Source: Undaria pinnatifida
Lineage: Eukaryota > Sar > Phaeophyceae > Laminariales > Alariaceae
Direction: 5' to 3'
DNA length: 64,000 nucleotides
NCBI GenBank assembly: GCA_012845835.1
Contig: JABAKD010000009.1
Span: forward strand, 3,944,904-4,008,903
Of this stretch, positions 1-64,000 are shown one piece after another. Numbering within the stretch: position 1 is the first letter of the stretch; every line of letters starts with the position of its first letter. The position numbers were made by a program, and so were the translations under genes. The notes beneath the pieces were generated by a model that had not been told where the DNA came from, searched no databases, and was given only the letters and a program-made list of their open reading frames with translations.

Positions 1-1179
1 TCATAAACGCGTCAGCTGTTCGTACAAAAACTTTGAGGGATATATTTTGCCGGTGTTTGAGTGGTATAGTTTTGGTATTTTATTTGAGGGTACGCTTTAA
101 ACATGCCAGTAGTCTCTTTGTAACACCTCGACTTCTTCCTCTTGCACTATTGATAGGCGGTCCTCAAACTATGTGCCTCTGGAGAAAAAAACGACAGAAG
201 AGGAACGAACTCTGCACCTGCGGACGGCCAAGGGGAATAGTGAGGGCCTCATTGCAATCGAGGAAAGCTCTGTCGCAAGAGATATGTATTTCGTTTCGGT
301 GTCGTAAAAAACCCCGTAAATTTTCGAATCAAAAATCGACTTCGAAGTCAAAGCCCGAGAATGGAGTTATACATGTACAAGGGTACATATGAAGGTACGT
401 ATTTACTGACATAGCTCCTCCGTAATTCCATGATCAAATTCTAATTGCTTCCAAACAAGGTAAGGCTGGGTAAACAGAGGCAATCTTGGATATAGATGCC
501 TCCAGATGATCTCTGGTCAACTCACCACACCAAACGATAGCGAGAAGATTGTCCGTATGTTAATTGCTACGATAGAGGTAAACAGCCTTCTGAAGAAAGA
601 AATTTTGACCGCCAGATTCGTTCTCAACCAATGAACTCTCCATTGTCATTAGAATCACTTCTTTGCCTCGACAATATCTGAGCCATGTGCGGCCGTCCCT
701 CCGGCTAATATGATATTATTTTTTGTTGTGTTCTCCATATCACGTTATTTCCGGTCTAGAACTCCTCAAGCACAGAGCATCGGCAACAATAGATGTATGT
801 CTGCCGCGCCATTGCTTCAATAGTACCATCGGTCAGAAGCTACTGTGTACCTCGCTGTGAGTACTACGCATGGGCAACACGACAAGGGGTTAAACGTTTT
901 AACACGAATATTGTTCTGGTTCGCGGGCCTCGAAATGTAAGGAACTGTCCAGTACACTTGGTTTGCCTATTCTGTGAAAGTTCGTTATACAGCCACGAGG
1001 GCGTGGGCTAGTTTGTCGGGGCTCGTTTTCGTCATCCTCCAAAAACTTATTTTTCATGTTTGAGGATCGGAAAATGCACAATTTCGAAGATTCAATAGAA
1101 ACTGGAGGCTTCTCGTTTGATGCTTTTATTAAATTAGTCATTTGACCCATTGGTCACGCATTCTTTTCGAACATTAGCA

Positions 1180-2355
1180 CCGTTGTTGCTACTATGAGCG
1201 ACACCTCCAACGTTTGGGCGCTCATTACGTTTTTTGAATATACTACTTAAATACTATTGCATATCTTATCCGCATTCTGTTTGTCAGTCTATGGCCACAA
1301 TCTATCGCCTAGTGTTGAGATCGCTTTCTCGATGCAGTCCACAAATAGCCTACCAAACTCTTCCATGTCACATTCGTCTCATTTCCTCATGTCCTCCACC
1401 AACACATCCTGGTCATCCTTGAATACTATTTCATGTTCCTACTATGTGAGTCCTACTCTCTATGGTCGTTCCACACGAGCAAAAACATATGCACATTAAA
1501 CGTCCCTCACCTCCCGACTACCTGTATATCAGTTCTTGTTATATTTGTGGGTCCAAGTACCCTACACGAAAAAGAAGTTTTAGCTTTCTCGCCTCCGCCA
1601 ATTTGGCCGTGGAGGTTTCATGGCTGCTCGACACGAGGAAGGATTCCATGAATACAAAATATCCATACACTTCGTATTTTTTTGTGTGCAAAAGTCTATC
1701 GAACGATGACGTCGGGGTATCAAGGGACACCATATTTCAGGAGGTACGACCAGAACCTGTTTTTGAAACCGGCGATTTCGGTAAATAGAAGTTGAGGGGG
1801 CTACCGTAGAGTGACTATTCCGCGCCCCTCTATTTGTGTTGATGGGAAAATTCGGAGTTGTGCTCTTAGTGCGGTGTTACTCGTGCAGTGGGATAACTAC
1901 TGTGGTGTCGATTTTTCTTCTGCCATCTGCACCCTCTCCACTTGTTTTACCAACTCCGCGTCCGCTTCCCATACTTCTTCTGCATACTCTCGCCCTGGCA
2001 AAATCACCTTCATCAAAAAACAGATTTTTATCCTAGTGTCAAGGAGCCAGAGTCTGCCAAGACCGCATCCATCTTCTCTACTTGTGATATAACCTTTTGA
2101 AATACTTTCGCTATTTGTGTGGCCCATGCGCAGTCTTTTTGAAATATTGGTGTCAAGGCACGTATGCTGGTCTACGACTAGCAGGTCATTTTCTCCCCAT
2201 TTCCATTTGAAAATTACCGCATTCAGCTTGTCTTTGCTTCATACAATCACTGCACATTCATCTATGTTTGCTGCCACTAACCCTTTCCTCGTGTACTCTG
2301 GTGCCTTCTCTAGCTGTTCTCGCGATTCTTCGGGGGTTTCCGGGGAAAGGAGGGT
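1180..2355 (-). mobile_element. LINE fragment, minus strand, copy 1
   Basis: Reading the minus strand downwards gives pieces of the C-terminal half of a non-LTR retrotransposon ORF2-type protein, in several frames. The stretch just after the reverse transcriptase FADD box reads SPETPEESREQLEKAPEYTR (about 2350-2290). Next comes EYAEEVWEADAELVKQVERV (about 1985-1925), then KLKLLFRVGYLD near 1570, DECDMEEFGR near 1350 and a final ERPNVGGVS-like end near 1190. The polymerase core itself is not present, so this is a 5'-truncated, decayed copy. The same family lies on the plus strand at 20-25.7 kb. Confidence 0.85.
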
Positions 2356-4437
2356 GAAGGGGAGGTTGGTCGCCTAAACGAATATGAGGTTACCGCACAC
2401 GTGGTGCTAGCGGACGACCGTGTGGGCGGCAGGGGAGGGGAGGTCTAATAATAACTTGAACATATCGTATATGATTTGGAGTGGCTGCATTGATGGTTGG
2501 AAGTGTAGACAGTTTATATCACTTTTTGGGTAGAGGTTGTAACGCTGGTCGTTAATAACTTTCGTGGCCCGGGGGTAGAGGGAGGGGGGAAATGGGGTGC
2601 ATGAGGGGAATGCTATCAACACGGGGATGGGGGAGGTGGATACGATAAAATGATAATACCTTCATACTACACTCAGATGTTTAATGTGTAAAAAAATATC
2701 TTTGTACGTACTTACACGAAAATATAGTTTACGGATACAGGTAGTACGCCAATAAACACCGATGGGTGTAGTCGTAATAAACAACATATACCCGTGGTCA
2801 GGGTTGCTCTACAGCGTGCGGCATTGTGCTAGGGCACGCTTTTGTCACATGACCTATCGCGCAATACATCAGGAGTCAATGAGCGGCCTGCTGCAGCCCC
2901 GTTTTTTTTTGCTGCACCATTTTTCCGCTAGAGGGAAAACAACGCTGGCAACGCTCCCTTTTCGCAATGGACATTATTTTTGTTTCGCCGTACTCGTAGT
3001 CGAAAGGTTTTTCTATCCATATCACCGTAGGAGAGATATTTCTGGGTCTGTTTCGCCGTAGCCGAGTTCCTATTCATGGGGCCGTTTTCTCGTCGTCAAA
3101 GTTATGTTCATGTTGTTTTACGACGCAGGAGCGTTTGAACCGTTTAATTGCATGATGTGCCGTCTTCTTTATACCAGTTGTATTTCTCCAAGAACCGTGT
3201 TTGCCATTCATATGCCCGACGCTCGCCACGCTGACTCCAAAGTCCAATCAGTCAATATCGATTCAGGTAATGCACAGGCTTCAACTCCGGGTATTGGAGT
3301 TGAGTGCTTCGGGGGTGCAACAAACTGCTGGTACAGGTGCTTTAGAACACCGCGCAAAGCGTGTCGGTCTTGCTCTTGTTTTGACTCTGACGCCTGGAGT
3401 CTGCCCCCACGTACTCCTAATACAACTGCGCATCTCGCTCATTAATGTCTACCGGATAAAGACGCTTGGGTGCCATGATGCTTGCCCGGACCTAAGTTCT
3501 CGTCCACGACCATTTGACATTGGGGAAAGTTTGTGTTTCGTTTACCGTTATCCTCTATGTACATGCCTTTGTAACTGTTTTTCTTCCGCCAGTACCAGGT
3601 ATGTTCTAGCATTCCTCTACACAGAAAATGCCCGTATGCCAGCTTACATCCAGAGGGTAAACTGGACGAGTAAAACGAGAATTCTGGCAAATAATTGCGC
3701 TCTATTTACACGTATAGTATCCACATTTTGTACTCGTGCGTAGTGCAAGGCCGCTATACTGGCCGGAAGCGTAGGTATAACCTTAAAGGTGGTGCTGTTA
3801 CGTTTACCCGCGAGGTATATACTATGACATGAAAGCGCCAGGTAGTGTCTGTCGTTGTATTGTTACTGGCGATGGAACTCCCCATCCATCCCTGAACAGA
3901 AATTTCAAACGTAAAATGGGGAATAGAACTCCCTATCAACTTGTGTCCAACTGATTCATGTGCCGAAACAAAAACAATACCTGGTAATTGCAACCACAGC
4001 GGGACAGCACGTTGAAAAATGTCATCTCGACCTACAAACTACGAATTCACTCATACCGCGCTGCGTTGAAAACACAACTTGTCTTACGTACGACAATTGT
4101 AAGGTCTAACAAATTGTGGTCAGGGTCGCCACGACCTACGATCTACTTCGTGTAACGACCTTTCAACGAAAAGTTTTTGCAACAGCCGCATCTTGACCTA
4201 TGTATCTTACATCTAAGCACACACAGCGCGTTACGCGTGGAATTTTGCATGGACACCTACCGGAATCCAGACCTCTCACGGAATGTGTATTTCAGTATAA
4301 TCGACACCCGTAAACATGAGCATCGACCTCAGACCAACATCGCCTAAACACGGGCTCGGCGACAAAGTGCCACCTGTGGCTGCGTCAGCGCATATAGGCG
4401 CCCTACGCAGAAATTCCGAGACAGAAAGTCTACGAAA
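2356..4437. other. Region without recognisable gene
   Basis: No protein family or RNA is recognisable here. The interval 2400-2690 is unusually similar to copy 2 (29720-30005), about 95% by eye, against roughly 87% in neighbouring sequence. It holds a minus-strand open frame in both copies (2407-2622 and 29726-29968) rich in Pro and Leu. The base changes in that frame show no codon-position bias, so coding is not supported. Other open frames (2762-3743) are broken in copy 2. Copy 2 partner: about 29669-31740. Confidence 0.5.
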
Positions 4438-4464
4438 TCAGAACTCAGAACTCAGAACTCAGAA
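4438..4464. repeat. 7-bp microsatellite (TCAGAAC)n, copy 1
   Basis: The heptamer TCAGAAC stands in several tandem units here. The equivalent site in copy 2 (near 31738) has only one to two units. This is a copy-specific slippage expansion. No function is implied. Confidence 0.85.
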
Positions 4465-5817
4465 AAACTGAAAATATGTAGCTCAAAATCCCGGACGCCA
4501 ACAAACCACAACATGACCACAAACGCAAAACCTATCAGTTTATAGATCCGCGCTATATCGATCCGCCTTTAACCGCAACGATTTGAGCTTTTTCGCAGAA
4601 CGCCCTTTCGCGTGAAGGAACACGTCAGACACCTGCTCCCCGGTGCTCACCGCCTCCTCCCATCCTTCACACGTCAGCTCGACGGCCATCGTCGTCGTCA
4701 CCGCGAGGCGGTTGCTGCAGGACTGCACAGCATTCCACGGTAGGCGACCACGGTCTGATGGGCGCTTCACCCGCACTATACTTGCACCTCGTTGTAGCCA
4801 CACGATCATTTGCTCCTCGCGTGTGGGTGGGTCGATCTTAATCGCATGACGGAATATTTCATGTTGCTTGCGACAACCAATATCGCACAACATCTTTCAA
4901 TATTCCGGTGGGAAGCCATGGTCGACAGCGTCATAGATCAACGCCCCAAACATGCTCACACTATCCCCCGTCTCAACGCCGGGATCCCGTAAGGTCATCG
5001 ATCGTTAGCAGAGTCAGCGTTACGCCATCGTCCACCTCACCTGGCGCATCGACGCCAGGGCCGAACGTCGTGATAGCAATCGCCACCCACAGCTCAGCAC
5101 CAGCGTCGGGCTCACCCATAGCATAAGCTGGAATTTCCACCCCAACTCCACCTTGACGTGTACACGACTTCCGTGAAGATGCCTCTACCTGCGTAACGAC
5201 GTCGATGTCGCGTTCCTCTCCCAGAGGCCTCTACCTGATCATGAACACATCGTCTCTCTGAGCGAAGGTGATTCACAGCAACCGTTAACGATTTCAGTCC
5301 CTATATCACCCTTCTTGATCAACATGGTAACCACACGCGTTTGCCCACCAAACGCCTTTGATTTAACGCGGATTGCGTCATTGCGAGCAGAAACGGCACA
5401 TCCTCTACCCTTTCCTCCGGCATTGTTGTGATACCTCAACAAGACTCCATGGCACCTTGACCTCAGCAGCCGGAAACGTACCAGGATCCGTAAGACGCCC
5501 AAGAGAGATGCTGCGTCCAGGCCTCCAAGTGCGGTTCGTTCTCCATCAAATCTATACTTGGGTCACCAGATCCGGCAGGCTACACGACCGAGACAAGCGC
5601 ATGAGGAATAGTTTTGAAATCTCCACCCAACTGCTGCGTCGTGAATCCCCGTGGCTGCACCAGAACGAAATGAAGAACTGGCGCTGTATTCTGTGGCCAA
5701 AGACCGCTTTAAGTCCTGGTGCTTCACCATCTTGGTGAGCAGGTTATCCACCTACGCCTCTCTTTCCCGTGGCACGCACGAATGTGTAGGTAGTCGGAAT
5801 GCTCCGGCGAAGTCAAT

Positions 5818-6072
5818 TTAGGCGCACCAGTTTCGGTCTTCGTGGTAACCACCGCTGCAGAGGGCGGTGTTGTTCCCACTAGCTTTATTGGTGGCACATG
5901 CAGGGGTCATCCCGGTCATGTAGCTCTGGGCATGCTGAGTGGAGCCAGTTGTGGACTGTTGCGTCTTCTTGGCCGTCTGGCTTATATCACTGGATATGGA
6001 CGTCTTCTTGCCGTTTAGCCTTCTCGCGTTAGTGATAATCCCCCTCTGCTGTTGAACTTGCATGCCACACAC
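5818..6072. other. Open both-strand segment, glycine-rich hydrophobic frame, copy 1
   Basis: Two overlapping frames stay open in all three copies. The plus frame contains a Gly/Leu-rich stretch (GMLSGASCGLLRLLGRLAY here, GAGSGLLLLLGGLAY in copy 3) that would suit a membrane segment. The minus frame gives GMQVQ... through ...NTALCSGGY (84 codons here, 163 in copy 2, 79 in copy 3). Base differences between copies 1 and 2 show no codon-position bias in either frame, so I cannot say which, if either, was coding. The context, inside the minus-strand degenerate gene, slightly favours the minus strand. Confidence 0.3.
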
Positions 6073-6565
6073 AAAACACTATTTTTTTGACTAACAACTG
6101 TTCCGCTCTCTTCTTTCTCCTACAGCGGCTTTCGCACTCTCGAGTTAGACGTGCTGGCTAGCAACGATTTCCTGGGGCTACGTCATCGCAGCAGCCACTG
6201 ACCTAGCGCCAAAAGCTTTGCCGTTTGCAAGCGTACCGCATTGTAGGACTCAACAATAAATGGCTATTTTGTTGCTGCTCAGAAATTTTGCTGAACAGAG
6301 CGGCATGATCGGACGTTTCGAGATCGAATCGCATCTTCCTTTCCGCCTCAGGGGCGCAACGTAAGTGGCTCAGCTCAGCCTGTATCGCCCACCATCAGGC
6401 TTCCCCAGCTCCGTGGGCCCATTTTCAGCAAGGTATTCCCGCAAGGCGATGTTTTGAATCAGCACCCTCAAGTGTAAGGTAGACCGCTCCCATACATTGT
6501 TTTAGCACATGGAATACCTAGCGGGAAATTCCCGCGTCACACGTCAATTGAACATCAACGGCAGC

Positions 6566-6667
6566 AAACGGTTTAAGCGCCTTCGTTATTTCTTCCTCGG
6601 AGATGTCGGCCGTGGCCTTGTCATCGTAGACCTCATCAGCCACCACCACTTGCGTCTTCGACTCCAC
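6566..6667 (-). CDS. 34-codon block with third-position divergence, copy 1
   Basis: The minus-strand frame reads VESKTQVVVADEVYDDKATA followed by DISEEEITKALKPF. It is open in all three copies. Compared codon by codon with copy 2 (33891-33992) I count 18 base differences: 12 at third positions, 4 at first and 2 at second. Between copies 2 and 3 the three differences are all at third positions. Random decay would spread them evenly, so this piece was translated from the minus strand after the duplication. It is acidic, with no motif I recognise. It is immediately preceded by GGAAAGGTGAGA (copy 1), which could be a splice donor; the in-frame TGA there is shared by all copies, as expected if it is intronic. 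Confidence 0.6.
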
Positions 6668-7633
6668 GAGCTCTCACCTTTCCACCAGAACCTGGTTTCC
6701 CCCGTACTTGTATGAGATACGCACCTGCTGCTCGTACTCAATAGCAGGCAACAAGTAATTCACGCTTATCCCCGAAGGCAACAACACCACGAAACGACGT
6801 ATGTGGTCCATATCCCCCAATCGTTACACTGACCTCCGGAGTCAGCCGGCCCCGGGCTTGGCCTCCACCTCAGTGGTTAGCCCAACATTCAGAATGGACC
6901 CCGCCATCGCCCTACGGTCATGGTCCTCTTGCTGCTGTAGGGTCTCTTACCAAAATTGAATTGAATTGCATCGACTCGCGAGTGCGGGCTCGGTGGTGTC
7001 AATTCCGAGGACCTCTCCTCGTAGGCTTGGAGTGCGCTTGTCCACCATGACGAAGTTCGTCGGTTATCACATGAAGAAATGACATACTGTCGGCCATGGA
7101 CTTTCCCGTCCATCTCTCAAGAGTCACTAGGAACAGTAGTGTAAAATGGACATTCGTAACACATTTTATCCAATGCCACCTATGTGCGGCAAAATGTGTA
7201 ATGATGCGATCACCACGATACACAAACATTAGTTTTGGAAACCGGCCCCAGACTAGCATTCTTGCTGGCTATTGACCGACGAGATGTTGCCATGAGCGCT
7301 GATAAGTAGTGCAAAATCCACGTGTTTGCATGGGAATTGCATAGCGGCATTAATGAAATAGATTCGGCCTGAGTGTTCTCCCTATTATCCGATACGTGCA
7401 GATAGCAGCCTGTATTGTTCGCCAACAGGCAGTTTTACCATCATTGACAACCAATAAAGGTCCCCCAGGGGAGCAGGTTACAACGTGTCGGTTGCCCGCT
7501 CCAGTACTTGTGAGGTCGATTGGCATACATAGAAACATTGAGTAGTGTCAGCAGATGGAATGGTACAGGTTATCGGCATATGGCCGGTGTTTACGGCTGG
7601 CACATGCCCAAGTACCGTGTGGACACTACGGCA

Positions 7634-8086
7634 TTACGTAAACGAAAGCTCTCTCCGATTACGTCTAGCGCATATTCGACGTCCAAAAACATTTTCTCCA
7701 AGCAAACAATGTGCACAATCCTTCTGTCTTTTCTCGGAGTGACCAATGGGCGCATTGTCAAAACTTGTCTCATAAAAATGTGCTGGACCTAAAACACGGT
7801 CCTTATTATCATCTGGCGCTCGGACTTGACGCACCAAAATCCGTGCGTAGCGTTGATTTTTTACGTGATCGTGGTGGAAACCGTTTGACGTTGCTGCCGA
7901 ACCATACAATAATATTTCTTCCCGTGTGACGTTTGCCGGATCTCGGGCGGACGCCAAATGGTTCTTGATATCTGTACTACGAGTACCGGCGACGTTCGAC
8001 GATGTTCCAATGCGTGCTTCAGCCAAAACAACACACCCCACGTTTTATACAGAGTCATAACTGCTGTTTGGCGGCCGCGTTCTATT
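7634..8086 (-). pseudogene. Putative minus-strand exon, copy 1
   Basis: An open minus-strand frame of 135 codons (7634-8041) has partners in copies 2 and 3 with long shared strings such as ARIGTSSNVAGTRST and IDNAPIGHSEKRQKDCAHC. Within 107 bp around 7940-8045 I count only 4 differences from copy 2, fewer than in the surroundings. The exon would begin at 8086, after an AG acceptor. An alternative frame (7861-8190) is open as well, so the reading frame is uncertain, and copy 3 has a shift in the middle. I recognise no family. Confidence 0.42.
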
Positions 8087-8174
8087 CTGTGAAATACCAC
8101 CACCACAAAACACACTCGATACAAATATATTATGCTGTAATTTGGTTGTCGGGCATTGTAGTGTTCAAACTTAC
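8087..8174 (-). other. Predicted 88-bp intron, copy 1
   Basis: On the minus strand the sequence GCAG|GTAAGTTT at 8174 is a consensus donor. TTTCACAG at 8087 is a good acceptor, preceded by a G/T-rich tract. Copy 2 keeps both sites and exactly the same length (35335-35422), despite sequence changes inside. Copy 3 has lost the canonical donor (GTAGGTT). This supports a spliced minus-strand gene upstream of the 7634-8086 exon. Confidence 0.5.
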
Positions 8175-8354
8175 CTGCAACCATAGCCACTATGGATGGT
8201 GGCCCCAGAAGGCATTGGTTACGGGACGACGGCTGTGGTGGAGGCGGGCGCTCATATATTTTGGTTTAGAGCTTGCTAGAGCCCCTCACGCGAATACCTA
8301 TAACAATACCCGTATAAAAAGCAGTTTAGCGCCACACACACCCGTCTCACACTT

Positions 8355-8855
8355 TTATATGCTTCCATCACAAGGAATATATTGTGACTGGTTTTGACGG
8401 CCCAAACTCAGCGGTGAAATAGACAGTATATCCTGTATTATGATACCACTACAACCCATAGTTGCCAAGGTTGGTTGATGCATGTTTATCTCCAGAGATA
8501 AATAGGCATTCAACCACACTTGACAAAATCCGCAGGGGGTACGGTGGAATTCCCAAACGCACCTCGCAACTTCGTTTTTCCGCCGCCCGAAGCAGTTTTC
8601 TCGTCGTACATCAATATGTTCGACAGATATGCACAACAGGCCATCCCCCGCCCCAAACAACTGTAAACTTATATGCATTTGAAAACACCACTCTGAAACG
8701 ACACGATAACGAAGTTTAGAAGATCCCCCAGAGTATAAACGTGTAACAATAACCACGCGAACACAAAATAATACGTGTTCGAAAACTCCACTCGGAAACA
8801 ACACGATATGAAGTCTTGAACATAAGCCAAGAATGCCCTCACAATAAAACCACAT
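8355..8855 (-). other. 166-codon open frame over a 100-bp tandem repeat, copy 1
   Basis: A minus-strand frame is open here. Its right third is a 100-bp tandem duplication (8681-8780 and 8781-8880, each starting with GAAAAC). Part of the frame is kept in copy 2 (35612-35872, 35832-36050), including PRGFCQVWLNAYLS. There is a hydrophobic Val/Phe-rich part but no recognisable domain. Copy 3 has lost this interval by deletion. Whether it is coding is uncertain. Confidence 0.25.
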
Positions 8856-8880
8856 ACACGTCTACATACAACACTCCGTC
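8681..8880. repeat. 100-bp tandem duplication
   Basis: Two units begin with GAAAACWCCACTC at 8681 and 8781 and share a second block ending in CACGCGAACAC or the related CACATACACGTC. Copy 2 has the same pair (about 35929 and 36028). The duplication is therefore older than the split of the two unit copies. Confidence 0.7.
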
Positions 8881-9539
8881 GAAATATGGAAACCACGTAC
8901 CCTGGATTCCAAATTGGGGTTCCTACGACTAAGAAACATCGCATAGTCTACATATAGATATTTTCACACACCTAAAATACTTCAAATCTGCTTGTTGCCA
9001 AATAGCAGGTTCATCAAGAACGCAAAAACAATGAGAACAAGAGACGGGATAATCGTATCAGCGGCAATCATTATAGCATTGGCCCACCATATCACCGCCT
9101 TTGCAATTGATTTTGGGAATCAACAAACTGGGTCCAAGGCATGCCCGTAGTGTCTTAGGTAGAGTGAGGAGCGGTGATAAATATGAAGTGCGCTGCTCGA
9201 TAACCTGTTCCTGACCGTCGGTATACTGAAAAATCTTCGGGCCGCGTCTCCTCTGTATCAGGTGCGTGAGGAATTTCATTTGTCGTTTTCAAGCAAGCGG
9301 TTGCGTTGACATATACTACCGGGCTTGATGTAAAGGAAAGGAACACCACTCAGCGATCATCTACTACACGCTAGCGCATGTTTTCATGAGCACCACTAAC
9401 AAGAGCACCAGGTATGGACGCGACATCTACAGGACCACAACATCTTCGACAACAATTGTGAGAAAAACAGGGTGTATAATCGTACACTAGTTAATTTCAA
9501 TGTGAAAAAGAAGTATACACACATATGTCAACACTGCGG

Positions 9540-10420
9540 TAGACCACATTACCAACCTATTATGCAGGGTAGTTCGTGCCTCCGGCCGTTTGCATGATCG
9601 CCTGACAACCTCTACCAAACGCAGTAGCATATGCATAACAAAGTATAATCGCCCTCGCGTTTAATAGTGGTGACATCGCATGCCCACGACACCTCGCTTG
9701 GTGTATTTGTAAGATGTATCTTTGTCTTAGTGTTGGCGACCACAGAGCCCCACATCGGCACGGTAAAAATCATTGGCGTAAAATCGTATATGTGACACAA
9801 TAATGAAGTCAAAAAGAGGTACACAGAGAAATGTTAAAATTGCGGTAAGAGTCGTCCCACGGTAGGGGTTGCACCTTTCGCGTTAAAACGTCCCTGGGCG
9901 ATTGAGTTCCTTATGTGAGGAACTGCCGGTCATTGAAGTAATTTCACAAGCACAATCTATTTTTGGACCAAAGAATAGAAGCTTGGTCAGGTTGTGCGAA
10001 CGAATGCCTTCGAAGTCTTTTTTCGCGTGAGATATTGAGTTCGTCATCTGAGGAGCTCGGGGACATTCTTCTGCACCTTTACCGTGGGATGGCTCGTAAA
10101 CCGCACTACCAACTCATCACGTAGGGTATTCGGTATACACACCGTCTGCATGATCGTCTACCAACTTATGCCAAGCCAAGTATGACTAACAATGTAATTT
10201 GATTGAGCGCGTGTACACTAAACGTTCCTTTGAAAACACCAACGATTTGCATATATTCCTTTCGTTCTCAATGGCGGTGACATTGCATGACGACATCACC
10301 TCGTCTGTTGTATTAGGCAATATGGACTCTCTTTCTCATACAGTAATTGGCGATGTCACAAAAAAATGGTATCTACATCATTGTACCTATCAATTAAAAT
10401 ATTCTATCTTTCGATCCTTG
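9540..10420 (-). pseudogene. Internally duplicated minus-strand segment with SEVxWxCxVT motif, copy 1
   Basis: Two halves, 9540-9850 and 10095-10400, are diverged repeats of each other. In the minus frame the first gives HLTNTPSEVSWACDVTT (inside the 70-codon frame 9612-9824). The second gives DEVMSSCNVTAIENER; in copy 2 it is SEVMWSCNVTAIENER. The 9612-9824 frame is kept in copy 2 (36839-37027) with the same stop. The alternation of hydrophobic and polar residues around a W-x-C suggests a beta-sandwich type repeat domain, but no family can be named. Copy 3 has lost both repeats. Confidence 0.4.
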
Positions 10421-10499
10421 TACAATGACAACTTATGAAGCTTTCAACACGGTGTTTACTATACCTAAGAACTGGGTTGCATACTTCATGTAACATCAA

Positions 10500-11880
10500 A
10501 CCGTCGAGAAAAAAAAAATTACCAGGAGGGTGCTATCTAAAGAGGTGTCTTCCTGCTATAACCGTCCGACTCGTCTCCTTCAACAGTTAATAGTTTCCGC
10601 GCACATATTGATATGCCCCCCCCCCCCCCCCTCCCCCCCTCCTTCCCGATCACTCTAGTTTAAACGCCTCACCAAAAATCAAAATCTACCAGAGTAGAGA
10701 ACACTACCAGCCTGCTCATATCATCTCATTATCCTTCTAGCCGTCCATGCCGTATATCCAACTCATCTCCGCCCTGCTCCCCCACCCTCCCCTACCCAAC
10801 CCCATTCGTTCCCCGCCCAGTTCGTTCAAACGCCCCACCTACAATCAAAATCGGCCACAGTAATAAACACTTCTGAGGAATTGATATCGCGTCATTCTCT
10901 TTCAAGCTATCCATGATGTAGCTTTCATCCACCCCCCTTCCTCCAACGCCCTCTCCTTCCCAATACCCCGAACGATCTCCTAGACACGTATAGTAAGCCC
11001 CTTCATTGTGATCAGTAAGCGCGATCGGAGGATCACACAGAGTGCCGCGGAGATCAGCGTCGATCAAATGCTCGATCTCATAGCTTGAGTGTATCTTAAT
11101 ATTTTCTGTGACCTAAACCTCTTGAAAACCCTTCCCCCCCCCCCCCCCCCCCCCTCCCCCTATTTTTGCTCCTCGCTCTCTCCTGCTCAAACGCCTCAAC
11201 TAATACTAAAAAATTCCAAGAGTAATAACCACTTCCACGCCCTGGATATCGAATCATTATCGTTTTAAAGCCGTTCATGCCGCTGCTGCAATTCCCACCC
11301 CCCCCCCAGCACCGAAGCTCCCTCCTTTCCCACCACCCGCACCATCGCCTACACCTAGAACCACGCGAATAGCAAACCCATACATCTATGCGACCTGAAG
11401 CTCCCCCCCCAAACTCCCCCTACCCCTCGCCACATACCCCCCCCCCCCCTTTCTCCACAAAAAGGTTTTTTGGTTTTTACGCACAAATTGAATGCCCCAC
11501 CTGTCCCTCCCCCCTTTTCCCCTTTTGCCACCCCCATTTCGATGAAAATTAGGTCTCCACGTCCTTGAAATCTCCGGCCCCCCCTCGCCGGTTAGTCGAC
11601 TTACAGGATTCGCTTGATAAACTGATGCATTTTCTTCAACAGCTGTCAGATTTTGCCCCCCTCAGAAACAGGTTTTATAGTTTCCGCGCACAGACTGATT
11701 CAAGTCACCTTTTTGACCCTGATAGTTACACTGTAGACAAGAAGGGAGTCGCCGAACTATATACTCAATGAGGACACACAACCCGTAATACGCTCGATCC
11801 GAGTATCACACACAGCTTGCAGAGATGAGTTTCGACAGTATATTCGATCTCACAGCTGGAGTGTATTTCAATTCACAAAA
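10500..11880. repeat. Poly-C module array, copy 1
   Basis: A string of related C-rich modules lies on the plus strand. Recurring parts are TAGTTTCCGCGCACA with CAGATT..CCCCCTC before it; a box of the type CAAACGCCCCACC..AAATC followed by AGTAATAAACACTTC; CACCCGCACCATCGCCTA; and C runs of up to about 20. The most complete element runs from GTGACCTAAACCTC (11109) to GATCTCACAGCTGGAGTGTA (11847-11866), about 0.77 kb. The end of the preceding module runs directly into its start, so modules stand head to tail. No terminal inverted repeats or coding sequence are visible. Copies 1 and 2 share this array. Confidence 0.75.
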
Positions 11881-11999
11881 TATATCCACAAAAAATACTG
11901 TACCATCGCCGTTATAAAAACCCTGCCTCAACAATGGCGTGTGACCATTCAGAGGGCCCATGTTGAGATTGCCTCCGGAATACTGGGCGAAGTTGCCAA

Positions 12000-12519
12000 A
12001 AAAAAACATGCTTCCGTGGCCATAAACAGAACAGCCGAAAGAACGGGATATGGCACATACCTACAGAAGAGGTAGGGGGGGAGGGGTACTCAAGTTATGC
12101 GTGGTCGTAGTCGTATTACGATACACCCTCTCATCCCTACTATACCGAGACGGAGCACGTCAGAGTTTCACCAACCAGCCAGGCATAGCTTGCTACTAAT
12201 GCGAGACCCCGTGTGAACGGAACGCTTGAAAGAACAGCTCGTATAACGGACCTCGGATACTTGTGCCTACTATCTTTCTTATGGATGACAACGCCAACAG
12301 ATTTTTTGTGTGGTCATTCAAGAGACAGCGATCAGAATAACGTTGCAGATGCCTTATTGGTGCCTTGCCATATTTCCACTACGCGATGCTATCGTTCCAC
12401 CTGTGCGGATTTAGGATTTTCCACCATGAACCATTTGATCTAACTTTATAACCATCATGGTTACTGTCAAAAATAAAATATTGATAATATACCGGCACAC
12501 GGCTTGACTAGCTCACGCA
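12000..12519. other. Spacer without recognisable gene, start of 12-17.6 kb region
   Basis: A minus-strand open piece (11806-12009; copy 3 53378-53566 reads LLKGHTLLLRQGFYNGDGTV) is kept in frame across the copies over about 60 codons and might be an exon. Nothing else is recognisable. The three copies remain colinear here. Confidence 0.35.
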
Positions 12520-12719
12520 GTGTTCGGCATGTTTTATAGCGTTGTTGCCAACGGACGCCGTCTCCAATACACATATATAACCTTATACAGCGTCAGTGCC
12601 CACCGTGGCAACGCAGGGCGCTACAGCAACACTGTTACTCACACATTTGTCGGTCGAGCATGTGCACCTTTTGTGTTCTACATTTTCTTACTCGGGATTA
12701 TTCGTAGTACCTAACCAAA

Positions 12720-15540
12720 GCATAACTGATATTGAAAACCGAGCAGCAACCCCAAGACCTCGGTATCAGCAGTAATTGTGCTGCCCTACTAGAATGCCAT
12801 TTCAACGAGTTCGGGGAAAGTTCAGAGAAAATCTTTGCTCAAAAACTCTACCTCTCCAGCGAATAAAGTGTCTATTGCAAAAATTATATTTTCTACTCCA
12901 ACGTACGTAAATATACCGCACGACCTACAACACAAAAAGAAAACAAAATGAAGAACTATCATCAGTCCAAAAATAATGCCGTTGCGGAGAAGCTTCTAGT
13001 GTTACCCGAAGTTAGTTCTTTTTCCTAAACAGGTTACCCTATAGACTATATGACCAAAATCTGAAAGAGGGGGCCGGCCTCAGGTTAACATGCGTTGCGG
13101 GGCATTCTGGTGCGCACGTGATGGGGTCGGGATTGAACTCGCAAAACACTGACAACGTTCTTATCAGTGCTTGGTTCAATAATTTGTTTGCAAGGTCGAT
13201 TTTCAACGGTCAGCGGTAATCTGTCCAGCCCTTTCTAGCGGTTGCGCTGGAGTTCAAGTATCCGATAGACCACTCGTGATATGGACGGGGACGTTCATTA
13301 CGTTGTGTTTCGTGGCCGAAAGCGCGAGATAAAGATCTAGTAAAATTCAACGATGATAGATGAGCAGTGGGAAAGCTGAAACCTCAGTGCAAAAAAAGGA
13401 TGCGGACGCGCTGGGGAGGAGATCGGTCGACGCGAGTGCGTCAACAGCTTGCCTACTGCACGCTGAAAATCATGCGAGGGACGAACAAAGTGGAAATCAA
13501 GCTTTACACCTAGTACACAGTACACGATCAAGCCATGTAACACGCGCTTCAGCATCGGTGGGTAGCACCTACATCTTCATGAGAAAATCTACTCGTATTG
13601 CTCATCCAATTACTGACTTCGAGGTCCTTTAATTGCACAATCTGGCTTTCGAACAAAAAGCGAACCAGTGGTGACCAGAAATAGGTAAGTGTAGCCTGAT
13701 GAACTATCTCACGGCCTACTGCAGGTCAGTTCCTAGCACGGCATCATAACGGTATCGAGCAGCTCTTCAGTTAACCCCGTGCATGGATCACTCCAACATC
13801 ACGGTAGAGGTCAACCATCGTTATTCGGAGGATCCTTACTTGAGGAGGTTTGTCCCTCACCCAGAAAAGGATTCCCATCAAATTAAGAGTGCAGCCCGAT
13901 GAAACTCGCCATGGCCTTGGATACACAAAAACGAAATAATGTGAAGAAGGACCGAACGAGCTTCGGACGATTGGGGTTCAGGAAGCAAATCACTCCGGAA
14001 AGATATTTAGCAACAAGTGCTACCCCTATTTAACGCAGCACGTGTCACACTTCCGAGGCGGTATTGATCGTATAGCGTGCCGGCTGCCGCCACTATTAAT
14101 AGCGACTGCAAGGTATCCAAACATCATATAATCCTTGATTCATGAAATGGTTTGTTTGGGGCTCATCACCAACGTTATATGTGGCACGGCGGCCAGTCAT
14201 CACGTACTTGAAGATATCCGTGCTTAAAACAAGTAAAGAGGAGGGGACAACGACAACTTACAATCAACACAAAGCCTGACCTGCGGGCTACGCTTCTTTC
14301 ATGGGAGAGAACGGCGCAACATACAAGATGTTTGGTGTACAAGGGCTTCCGATTGTCCGGTTTTTCTGACCTTATCAACCTGCCTTTCTTATCACTTTGT
14401 TTCTCGAGGGGTGCTATTGACTGCCGTACCGGAAACAACTCTTATTAGCGAGGTCGGTGTATGCGAGCTATGGTGTTCAGTTCCTGACAGGTTTCGACTG
14501 CAAGGCGCCCCGGGCGTCCATTCATAACGCAAGCATATAGTGCTACCTTTTTCGCATCATCCGTTGCTTATGTGGGTGAATCACGTATACCGCAGTTTTA
14601 GCGTACGGGTTTTTAAGCCTCGGGTCTTAATCAGGGTACAAAGGTACTAAACTTGAAACGAAGCGCTTGCGAAAGTGTATTGATTGATGCCGCTCCTACC
14701 TCAGCATGCGTCGCGGTTACTATAGGTTGTAGGCTCACCTACGGTATGACCTTTTAGCACTTCTCACGGGAGGATCTGTGTACCTCTCGCCCACGGCAGA
14801 AAATGGTTGGTTTTGACACATGTTAATAACGAAATCTGCCGAACAAACCCATGCCGTAGGCATGCAGCGAGCGTTTTGTTGTTTGCTCTGGCTATTCACG
14901 TTCTACTTCATGAGAGGCCCACAAACATATGGTCTTTAATAGCAGAAGAAAAAAAAATCCCGATCGTGAATGCATACGGCATCTCCGGGACACCCATATG
15001 CCGTTGCATCCTTCAATTGCCTTGGAGTAATAAAAAACGTCTACAGATAAGGGAGGAGAGCTTTCTATATTACCCCGGATCTGAGACACTGCTCGGAGGG
15101 TGAGAGCGCAAGAGTAGTGCCAGAAAAATGAAGTAGATCGGATAAAGGAGAACAAAACAAGTAAGAGATTCTCCAACCATCAACGGGGGTCGTGACGTGG
15201 TTCGGGTAAAGTCTACCACTTTCTTTCGTATTTGGGCAAAAAAGGCGGTAGATGCAAATTAATTTTGAGACAGAGGGGAACCTCGCCAGGGATCTTTCAG
15301 TGTCATGCCCCAGCCTTCGGGTCAGTTAACGATATATTTTTTCAATTTCACAGGTCGAGAGTGTGTGCTAAGTACGGTCGAGGTCGCAGTTTGTCGCTAA
15401 TAGATACCAAGTATAGTTGTCTGAACAATGAGGCTCCTTAGCACTCAAGTTTTTCCCGTCTGAATCTTGTTCTTGTTTCGAGAAAGTTTTTGCGGTATAA
15501 CCTGGGCCATACGATTGATCGTCGGATACTGCAAAATTGA
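12720..15540. other. Region without recognisable gene (copies at about 40030-43030 and 54520-57010)
   Basis: The three copies align well here and contain many short frames but none that stands out. A plus-strand frame ending in REESFLYxPGSETLLGG is open in copies 1 (14807-15103) and 3 (56289-56576). The reverse strand is equally open, so strand and status are undecided. No RNA gene, promoter motif or transposon end is identified. Confidence 0.4.
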
Positions 15541-15547
15541 GAGTACG

Positions 15548-15571
15548 CCCCCCCCCCCCCCTCCCCCCCCC
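15548..15571. repeat. Poly-C tract at a variable locus, copy 1
   Basis: An almost pure C run sits here. The same place in copy 2 (43040-43051) has a shorter C run, and copy 3 has a 90-bp (GACCC)n tract. It marks the point beyond which copy 3 becomes much more diverged. Confidence 0.85.
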
Positions 15572-15712
15572 GTGGCGCTAGGATATTGCCGGTATAGAAA
15601 GACGGCCTGGGGCGTGTACTGCGATACCGGAGTGGTTTCTGAAACAAGATTTCAAGGCTTTGGCCCCCCAGGGCTATTCGAAAATGAAAGCAAAAACCAC
15701 ACACCTCTTAAA

Positions 15713-16450
15713 CTCGGAGCGTTGAAAAAATACAGAGAAAATAGCCCATGCCTCTGACACGCAAACAGCAACAGCAAGGCCGCAGAGGGTGTTGATCATA
15801 GTGAGTTCATCGTGATTGGTGGTAACGAAAACGCCAAATATGAGAACAGCAGCGCGGGAGAGGAGGACGTCGGGGCTGGTGCCGGTGTCGGCGATGAATT
15901 CATTAAGCTATAGCAATGTGTGCTTGCGACGCTAGCACTTTATGTTTAGCAAGGGAAAAATAGCAGTGTTAGCGAAGGGGGTGGGAATGCTGATGGTTCC
16001 AACGCCAAAAACGTCATGTGCCTTTGATCCTGGAGCAGCAGTACCGACAGATGAGACACGATATCATATTGTAGCCATTGTGTTTTTTTTCAAGTATGTT
16101 TGATTTAAGACTGAACGGTTGCCCCACCGATGCACCGGTAATCAGGCTAGGTCGTTCCTCGTCATCAAGAGGCGAGCCCATCGTCATCCCATACACAACA
16201 GCACGAGATGTTATAAACACCACGCCCTAATGCATACCAGCACGGTGGTCGTTTAACTGGCTGGGTGACAAATATGTTTTTAATTCGGAACGTCTAAAAC
16301 GTGTTTGGTTCTCTGTCGGCGTCTATCTTTGTCTGTTTTACTGTTGTCAGGAAAAGTATTACCAACACACATCCCAAACATGCATTTGGCTATGAAAAGC
16401 AACCCTTTGCCTGCTACTAATACAGCTCCATCTCACACCTAAATGAATAA
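15713..16450. other. 0.74-kb segment present only in copy 1
   Basis: Copy 2 passes directly from the equivalent of 15710 to the equivalent of 16450 (near 43190), so copy 1 has an insertion or copy 2 a deletion. Copy 3 is no help, as it lacks similarity there. On the plus strand a frame reading EGVDHSEFIVIGGNENAKYE and ending VGDEFIKL-stop (about 15766-15914) looks like real protein: acidic and Gly-rich. A second short piece, NSSVSEGGGNADGSNAKNVM, follows. The segment ends in an AT-rich stretch (AATGAATAAATAATATC). It might be a retroposed gene end, but no target duplication is clear. Confidence 0.45.
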
Positions 16451-17620
16451 ATAATATCAAAATAATAGGACCCCTCCAATTGGAAAAATATTCACCAATT
16501 TTAGTATATTACAAGTACCAACAACGCAGCTTGCAAATATGAGGGTTGACCCAAAACTCGTCGAACTCGCGGCTGACGTCCTTGAAAAAAAACAATAAAA
16601 AGCAAAAACAACAGGCACCTCGATAAAAAATACCATGGCGTAGACATACATCAACGGATATATTCCAAAATGAGTATTTTTCTAACATAGTGTGTTATAG
16701 GGACGTTACGGAGGGCCGTTATTTCGAACACAGATGTCGCAGCAAGCGTCACGGGTGTGGGTAGGTCTTGAGTCAAGAGCCAGCGGTTAGGCCTCCTAAA
16801 GGAAGAGGACATACAGGGCGTGTCGACTAGGTGCTTGACCGCATGATTAGGAATGCACCATCAATATTTAAGCTAACACAAAAGGCAATGAAGGTGAGGC
16901 ATGGCAAGATGAGGCACGAGGATGACCCACGCACGACTAGGATATGCATGGATTCCAGCTCTGTCTGTTAATGAAGGGCGGACAAAATATATCACCGTGG
17001 TCACAATCTGGGACAGTCGAATATAGCGTGCTTATCCAATTCAGTGCATACTTTAAACTCGCAGGGTTTGAGTTGGGCTTCCAATTGGGAAAAACCGAAA
17101 GTAGATAACTCAGCGCCGTTCATCGCGCTACGAAAATACCAGCGACGACAAACAAAGTTTCACCAAGATGTAGACACAGGAACAGAACGTCGGTCAGGCC
17201 GGCTGTCAACGCGGGGGACGCCTACGAATCGTTGATCGTGCGGCATACATCATGAAGAATTCTGCTTATCATGTGTCGTCATTTGGGATGAATTCTATAG
17301 CAGTAAGGCATGCACGATAGGGGTGGCAGTTTTGCTCTATGAAGTACTCATGCTTGACGAGGGTCTTTCTCAACTAACCGACACAAAAAATGTCGGAATT
17401 GCTTTTGGCTAATGTTATAAATATTTGCCACATTTGATTCGTGAGAAAAATTGCATTTTGGGATTCTTGACCATGGGAGAAACTGAACTGATTGACCCGA
17501 TGGTACTTGCTTTGGTCAGCATCCCCTGTTGACCACGGGTTGCTTGGCCCAACTGTGCGTCTACCCTCATCGTGTCACACACACTGAAGAACAACGTTGT
17601 CTTCAGATTCGCAGTATAAC
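16451..17620. other. Spacer without recognisable gene
   Basis: This is colinear with copy 2 from 43195 to about 44370 and, at lower identity, with copy 3 from 57330 to about 58320. The minus-strand frame 17415-17627 lies just downstream of the predicted stop codon of the beta-helix gene and would be its 3' untranslated region. No other feature is seen. Confidence 0.4.
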
Positions 17621-17623
17621 CGT

Positions 17624-17682
17624 TCATGCCTGGACATCAAAATTGTTATCGAACTCTATTTGACCGGGGTCGCCATCGATTA
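17624..17682 (-). pseudogene. Predicted last exon of beta-helix-repeat gene, copy 1
   Basis: After the acceptor CACCGACAG (AG at 17683-17684) the minus strand reads, in the phase set by the upstream exon, VIDGDPGQIEFDNNFDVQA followed by TGA. Copy 2 has the same acceptor, the same 59-bp length and VIDGDPRQIEFDNNSGFQA with the same stop (44373-44431). Copy 3 has lost the AG and carries stops. The intron between this exon and the 84-bp exon is 116 bp (17685-17800, counted between the splice dinucleotides; 118 with the acceptor AG). The short acidic tail looks like a C-terminus. Confidence 0.5.
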
Positions 17683-17800
17683 CTGTCGGTGTAAATTGTG
17701 GGATGACCACAAAGATAAAAAAGCTAATGATCATGCTTGAGGTTACCCTGTCTCCAACAAGAACCTCGGCACGAAAATATATATATTATATATAGCTTAC

Positions 17801-17884
17801 CTCCGTTAACTACCGCGTTGTTGTTGTTGAAGGATGTGTTGCCTTGGACGCTTAGACTAGAGTTCTCCCGCGCGTAGACAGCAC
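17801..17884 (-). pseudogene. 84-bp exon encoding one beta-helix (Pmp-type) rung, copy 1
   Basis: Between an AG acceptor (GCGCTGCGCAG) and a consensus donor (GGAG|GTAAGC) the minus strand encodes GAVYARENSSLSVQGNTS followed by FNNNNAVVNGG. This is the repeat pattern GGA[VIL]..S.L.V.GNT.F..N.A...GG of polymorphic-membrane-protein-like right-handed beta-helices, which are secreted or surface-exposed proteins. The exon is exactly 84 bp (28 codons) with phase 1 at both ends, so one exon equals one helix turn and could be multiplied without breaking the frame. Copies 2 and 3 keep the length, splice sites and open frame. Upstream exons could not be joined with confidence, so the gene is probably dead or only partly visible. 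Confidence 0.68.
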
Positions 17885-18085
17885 CTGCGCAGCGCCGACA
17901 GACGTGTAAGTAAGCGTTGTCACATGCAAGCTGCGTTGAAGGTGCACCATGCATGCATTCTACGGTTACCGACATTAGGAAAGCAATGCCTGACGAACAA
18001 CCTGACATATGGAGATGTACAACGGTGCCAGTTGACAAGTAACCCTATGGTCTTAGTATATAAGGTTCAACAGGTCGGGCTGCAA

Positions 18086-18300
18086 TGGAAAAAGGGTGAC
18101 CATTTCAGGGCTAAGGAGGCCTGTCCTTGAAAAGACGTTTGAGGCAGAAAGTGCTACCGTCACCGCAGCACCCATCCTCAGCACACCTACCACCAAAGGT
18201 GCCACGATGTTGGCACATCCGCTACTACCGTTAATGCAGCTTCGGACGCGCGCTAAATTAGGAAACACTCGCCGCGATAGACGTCTCACGGCTTGACTGA
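18086..18300 (-). other. Possible upstream exon and intron of the beta-helix gene, copy 1
   Basis: On the minus strand SCINGSSGCANIVAPLV (about 18240-18190) ends at a GTAGGT donor shared by all three copies. About 105 bp further lies a strong acceptor, CCCTTTTTCCATTGCAG (18086), kept in copies 1 and 2. The copy 3 equivalent reads SCTKGSSGCDNVVAPLV; copy 2 is disrupted here. The cysteines suit an extracellular protein. The connection to the 84-bp exon is not resolved. Confidence 0.3.
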
Positions 18301-19270
18301 AACAGGCTCCGAATGGCGTGCCTCCTTGGCTCACTACCCGTCTTTATGGTTTTTCTTGTTTTGCAGTAGGTAGGGTCCGTTGTATAGACTAGAAAGGGGC
18401 CACGGAGGTGGTTACGTCCACCGCATTACTTCTCATGCGTCCTCAACATTCTGAGGCTCGTAACCACTGACGAGCTGTACGACTTCCATCCCCGAACTCA
18501 CGCCGAAGCACAATGCAAGCGATGATCCATAGATGTTCCCGTGGGCTGGTTGTAAAAGAAAATGTCGTGGTTGACTGCACATATCCAATCGAATGTGGGA
18601 GCGTTACCCACAACTTCACTACCGAGTTACGTAAAATACCTATCTTACACAGGGCTTCACACTTGTTTTGGTTGGGGCCGAGAAAACATACGCCTTGCTT
18701 TGAGAACCTCTGACAGCAGAACAAAAACAGTAACCCCCCTGCCGTAGCCCTACTGTAGTCCACATCGGGTCTGAAGTCACTGAGTATTTCCTAAGCCGCT
18801 GAGCCCCGACATCAAAAACGCTAATGCATGCAACTCCTACAGTGGAGTACGCGTGTTCGACGCTTGACTATTTCATGTTTTCAAGTATTGTCAAGTGAGG
18901 AGCTCTAGACTATACCTCAACCGAAAAAAGTATATCGATAAAGCTAAGAGCACAGCCCAAACAAGGGAAAGAGACCCATAGGCTACATAGGAACACGAAA
19001 AATACTTTTTTTGAAAATGGCGATGCGACTGCCTTTGGGACGGTGAGCACCGCCATCTAAAAACCGTTACCACATGAAGAAATATGCCGCCATTTTACGG
19101 AAAAAAATGTCTCGTATCGTTGGAAGAGTCGAGGGGAAACAGGTGAATTGGCTCTCATTGCGTGAATTATATCAGTAGGGACATTCTAGGTAGACCTTTC
19201 AACACGCAAACAGTTGTGGGGCGATATAAAACATTGCAGTTGACTACATCCAAATCATTCTATCTGGAAA

Positions 19271-19573
19271 ATGTTTGCGTACATCCCCGCCAATGTTGAT
19301 ATAGAAAGAGGTAAGGTCTTCGACGACCATGCAGGTGGTCCATTCCATAGATGTGGCACATGTGGGCAGGCAATGGTGAACGTCACACATTTCGACCGCG
19401 TGGCGTTATTGTTGTGTTTGCCGTCCGATGATATGCATCGTGAGCTTCATCGTTCGACCACTATTGAACGTTGCCACAGAGAGCAGAAGAAAACCGCCGA
19501 AAATGCTGACAAGGTGAGAGTCTACATAAGCACGCACCAAGTCTCCTTCCCTCCTGTGCTTAATTCCGGCTAA
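19271..19573 (+). other. 100-codon open frame with diverged partners, copy 1
   Basis: The frame contains DIERGKVFDDHAGGPFHRCG and VALLLCLPSDDMHRELHRST. In copy 3 a related reading (60018-60212 and beyond) gives PGIVIIERGGDFDDHKGGTF and LLSCLPPDNVHREL; copy 2 is disrupted. Retention of a similar reading between strongly diverged copies suggests former coding on the plus strand, opposite to the beta-helix gene. There is no recognised domain; the CGTCG in copy 1 is not kept in copy 3. Confidence 0.38.
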
Positions 19574-19637
19574 GAATTGCTTTAAATTCTTCAGCTGCAG
19601 TGTTAAGAATTGCTTTTAATTCTTCAGCTGCAGTGTT
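19572..19637. repeat. 33-bp tandem duplication, copy 1 only
   Basis: Two 33-bp units (19572-19604, 19605-19637) differ at one base. Copy 2 has a single unit (near 46448). This is a recent, copy-specific event at the end of the 100-codon frame. Confidence 0.88.
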
Positions 19638-20059
19638 CTCTATAAATTTTATTTTCGTCTCACGCATGCTCACCTACCGCCAACACCATCGTATACCTCC
19701 AACATGGACCTCCGTTAGTAGTTTAACCTATTGCTATATTTCACAAGCTCCGGAATAGGTTGGGTTCGATTTTGAGGCTCCTTACACATGACTATTCTGT
19801 ACCCTACACTGAAACCCATACATATTTTTCAAGAAAACTGAAATTGGTCGCTTTCCGCTTACCAACTCCACGGCCGAGGTGGTGACGATATGGATACTGC
19901 GAAGAAAAAAAAGCAAAAAGCATTCCGATGTTTCGTTTGAAAAATATCCCCTCCACAGCACGGTCATACCCAAATATTTCCCCTCTATTAAAGCCAGAGT
20001 TATAGTGTGTATCGGTGTAATGTCGCTCTCCCCCCACACCAATAAGGTATAAGAGTTGG

Positions 20060-21065
20060 TAGAAAAGAAATTCAAGAACGGCAACAAGAACAAGAACAAA
20101 AACATCAACAAGGACAAGAAGGTATCACGGAAGGACGTAACATACAAAGCAAAAAAAACTTAGATGGCGAGATAAAGCAGGTGTGTGTAGGGGTATAAAG
20201 GCTACTTTGACAACAACCAGGAACGCCGACATGGGAATAGCTACATTAAGAGCACAGAACGGTCGACAGTGAGGAGCTCGAAGAGTGAAAGCGAAATACT
20301 CGGAGAACACTACTGCAAGCTAGGAGAACCCACAGCCATCGAAATATTCGTCGCACAATTCTAGAAAAATATCTACGCGTGGGCAGAGGCAAACGCAGTT
20401 GCGCTAAAAAGTGAAGTCGTTTAGACGGGTTACAGACATGGAGTTCGCAGGAGAAGAAGTAAAGAAGTGTGTAGCTAGAAATAAGAGAAATGCTTCGGAT
20501 ACATCAAATATTTGTGGAGCAACTTGAAAAGAACGTGAGAGACGGCATGCTTACAATAATTGTTATGTTGTATAATTGGATATGGAACAACGAGTACGGG
20601 CCCAGAGGTGAAGAGAATGAGCAGAAAGAAAAGCAATCGCTTTCAAGAGAGGAGACGAAGCTGACCTGGGAAACTACTTATGGTTAACGCCACTAAGGGC
20701 CGTAGACAAAATATTGGGAAAAATTTGAAACATAGAACGGGAACACTGTTGGAGAAGGACGAAATCAAGCCAAGGGCAAGCAAGATTGAAGCCAAAATAT
20801 TGTTGTTGTGTAGATCATATCTACACATTAGGTAAGACAATGGAAGGTAGGAAAGACACCGTGCTAACGACGTACTGCTTGTTTGATGTGCAGAAGATTT
20901 TAGCACAGTATGGCCAAATGGGTTGTGGAAAAAAATGTGGGAAACTGGGATAAGAAGAAAAGAGGTGGGGAATAACAAAAAAAAATACGGGGCGTGCGAG
21001 AAGTGCTATGATGCAGACGGGGAAATATTCGAACAGACGAGTGCTTGCGATAAATGAACCTCAAA
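20060..21065 (+). mobile_element. LINE 5' part with reverse transcriptase, copy 1
   Basis: Plus-strand pieces match the thumb-proximal linker and reverse transcriptase start of a non-LTR element: GMLTIIVMLYNWIW (about 20540), a decayed NYRGITLL-type box (about 20680), VDHIYTLGKTMEGRKD (about 20810) and TTYCLFDVQKI (about 20860), the last covering the first catalytic region. An endonuclease domain is not recognisable upstream. The element stops near 21065, where triplet-repeat sequence begins; its continuation is at 24430. It is decayed in several frames. The partners in copies 2 and 3 are at 47690-48670 and 60880-63594. Confidence 0.82.
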
Positions 21066-22650
21066 TAAAAACATCGAGGAGCTATTCCCGCCGAGCGAAC
21101 TTTGGAGGAAGAATTTGCCAATAACGGCATGAAAAATTCTAATTGAGTGAACGAATTAGAGTGAACTTTCAACAATCCCAAACCAGATCATACGACTGGC
21201 CTACAAACACCACGCACAAGGGCACAACAACTTGAGGGCACGAGGCCTCAACCCACACGGCAGCACACAGCAGACACTGATCGCTGTGTGCTGTGCCTGG
21301 CACCGATAGACACAACCCAACATTGATGCGGAGGCACCAAATAGGAGCTGGGGAAGCATGGCGCGTACGCGCAACCTCAGGGTTAGGTGCGAGAGAGCCA
21401 GCGCTCCAGCGCTCTATACGATATGACCTCTTCCTCTGCTACTGCGTCACGTCGTATTCGGTGCTGATTTTGTCAACCACCGTCGCTATCCCACAACGCT
21501 GTCGCCCAAACCTCCACCCCCACCACTACCCACGCCACACGGCCGCTGCCGCCCCTACTGCTGCTGCTTTTGTTGCTGCTGCTGCTGCTGCTGATGTGCC
21601 GCGGCGGTTGTTGTGGTTCGGCAGCGGTTGGTGTCTCCTGCGTTTTTTTCTGAAAAAAATATGAAAAGCTGGCTGTTTTGTTGTTGTGATGATTAATGTG
21701 ATGATCGTGCCAGGCCGAGCCGATGTGATGAATATCATCTAGCGGGGCTATCGCCAACGCCACCTCCGCACCCTCCGCTGAGGCCACTGCTGCTGCTTCT
21801 GCGGCGGCTGCGGTGCTGCCACTGCGCGGCTGCTGCTGCGGCTGTGCTGCTGTTTGTCTGATGGTACTGTGCTGGGCCTGCCTCTGTCGGTGAGTCAATT
21901 AGGTGCTACCGCACCATGTCAAAAGACGAACACTGATGTTGCCAAGTTTGCGGATGATGTCGTGGGGATGTCAGAAACACCGCAACGATTACACAAAATA
22001 TGAAAAACGTCAGCGGTGAGTACGACCTATCGCATGGTCGAAACTCAACTTTGCAAACTGCGTGGTACAGCCATGTTTCGCTAATATGCAGTAGTTGCAC
22101 AAAACATTACGTAAGGTCGTCCGCGCGTGTTATATATTTGATGCTCATGAAAGATACGGGTCGGTGACTGCCCTGGATGATGTCAGGATCAACAGGACGG
22201 GTTTTCATAAAAATCATCATGTGCACTGATAGTATAGTAAGATGATATTATTGTCTGACATGGTCAGAATAGAGAGCGGGGGATATGAGAAGTACGATAT
22301 TATCACTTGATATACCAAGAGGCGGGTTGCAATTACCAATGTACGTGTATTATTGTACATGCATTCTGCGATCCCTACAGTATTCTGTTGTAATCCAAGT
22401 ATAGGGGGGTGTAAAAAAAAGGTCTTGTTACGAAGCACAGAATCACAACAGGCAGAGTGTGATTATTATATTACTTCCAAGAACAAAAATAGAAAATCAC
22501 TCCAGCTGCGATATCAAAGATTTTGTGGAAACTCATCTCTGCAAGCTGTGCGTGACATATCTATCACTATGATTGAGTAATACACATTACCATCATAAAC
22601 TAACCTCCAGTAGTTTAGTACTACTGTCAGAAGTGCTATTTATGTGATGA
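21066..22650. other. Segment interrupting the LINE, with triplet repeats and an FADD-like box
   Basis: The copy 3 LINE runs straight through, so this stretch plus the C-rich block after it was inserted into, or replaced part of, the LINE. It includes (CTG/CAG)n-rich sequence at about 21480-21880. At about 21935-21970 a plus frame reads DVAKFADDVVGMSETPQRL, like the catalytic box of a reverse transcriptase. The piece overlaps in content with the LINE part that restarts at 24430, so it comes from another element or a duplication. Copy 2 breaks off just before this box. Confidence 0.5.
21480..21880. repeat. CTG/GCC triplet-rich stretch, copy 1
   Basis: There are runs such as (TGCTGC)n near 21560-21596 and again near 21785-21850, with imperfect GCC/CAG units. 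The copy 2 equivalent is at 49090-49435, with differently sized runs. Translation gives Ala-, Gln- or Ser-rich frames depending on frame and strand, so the open frames here are composition effects. Confidence 0.8.
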
Positions 22651-22659
22651 CGTACACGT

Positions 22660-23400
22660 AAAATTGTGGTTGATTGAAGTGTATTTGAATATTATTCGTG
22701 ACCTAAACCTCCTCAAAATCCCCCCCCCCCTCTTGCTCTCCCTTACTCAAACGCCCCACCAAATATCGAAATCCGCCACATCAATAAACACTTCACGCAC
22801 AAGATATCACCTCATTATCCTTCGAGAGCCATCTATGCCGTTGTGTTCCCCCCCCCCCCCCTCCCCCCCCCCCCCCCCCGCTCCAACGCCCCCTCTTTCC
22901 CGACCACCTACACGATCGCCTAGACCTAGCACCACGCGTATAACAAACTGCTACATATCATTGATCTCACAGCCGAAGTGTATTTGAATATTATTTGTAA
23001 CCTACAACTCCTAAAAATCCCCCCCCCCCCCCCCCCTCTTGCTTTCCCTTACTCAAACGCCCCACCAAATATCGAAATCCGCCACATTAATAAACACTTC
23101 ACGCACAGGATATCACCTCATTATATTTCGAGAGCCATCCATGCCGATGTGTTTCGCCCCCCCCCCCGCCTCGAACGCCCCCTTCTTCCCCATCACCCGC
23201 ACCTTCGCCTAGACCTAGCACCACACGTATAACAAACCCCTCACCTAAAGCCGTCCCCCCCCCCCCCCCCACCCGCCCCCACCCCTCCCCGCCCCCACCC
23301 CCCACCCTTCCCCCCCCCCCAACCCATCCCAACCCCACCCCCACGAACACTCCACCCTCTCTTTACTCACTGATTGTACGAATTAAATGTCACATTTATC
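22660..23400. repeat. Two 303-bp C-rich modules in tandem, copy 1
   Basis: A unit beginning GTGTATTTGAATATTATT and passing through a C run, ACTCAAACGCCCCACC, ATCACCTCATTAT and CGCCTAGACCTAGCACCAC occurs at about 22678 and again at 22979. A partial third arrangement and long C runs follow. The modules belong to the family of the array at 10500-11880. Confidence 0.75.
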
Positions 23401-23619
23401 CCCTCAAAATAATGTATAGCTTCCAGGCACATATTGAGCTACCCCCCCCAACCCCCCCGCCCCCAATAATATACTGGTGCCAAAACCGTCAGATTTATCC
23501 CCTCGAAAGAATTTATAGCTTACATGCACAAATTGCCCCTTCCCCCCCCCCCCCCCCCCCCCCCGCCCCCCTCCAAACCCGCTCGCTTTTGATCAAAACC
23601 AGGCCCCTCTTTCCCTTCA

Positions 23620-24133
23620 CAGCTGTCAGATTTTTGTCCCCCTCAGAAACGGGTTTTATAGTTTCCGCGCACAGACTGACTAAAATCATCCTGTTGACCC
23701 TGATAGCTACACTGTAGTTGTAAGGGGAGTCGCCGACCTATATCCTTAATGAGGACACACACCCCGTAATGCGCGCGATCGGAGTATCACACACAGCTTG
23801 CAAAGATGAGTTTCGACAAAATTATCGATCTCACAGCTGGAGTGTAATTTAATTTATTATATTATTATTCGATCTCACAGCTTTATTATATATATAATAA
23901 ATTAAATTACACTCCAGCTGTGAGATCGAAGATTTCGTCGAAACTCATCTTTGCAAGCTGTGTGTGATACTCCGATCGCGCGCATTACGGGTTGTGTGTC
24001 CTCATTAAGGATATAGGTCGGCGACTCCCCTTACAACTACAGTGTAGCTTTCAGGGTCAACAGGGTGATGTTAGGCAGTCTGTGCGCGGAAACTTTAAAA
24101 CCCGTTTCTGAGGGGGACAAAATCTGACAGCTG
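23620..24133. repeat. Large palindrome of C-rich module ends
   Basis: The left arm 23620-23860 is the reverse complement of 23894-24133 at about 95% identity, with a 33-bp spacer. The similarity continues outwards, after a gap of about 90 bp in the left arm, into the C-rich left side and G-rich right side. Two copies of the same repeat end are thus joined tail to tail. Such structures form hairpins and are prone to deletion. Confidence 0.88.
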
Positions 24134-24425
24134 TGGAAGGAAATGCATCAGTTTATCAAGTGAATCCTGTAGTAAGTCGAATAACCGGTGAGGGAAGGGC
24201 GGAGTTTTTAAGGACGTGGGGGCCTGATTTTGATCAAAAGGGGGGGCGGGAGGGGGGGAGTGGGGGGAGGGGGACGGGTGGGGCAGGTCTATTTGTGCGT
24301 GAAAACTATAAATAGTTCTTGTGGGGGAGGGGGAGGAATGTGGCGGGGGGGGGGGGGGGGCGGGGGGGGAGGGCTCTAGGTCGCATAGATGTAGAGGATT
24401 GCTATACGCGTGTGATCATGTGTTG
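24134..24425. repeat. G-rich inverted C-module
   Basis: This is the reverse-complement continuation of the module family, with G runs up to about 18. It matches 46930-47170 in copy 2. It ends where LINE sequence resumes. Confidence 0.75.
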
Positions 24426-24429
24426 ACCT

Positions 24430-25700
24430 GTCTGGTATTGAAACACTTGAAATATTGCAAAAACAGATTGAGGAGGCACTAGACTCCACGAGGAAATCGA
24501 GTGTGACAGCGAACGTGAAAAGATGCGCAGTAGTTGTATGTAACGAACGTCAGGTGAATCCGACACATTTCAAAAGGAGGTCTAGAGTATACGAAGTACG
24601 AGTAGACGTACCTTAGCGTAGAGATCTTGAAGGATTGCCCTTAGGAAACGGTATATCACAAGCAGTAGGCAAGATGGATGCGATCCTAACAGACCCGGAC
24701 GTCAACTCTAGGTTTGAAATATGCATTCTGTTGAATGTGATTGTATCAAAGTTTGAATGTGCGGGGGAAGTATGGCAAGCGAACACGAAGTGCGTGAAAA
24801 AACCGGGAACAGTGCAGATGTCACCAGCAAATTACGATGCTAGGATGCTCAAGTACGACGAGTATCATTATAGTATTAGGACACTACCAAGGTATGTACG
24901 AACTTTGAGAGGAAAATGTAGACGTGTGAATGTTCAAAAATTATTCTCAAGTACTAATCTAGGTATGGAATATGCCAGAAACGAGGCTTCTCGACATGGT
25001 TGATACGGCTGCATGGGAGCAAGTACTAAAACCGCAGGATCGAGTAAGGTGAGATAACGTAGTCAAGAGGATATGGAAGGATAAAGGAGGGAACTAAGAT
25101 GAAGTACTACGAACAGAGAAGTTTATCTGGTACACGACTGAATTACAAGTGAGAATAAACGAAAAGGAAGGCTGGCGCTAAGAGATACGGTGGAAGAAGA
25201 GAAGCACTGAGAGATATACGGGGGGTTGGAAGAAGATACTGTATTCGAAAGGGAAGGTATCGGCGCGGCCCAATCGACTACGCAAAAATGCTTAAACTGA
25301 GATTTCGTGTAGAGGACCTGGACCTACCTGAAAGAAGAACGAGATATTTCAGTAATCAGGAGGAGAACGCGCGCCTATAATTATGTGTCCGCGTGGCACA
25401 ACAATAGAGGGTAAAACTCACATGCTAAGGTGATTTGAAATATTCACTAACGGACGGGATACGTTAACCGGAGGCATGCGGAAATCATACGTATGTCACA
25501 TTACCGGTTTTCGCAGACTAGAGAAAAGCGAGGAAACGATCGCTATCCTACGATATAGATTCTGGGTGCAGACAGCGAAACAGAACAAGGATAGGAAAAG
25601 CAAACAGTGTACGTGTAGTTTACCAAAGAATCGCAATGAGTAAATAAATGTTGGAGGTGTCGCTCTAAGGAGTATGGGAAGAATGGGATGCGTGGTCAAT
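24430..25700 (+). mobile_element. LINE 3' part, copy 1
   Basis: The reading resumes just after the reverse transcriptase catalytic box with ETLEILQKQIEEALDSTRK and VTANVKRCAVVVCNERQVNP (about 24440-24560). It continues with VGKMDAILTDPDVNSRFEIC and FECAGEVWQANTKCVKKPGT (inside 24635-25003), LKLRFRVEDLDLPERRTRY (about 25295) and the end NVGGVALRSMGRMGCVVN (about 25650-25700). That end is the usual C-terminus of this family. Stops and frame changes show it is dead. Confidence 0.85.
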
Positions 25701-27330
25701 ACTTAAACGACTAGGCAAAAATCAAATCAGTACGCTCCCGCGCCCCATGGTGGGGTTTCGCCTGTTCTCTGGGGTTGGCGTTGGTTGGCAACAACGCTGA
25801 AAAATTCCTCTCGAACTACGTGAGCTAGACAACCAGCGTACCGTCATTGATCCTCGACTTTTCATTTACGCGATAACTGAGATGGGGTTAGAGTTTCATC
25901 AATTTCGGCGGGGACATTCTTGGAGCGGCCCAGGTGGGTTGGTATCACGACACGTGCACATGGTAAATCACCCGCGAGGCAGACAGACAAATGGAATTAC
26001 ATTGCCGGGTGGAAGTGATCACATCACAAGACGAATTCAATAATAAGAAAACAGTAACCGTACGCAAAAAGGTGCACACAACATGCCGAAATACACCGCA
26101 GAAGTGGTTATTAGTAGGACGGAGCCCACCCATCATACGGTTCACCGAACATCTCAGTGAGCGCGAACGCCATGTCTGCTTTATCAGAGATAACCCGATG
26201 CGCTCCATTCCGTCGTTTAAAGGGTGCGGAGCGATATGGTCTCATGACCATGGCTAAGCACGAAAATAGTGCCCCCCCGCCATAGAAATATGGCGGGTAT
26301 CATACGAGATGAACGAAGGCTCATCTATAAAAAGCTGAAGACAGTAGAACACCCACACAAAAATATTGGTATAATAGTATACGAGGAGCAATGCATACAT
26401 ATCATGTGCTCTCGCCGTCGGGTTTCGGGGCATTGCTGTCATTGGCAGTTCTTCGACGTTATGCACCCCCTTTGTTGTGCGATGGGTTTTGGGTTGCTTC
26501 CGTGATGACGCTCGACCTCGGTTGTTTTGAAGGAAATGGGCAAAGGTCCAGGGTCCGGCACTAGAACGGTTCCTGCCTACTGGCAGAGGACGCCTGTTAC
26601 GATAGAAGTAGTACTACGTCGCTGAGACGTTTTTTGACTGACGCCGTGGTTGGTCCCAAAATCGTCGAAGTTGACATTTTATGTGGGATCCGTCTGTTTC
26701 TATACCTATTTTTCGACGTGGCATTGCTCATCGGGTAGAACTGTACTAGAGTTTCCACTCGAGTTTTTCGGTGCGGTCGAGGCCCCTTTTTACTTGGAGA
26801 CTGAGATCACAAAGGGTGCAATCGTACTGTGGCATTCGCCGGACACTAAATATTTTAGTCAATGCAGACCTTTTGCTTGACGTAGGGTAGGTGCACACAT
26901 TTGAGGCATCGCCGTTGTCCTGTGGGACCTATGACGCCCGGCACCACTAAGATGGCGCGACAGAGCAAATGTGGAGCTTTCACTGATCACTCGAGCATCT
27001 CGTGCATCGACCACGAAGCGTTATTTGGCGAAACGCGTAAACGGTGGGCCGCATGCTACTAAAAACCACTTGTCAGACGGACTTCCGCACCTTGTGCGAT
27101 TTGTCTCGCGTGCGCGAAGGTTTTATATTGGATTGATTAGATTCATTTTGTCAACACTTGCGGAGAGATCTCTTTTTTGCCCACGTGTTTCAAATATTTC
27201 ACGACGTTCCGGCGAAGCATACATTCGAATTGCTTGAGCGCTTTGCGGTTTTAGGATGAGCTTCTCCACAACATATGGAAGGTGCTTGTAATGCTGCGTC
27301 GACAAGAGAAATGTTCGTTTCGTCAAACTT
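25701..27330. other. Right end of the unit, with diverged inverted repeats
   Basis: This is seen only in copy 1. No gene is recognised. The reverse complement of 26040-26180 resembles 26985-27100 (both contain a TACTAA..ACCACTT core), at roughly 70% by eye. That suggests arms of an old inverted-repeat element or inverted paralogues about 0.8 kb apart. Open frames of 76-88 codons occur on both strands (25991-26257, 26971-27237) without known domains. Confidence 0.35.
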
Positions 27331-28519
27331 TCATAAACGCGTCAGCTGTTTGTACGAAAACCTTGAGGGTTATATTTTGCCGGTGTTTGAGTGGTATAGT
27401 TTTATTTTTTTAGGTGAGGGTACGATTTAAACATGCCAGTAGTCTCTTTGTAACACCTCAACCTCTTCCTCTTGGACTATTGATAGGCGGTCCTCAAACT
27501 ATGTGCCTCTGGAGAAAAAAACTACAGAAGATGCACGAACTCTGCACCTGCGGACGGCCAAGGGGAATGGTGACGGCGTCATTGCAATCGAGGAGAGCTC
27601 TGTTGCAAGATATATGTTCTTCGTTTCGGTGTCGCAAAAAACCCCGTAAATTTTCGATATAAATATCGAGTTCGAAGTACAAAGCCCGAGAATTGAGTTA
27701 TACATGTACGAGGGTACATACGAAGGTACGTATTTACTGACATAGCTCCTCCGTAATTCCATGATCAAATTATAATTGCTTCCAAATAAGGTAAGGCTGG
27801 GTGAACAGAGACAACCTTGGATATAGATGCCTCCAGGTGATCTCTGGACACCTCACCACACCAGACGATAGCGAGAAGATGGTCCGTACGTTGTTTGACC
27901 CTTGACATGCTAATTGCTGCGAAAAAGGTAAACAGCCTTCTGAAGAAAGAAATTTTGACTGCCAGGTTTGTTCTCGGCCGATGAACTGTCCATTGTCATT
28001 CGTATCGTTTCTTTGCCTGTGCAACATCTAAAGCCATGTGCCCTCGGGCTAATATACTGTGAGTTTTGTTGTGTTCTTTAAATCACGTTGTATGTGGTCT
28101 AGAACTCTACAAGCACAGAGCATCGGCAACAATAGATGTATGCCTGCCGCGCCATTCCTTCAATAGTACCATCCGTCAAGAGCTACTGTGGACCACGCTA
28201 TGAGTACTACGCATGGATACCACGACAAGGGGTTAAACGTTTTAACCCGAATACTGTTCTGGTTCGCGGGCCTCGAAATGTGAAGAAATGTCCAGTACAG
28301 TTGGTTTGCCTATTCTTTGAAAGTTCGTTATGCAGCCACGAGGGCGTGGATTAGTTTGTCGGGGCCCGTTTTCGTCATCCTCCAAAACCTTACTTTTCAT
28401 GTTTGAGGATCGGAAAATACACATGTTCGAGGATTCAATAGAGACTAGGGGCTTCTCGTTTGATGCTTTTATTAGTCATTTGACCCATTGGTCACGCATA
28501 CCTTTCGAACAATAGCACC

Positions 28520-29668
28520 GTTCTTGCTACCATGAGCGACACCTCCAACGTTTGGGCGCTCATTACGTTTTTTGAATATACTACTTAAACTCTATTGCTC
28601 ATATTATCCCCATTCTGTTTGTCAGTCTATGGCCACAATCTACGGCCTAGTGTTGAGATCGCTTCCTCGATACAGTCTACGAATAGTCTACAAAACTCTT
28701 CCATGTCACATTCGTCAAATTTCCTCATGTTCTCCAACAAAACATCCCGGTCATCCTTGAACACTATTATATGTTCCTGCTATGTGAGTCCTACTCTCTA
28801 TTGTCGTTCCACACGAGTAAAAACATATGTATGCCCCCCACCTCCCGACCACCTGTATATCAGTTTCTTGTTCATTCGTAGATCCAAGTCAAAGAGAAGT
28901 TTTAGCTTTTTCGCCTTCACCATTTGGGCCGTGGAGGTTTCATGGCTGCTCGACACGAGGAAGGATGCTATTAACAAAACGTATCCATACACTTCGTATT
29001 TTGTTGTGTGCAAAAGTCTATCGAATGATGACGTCGGGCGTATCAAGCGACACCATATTTGGAGATACAACCAGGAGTTGTTTTTGAAACCGGCGATTCC
29101 GGTAAATAGAAGTTGAGGGGGCTACCGTAGAGTGACTATTCCTCGCCCCTCTATTCGTGTTGATGGGCAAATTCCGAGTTGTGCTCTTAGTACTGTGTTA
29201 CTCGTGTACTTGACGAACTACTGTGGTGTCTTTTGTTCTTCTGCCATCTTCACTCTCTCCACTTGTTTTACCAACTCCGCGTCCGCTTCCCATACTCCTC
29301 CTGCATACTCTCGCCCTGGTACAAACACTATCATAACAATGCAGATTGTTATCCTAGTGTCATGGAGCGAGAGTCTGCCAGGACCCCATCCACCTTCTCT
29401 ACCTGTGATATACCCTTTTGTAATACATTCGCTATTTGTGTGGCCCATGAGCAGTCTTTCAAAATATTGGTGCCAAGGCACGTATGCTCGTCTACGAGTA
29501 GCAGGTCATTTACTCCCCAGTTTCATTTGAAAATCACCGCATTCAGCTTGTCTTTGCTTCATACAATCGCTGCACGCGCATTTATGTTTGCTGCCACCGA
29601 CCCTTTCCTCGTGTACTCTGGTGCCTTCTCTAGCTGTTCTCGCGATTCTTCGGGGTTTCCGGGGAAAG
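28520..29668 (-). mobile_element. LINE fragment, minus strand, copy 2
   Basis: This is the paralogue of 1180-2355 with the same boundaries. The clearest pieces are REYAGGVWEADAELVKQVER (inside 29218-29481) and the ERPNVGGVS-like end near 28535. It was therefore inserted before the unit was duplicated. Confidence 0.83.
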
Positions 29669-31829
29669 GAGGCTGAAGGGGAGGTTGGTCGCCTAAACGA
29701 ATATGAGGTTACCGCACACGTGGTTCTAGCAGACGACCGTGTGGGCGGCAGGGGAGGGGAGGTCTAATAATAACTTGAACATATCGTATATGATTTTGAG
29801 TGGCTGCATTGATGGTTGGAAGTGTAAACAATTTATACCACTTGTTGGGTAGAGGTTGTAACGCTGGTCGTTCATAACTTTCGTGGCCCGGGGGTAGAGG
29901 GAGGGGGGAAATGGGGGGCATGAGGGAAATGCTATCAACACGGGGATGGGGGGAGGTGGATACGACAAAATGATAATACCTTCATACTACACTCAGATGT
30001 TTAATTTATAAAAATATATATTTGTACGTACTCACACGAGAATATATTTTACGGATACAGGTAGTACGCCAATAAACACCGGTGGGTGTAGTCGTAATGA
30101 ACAAAATATACCCGTGGTCAGGGTTGCACTTACAGCGTGCGGCGTTGTGCTAGGGCACGCTTTTTGCACATTCCTTTTCGCGCAATATATCTGGAGTCAA
30201 TGAGCCGTCTGCTGCAGCCCCGTTTCTCTTTGCTGCACCTTTTTTCCGCCAGAGGGAAAACAACACTCGCAACGCTCCCTTTTCGCCACAGACTTTTTTT
30301 TGTCTCGCCGTACTCGTAGTCGAAAGGTTTTTTCGTCCATATCGCCGTGGGAGAGATATTTCTGGGTCCGTTTCGCCATAGCCGAGTTCATATTTGGGGC
30401 CGTTTTCTCATCGTCACAAATATGCTTTGGTTGTTTTACGACGCCGGAGCTTTTGAACCGTTCAATTGCATGATGTGACGTCTTTGTCATACCAGTTGTA
30501 TTTCTCCAAGAACCGTGTTTCATATATATATGCCCGACGCTCGCCACGCTGACTCCAAAGTCCAACCAGTCATTATCCATTGAGGTAGAGCACTGGCTCA
30601 AACTCCGCGTATTAAAGTTGAGTGCTACGGGGGCGCAACAAACTGCTGAGTACAGGTGTTGTAGAACACCGCCAAAAACGTGTCGGTCTTGCTCTTGTTT
30701 TGACTCTGACGCCTGGAGTTTGTCTCAACGTACTCTTTATGCAACTGCGCGTCTCTCATTTATGTCTACCGGATAAAGACGCTTGGGTGCCATGATGCTT
30801 GCCCGGACCAATGTTCTCGTCCACGACCATTTGACATTGGGTAAAGTTTGTGTTTCCTTTAATGTTGTCCTCTTTGTAGGTACCTTTGTGACTCTTTTAC
30901 TTCCCCCAGTATGATCTTGCGTTTCTCTACACAGGAAATGCCCGGATGCCAGCTTACATCCAGAGGGTGAACTGGACGAGTAAGACGAGCATTTTGGGAA
31001 AAATTGCGCTCTATTTACGCATATAGTAGCCGAATTTTGGGCTCATTCGTAGTACAAAGACGCAATACTGGCCGGAAGCGTAAGTATTACCTTAGTGGTG
31101 GTGCTGTTACGTTTACCTGTGAGGGATATACTAAGAAATGAAAGCGCCAGGTAGTGTCTGTCGTTGTAGGTTTACTGGCGATGGAACTCCCCATTCATTC
31201 CTAAACAGAAGCTTTAAACGCAAAATGGGAAATAGAACTCCCTATCAAATTGTATTCAACTGATTCATGTGCCGAAACAATGACAATAATTTCAACCACA
31301 GCGGGACAGCACGTTGAAAAATCCTATCTCGACCTACAAACTACGAATTCGCTCATACCGCGCTGCTTTGAAAACACAACTTGTCTTACGTACGACAATT
31401 ATAATGTCCAACAAGTTGTGGTCAGGTTCGCCACGACCTACGATCTACTTCGTGTACCGACCTTTCAACAATAAGTTTTTGCAGCAGCCGCATCTTAACC
31501 TATGTATATCACACCTAACCACACAAAGTTCGCTACGCGTTGGATTTTGCATGGACACCCACCGGAATCCAGACCTCTCACGAAATGTGTATTTCAGTAC
31601 AATCGACACCCGTAAACGTGAGCGTCAACCTCAGACCAACTCCGCCTAAACACGGGCTCGGCGACGAAGCGCCACCTGTGGCTGCGTCAGCGCATATAGG
31701 GGCCCTGCGCAGAAACTCCAAGACATAAAGTCTACGAAATCAGAACTCAGAAAAACTGAAAATATGTATCTCAAAATCCCGGACGCCCACAAACTACAAC
31801 ATGATCACAAACGCAAAACATATCGCTGT

Positions 31830-34250
31830 ATGGATCCGCGCTACTTCGATCGGCCTTCAACCACAACGCCTTCATCTCGTTCGCAGCACCCCTATTCGCG
31901 TAAAGGAACACGACAGACACCGGCTCCCAGGTGCTCACCGCCTCCTACAATTCTTCGCACGCCAGCTCGACCCCCATCGTCGCCGTCACAGGAAGACGGT
32001 CGCTGCAAGACTGCCGCATTCCACGGTAGGCGAGCACGGTCTGATAGGCGCTTGACCTGCACCACACATGCACCTCGTTGTAGGCACACGAGCATGTGCT
32101 CCAAGCGTGCGGGTGGGTCGTTCTGAATCGCATGACGGAATACTTCATGTTGCTTGCGACAAACAATGTCGCGCAACATCTCGCAACATTCCGCTGGGAA
32201 TCCATGGCCGACAGCGTCATAGATCAACGACTCAAACACGCCCACACGATCCCACGCCTCAACGCCGGGATCCCGTAAGGTCATCGGTGAGATAGCAGCG
32301 TCTGCGTGACGTCATCGTCCACCTCACATGGCGCATCGACGCCAGGGCCGAACGTCGTGATAGCAACCGCCACCCACAGCACAGCACCAGCGTGGGCTCA
32401 CCAATAGCATGGGCTGTAACGTCCACGCTAACTTCATCTTGACGTGTACACGACATCCGTGCAGATCCCTCGAGCTGCGTAACGACGTCGATGTCGCGTT
32501 TCTCTCCCAGAGGCCTGTACCTGATGATTACCCCATCGCCTCTCCGAGAGAAGGTGATTCACAGCGAGGTAAACCATTTCGGTCTCCATGGAGTATCGAT
32601 CGTGTCCTAGATTAGACACAATTCCGTCCCAACATCACCCTTCTTGATCAACGGCGTCACAACACGCGCTTGCCAAACAAACGCTTTTGTTTCAACGCGG
32701 ATTGCGTCATTGTGAGCTGTCACGGCACACCCTCTACTATTTCCTCCCATATTATCGTAATACCTCAACCAGACTCCATGTCACCTTGACCTCAGCAGCC
32801 GCGAAAGTACCAGGATCCGTAAGACGCCCACAGAATATGCTGCGTCCGGGCCTTCGAGTGCGTTTCGTTGTCCATCGAATCCAACCCTGCGTCACCAGAT
32901 CCGACAGTCTATACGACCGAGACACGCGCAGGAGAACTGGGTTTTAAATCTCCACACAAATGCTGCGACGCGGACCCCCGTGGCTGCACCGCGACGAAAT
33001 GAAGAACTGGTGCTGTATTCTGTGGCCAAGACCGTTTGAAAGCCTGGTGCTCCACCATGTTGGTGAGATAGATAACCAGCGACGCAATCCTCTCCCGTGT
33101 CACGCGCGCATGTACAGGTAGTCGGCATGCCGCCGCGTAGTTTCTGCAGGCGCCCCAGGTTCGGTCTTCGTAGTAACCACCGCTACAGAGGGGGGTGTTG
33201 TTTCCACTAGCTCTATTGGTGGCACATGCAGGGGTCATCCCGGTCATGTCGCTCTGGGCATGCTGAGTGGAGCCGTTAGTGGAGTCCTGCTCCTTCTTGG
33301 CGGTATGGCCTATTTCATTGGCCATGGACGCCTTGCTGCCGCTTATCATTCTCACGTTAGAGACAATTCCCCCCTGCTTTTGAACTTGCATGCCACTCAC
33401 AAAACACTCATTTACGACTACGATCTGTTCCGCTCTCTTCTTTCACGCCAGCGGGTTTCACACTCTCGCGTTAAGCGTGCTAGCTAGCAGATATTTCCTG
33501 TCGCTGCGTCATCGCAGCAGCCACTGACCTAGCGTCACAAAGCCTTGCCGTTTGCCGGCGTGCCGCATTTCTGGACTCAACAACAAGTTGGCCTTATTGC
33601 TGTTTGGCAATTATGCCGAACAGTGCAGCATGATCAGACCTTTCGAGATCAAATATAATCTTCCTTTCCGCCTTAAGGGCGCAACGTCAGTGGCTCAGTT
33701 CAGCCTGTATCGCCCACCATCAGGCTTTACCAGCTCCATGAGGCCGTTTTAAGCAAGGTATTCCCGCAGGGCAATGTTTTCAATCAGCTCCGCCAAGTGT
33801 AAGGTAGACCGCTCCGATCGACTGTTTTAGCACATGTAATACCTAGCGGGAATATCCCTCATCACACGTCACTTGAACATCAACGGCACCAAAGGGTTTA
33901 AGGGCTTTCGTAAGCTCCTCCCCTGAGATATCGATCGTAGCCTTGTCATCGTAAACCTCATCAGCCACCATCACTTGAGTCTCCGACTCTACGAGCTATC
34001 ACCTTCCCGCCAGCACCTGGTTTCCCCCATATTCGTATGTGTTACGCATCTGCTGCTCGTACTCCGGAGCAGGCAACAGGCAATCTACGCGTATCCAGAA
34101 GGCAACAACACTACCAAACGACGTATGTGGTCTATATCCCCCAATCGTTACATTGACCTCCGGAGTCAGCCGGCCCCCGGCTTGACCTCCAACTGTGTGG
34201 TTACCCTAACCTTCAGAATGGACCTCGCCATCGCCCTACGGTCATGGTCC
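31830..34250 (-). pseudogene. Degenerate minus-strand coding region, copy 2
   Basis: This is the paralogue of 4540-6960. Its best preserved pieces are RDPGVEAWDRVGVFESLIYD and CRKQHEVFRHAIQNDPPAR (31892-32284), a 163-codon minus-strand open frame (32909-33400) and the 34-codon constrained block (33891-33992). The pieces lie in different frames, with stops between them. The order and spacing match copy 1 with small indels. The product is unknown. Confidence 0.5.
33891..33992 (-). CDS. 34-codon constrained block, copy 2
   Basis: This is the copy 2 equivalent of the block at 6566-6667. It reads VESETQVMVADEVYDDKATI followed by DISGEELTKALKPF on the minus strand with no stop. The flanking frames are broken, so the whole gene is not intact. 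Most differences from copy 1 are at third codon positions. Confidence 0.57.
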
Positions 34251-34418
34251 TCTTGCTGCTGTAGGGTCTTTTACAAAATTTAAATGAATTGCATCCACTC
34301 GCGAGTGCGGGATCAGTGGTGTCAATTCCGAGGACCTCTCCTCGTAGGCTCAAAGTGCGTTTGTCCACCATGCCCAGGTTAATCGGTTATCACATGGGGA
34401 AATGCCATACTATCAGCC

Positions 34419-35012
34419 ATGGACTTTCCCGTCCATCTCTCAAGAGTCACTAGGAACAGTAGTGTAAAATGGACATTCGCAACACATTTTATCCAATGCC
34501 ACCTATGTGCGGCAAAATGTGTAATGATGCGATTACCACGATACACGAACACTAGTTTTGGAGGCCGGCGCCAGACTAGCATTCGTTCTGGTTTTGACCG
34601 ACGAGATGTTGATATGAACGCATATAAGTTGTGCGAAATCCATATGTTTGCATGGGAATTGTTCGGTTCACTAACATGCAGTTTACCATCATTGATAACC
34701 AGTAAAGGTCCCCCAGGGGAGCAGGATACAACGTGTCGGTTGCACGCTCCAGTACTTGTGAGGTCGATTGGCATATATGGAAACACCGAGCAGTGTCATC
34801 AGATTGAACAGTACAGGTTATCGGCATATGGCCGGTGTTTACGGGTGGCACATGCCCAAGTATCGAGCGGACACTACGGCACTACGTTAATGACAGCTCT
34901 CTCCGATTACTTCAAGCGCATAATCCACGTCCTACAAAAATTTCTCCACGCAAACAATGTGCACAATCCTTCTGTCTTTTCTCGGAGTGACCAATGGGCG
35001 CATTGTCAATAA
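34419..35012 (+). other. Longest open frame (197 codons), probably non-coding
   Basis: This is the longest open frame in the window. On the opposite strand an open frame of 135 codons (34379-34786) is also present. Its parts (HFAAHRWHWIKCV, SPGGPLLVINDGK) recur in copy 1 (6999-7259 and 7350-7538). In copies 1 and 3 the plus frame is broken. Since both strands are open, the length alone is weak evidence. If anything here coded for protein, the minus strand is favoured, because it joins the neighbouring minus-strand exon. Confidence 0.25.
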
Positions 35013-35422
35013 TTGTAGCAATAAAATGTTCCGGACCAAAAACACGGTCCTCATTATCATCTGGCGCACAGACGTGACGCACCAAAATCCGTACGTAGCT
35101 TATTTCTTTGACGTGCTCATGGTGGAAACCGTTTGACGTTGCTGCCGAGCTATACCATAACATTTCTTCCCGTGTGACGTTTGCCAGATCTCGGGCGGAC
35201 GCCAAATGGTTCTTGATACCTGTACTACGAGTACCGGCGACGTTCGACGAAGTTCCAATGCGTGCTTCAGCCAAAAAAACACACCCCACGTTTTTTGCGG
35301 AGTCATAACTGCTGTTTGACGGCCGCGTTCTATTCTGTGAAGTTCCACCACCACAAAACACACTCGATACCAATTTATTGTGCTGTGATTTGGTTGTCAG
35401 GCATTGTAATGTTCAAACTTAC
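34912..35422 (-). pseudogene. Putative minus-strand exon with 88-bp intron, copy 2
   Basis: An open frame of 153 codons (34912-35373) begins inside the predicted intron and continues through the acceptor at 35335. From there it reads QNRTRPSNSSYDSAKNVGC and onward to the shared IDNAPIGHSEKRQKDCAHC string. The donor GTAAGT at 35422 and the acceptor TTCACAG at 35335 match copy 1. The copy 3 partner is at about 52700-53036, where one frame shift is seen after TRKEMLGYGSAAT. The function is unknown. Confidence 0.42.
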
Positions 35423-36769
35423 CCGCAACCACAGCCACTATAGATGGTAGCCCCAGAAGGCATTGATTACGGGATGGCGACTGTGGTGGAGGTGGGCGCT
35501 CATATATTGTGGTTTGGAGCTTGCCAGAGCCCCTCACGCAAAAAACTACAACAATACCCGTATTAGGAGCAGTTTAGTGACACACACGCCCGTCTCACAC
35601 ATTTACACGCTTCAACCACAAGGTATATATTGTGACTGGTTTTGACGGCCCAAACTCAGCGGTGAAAAATGTAAATCCTGTATTATGATACCACTACAAC
35701 TTATAGTTGTCAAGGTTGGTTGTTGCATGTTTATCTCCATAGATAAATATGCATTCAACCACACTTGACAAAATCCGCGGGGGGGAACGTTGGAATTCTC
35801 AAACGTCCCTCGCAACCTCGTTTTTCCGCCGTCAGAAGCAGTTTTCTCGTCGTACATCAATACGTTTCGCAAATGTGCACAACAGGCTACCCCCCCCCCC
35901 CCAACAACTGTAAACTAATATGTATTTGAAAACACCACTCAGAAACAACACGATAACGAAGTCTAGAACATCACCCAAAACATACACGTAAAACAACAAC
36001 CACGCGAACACAAAAGAATACGCTTCGAAAACTATACTCTGAAACAACAAGATATCGAAGTCTAAAATATCAACCGAGAATGCCTACACAACAAAACCAC
36101 ATACACGTCTGCATACAAACCCCAGTCAAAATATAAAAGGCATGTACCCTGTAATCCAAATTGACGAAACATCGTATAGTCTACATAAATTATTTTTCAC
36201 ACATGTAAAATACGTCAAAACTGCTCGTTGCCAAAAAGCAGGTTCATCAATAACGCAAGGACAATGAGAACAAGAGACGGGGTAATTGCAGCAGCGCCCA
36301 TCATTATAGCATTGGCCAACCATATCACTTCCTTGGCAATTGATTATGGGCATCAGCGAACTGGGTCCAACGCATGCCCGTAGTGCCTCAGGTGGAGTGA
36401 GGAGCGGTAGCGAAAATTGAAGTGCGCTGCTCGATAACCAGTTCCTGACCGTCGGTATACTGAACAATCTTCGGGCGGCGTCTACTCTGTATCAGTTGCG
36501 TCAGGAACTTCACTTGTCGATTACAAGCAAGCGGTTGCGTTGACCTATACTACCTGGTTTAATGCAAAGAATTCGAACACCACTCAGCGATCATCTACTA
36601 CACGCAAGTGCATGTTTTCATGAGCACCAGAACAAAAGCACCAGGTATGGACGCGTCATCTACAGGACCACAACATCTTCGACGACAATGGAGAGAAAAC
36701 AGGGCGTACAATCGTACACTAGTTAATAACAATGTGAAAAAGAAGTATACACAGATATGTTAACACTGC

Positions 36770-37640
36770 GGTAGACCAGAGTACCAACATATTATGCAGG
36801 GTGTGCCTTCCGCCGTTTTCATGATCGCCTGACAACCTCTACCAAACGCAGTAGCATATGCCTAACAAGGTAAAATCACCCTCGCGTTCAGTAGTGGTGA
36901 CGTCGCATGCCCACGACACCTCGCTTGGTGTATTTGTAAGATGTATCTCTGTCTTAATGTTGGCGACCTCAGAGCCCCACAACGGCACGGTAAAAACCAT
37001 GGGCGTAAAATTGTATATGTGAGACAATAAAAATGTGGAAAGCAGGTACAGAGAGAAATGTTAAAATTGCGGTAAGAGTCGTCCCACGGTAGGGGTTGCA
37101 CCTTTTGCGTTAAAATGCCCCTGGGCGATTGAGTTCCTTATATGAGGAACTGCCGGTCATTCAAATTTTTTACAAGCACAATATAATTTTGCACTAAGAC
37201 ATAGAAGCTTGGTCGGGTTGTGCGAACGAATGCCTTCGAAGTCTTTTTTCGGGTGAGATATTGAGTTCTTCATCTGAGGAGCTCGGGAACTTTCTGCTGC
37301 ACCTTTACAGTGGGATGGCTCGTAAGCCGCACTTACCAACTCATCACGTAGGGTATTCGGTATACACACCGTCTGTATGATCGTCTCCAAACCTATGCCA
37401 AGCCAAGTATGACTAACAATGTAACTTAATTAATCGCGTGTACACTAAACGTTCCTTTGAAAACACTAACGATTTGCATTTCTTCCTCTCGTTCTCAATG
37501 GCGGTGACATTGCATGACCACATCACCTCGCTTGCTGCATTTAACAATATGTACCTCTTTCTTGTACAGTAATTAGTGATGTCAAAAAAAATGGTATCTT
37601 CATGATTGAACCTGTCGATTGAAACACTCCCTCTTTCGAT
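36770..37640 (-). pseudogene. Internally duplicated SEVxWxCxVT segment, copy 2
   Basis: This is the paralogue of 9540-10420. The first repeat is the 62-codon frame 36839-37027 (TEIHLTNTPSEVSWACDVTT). The second, near 37500, reads SEVMWSCNVTAIENER in the minus strand. The W before x-C is present in both repeats in this copy, so the motif was probably ancestral. Frames beyond the motif are broken. Confidence 0.4.
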
Positions 37641-37739
37641 CCTTCAATGACAACTTATGAAGCTGTAAACACGTTGTTTACTACACCTGACAACTGGGTT
37701 TCGTACTACATGTAACATCAAACCGTCAAAAAAGAAAAA

Positions 37740-39100
37740 ACCACCTGGCGGGTGATATAAAGGGGTGTCTTCCTGATAAAACCGTCAGATTCATCCCCTT
37801 TAAGGTTTAATAGTTTCCGCGCACATATTGATAACCCCCCCCCCCCTTCCCGATCCCTCTTGTTAAAACGCCCCACCTTCAATCAAAATCTACCAGAGTA
37901 GAGAACACTGCCAACCAGCTGATGTCATCTCATTATCCTTCTAGCCATCCATGTCGTAGATCCAACTCATCTCCGCCCTCCCCCCCCCCCCCCCCCCCCT
38001 CCCCCTCCCCGTTTGTTCCCCTCCCAGTTCGTTCAACCGCCCCACTTACAATTGAAATTGACCAGGGAAAAAAACACTTCTAAGCAATTGATATCACGTC
38101 ATATTCTTTGTAGACTTCCATGACGTAGCTTTCATCTATCCCCCCTTCCCCCCCTCTTTCCCCACACCGCGCACGATCTCCCAGACCCAGGACCGCACGT
38201 ATAGCAAACCCCTTCATTGTGATGAATACGCGCGATCGGAGGGTCACACACAGTGTTGCGAAGATCAGTGTCTATCAAATACTTGATCGTATAGCTGTAG
38301 CGTATCTTAACATTTTCTGTGACCTAAACCTCTTGAAAACCCTTTCCGCCCCCCCCTCCCCCCCCCCTCCCCCTCTCCTTATGTTTGTTCCTCGCTCTCT
38401 CTTGCTCAAACGCCGCACCTAATACCATTTTTCGCCAGAGTAATAAACACTTGCACGCCCTAGATATCGCCTCATTATCGTTTTGAAGCCGTCCATGTCG
38501 CTGCTACAATTCCCACCGCCCCCCGCCACCAACGCCCCCTCCTTCCCCACCACCCGCACCATCGCCTAGACCTAGCACCACGCGTAAAGCAAACCCATAC
38601 ATCTATGCGACCTTAAGCCCCCCCCCTCCCCCAACCCACCCCCCCACCCCTCGCTACATCCCGCCCCCACCCCTTTCCCTATAAAAATGATTTGTAGTTT
38701 CCACGCACAAATTGAATTTCTCACCTGTCCCTCCACCCCTTTCCCCCCCTCCCACCCCCATTTTGATCAAAGTCAGGCCCCCACGTCCTTGAAATCTCCG
38801 GCCTACCCTCGCCGGTTAGTCGACTTACAGGATTCGCTTGATAAACTAATGCATTTTCTTCAACAGCTGTCAGATTTTGCCCCCCTCATAAACAGTATTT
38901 ATAGTTTCCGCGCACAGACTGATTATCATCACCTTTTTGACCATGACAGCTACACTGTAGTGATGGCTACACTGTAGTCAAAAAGGGCTTATAAACTCGA
39001 AGATGACACACAACCCGTGATACGCTCGATCCAAGTATCACACACAGGTTGCAAAGATTGAGTTCGATAACATATCCGATCTCACAGGTGGAGTGTATCA
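37740..39100. repeat. Poly-C module array, copy 2
   Basis: This is the paralogue of 10500-11880, with the same module order, and so it was present before the two units separated. The complete element starts at GTGACCTAAACCTC near 38320 and ends near 39095. C runs differ in length and are interrupted differently. Copy 3 lacks the array because of the 3.45-kb deletion. Confidence 0.75.
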
Positions 39101-41870
39101 ACGAAATATACTGTACCAACGACGTTATAGGAACCCTGCCTCAACAATAGTGTGTGACCTTTTAGAGGGCGAACGTTTAGAATGCTTCCGGAATACCAGG
39201 CCAAGTTGACCAAAAAGAATATGTTTCTGTCGCCATTAACAGAACAGCTGAAAGAACGGGATATGGCACCTACGGGGAGGTAGGGGGGGAGGGGTACTCA
39301 GGTTATGCGTGGTCGTAGTCGTATTACGATACACCCTCTCATCCCTACTATACCGAGACGGAGCACGTCCGAGTTTCACCAACCAGCCAGGCGTAGCTTG
39401 CTACTGATGCGAAACCCCGTCACGGGTTAGACCAGTCGCATGTCGTGTGAACGGAACACTTCCAAGAACAGCTCGTATAACGGACCTCGGCTCCTTGTGC
39501 CTACTATCTTGCTTTTGGATGACAACGCCAAGTGATTTTTTTGTGGCCATTCAAGAAACAGCGATCAGGATTCCGTTGCAGATGCCTCATTGATGCCTTG
39601 CCATGTTTGCACTACGCGATGCTATCATTCCACCTGTGCGGATTTAGGGCTTTCCACCCTGAACCATTTGATCTAACTTGATAACCATCATGGTAACTGT
39701 CAAAAATGAAATGAGAAAATATACCGCCCCACGGCTTGTCTAGCTTACGCAGTGTTCGCCATGTTTTATACCGTTGTTGCCAACAGACGACGTCCCCAAT
39801 ACACATGTATAACCTTTTGCAGCGTCATTGCCCAATGTGGCAAACGCCGGGGTTTGCAGCAATATTGTTACTCAAACATTCGTCTGTCAAGCAGGTGCAC
39901 TTGTTGCGTTCTCCATTTACTTGCTCAGGATTATATGTTGTACCTCACCAAAGCACAACTGATAGTGCAACCTGGTCAGCAACCCCACGGAATCGGTATT
40001 GACAATATTTGTACTGCCCTACCGGAATGACATTTCAATGAGTTCGTGCGTCAAGAAGACCCATCGTTCAGAGAATGGCTTTGTTCAAAAGCTTTACCTC
40101 TCTAGCGTATCACATGTCTATTGCTAATATTATTTTTCTATTTCAACTTACACAAATATTCAGCACGAACTTAAACACAGACGAGAGAGGAACTATTATC
40201 AGTCCAATAATAATGCCGTTGCGGAGAAGCTTCGCGTGGTACCCAAAGTTGTTTTTTTTTCCTAAAAATTCCCAAAAGCATTAAGAGAGGGCCGGCCTTC
40301 AGTTGACATGCGTTGCGGGGTATTCAGGTGCCCACGTGATCGAGTCGGGATTGAACTCGCAAAACACTGCTAACGTTCTTATCAGTATTTGGTGCTATAA
40401 TTTGTGTAGATGGTCAACTTTCAACGGTCAGCGGTAATCTGTCCAGCCCTTTCTAGCGGTTGCGCTGGAGTTTAAGTATCCGATAGACCACTCGTGATAT
40501 GGACAGGAACGTTCATTACGTTGTGTGTCGTGGCCGAAAGCGCGATGTAAAGATCTAGTAAAATTCAACGATGATCGATGAGCAGTGGGAAAACTGAAAC
40601 CTCAGCGCGAAAAAAGAATGCGGACGCGCTGGGGAGGACATGGGTCGACGCGCGTGCGTCAACGGCTTGCCTACAGCACGCTGAAAATAATGCGAGGGAC
40701 GTACAAAGTGCAATTCAATTTTGCACCAAGTACACAATACACGATCAAGACATGTAACACGCCCGTCAACATCGGTGGGTAGCACCTAAATCTCTATGAG
40801 AACATCTACTCGTATACCTCATCCAATTACTGACTTCGAGGTGCAATGATTGCACAACCTGGCTTTCGAACAAAATCGAACCAGTGGTGACCAGAAACAG
40901 GGAAGTGTAGCCTGATGAACAATCTCACGGCCTACTGCAGGTCACTACCAAGAATGGCATCATAACGGTATCAAGCAGCTCTTCAGTTATCTCCGTGCAT
41001 GGATTACTCCAACTTCACGGTAGAGGTCAACCATCGTTATTCGGAGGATCCTTACTTGAGGAGGTCTGTCCCTCACCCAGAATAGGATTCCCATCAAAGT
41101 GAGAGTGAAGCCCGATGGAACTCGACATGGCCTTGGATATACAAAAAACGAAATAATGTGAGGAAAGAACGAACGAGCTTCGGACGATTGAGGTTGAGGA
41201 ATCAAGTCACTCGGGAAAGAAATTTGACAACAAGTGCTACCCCTATTCAACGCAGCACGTGTCACACGTCCGAGGCGGTAATGATCGTATAGCGTGCTCA
41301 CTGCCGCCACTATTAATAGCGACTGCAAGGTATCCAAACATCATGATATCCTTGATTCATGAAATGGTTTGTTTGGGGCTTATCACCAACGTTATATGTG
41401 GCACGGCGGTCAGTCATCACTTAGTGGAGGATATGCGTGCTTAAATCAAGAAAAGAGGATTGGAAAACAACAACTAATAAATAACAGAACGCCTGCTCCG
41501 CGGGATGTTTTTTTTCATGGGGGAGAACGGCGCAACATACAAGATGTTTGGTGTACAAGGGCTCTCAATTTTACTGTGTTTTTTTATATTCTCAAGCTGC
41601 TTTTTCTTATCACTCTGTTTCTCGTGGGTCGCTATTGACTGACGTACCGGAAACAACTCTTATGAGCGAGGACGGTGTATACGAGCTTCGGCGTTCAGCC
41701 TCCTGACAGCTTTCGATAGAGGCGCCCAGCACGTGATTTCATAATACACGCATATTGTTCTACCTTTTTCGCATTATCCGTTTCCTATGTGGCTCAAACA
41801 CTTGTATCGCAATTTGAGCGTACGGGTTTTTGAGACTCGGATTCCAATCAGGGTATAAAGTTACTGAACT

Positions 41871-42432
41871 TGAAACAAAGCGATTGAGAAAGTGTATTGG
41901 TAGATGCCGTTCCTACTATAACATGCGTCCCGGCTGCTATAGGCTGTAGGCTAACCTACCGTATGACCTTTTGAGTATTCTCACTGGAGGATCTGGGTAC
42001 CTCTCGCCCACGGCATGAAGTGGTTGGTTTTGACACGTGTTGATAACGAAATCCGATGAACAAACCCATGCCTTAGGCATGCAGCGAGCGTTTTGTGGTT
42101 TGCTCTGGCTGTTTACGTACTAATTCATGAGAGGGCCACAAACATAGTCTATGAAACAAAGCGATTGAGAAAGTGTATTGGTAGATGCCGTTCCTACTAT
42201 AACATGCGTCCCGGCTGCTACAGGCTGTAGGCTAACCTACCGTATGACCTTTTGAGTATTCTCACTGGAGGATCTGGGTACCTCTCGCCCACGGCATGAA
42301 GTGGTTGGTTTTGACACGTGTTGATAACGAAATCCGATGAACAAACCCATGCCTTAGGCATGCAGCGAGCGTTTTGTGGTTTGCTCTGGCTGTTTACGTA
42401 CTAATTCATGAGAGGGCCACAAACATAGTCTA
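41871..42432. repeat. 281-bp tandem duplication, copy 2 only
   Basis: Units 41871-42151 and 42152-42432 differ at a single base that I can find. Copies 1 and 3 have one unit. The duplication is far younger than the array itself. Confidence 0.95.
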
Positions 42433-44372
42433 TAGCAGAAGAAAAAAAATTCCCGATCGTGAATGTATCTTCTATCTCCGGAGCACCCATATGCAGTTGC
42501 ATCCTTCAATTGCCTTGGAGTACAAAGAACGTCTACAGATGAGGGAGGAGAGCTTTCTAAGTGACCCCGGATCGGAGACACTGCTCGGAGGGTGGGAGCG
42601 CGAGAGTAGTGCCAGGAACATGAAGTAGATCGGATAAAGAAGAACAAAACAAGTAGGAGATTCTCCAATCACCAACAGGGGTCGTGACGTGGTTCGGGTA
42701 AAGTCTACCACTTTCTTTCGTATGTGGGAAGAAAAGGCGGTAGATGCAAACAAATTTTGAGACAGAGGGAAAAATCGCCAGGGATGGTTCAGTGATATGT
42801 CCCAACCCGCGGGTCGGGTCGCAGTTTTCTTTCAATTTCACAGGTCGAGAGCGCGTGCTACGAACGATCGAGGTCGCAGTTTGTCGCTAGTACGTGGATA
42901 CCAGGAATTGTCTTCTGAATGATGAGGCTCCATAACACTCAACTCATTACCGTCGGAATCTTGCTCTTGTTTTGAGAAGGGTTTTGTGGTATAACCTGGG
43001 CCATACGATCGATCATCGGATACCATAATAATGAGAGTACCCCCCCCCCCTGTAGCGCTAGGATATTGCGTGGGTAAAATGACGGCCCGGGTCGTTTACT
43101 AGGATAACGGAGTGGTATATTAAACAGGATACCAAGCCTTTGGTCCCCCCGGGCGATACGACAAAAACGCAAAAATTACACACCTCTTATATATGTATTG
43201 AAAACAAAAAAATAGGACCCCTCCCATCAAGAAAAAAATGACCCATATACAGTATATTACAAGTAACAACAACGCAGATTACAAATATAAGGGTTGACCA
43301 GACATTTGTCGAACTCGCGGCTAGCGTCCTTGGAAAAAAGAAGAATCAAAAACCAAAACCAACATGCACCCCAATGAAAAATACGATGTCGTAGACATAC
43401 ACCAATGAATATCGCAAAATGAGTATTTTCCGACCATAGTGTGTTGTAGGGACGTTACGGAGGCCTGTTATTTCGAACACAGATGTTGCAGCAGGCGTCA
43501 AAGGTATGGTTGGGTCCTGCCTTAGAGTCAAGGATTAGGCTTCTGAAATGGAGAGAGGACAAAATGTGTGTGACGACTACGTGCTTGACTGCATGATTAG
43601 CCATGTACCCCCGAAATTTGAGCCAACACGACGGGCAATGAGGTGGGGCATGGCTGGATGAGGCACGAGCATGACCCACGCACGACTCAGATATGCATGG
43701 CTTCAAACTCTGGCATTTAATGAAGGGCGAACAAACGATACCAACGCGGTGAAGAGAGGGTAAACGATATCAACGCGGTCAAACCCGGGGACAGACAAAC
43801 ATAGCGTGTGAATCCAATTCAGTGCATAATTCAAATCCGCAGGGTTTGGGTCGGGCTTCCAATTGAGAAAAAGCGAAAAAGGAGTACATCGCGCTGTTCA
43901 TTGCACGACTAATATTCCCGCGCGTACAAACGAAGTTACACGGAGAGGTAGACACAGTCACAGATCATCTGTCAGGCCGGTTGTCAATGCGCGGGACACC
44001 TAAGAATCGTTGATCGTGCTGCAAACCTCTTTATGTGTCGACATTTGGGATGAGTTCTATATTAGTAAGGGATGCACGATGGAGGTAGCAGTTTTGCTCT
44101 ATGACGTACTCATGACTGAGGAGGGTCTTCCATAAATATTAGAATTGCTTTTGGCGAAGGCTCTAAATCTATGCCACATTTGATTCGTGGCAAGCATTGC
44201 ACTTTGGGCTTCTTAACCTTTGAAAAAACCGGACTGATTGACCCGGCGGTAGTACTTGCTTTGGTCAGAATCCCCCGTTGACCACGTGTTGCTTAGCCCA
44301 ACCGTGCGTCGACCATTATCGTGTCGAACACACTGAAGAACGAAGTTGTCTTCAGATGCCCAGTTTAACTGC

Positions 44373-44631
44373 TCATGCCTGGAAACCTGAATTGTTATCG
44401 AACTCTATTTGACGGGGGTCGCCATCGATTACTGTCGGTCTAACATGTCGGATGACTACAATGAAAGGAAGGCTACTGATCATGCTTGAGGTACCTGTCT
44501 CCGGCAAGAACCTCTAAACGGAAATAAAATTACTAAATATGGCTTACCTCCGTTACCTAGCGCGGTGTTGTTGTTGAAGTATGTGTTGCCTTGAATACCT
44601 AGACAAGAATTCGCCCCCGTGAAGACAGCAC
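44373..44631 (-). pseudogene. Beta-helix gene 3' exons, copy 2
   Basis: The 84-bp exon (44548-44631) reads GAVFTGANSCLGIQGNTY followed by FNNNTALGNGG and ends at a GTAAGC donor. The last exon (44373-44431) reads VIDGDPRQIEFDNNSGFQA and a stop. Both splice sites are canonical. The rung pattern is intact despite many substitutions relative to copy 1. This favours conservation at the protein level after duplication. Confidence 0.62.
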
Positions 44632-46664
44632 CTGCGCAGCGCCGACGGACGTTTAAGTAAGCGTTGTCACATGCGGGCTAGGATAAAGGTGCACTATACA
44701 GTGTTTTCTGCGGTTCCCGACATTACGATAGCAATACCTGATCAACAACCTGAGACATGGAGAAGTACAGATATGCCACTTGACGAGAAACCCTATGGTC
44801 TTGGTATATAAAGCTCAAGAGTTCGAACTGCAATGGAAAAATGGTGGCTATCTTAGCGCTAAAAAGCGCTGTCCACCAAAAGCCGTTTGAGGCAGAAAGT
44901 GACAAAGTCACCGCAGCACGCATCCTTAGCCTACCTACCACCAATAGTGCCACGACGTTAGAAAAATCCGCTACCACCGTTAGTGCAGCTTCGGACGCGC
45001 GCTACAGTAGGAAACACACGCCGCGATAGACGTGTCACGTATTGACTGAAACGGGCTCGGAAACACGTGGCTCTTTGACTCACAACTCGTCTACATGGTC
45101 TTTCGTACTTTACAGTAGGTAGGGTTCGTTGTATGGGTACAGGCCATGGAGGTTGTTCATCTTTGAAAAGTAAGTTTCAGTCCAAGTCAATTATTGCGTT
45201 GGGTATAAATCTCCCGAAGTAAGCACTCACAAAACACATGTATTAAGAAATGATACACGTCCACCGTGCTACGTAGCATGCGTCCATAACTGAGGCTCGT
45301 AATCACTGACGAGCTGTACGGTCTCCATCCCCCAACCCACGCAAAAACACAAAGCAGGCATGACCCATAGACGTTCTCCCAGGCTGGTGGTCAAATTGAA
45401 CTGTCATGGTTGACTGCACATACTCAATCGAAGGTGGGAGGGTTACCCACAACTTCACGACTGAGTTACGTATAATACCTATCTCGGAAAGGTCTTCAAA
45501 CTTGTTTTTGTTGCCAAAAAGAAAACGAACGCTTTGCTTCATGAGCCTCTGACAGCAGAACAAAAGCAGTAACCCCCCTGCCGCGGCCCTAGTTTAGTCC
45601 ACATCGGGTCCGAAGTCACTGAGTAGTTCCTCAGCCGCTGAGCCCTGACATCACTTCAAAAACGCTAATGCATGCACCTCCTACAGTGAAGTACGTGTGT
45701 TCGACGCATGACTATTTCGTTTTTCCAAGTATTGTCACGTGAGGAGCTCTAGACTATACATCAACCCAAAAAAGTATATCGATGAAGCTAAGAGCACAGC
45801 CCAAGCAAGGGAGAGAGACCCATAGGCTACATAGGAACACGAAAATTACTCTTTTTAAAATGGCGATGCGACTACCTTGGGGATGTTAGCACCGCCATCC
45901 AGAAACCGTTACCCTATGAAGTAATATGCCCATCTCAGAACCCGCTGTTTTATACAACGACATAATTGTCTCGTATCGTTGGAAAAGTCCAGGGAGATCA
46001 GGTGAATTGGCTCTCATTGCGTGAATTATATCGGTAGGGACATTATAGGTAGACCGTCCAACACGCAAACAGTGGTAGGACGATATAGAACATTGCATTT
46101 GTCTACATGCAAATCAATATATCTGGAAACAGTTTGCCATGCACCTCCTACGTCCCCGGCAATATTGATATAGAAAGAGGTAAGGTTTTTGACGACCATG
46201 AAGGTGATCCATTCCATAGATAGATGTGGCACATGTGGGCAGGCAATGGCAAACGTCACACATTCCGACCGGGTAGCGTTATTGTTGTGTTTGCCGTCCG
46301 ATGACGTGCATCGTTAGCCTCATCGTTCGACCACTAATGAACGTTGCCACAGAGAGCAGAAGGAACCCACAGGAAATGTTCATATGTTGACAGTCTACCC
46401 AAGTACGCACCAAGTCTCCCTCCCTCCTGTACTCAATTCCGGCTAAGTATTGCTCTAAAATCTTCAGCTGCAGTGTTCTCTATAAATATTATTATCGTCA
46501 CACGCATGCTCACCAACCGTCTACACTATCGTTTACTTCCATATTGGACCTCCGTTTGAACTATTGCTATATTGCACATGCTACGGAACAGGTTCGCCTT
46601 TACGATTTTGAGGCATATTACACATGACGATTCTGTACACCACACTCAAACATATATGTATGTA

Positions 46665-47450
46665 TATGTATATATTATAAAAATTAAAATACACTCCAGC
46701 TGTGATATCGAATATTTTGTCGAAACCCATCTTTGCAAGCTGTGTGTGATACTCCCATCGCGCGTATTACGGGTTGTGTGTGTCTTCATTAAGGATATAG
46801 GTCGGCGACTCCCCTTGCAACTACAGTGTAGCTATCAGGGTCAACAGGGTGATGTTAGGCAGTCTGTGCGCGGAAACTATAAAACCCGTTTCTGAGGGGG
46901 ACAAAATCTGACAGCTGCGGAAGGAAATGCATCAGCTTATCAACTGAATCTTGTAAGTCAAACATCCGGTGAGGGGAGGGCGGAGTTTTAAAAGGGCGTG
47001 GGGGCCTGATTTTGATCAAAAGGGGGGCGGGAGGGTGGGAAAGGGGGGAGAGGACGGGTGGGGCAGGTCAATATGTGCATGAAAACAAAAAATATATATC
47101 TTGTGGGGGAGGGGGGGGAAATGTGGCGGGGGGGGGCCGGGGGCGGGAGGGGGGGGCTTTAGGTCGCATTTATGTAGGGGTTTGCTATACGCCTTGTGCG
47201 AGGTGTAGGCGATGGTGCGGGTGGTGGGAAAGGAGGGGGCGTTGACGACGGGGGTGGGTGGCAATAACAGCAGCGGCATGGACGGCTCCGAAACGATACC
47301 GAGGCGACATCCAGGGCGTGGGAGTGTTTATTACTCTGGCGGATTTCGATAATAGGTGGGGCGTTTGAGCAGAAAAAAGCGAGTGAAAAAAAAAAAGAAA
47401 AAAAGCCGGGGGATGGGGGGAGGCGGGGAGGGTTTTCATAAGGTTTAGGT
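46665..47450 (-). repeat. C-rich element inserted in copy 2
   Basis: Copy 1 shows an unfilled site near 19815 (CATACATATTTTTC), while copy 2 carries about 0.78 kb here. Read on the minus strand it goes from GACCTAAACCTTATGAAAAC through C runs, the CCGCGCACAGACTG box and GCTTGCAAAGATG to CACAGCTGGAGTGTATTTTA. This is the same full-length element as 11109-11876, in reverse orientation. TA-rich sequence flanks both ends (possible TATATAT target duplication). It has no coding capacity or terminal inverted repeats. Confidence 0.75.
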
Positions 47451-47689
47451 CTATATATCATGTAAACTGAAATCAATCGCTTTTTGACGACCAACTCCAC
47501 GGCTGAGTTGCTGGCAATATGGATAGTTCGAAGAAAGAACGGCATTCCGATGTTTCGTTAGAAAAAAATCCCCGTCATCCACAACACGGTTATGCTTAAA
47601 TATTCCCCTCTATTAGAGCCAGCGTGCGTGATAGTGTGTATCGGTTTTATGTCACCCCTCCTCCACACCAAAAAAGGAAAACGGGTGGT

Positions 47690-48670
47690 AGAGAAGAAAT
47701 ACCAGATCAAGACCATGAACAAAAAGCGATTACGGAATTACGTAACATATAAAGCAAATGAAGACTTTAATGGCGAGATGAAGCAGGTATGTGCAGGGGT
47801 ATAATGGTTACTTTGTCAACGAGCAGGAAAGCCGACACGAGAAGAGCTGCATTAAGAGCACAGAACAGTCAACAGTGAGGATCTCGAAGAGTGAACGCGA
47901 AATACTCGGAGAAGACTACTGCACGCTAGGAGCACCCACAGCCAACGAAATAGTCATCGCACAATTCGAGAAAAATATCAACACGTGGGCAGAGGCAAGT
48001 GTAGGGGGGCCAGAAAGTGAAGACCGTCGTCCGGACGGGTTACGGACATAGAGTTTGCAGGAGAAGAAGTAAAGAAGTTTGGAGCTAAACATAAAAAGAG
48101 AAAGGCTTCAGAGACATCAAATGTTTGTGGAACAACTTCAAAAGTACGCGGGAGACGGTATGCGTACAATGATTGTTATGTTGTATTATTGGATATGGAA
48201 TAACGAGTGCGGGCCTTGAGGTGGAGAAAAGGAGCAGTAAAAATAGTAGTGACGTATTTAAGAGAGGAGACGAGGCCGACCCGGAAAACTACTGATGGTT
48301 AACGCTATTGAGAGCCGTAGGCAATACATTGAGTAAGATTTTGAAAGATAGAACGGGAAAACTATTGGAGAAGGACGAAATCAAACCAAGGGCAAGCAGG
48401 ATTTAGGCCAAAATATGCGTTTGTATAGATCATATGTACACATTACGAAAGATAATGGAAGCTAGGAAAGACGCCGTGCGAACGACGTACTGCTTGTTCG
48501 ATGTACCGAAGGTTATAACACAGTATGGCCGAATGGGTTGTAGAAAAAAATGTGGGAAATTGGAATCAGAAGAAAAGAGGTGGGGAATGATGAAAAATAT
48601 GACGGAGTGTGCAACAAGTGCTATGATGCAGACGGGGAAATATTCGAACACACGTGGGTTTGCGTTAAAT
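47690..48670 (+). mobile_element. LINE 5' part with reverse transcriptase, copy 2
   Basis: This is the paralogue of 20060-21065. It has GEDYCTLGAPTANEIVIAQ (about 47910), VMLYYWIW near 48180, IDHMYTLRKIMEARKDAV (about 48425) and TTYCLFDVPKV (about 48480). A piece WGMMKNMTECATSAMMQTGK (about 48580) is better kept than in copy 1. The LINE is cut at the same point as in copy 1 by triplet-rich sequence, and copy 2 has no 3' part. Confidence 0.82.
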
Positions 48671-49089
48671 TAACCTCAAAAAAAAATCCAAGCAAATAAT
48701 CCCGTCGAGCGAACTTTGGAGGAAGAATTCGCCAATAACGGCATGACAATTCCAATTTGAGTGAACAAACTAAGGTGAACTTCCATCAATAGTCCTATCA
48801 ACCCCAGGCACAAGGGAAGAAACGCCAGAGGGCACGAGGCCTCAACCCACACGGCAGCACACAGCAGACGCTGATCGCTGTACGCTGTGTTAGGCACCGG
48901 TCGACACAACACAACATTAATGCGGAGGCACCAAATAATAGCTGGGGAGGCATGGCGCGTACGCGCAACCTCAGGGGTACGTGCAAGAGAGCCAGCGCTC
49001 CCGCGCTCTCTACTCTTATGACCTCTTTCTCTACTACTGGGCCATGTCGCATTCTGTGCTGATTTTGACAACCACCGTCGCTATCTCAC

Positions 49090-49435
49090 AACGCTGTCGC
49101 CCAAGCCTCTACCGCCACCGCCACCCACTTTGCACGGCCACCGCCACCGGTACTGCTGCTGCTACTGCTGCTGCTGCTGCTGTGCGGCGGCTGTTTGTTG
49201 CATTTGAGGATGGCGTCTCCTGCGCCTGTTTCTGACAAGAAGAAAACCTGGCTGTGGTGTGTTGTGGTGATTATCGTGATGATCGAACCAGGCCGAGCCG
49301 CTGTGCCGCAACTCATCTTACGTGTCCATCGCCACCTTCACCTCTGCCCCCGCCGCCGCTGCTGATGCCGCTGCTGCTGCTGCAGCTGCGGCACTGCTAT
49401 TGCGCTGCTGCTGCTGCTGTGATGCTTTTTGTCTG
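49090..49435. repeat. CTG/GCC triplet-rich stretch, copy 2
   Basis: This is the partner of 21480-21880, with (TGC)n and (GCC)n runs near 49154-49195 and 49360-49425. Run lengths differ from copy 1. It is the last unit sequence before copy 2 ends. Confidence 0.8.
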
Positions 49436-49497
49436 ATGGTGTTGTGTTGGGCCTGCTTCTGTCGGTGAGTCGATTAGGTGCTACCGTAGCATGTCAA

Positions 49498-50105
49498 AAT
49501 TCGAAAACTGATGTTGACTCCCCGCTCTCCGTCTGTGATATGGAGGCCGTGTACGCCTTTTCTGCAATTCGTTCACCGCGAACACAATCAAAAGCATGCC
49601 GGAGTGAATCTGGCCTTTTTCTAGCATTATGAAGTGGTTTTTAGTTAACTATTTTTACGCAAGCTCCGGACAGTTTGTTGATATTTTACGAAGAAATAAA
49701 CCCGAACGATCTCAAACCGCAACACAGGGGGTTATAAATCCTGCGAGGGGGGCTCTTTGGTTGAAGTTGATCCTTAATCCTGTAAGCAGCAAGCCAGTTT
49801 TCATTGATTGCCTCACACACCCCACCCGCCTCACACAACTATATCATCTCCCTCTCCAAACGCTCTACATCAATCACCACCCTGCCTTGTAGGGCACGGA
49901 CACGAGGTAGATGCGGCTGCGCCACCATAGCTAGGCCGGGAGGGCCCTCTCTCGGCTGTGCTGTGGTGGGCTACTACTACTACAACTAGCTGCTGCTGCT
50001 GTGTCTTGGCGTTTGTCGCCATACACATCCGTGCTCTTGTCTTCGGTTGTGTGTGTCGCCACACGCACGCCCTTGTTTTACTCATCATGTATGTGTCTCG
50101 CGTTT
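49498..50105. other. Junction segment between copies 2 and 3
   Basis: About 0.6 kb separates the truncated end of copy 2 from the point where copy 3 enters in mid-unit. I found no match to it elsewhere in the window. A plus-strand open frame of 87 codons (49629-49892) lies inside, but it has no homologue here and resembles nothing I know. Short TAC and CTG triplet runs lie near 49973-50002. It could be inserted DNA or filler at a rearrangement breakpoint. No gene is called. Confidence 0.7.
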
Positions 50106-51521
50106 TCTTGACGTGTACGCGACTTCTGTGCTGAAGCCTTGAGTTGCGTAACGACATCGGTGTCGCGTTTCTCTCCCAGAGACCTCTACCTGACGATTAC
50201 CACATCGCCTTTTCGAGAGGTGATTCACAGCAGGGTAAACCATTTCAGTCCCCATGGAGTATCGATTGTGTCCTAGATTAAACACAATCCCGTCTCAATA
50301 CCACCCTTCTTGATCAACAGCGTCACCACACGCGCTTGCCCAACAAACGCCTATGTTTTAACGCGGATTGCGTCATTGTGAGCTGTCACGGCACACCCTT
50401 TACTCTTCCTTCCGCCATTGTTGTAATACCTCGACAAGACTCCATGGTCCCTTGACCTAAGCAGACGCGAAAGTACCAGGATCCGTAACACGCCCACGGG
50501 AGATGCTGCGTCCGGGCCTTCGAGTGCGTTTCGTTGTCCATCGAATCCAACCCTGCGTCACCAGATCCGACGGGCTACACAACCGAGACACGCGCAGGAG
50601 AACTGGTTTTTAAATCTTCACACAACTGCTGCGACGTGGACCCCTGTGGCTGCACCGCGACGAAATGAGGAACTGGTGCTGTATTCTGTGGCGAAGACCG
50701 TTTGAAAGCCTGGTGCGGCACCATGTTGGTGAGACAGTTAACCAGCGACGCAAGTCTCTCCCGTGTCACGAGAATGTACAGGTAGTCGGCATGCTCCCGC
50801 GAAGTTTGTTCAGGCGCACCATGTTCAGTCTTCGTGGTAACCACCGCTGCAGAGGGCGGTGTTGTTTCCAATAGCTCTATTGGTGGCACATGCAAGGGTC
50901 ATCTCGGTAATGTAGCTCTGGGCATGCTGAGTGGAGCCGGTAGTGGACTGCTGCTTCTTCTTGGCGGTCTGGCCTATAGCGCTGGCCATGGACGCCTTCC
51001 TGCCGCTTACCCTCGTCACGTTAGTTTCAATTCCCCCCTGCTTTTGAACTTGCATGCCACACACAAAACACTAATTTGCGACTACTAACTGTTCCGCTCT
51101 CCTTTTTCACGCCAGCGGCTTTCACACTCTCGCGATAAGCGTGCTAGCTAGCAGCAATTTCCTGGGGCTGCGTCATCGCAGCAGCCACTGACCTAGCGTC
51201 ACAACGCTTTGCCGTTTACAGGTATGCCGCATGGTTGGACTAAACAACAAATTGGCCTTATTGCTGCTTGGCAATTATGCTGAACTGTGCGGCATTATCA
51301 GACGTTTCGGGATCAAATCGCATCTTACTTTCCGCCTTAGGGGCACAACGTCAGTGGCTTAATTCAACCTTTAAGGCCCACCATCAGGCTTCACCAGCGT
51401 CATGAGCCATTTTTCAGCAAGGTATTCCCGCAGGGCAATGTTTTGAATCAGAACCGTCAAGTGTAAGGTAGACCGCTCGCATCCATTGTTTAAGCACATG
51501 GAATACATAGCGGGAAAATCC

Positions 51522-51681
51522 CTCATCACACGTTAATTGAACATCACCGGCAGCATACGGTTTAAGCGCTTTTGTTAGCTCCTTCTCCTCGTAGATATCG
51601 ACTCATCACACGTCACTTGAACATCAACGGCACCAAACGGTTTAAGGGCTTTCGTAAGCTCCTCCCCTGAGATATCGATCG
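51522..51681. repeat. 80-bp tandem duplication of two sequence variants, copy 3
   Basis: Units 51522-51601 and 51602-51681 align, but the second is almost identical to copy 2 (33858 onward). The first shares several variants with copy 1, for example AATTG, GGCAGCA and AAGCGC. This is the footprint expected from unequal exchange between two unit types. Confidence 0.75.
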
Positions 51682-51736
51682 TAGCTTTGTCATCGTAAAC
51701 CTCATCAGCCACCATCACTTGAGTCTCCGAGTCTAC
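51635..51736 (-). CDS. 34-codon constrained block, copy 3
   Basis: This is the copy 3 equivalent, open on the minus strand and reading VDSETQVMVADEVYDDKATI followed by DISGEELTKALKPF. It differs from copy 2 at three bases, all third codon positions. It lies partly in the second unit of the 80-bp two-variant duplication, which explains its closeness to copy 2. Confidence 0.57.
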
Positions 51737-53396
51737 GAGCTCTCACCTTCCCTCCAGCACCTGGTCTCCTCCATATTCGTACGTGATACGCATCTGCTGC
51801 TCGAACTGCGGAGGAGGCAACAAGTAATCCACGCTTATTCCCGAAGGCAACAACACCACCAAACAAAGTAGGTGGTCTATCTCCCCCAATCGTTACATTG
51901 ACTTCCGGAGTCAGCCGGCCCCCGGCATGGCCTCCACCTCTGTGGTAACCGCAACCTTCAGAATGGACCCCGCCTTCGCCCTGCGGTTATGCTCCACTTG
52001 CTGCTGTAGGTTCTCTTACCAAATTGAATTGAATTGCATCGACTCGCGAGTGCGGGCTTAGTGGTGTCAATTGCGAGGACCTCTCCTCGTGGGCTCGGAG
52101 TGCGTTTGTCCACCATGGCAAAGTTAATCGGTTATCACATGGGTAAATGCCATCCTATCGGCCATGGATTTTCCCGTCCATCTCTAAAGAGTCACTAGAA
52201 ACAGTAAGGGAAAATGGACACCCGTAACACATTTTATCCAATCCCTGCTATGAGCGGCAAAATGTGTAATGATGCGATCACCACGATACACAAACATTAG
52301 TTTTGGAGGCCGGCGCCAGACTAGCATTAATGCTGGCTATTGACCGACAAGATGTTGCCGTGAGTGCTGATAAGTAGTGCGAACTCCACGTGATTGCATG
52401 GGTATTGTTCGGTTCGCTAACATGCAGTTTTACCATCATTGATAACCAGTTAAGGTCCCCCTGTGGAGCAGGTTACAACGTGTCGGTTGCCCGCTCCAGT
52501 GCTTGTGAGGTCAATAATCGTACATGGAAACATCAAGTAGTATCAGCAGTCTGAGTCGTACAGGTTACCGGCGTAGGGCCGGTGTTTACAGCTGGCACAT
52601 GCCGAACTACCGAGTGGACACTACGGCACTACGTTCATGACAGCTTTCTCCAATAATCTCTAGCGCAAAATTTACGCCCTATAATATTCTTCCATGCAAA
52701 CAATGTGCACAACCATTCTGTCTTTTCTCGGTGTGTCCAATAGGCGCAATGTCAATACGTGCCGCAATAGAATGTGTTGGACCTAAAACACGGTTCTCAT
52801 TAACCTCTGGCGCTCAGACGTGACGCACCAAAATCCGTGCGTCGCCTATTTCTTGAACGCAATCGTGGTGGAAACCGTTGGACGTGTTGCTGCCGAACCA
52901 TACCCCAACATTTCTTTTCGTGTGACGTTTGCCAGATCTCGGGCGGACGTCGAATAGTTCTCGATATCTGTACTACGAGTACCGGCGACGTTCGACGATG
53001 TTCCAATGCGTGCTTCAGGCAAAAAACACGCCACACCTTTTTACGGCCTCATAACTGCCGTTTGGCGGCCACGTTCTATTCTGATAACAATCCCACAACC
53101 ACAAAATACACTATATACAAATATATTGTGCTGCGATTTGGTGGTCAGGCATTATCATTGTAATATTTAAACCTACCCACAACCCTAGCAACTATCGATG
53201 GCTGTGGTAGGTGTAGGCGCTCTTATATTATAGCTTGGAGCTTGCCAGATCCCGTCACGCAAGTAACCGCAACGATACCCCGTATGAGAAGCAGCTTGGC
53301 GACACACACACCCGTCTCACACTTTTATAGGCTGCTACCACAACGTATTTTTTGTGACTGTTTTTAACGGCCCAAACTCAGCGGTGAAAATGATAG

Positions 53397-53403
53397 TATA
53401 TCC
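53397..53403. other. Deletion junction, 7-bp microhomology, copy 3
   Basis: Copy 3 joins the equivalents of copy 1 8427 and 11887. Both parent sites contain TATATCC (8427-8433, 11881-11887) and the junction keeps one. About 3.45 kb was lost, including the SEVxWxCxVT repeats and the poly-C array. Confidence 0.85.
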
Positions 53404-54057
53404 CAGAAATTACTGTACCATCGCCGTTATAGAAACCCTGCCTCAACAATAGTGTGTGACCTTTGAGAAGGGGCACGTTTAGATTGCTTCCGGGAAACCA
53501 GACGAAGTTGGCCGGAAAAAGCATATTTCCGTCGCAATAAACAGAACAGCCGAAAGAACGGGACATGACACCTGAGGGGAAGGTTGGGGGAGAGGGGTAC
53601 TCAGGTTATGCGTGTTGGGAGTCGTATTACGATACACCCTCTCATCCCTACTATACCGAGGCGGAGCACGTCGGAGTTTCACCAACCAGCCAGGCATAGC
53701 TTACTATTGATGCGAAACCACGTCACGAGGTAGGCCAGTCGCATGTCGTGTGAACGGAACCTTTCCAAGAACAGCTCGTATATCGGATCTCGGCTCCTTG
53801 TGCCTACTTTCTTTCTTATAGATGACAACGCCAAGTGATTTTTTGTGTGGCCATTCAAGAGACAGCGATCAGGATTACGTTGCAGATGCCTCACTGGTGC
53901 CTAGGCGTATATGCACTTCACGCGATGCTATCATTCCACCTGTGCGGATTTAGGGTGTTCCACCCTGAACCATTTAATCTAATTCAATAACCATCATGGT
54001 TACTGTCAAAAATTAAATAAGGAAATATACCGGCACACGGCATGTGTAGCTTACGCA

Positions 54058-54522
54058 GTGTTCGGCATGTTTTATAGCGTTGTTGACAACGGACGCCGTC
54101 TCCAATACACTTATATAACCTTATACAGCGTCAGTGACCAATGTGGCAAACGCCGGGCGTTGCAGCAATATTGTTACTCACACGTTCGTCTGTCAAGCAG
54201 GTGCACCTCTTGGGTTCTCCGTTTCCTTGCTCAGGATTATATGTTGTACCTCACCAAAGCACAACTGATTGTACAACCTGGTCAGCAACCCCACGGCCTC
54301 GGTATGGACAGTATTTGTACTGCCCTGACCAGAACGACATTTCAGCGACTTCGGGGTTCAAGAATACCCATCGTTCAGAGAATGGCTTTGTTCAAAAGCT
54401 TTACCTCTCTAGCGTATCACGTGTCTATTACTAATATTATTTTTCTATCCAACTTACACATAAATGAGCTTCGCGTGGTACCCAAAGTTGGTATATTTTT
54501 TTCCGAGACAGGTGTACCGTAA
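54058..54522 (+). other. 154-codon open frame, copy 3, shared partly with copies 1 and 2
   Basis: The frame begins MFGMFYSVVDNGRRLQYTYI and includes AQDYMLYLTKAQLIVQPGQQ. Copy 2 is open over 92 codons (39752-40030) and copy 1 over 64 (12520-12714). Of 29 base differences between copies 2 and 3, 13 are at third, 11 at second and 5 at first positions, which is too weak to prove coding. A second plus frame and a minus frame are also largely open. No domain is recognised. Copy 3 lacks about 75 bp just after the frame compared with copy 2. Confidence 0.3.
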
Positions 54523-57032
54523 ATGTGACCAAAAGCAAAAAGAGAGGGCCGGCCTCTGATTGACATGGGTTGCGGGGCATACAGGTGTGCACGCAGTTGA
54601 TTCGGGATCAATCTTGCAAAACACTGACAACGTTCTTAGCAGTGCTTGGTGCTAAATTTTGTGGAAGGTCGACATTCAACGGTCAGCGGTAGTCTGTCCA
54701 GACCTTTCTAGCGGTTACGCTGAAGTTCGAATATCCGATAGACCACTCGTGATATGGACGGGCACGTTAATTACTTTGTGTCTCGTGGCTGAAAGCGCGA
54801 GATAAAGATCTAGTAAAATTCAACGATGATCGATGAGCAGTTGGAAAGCTGAAACCTCATCGCGTAAAAAGAATGCGGACGCGCTGGGGAGGAGATGGGT
54901 CGACGCGCGTGCGTCAACGGCTTGCCTACAGCACGCTGAAATCATGCGAGGGACGAATAAAATGCAAGTCAAATTTTACACCTAGTACACAGTACACGAT
55001 CAAGCCATGTAACACGCGCTTCAGCATCGGTGGGTAGCACCTACATCTTCATGAGAACATCTACTCGTATTTCTCATCCAATTACTGACTTCGAGGTGCT
55101 ATCATTGCACATTCTGGCTTTCGAAAAAAATCGAACCAGTGGTGACCAGAGACAGGGAAGTGTAGCCTGATAAACAATCTCACGGCCTACTGCAGGTCAC
55201 TACCAAGAATGGCATCATAACGGTATCAAGCAGCTCTTCAGATAACTCCGTGCATGGATTACTCCAACTTCACGGTAGAGGTCAACCATCGTTATTCGGA
55301 GGATCCTTACTTGAGGAGGTCTGTCCCTCACCCAGAATAGGATTCCCATCAAAGTGAGAGTGAAGCCCGATGGAACTCGCGCCATGGCCTTGGATATACA
55401 AAAAACGAAATAATGTGAAGAAAGAAGGAACGAGCTCCGGACGATTGGGGTTGAGGGAGCAAGTCACTCGTGAAAGAAATTTGAAAACATGTGCTTCCCC
55501 TATTCAACGTAGCACGTGTCACACTTCCAAGGCGGTAATGATCGTATAGCGTGCCCACTACCGACACCATTATTAGCCATTGCAAGCTATCCAAACATGC
55601 AATCCTAGATTCATGAAATGGTTTGTTTGGGGCTTTTCACCAACGTTATATGTGGCACGGCGGTCAGTAATCACTTAGTTGAGGATTTGCGTGCTTGAAT
55701 CAAGAAAAGAGGAGGGGAAAACGACAACTAATAATAAACAGAACGCCTGCCCCGCGGGCTACGCTTCTTTCATGGGAGAGAACGGCGCAACATATAAGAT
55801 CTTTGGTGTATAATGGGCTCTCGATTTTTCGGTTTTTCTGAGCTCATCAACCTGATTTTCTTATCACTCTGTTCCTCGTGGGGCGCTATTGACTGTTTAA
55901 CCGGAAAAACTCTTATGAGCGAGGACGGTGTATACAAGCTTCGGCGTTCAGCCTCATGACAGCTTTCGATTGATGCGCCCAGCGCGTCAATTCATAACAC
56001 ACGCATATAGTGCTACCTTTTTCGCATCATTCGTTCTTTATGTGGGTGAATCACGTGTACCGCAGTTTAAGCGTACGGGGTTTTAGCCTCAAATCTCAAT
56101 CAGGGTACAAAGTTACTTAACTTGCAACGAAGCGCTTGAGAACGCGTATTGATAGGTGCCGCTCCTACCTTAACATGCGTCGCGGTTACAATAAGCTGTA
56201 GACTTACCTACGGTATCACCTTTTAGCACTTCTTACCGGAGGATCTGTGTACCTTTCGCCCACGGCAGAAAATGGTTAGTTTCGACACATGTTGATAACG
56301 AAATCTGATGAACAAACCCATGCGTTAGGCATGCAGCGAGCGTTTTGTGATTTGCTCTGGCTGTTCACGTTCTACCTTTTGAGATGGACACAAACATATA
56401 GTCTATTCTCTATAGCAGAAGGAAAAGAATTCCCGATCGTGAATGTATACACCATCTCCGGAGCACCCACATGCGGTTGCATCCTTCAATTGCCTTGGAG
56501 AAATAAAAAACGTCTACAGATGAGGGAGGAGAGCTTTCTATATGACCCCGGATCTGAGACACTGCTCGGAGGATGAGAGCGCGAGAGAAGTGCCAGGAAA
56601 ATGAAATAGATTGGATCAAGAAGAACAAAACAAATGGCAGATTATCTAACCATCAACGGGGGTCGTGACGTAGTTCGGCTAAAGTCTACCACTTTCTTTC
56701 GTATTTGGGAAGAAAAGGCGGTAGATGCAAATTGATTTTGAGACAGAGGGGAAAATCGCCAGGAATCGTTCAGTGTCACGCCCCAAACCGCGGGTTGGGT
56801 CACGGTTTTCTTCAAACTTCACAGGTCGAGACCGCGTGCTACGTACGATTAAGGTCGCAGTATGTCGCTGAAAAATACCAGGTATTGTTTTCTGAATGAT
56901 GAGGCTCCGTAATCACTCAACTCTTTCCGTCGCAATCTTGTTCTGGTTTTGAGAAAGATTTTGCGGTACAACCTGGCCCATACGATTTATCGTCGGATAG
57001 CGAAATAATGAGAGTAACCCTCACTCTTATTA

Positions 57033-57122
57033 GACCCGACCAGACCCGACCAGACCCGACCCGACCCGACCCGACCCGACCCGACCCGACCCGACCCGAC
57101 CGGACCGTGGACCCGACCCGAC
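57033..57122. repeat. (GACCC)n microsatellite, copy 3
   Basis: This pentanucleotide tract begins with three CAGACCCGAC units and continues as pure CCGAC units. It stands where copies 1 and 2 have poly-C. Both strands are open through it (for example the plus frame with RPDPT repeats), but this is simple-sequence translation, not a gene. The following 57123-57330 has no partner in the other copies. Confidence 0.95.
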
Positions 57123-58533
57123 TGGACAACACCCGACCCAACCCGTCCCGACCACACCCTACGATCCGAACCATGAAAAACCCGGGAAGAGCCAACGATC
57201 GCGTTTGCTGATTAAGTGACGGCCAGAGTAAGCCTATGCTACGGTACAGACACAATAAAACGTTTATAGGGCTCCTTACAAGAGACGCTCAATACTCTCC
57301 AGTAAAAAACTGATTCGGAGGAAAAACAAAATTGCACTACGATGAAAAACTCCATGGCCAAGTTATACACCAAAGTGTATCAATATCATGAAGATGGATA
57401 TTTTCCGACCAATTTTTGTTAAGGACGTCGCGGAAAGTCCGTCACTAAGTACACGTTTATTGTACCAGGCGTCGGAGGTAGGGTTAGGTCTTGGCATAGA
57501 GACGGGAGTCAGGGCTCTTAGTTGGATATGGCAAAAAGTGTGTGACAACTTGTTGCTTGACTTCATGATTCGCTATGTATCCCTGATATTTAAGCCAACG
57601 CGATGGGGAGTGAGGTATGAAAATGAGGCATGACAGAAGGAGGCACTAGGATGACCCACGCACCGCTCGGATATGCATATCTTCCAACTTCCGTCAGTTA
57701 TTGAAGTGCGGAATAAAGATATCAACGACGGCACACCCGGAGACAGACGCACAATAACATGTGAATCCACTTTAGTGTGCATACCTCAAGTCCGCAGGGT
57801 AAGGGTCGGGTTTTCAGTCGGCAAAAAGCCAAATTTGAGTCCTTCGCGCCCTTCATTCCGACAAGAATACCAGTGACTACAAAACGAACTTACACCGAGA
57901 TGCAGACACAGAGGCACAGATCGTCTATCAGGCCGGCTGTTACCACGTGGGACGCCTGGGAATCGTTGATCGTGCTGCATATCTCATTAAGAGTTCTGCT
58001 GTTTCATGAGTAGTCATTTGGGGTGAGCTTTATAGTAGTAAAGGATGCGTGATAGGGGTAGCAGTTTTGCTCTATGAAGTAATCATGACTAACGAGGGTC
58101 TTCCTCAACTAACGAACACGAAAAATGTCGGAATTGCTTTCGGCTAATGCTGTTAGTGTACGCCACCTTTATTTCGTGAGGAGCATCGCATTTTGGACTT
58201 TCTAACGTGGGAAGAAACTAATCTGATTGACCCGGTAGTACTTGCCTTGTTCAGAAACCCCGATCGACAACGTGTTGCTTAGCCCAACTGTGCGTCTACC
58301 CTCATCATATCAAGCGTTGACACCGAACATTTCGTTCATATGCTCAGTTTTAACGTCCATGTCTGGACATCTGAAATGTTATCGAACTAAATTCAACGGG
58401 GGTCGCCATCGTTTATCGTCGGTCTAAGATGTGGAATGACGACAATGAAACGAAAGGTATTTATCATGCTTGAGGTTACCTGGTCCCCAACAAGAATCTC
58501 GGCACGGAAAAAAAATTACCATAAAAAGCTTAC

Positions 58534-58617
58534 CTCCGTCATCTACCGCGGTGTTGTCTTTGAAGTATGTGTTGCCTTTGACGTCGGTATAGCAATTCCC
58601 ATATGCGTAGACAGCAC
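58534..58617 (-). pseudogene. 84-bp beta-helix exon, copy 3
   Basis: The minus strand reads GAVYAYGNCYTDVKGNTY followed by FKDNTAVDDGG, again exactly 84 bp between AG and GTAAGC. This is in the diverged part of copy 3, so it is the most distant version, yet glycine, GNT, F and N positions are kept. The next exon is broken (acceptor lost), so the gene copy is not intact. Confidence 0.62.
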
Positions 58618-61296
58618 CTGCGCAGCGCCGACAGACGTTTAGATGAGCGGTCTTAGACGCGGGCTACGATAAAAGTGCACTACACATGCATCTGCAGTTC
58701 CCGACATTAGGATAGCAATACCTGACGAACAAACTGACACATGGAGAAGTACCAATGTGCCACTTGAAGAGCAACACTATGGTCTTGGTACATAATGATC
58801 AACAGGTCGAAGTGCAATGAAACAATAGTGACCAGGTTAGGTGTAAAAAGCGCTGTCATCCAGAAGCCGTTTGAGGCAGAAAGTGCTATAGTTATCGCAG
58901 CACGCATTTATAGCCCACCTACCACCAAAGGTGCCACGACGTTATCACATCCACTGCTACCTTTAGTACAGCTTGAAACGCGTGCTACAGTATGAAACAC
59001 GGGCCGCGATAGACGTGGCACTTTTTGTCTGAAACAGCTTTGAAAATATGTCGTTTCTTGGCTCACAACTCGTCTTCATGATTTTTCTTGTTTTGCAGAA
59101 GATTGGGTTCGTTGTACATTTAGGGGCCATAGAGGTTGTTCATCTTTGAAAAAAATGTTCTTATCCAGATCATTTGTTGTGTTAGATGTGAAGCTCTTGA
59201 AGTATGGAGTCACACTACATGTGGTAGACTATCACCGTATTACGTAGCATGCGTCCATGAAGTCCTAAGGCTCGTAACCGTACCAGCTGTTTAACCTTTC
59301 TCGCTCAACCCACGTCGAAAAAAAATTTAAGCCATGACCGATGTACGCTTTGATAGGCTGGTTGTCCAGAGAGTGGAATGGTTGAACGCACATACTCGGG
59401 ATACGGTGGGAGGTTTACTCACGTGTTGACTGCACCGAGGTACGTATAATACCCAACCCAAAATTGACTTCAATTTTTTTTCCCTTGCCATTGAAAAAAT
59501 GTACCGCTTCCGAGAACGCCTTGCTTTGGGTTTCTGACAGCAGAAAAAAAACAAATATCGTCCCCGTCGCCGCCTTGCTTCAGTCGGCATCGGGTCCGAA
59601 GGCTTGGGGTAGTTCCTCAGTCGCTGGCCTCCACCATTGGAAACCCTAAACGTCCAACTCCTATAGTGGAGATTACGCGTTCGACGCATGACTATTTTGG
59701 TTTTTCGAGGCGTGTCACGCGAGGAGCTCTTTTCCTAAACCTGAACAAACAGTAAACGACAATTAATGTATATCCCGACCAACAGAGATACCCATCGGCT
59801 AGATACACGAAAAAATACGGATTTCGAAACACGGCGTTCCGACAACCTTGGGGTCTAGTGAGCTCTGCCATTCTTTTTTCGAATCTCCATGAAGTGTCAT
59901 GCCCATCGCAGAACGCACGGTTAAATCCGATATGATTGTCTTGTATATCTTCAAAGGCATCGAGGGAGATCAGGTGAACTTACTCTCACTGCGTGTAGTA
60001 AATGAGTAGGCACATGATTGATCGATGTTGGAACGGGCAACACACAAACTTTCCGTGGGGCGCTGCCGGACGTTGCCGTTGGCTACATGAAAATCATTAC
60101 ATTTGACAAAAACTCAACACGCATCTCCTGCGTTCCCGGCATTGTTATCATAGAGAGAGGCGGGGATTTCGACGACCACAAAGGTGGTACATTCGATAAA
60201 TATGGCACATAAGGGCAGGCAATACAAATCGTCACACATTTCATCGTTTGTGCGCTATTGTCGTGTTTGCCGCCCGACAATGTGCATCGTGAGCTTTAAC
60301 GTTTGACCACTAATAACAAATGCCACAGGGAGCAGAGCATCTTCAAAGAAAAGTCCCCACAATGGAGTACCTGGTAGTCTGCAGCAATGAGCACCATATC
60401 TCCTTCCCTCCCGTACCAAATTCCTGCTAAACAATTGCTCTAAATCATCCACCTGCCGCTCTTGCTCCACACTTCCTTTTTGTCACATGCATGATCATCT
60501 ACTGTCTATACCATCGTTAACGCCCAACGTAGACTTCCATTGGTGTCTTGGTCTATTTCAATACGACGCATGCTACGATTACGATGTACCCGACACCAAA
60601 CCATATATGTTTCGATCATGAGGCACGTCGTTTGATGATTCTGTACCCCACAGTAAACAATATATATGAAGCAAATTAAAACGAATCGCAATCCGATGAC
60701 CAAATGCACGGCCTATAGAGTGAAAATGATGATATTGCGAAGAAAAAAAAATATCCGGACGATTTTGGTGTTGAAGATCCTCGTCATCCAGAGCACATTT
60801 GCGCCTGAGAAACATTTCTCCTTTATCGTTGCAGGCGTAAGAGTGTGAAACGGTTGAACCCTCTCCGCCCCTATCAAGTAAAGTATATGGTAGAGAAGAA
60901 GACTAAGGGTTTATGGAAAACGTAAGTTTTGAACCAACTTAAGACTTTGACGGAGACATGAAGTAGATAGATGTGGGCATGGATGAAAGAGATATTTGGC
61001 CATCAAGCAGGCAAGGCAGACTCGGGAATAGATACACTAAGAGCACAGAAAGGTTAACTGGCTAGCAGCTCCAAGGGGATAAGGCAAAAACTTGTATAGC
61101 ATGTTCCCGCAAGCTGGCAACATCCACATCCAACGAAGCGTTCGACGCAGAATTGGAGAAGAAATCAGTGCGTGGGTACAAGCGAACGAAGGTTCGTCAG
61201 AGAAGAAATACCTTGGTTTAACGGGTAACAGAGAAGATTCACATGAGGTGAAGTAAAGAAGTGTCTAGCTAAACGTAAGATAGAAAGGCAGACCCA

Positions 61297-61553
61297 GGCT
61301 ACGGTAGGGGGGTCACCTCTTGGGCCTTCTGTTTCAGTGGCTAGGGGTCACTCGCGCGAGTAACGCTTTTGTTCCTATGCGATATTACGTTTTCTTCATG
61401 TTTTACATTGACGAAATCAATCCGCAATGCAAAGGTGATCCAAGCTGCGGCAAACCAAGTTCCTAAACCATCTTCATCCGTAGGGTACAGAGCTACTCGT
61501 GCGAGTGGCTCAAACACATCAGTGAAAATGGGGGTACCCCCCCTACCGTAGCC
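61297..61553. mobile_element. 257-bp inverted-repeat element (MITE-like) in the LINE
   Basis: The ends are GGCTACGGTAGGGGGGT and its reverse complement with one extra base. Inside them, a second inverted pair contains CACTCGCGCGAGTAAC and the related GCTACTCGTGCGAGTG. The element is absent from the LINE in copies 1 and 2. A minus-strand open frame covers most of it (61341-61622), but nothing suggests a transposase. The flanks CCAGG and CTTGG do not give a clear target duplication, so the superfamily is open. Confidence 0.75.
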
Positions 61554-61751
61554 TTGGTCGGCAGCGGGGACAAAAAACATAGTGAACGGATTGATGAACG
61601 AAGAAAAATGTATACGTATCATTATGGTTATGTTGTACAGTTGGATATGGGAAAATAAGTACGAGCCTGAGAGGTGGAGATAAAAAATAGAAGTAAATTT
61701 GTTCAGGAAAGAAGAAAAGGTTGACCAGGGGAACTACGAGGGATAACGCTA

Positions 61752-61842
61752 TTAACCCCTTTACAACTGGAAACCCGTTTTTGGGGACAGAATTACTTGG
61801 ACATAGTATAGGGAGGGATTTTGGGGGCTCTAAAGGGGTTAA
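61752..61842. mobile_element. 91-bp piggyBac-type MITE with TTAA target duplication
   Basis: The sequence TTAACCCCTTTA at the left end and TAAAGGGGTTAA at the right end form perfect inverted repeats that include TTAA. The equivalent sites in copies 1 and 2 are empty and read like the sequence with one TTAA removed (GCTATTGAG in copy 2 near 48305). TTAA duplication and a CCC-rich terminus are hallmarks of the piggyBac superfamily. At 83 bp between the duplications it is a non-autonomous derivative. Confidence 0.85.
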
Positions 61843-62343
61843 GCACCCTAGGTAAACAATCTGTAATTTGTTTAACGATACCAAATGAACAATGTTGGAG
61901 AAGGACTAAACAATAAGCGAAGGACAAGCAGGATTTAGGACAAATCGTAGTTGTGTAGACCATGTGTACGCATTAGATAAGCCAATTGACGGTAAGAAAA
62001 ACGCCGGGCTAACGACGTGCTGTTTCTTCCCAGATGTGCATAAGGCCTATGACACAGTGTGGAGTAATGGGTTGGGGGAAAATATGTGGGAAATTTGAAT
62101 CGGAAAAAATATATGGAGACTGATGAAAAATATTGACGTAGTGCATGAAAAATGCTGTGATGCTGGGCGGCAAAACATCCAAACATGTTGATGCCTTTAA
62201 AAGGCTTGAACAAGGGTGTACAATGTCATCAAACACTTTCAAGCCATATGCCAATCAAATGATAATAGCAGTCGAAGAAGCAGGAAGAGTCACGATAATG
62301 GAAGACTAAGTACTGCTGTGTCGGGGTTGATGTTAGCGGATAA

Positions 62344-62463
62344 TTTTGTGAGTATATCAGGAACACCCGAAATATTGAAGAAACAGATAAAGCACTAGGG
62401 TGCGCTACGAAATGCTATATCTGTTTCTTCAATATTTCGGGTGTTCCTGATATACTCACGAAA
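62344..62463. repeat. 42-bp perfect inverted duplication in the LINE catalytic box
   Basis: The stretch 62348-62389 returns as its exact reverse complement at 62418-62459, with a 28-bp spacer. The similarity goes a few bases further on both sides with single mismatches. It copies the sequence coding for VSISGTPEILKKQI. Copy 1 has no such inversion. Confidence 0.93.
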
Positions 62464-63594
62464 TTGACAGCGAACGTGAAAAAATGCGCAGTAGATGTAT
62501 GTGACGAAGAAGGTGAATCCGGTGTCTTTCGTTTGGAAGCGGGGAGAGCGTCAGTTAGTTGCCGATCGGAGACCTTCACGACCTGCTCGTGGTATGTACA
62601 ATTGGAAAAATGTGATAGGAAATGGTAAATCACCAGCAGGCAAGATGAATGCGATCCCAAGAGGCCCATACTTCGACGCCGGGATCAAAAATGTACTTGG
62701 ATGAATATCGTCGTACCAATGTTAAGAGTATGCAAGAGAAGTATGGGAAAGGAACGCAAAGTTCGAAAAGCAACTGGAATCATTGCAGATGGCTGGAGCC
62801 AAGACGATACTGGGATGCACAAGTACGACGAGTAGTACAGGGGTAATAACAGAACTAGGAATGGACCCACCTGATGCAGATATAGACACGCGCGAGAGAT
62901 GAATTAGAAATACAAACTAAGGAATGTGCCAGATACGAGGTTGTCAGCAATACTTGATGGGGCCGTATGGGCAAACGAAACTAAAGGGCGGGCTGGATTA
63001 ACATGATATAGAAATCGAGAAAATACGAAAGAATTTAGTGGGAGACTAAGAACAAGTACTGTCTGCAGAGAATATTGGCGGGAACAAGAGAGAGGTAAAC
63101 GTGAAAAGAGGAAAATGGAAATGCTAGCGGCGAGAATCAAGGTGATAGAGAAGAATTTCGATATATGCGGGTGGTTGGGGGGATATATTTCAATGTAGCG
63201 GTATCTAAACCGCCAGTGGACTACTCGATAAAGCTTAAATTGCGATTCTGTGCGGAGCACCTGGACATATCAGAAAAAAGGAGATCTACCAACAGTCCGG
63301 AGGACGAGGGCGTGGCTACAAATATGTGCCCGTTCCGGACCTTAAGGGATCTAGGACCTACATATAGGAGGAGGATGTGAAATCTACAAGGAGAAACGGG
63401 ATGCGCTAGAGAAGGAGATAAATAAATCAGACAAACGTAAGTGACTTACAAGCGTTTAGTGGACTAGAGAGTAACGAGAAAACGATCGATATTCTAGGAG
63501 ACAGAGAGTGCCCAAAGACGGCGGAACAGGACGGGGATAATATTATCAAACGTTTTTTATGTACAAGTTGTATACGGAAAAAACGGAATGAGCG

Positions 63595-64000
63595 ACAAAC
63601 CCTGCCGTGTCAAGCACGCGCGGTTGAAACGAAACGTAGCCACGAGGGCCTGCAGCGTCTTACCGGCTTTTTTCGCACCTGCCGGCAAGACATCATCGGC
63701 ACCCGCAATCCAACACATCACAGCTCAGCAATACCAGCACCAAAGCCTCCATTATGCCCATGGCCACTGAAGCCTCAACCACATCATGGACCAGCTACAT
63801 ACTTCTCGAGTTTCGCTGTATGGCATCAAGCCATTAATTGCATTTTCTTACATGGATGAAGATATTAACGTCAGTGGTGCATCACCATAAAATAGGGGAG
63901 TGACGGAGATCGTAGGGGAAGCGCAGCCGGCTGTTGGGGGAGTGACGCCTGTTGTATGGGGAGGGCAGCCGGCGTTTGCGGCCGTGATGGCAAATGTAGG
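63595..64000. other. Sequence beyond copy 3, with a 42-bp repeat at the window edge
   Basis: After the LINE end nothing matches the unit. At 63902-63985 two imperfect 42-bp units (GGGGAGTGACG ... GCAGCCGGC) stand in tandem. The plus frame through them is open from 63898 to the edge and reads GVTEIVGEAQPAVG, then GVTPVVWGGQPAFA. It is either a minisatellite or the start of a 14-residue protein repeat. Confidence 0.5.

Follow-up and report, generated by a model that had tools for sequence, protein, structure and literature searches.

Terminal repeats with Gag domain (TR-GAGs) are non-autonomous LTR retrotransposons known from plants. The rule that delimits them, as quoted in PMC6022998, asks for LTRs together with a GAG domain, with or without an AP domain, and allows no pol domain beyond these. 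Within the brown algae, a second source (PMC12477816) reports gag-only LTR families in Ectocarpus. The locus described here lies in a 64-kb stretch of the Undaria pinnatifida genome (the window; positions 3944904–4008903 of the contig labelled C61), and the genome searched was a 511 Mb assembly of 68 contigs. One locus of this assembly matches a fucoxanthin-chlorophyll protein (FCP17 of 9ygv, 324.5 bits), as fits a fucoxanthin-bearing alga. A first-pass annotation had singled out 34 codons of the minus strand in this window, at 6566–6667, as the footprint of a protein of unknown family, encoded by a gene that was still active after the surrounding large repeat units had separated. The piece is very probably the remnant of a gag gene, derived from a non-autonomous LTR retrotransposon that was multiplied with the repeat unit and has drifted neutrally since.

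A probable gag-protease element in a large repeat unit

The minus-strand frame of the piece aligns in frame with gag ORFs on other contigs (loci L020, L010 and L021), and in L020 the homologue of the piece shares a single 469-aa ORF with a CCHC box. The zinc knuckle (Pfam zf-CCHC) is above cut-off in L010, with 24.2 bits versus 20.8, and the downstream gag-asp_proteas match has its best E value, 1.9e-5, in L021, where its 25.6 bits are below the cut-off of 28.2. Pfam gave no match to a capsid model, and no Pfam family was assigned to the piece or to the N-terminal part of gag; the piece is called gag because of its position ahead of the zinc knuckle in one ORF. Reverse transcriptase, RNase H and integrase were not found by Pfam in the stop-free pieces of the element that were scanned, which cover less than every interior base. 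Direct repeats of 126–294 bp, spaced 3.34–3.42 kb apart, are present in nine of 15 loci, the clearest copies start with TGTACC and finish with GGTACA, and a perfect 4-bp target duplication is found in three of eight dispersed copies. As read from its sequence, the element is an LTR retrotransposon of about 3.6 kb composed of an LTR, gag with a zinc knuckle, a predicted aspartic protease and a second LTR, with no pol domain found. The strand and frame proposed earlier are supported by the alignment to gag ORFs elsewhere in the genome, which marks the minus frame of the piece as what is evidently a genuine former coding frame; the family is recognizable, in place of the unknown one proposed, from the LTRs, the zinc knuckle and the predicted aspartic protease. 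With one element as query, at least 51 match rows on at least 23 contigs were obtained, the best 37 of 805 first-look candidates having been scored. Beside the dispersed element in L020, the translations of 470–1063 and 3384–3794 suggest, by their motifs, a putative tubulin-tyrosine-ligase-like gene, and in L021 a Copia-type gag (8039–8869; Retrotran_gag_2, E 1.3e-12) adjoins the element and is not inside it.

The window contains three copies of the element, all on the minus strand and delimited by blastn with the L020 and L010 elements. Copy 1 (3922–7222) retains a 5' LTR remnant at about 6946–7222, remnants of gag and protease, and a cut 3' LTR remnant at its low end; copy 2 spans 31177–34545, and copy 3, which is truncated within the protease part, 50106–52290. 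In copy 1 the codon map places the gag-pro reference frame, codons 31 to 835, at 4572–6920 on the minus strand, and the piece is a gag fragment corresponding to reference codons 114–147, as seen from the position counts and from the alignment with gag of the dispersed elements. Relatives along C61 amount to at least 60 rows, the best 40 of 421 candidates having been scored. Matching unit sequence borders the element on both sides in L009 (on contig C30), L024 and L034, and in L022 the unit match extends beyond about 40 bp on one side only; the element was therefore carried along by duplication of the unit. The large repeat units are unevenly spaced in the window, at about 27 and 14–18 kb, and unit sequence also has matches on contigs C30, C32 and C22. 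A recent 281-bp tandem duplication (41871–42433, about 99–100% identical) is present only in copy 2 of the unit. Elsewhere in the window, a C-rich, strongly skewed stretch at 23001–25000, with a GC skew of -0.49 and then +0.35, includes an inverted repeat of 231 nt (arms 23632–23862 and 23892–24122, 96% complementary, 29-nt gap). Of the 11 listed ORFs in the window that reach 150 aa, 10 were compared with Pfam, and the sole match has an E value of 0.094; neither Rfam, at gathering scores, nor ARAGORN reported anything in the 64 kb.

The frame is heavily decayed. With phases taken from the real ORFs of two dispersed copies, L020 and L016, and gapped codons dropped pairwise, the gag-pro frame contains 20, 19 and 17 in-frame stops in window copies 1, 2 and 3, and gag contains 14, 11 and 11 frame-breaking indels relative to L020 (in copy 1, 14 of 16 gag indels break the frame). 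Codon 111 is TGA in 11 copies on C61, namely the three window copies and 8 others. At codon 483 a stop is found in every one of the 26 unit-borne copies in which the codon is present (L022, L009 and the 24 C61 copies counted), and in none of the 10 dispersed copies with an intact codon; L021 is gapped there, and L012, L023 and L039 lack it. L009 on C30 and L022 have stops at codons 298 and 483 in common with most or all of the C61 copies. By this distribution the stops common to the unit copies would predate the separation of the units; with the common TGA at codon 111 and the common stop at codon 483, the frame was not open through that separation.

Position counts in the piece and over the full frame

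The piece occupies 6566–6667, 33891–33992 and 51635–51736 in copies 1, 2 and 3, respectively, as 34 codons of the minus frame. An exact recount of first-, second- and third-position differences gave 4/2/12 between copies 1 and 2, 4/2/13 between copies 1 and 3, and 0/0/3 between copies 2 and 3, which reproduces the figures of the first-pass annotation (12 third-, 4 first- and 2 second-position changes for the first pair, and three differences, all at third positions, for the last). The frame, said to be open in all three copies, is indeed free of stops within the 34 codons in each. An in-frame TGA common to the three copies is found three codons upstream (6674–6676, 33999–34001 and 51743–51745), and copies 1 and 2 have in common an in-frame TAG downstream (6518–6520 and 33843–33845). 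The resulting stop-to-stop stretch on the minus strand of copy 1, 6518–6676 in the codon map, has no ATG between the two stops. Copy 3 contains an 80-bp tandem duplication (51522–51678, from repeat detection, with its effect on the frame checked), and because this duplication crosses the piece, the frame of copy 3 breaks soon after it.

Over the full frame the third-position excess disappears. First-, second- and third-position differences in gag-pro are 127/111/126 over 779 codons for copies 1 and 2, 70/70/71 over 602 codons for copies 2 and 3, and 94/85/101 over 587 codons for copies 1 and 3. Pooled pairs, which are not independent, give 44153/39400/41240 for 24 C61 copies and 5284/4927/6753 for 12 dispersed copies, the latter showing constraint. 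The raw NG86 omega of gag is 0.72 (0.51–1.00) for copies 1 and 2, 0.61 (0.42–0.89) for copies 1 and 3, and 1.08 (0.73–1.77) for copies 2 and 3. A neutral reshuffle that preserves base, change type and CpG context gave corresponding null values of 0.82, 0.78 and 0.94 (P 0.24, 0.07 and 0.80), and for pro P values of 0.55, 0.37 and 0.72 for the same pairs; none of these six tests, three for gag and three for pro, places omega of the window copies outside the neutral reshuffle, the lowest P being 0.072. The first-pass annotation had named dN/dS over a larger alignment as the check on its reading, with neutrality as the refuting outcome, and over that alignment the ratio is indistinguishable from neutral. 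Later activity of the gene is therefore not supported by that annotation's own test, and a gene active after duplication was rejected on the flat position counts, the neutral omega and the common stops, which would be older than the separation. CpG decay as a source of third-position bias is not needed, there being no full-frame bias; CpG observed/expected is 0.96–1.14 in the loci examined.

The piece itself is locally unusual. The differences between copies 1 and 2 were shuffled to see how often a gap-free stretch of 34 codons would have 12 or more differences in one codon class, making up two thirds or more of its total. Of 200 shuffles each, 10.5% produced one in the 3.3-kb element and 15.5% in 7.1 kb of sequence; the observed 7.1 kb has such a stretch only at the piece. 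Within-codon permutation, a stricter test, was run for 2000 rounds on a tree of 36 copies that leaves out L012 and also L036, which contributes to the pair counts. L022 and L009 were treated separately as deep branches, and the array copies do not include L023 and L039, two short sequences that were aligned. On the window branches the piece has 5/3/17 changes, a family-wise probability of 0.008 for the third class and 0.030 for any class. On all array branches it has 42/42/65 versus a baseline of 54.0/48.8/51.4 (family-wise 0.248 for the third class and 0.581 for any; P 0.0035 when the piece is taken by itself). For the array copies outside the window, inner branches have 13/12/28 in the piece (P 0.0015; family-wise 0.051 and 0.150, respectively). 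The dispersed copies have no third-position excess in the piece (17/14/10). Third-position maxima occur elsewhere too, for instance at codon 340 on the outside array branches. These mixed permutation results are the strongest evidence against a reading by pure chance.

Drift, a retained peptide or separate insertions

The excess on window and inner array branches, and the low number of indel events (2 versus a mean of 4.57 in the 34 codons; 3 versus 6.87 in 51 codons), would fit a gag-derived peptide of at most 51 codons between the two stops, which selection kept in the tandem array for a time and later let go. We consider such a peptide very improbable. Array copies outside the window show no excess on their terminal branches (24/27/20, P 0.88) or on all their branches together (37/39/48, P 0.12). 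On the window branches the rise at third positions (17 versus a baseline of 7.4) exceeds the fall at first and second positions (8 versus 14.1), whereas selection would produce the reverse. The 51-codon stretch shows no shortage of private stops (6 versus 5.55 expected), and the lack of an ATG in copy 1 and the duplication in copy 3 also speak against a maintained product. Outside the window the excess is seen on inner array branches and is missing from terminal ones, which could instead mean that separate insertions of an element then active gave rise to the array copies, the constraint dating from transposition and not from after duplication. This too is most unlikely, given that the element is flanked by unit sequence on both sides in three loci (on one side in L022), the stops at codons 298 and 483 common to C30, L022 and C61 copies, and the inner array branches, which over whole gag have 278/226/294 and over whole pro 295/265/254.

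On the reading as a drifting gag relict, the element, by analogy with its class, would have copied through RNA, with gag forming the particle and an autonomous relative providing the polymerase. One old insertion into the ancestor of the large repeat unit would have been followed by the gain of stops, of which the common ones are seen directly and their order is deduced; duplication of whole units would then have multiplied the copy, mostly on C61, and neutral drift would have acted since. The third-position excess over 34 codons would be a local peak of this drift, selected by eye. The main points against this reading are the window-branch permutation and the excess on inner array branches; further ones are the few indels in the piece, the raw gag omega of copies 1 and 3, although its reshuffle null is itself 0.78 (P 0.07), and the missing Pfam assignment of the piece and the N-terminal part of gag. 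A short third-position footprint chosen by eye offers little evidence for a live gene, and a false lead is thereby removed. The fossil element is also a marker of the large repeat unit on C61 and C30, whose duplications can be ordered by common and private stops.

Comparison with described elements

In Ectocarpus, Copia-N1_Ec32 and Copia-11_Ec32 are gag-only Copia families; the present element differs from them in its protease-like domain. It also differs from TR-GAGs in that these are described in plants, whereas the present element is algal and its window copies are dead; the likeness drawn to them is one of domain make-up. That likeness includes the LTRs, a putative GAG domain with a predicted AP, and the absence of any other pol domain from the pieces scanned, and by the rule as quoted in PMC6022998 the element would belong to a known kind, the TR-GAGs.
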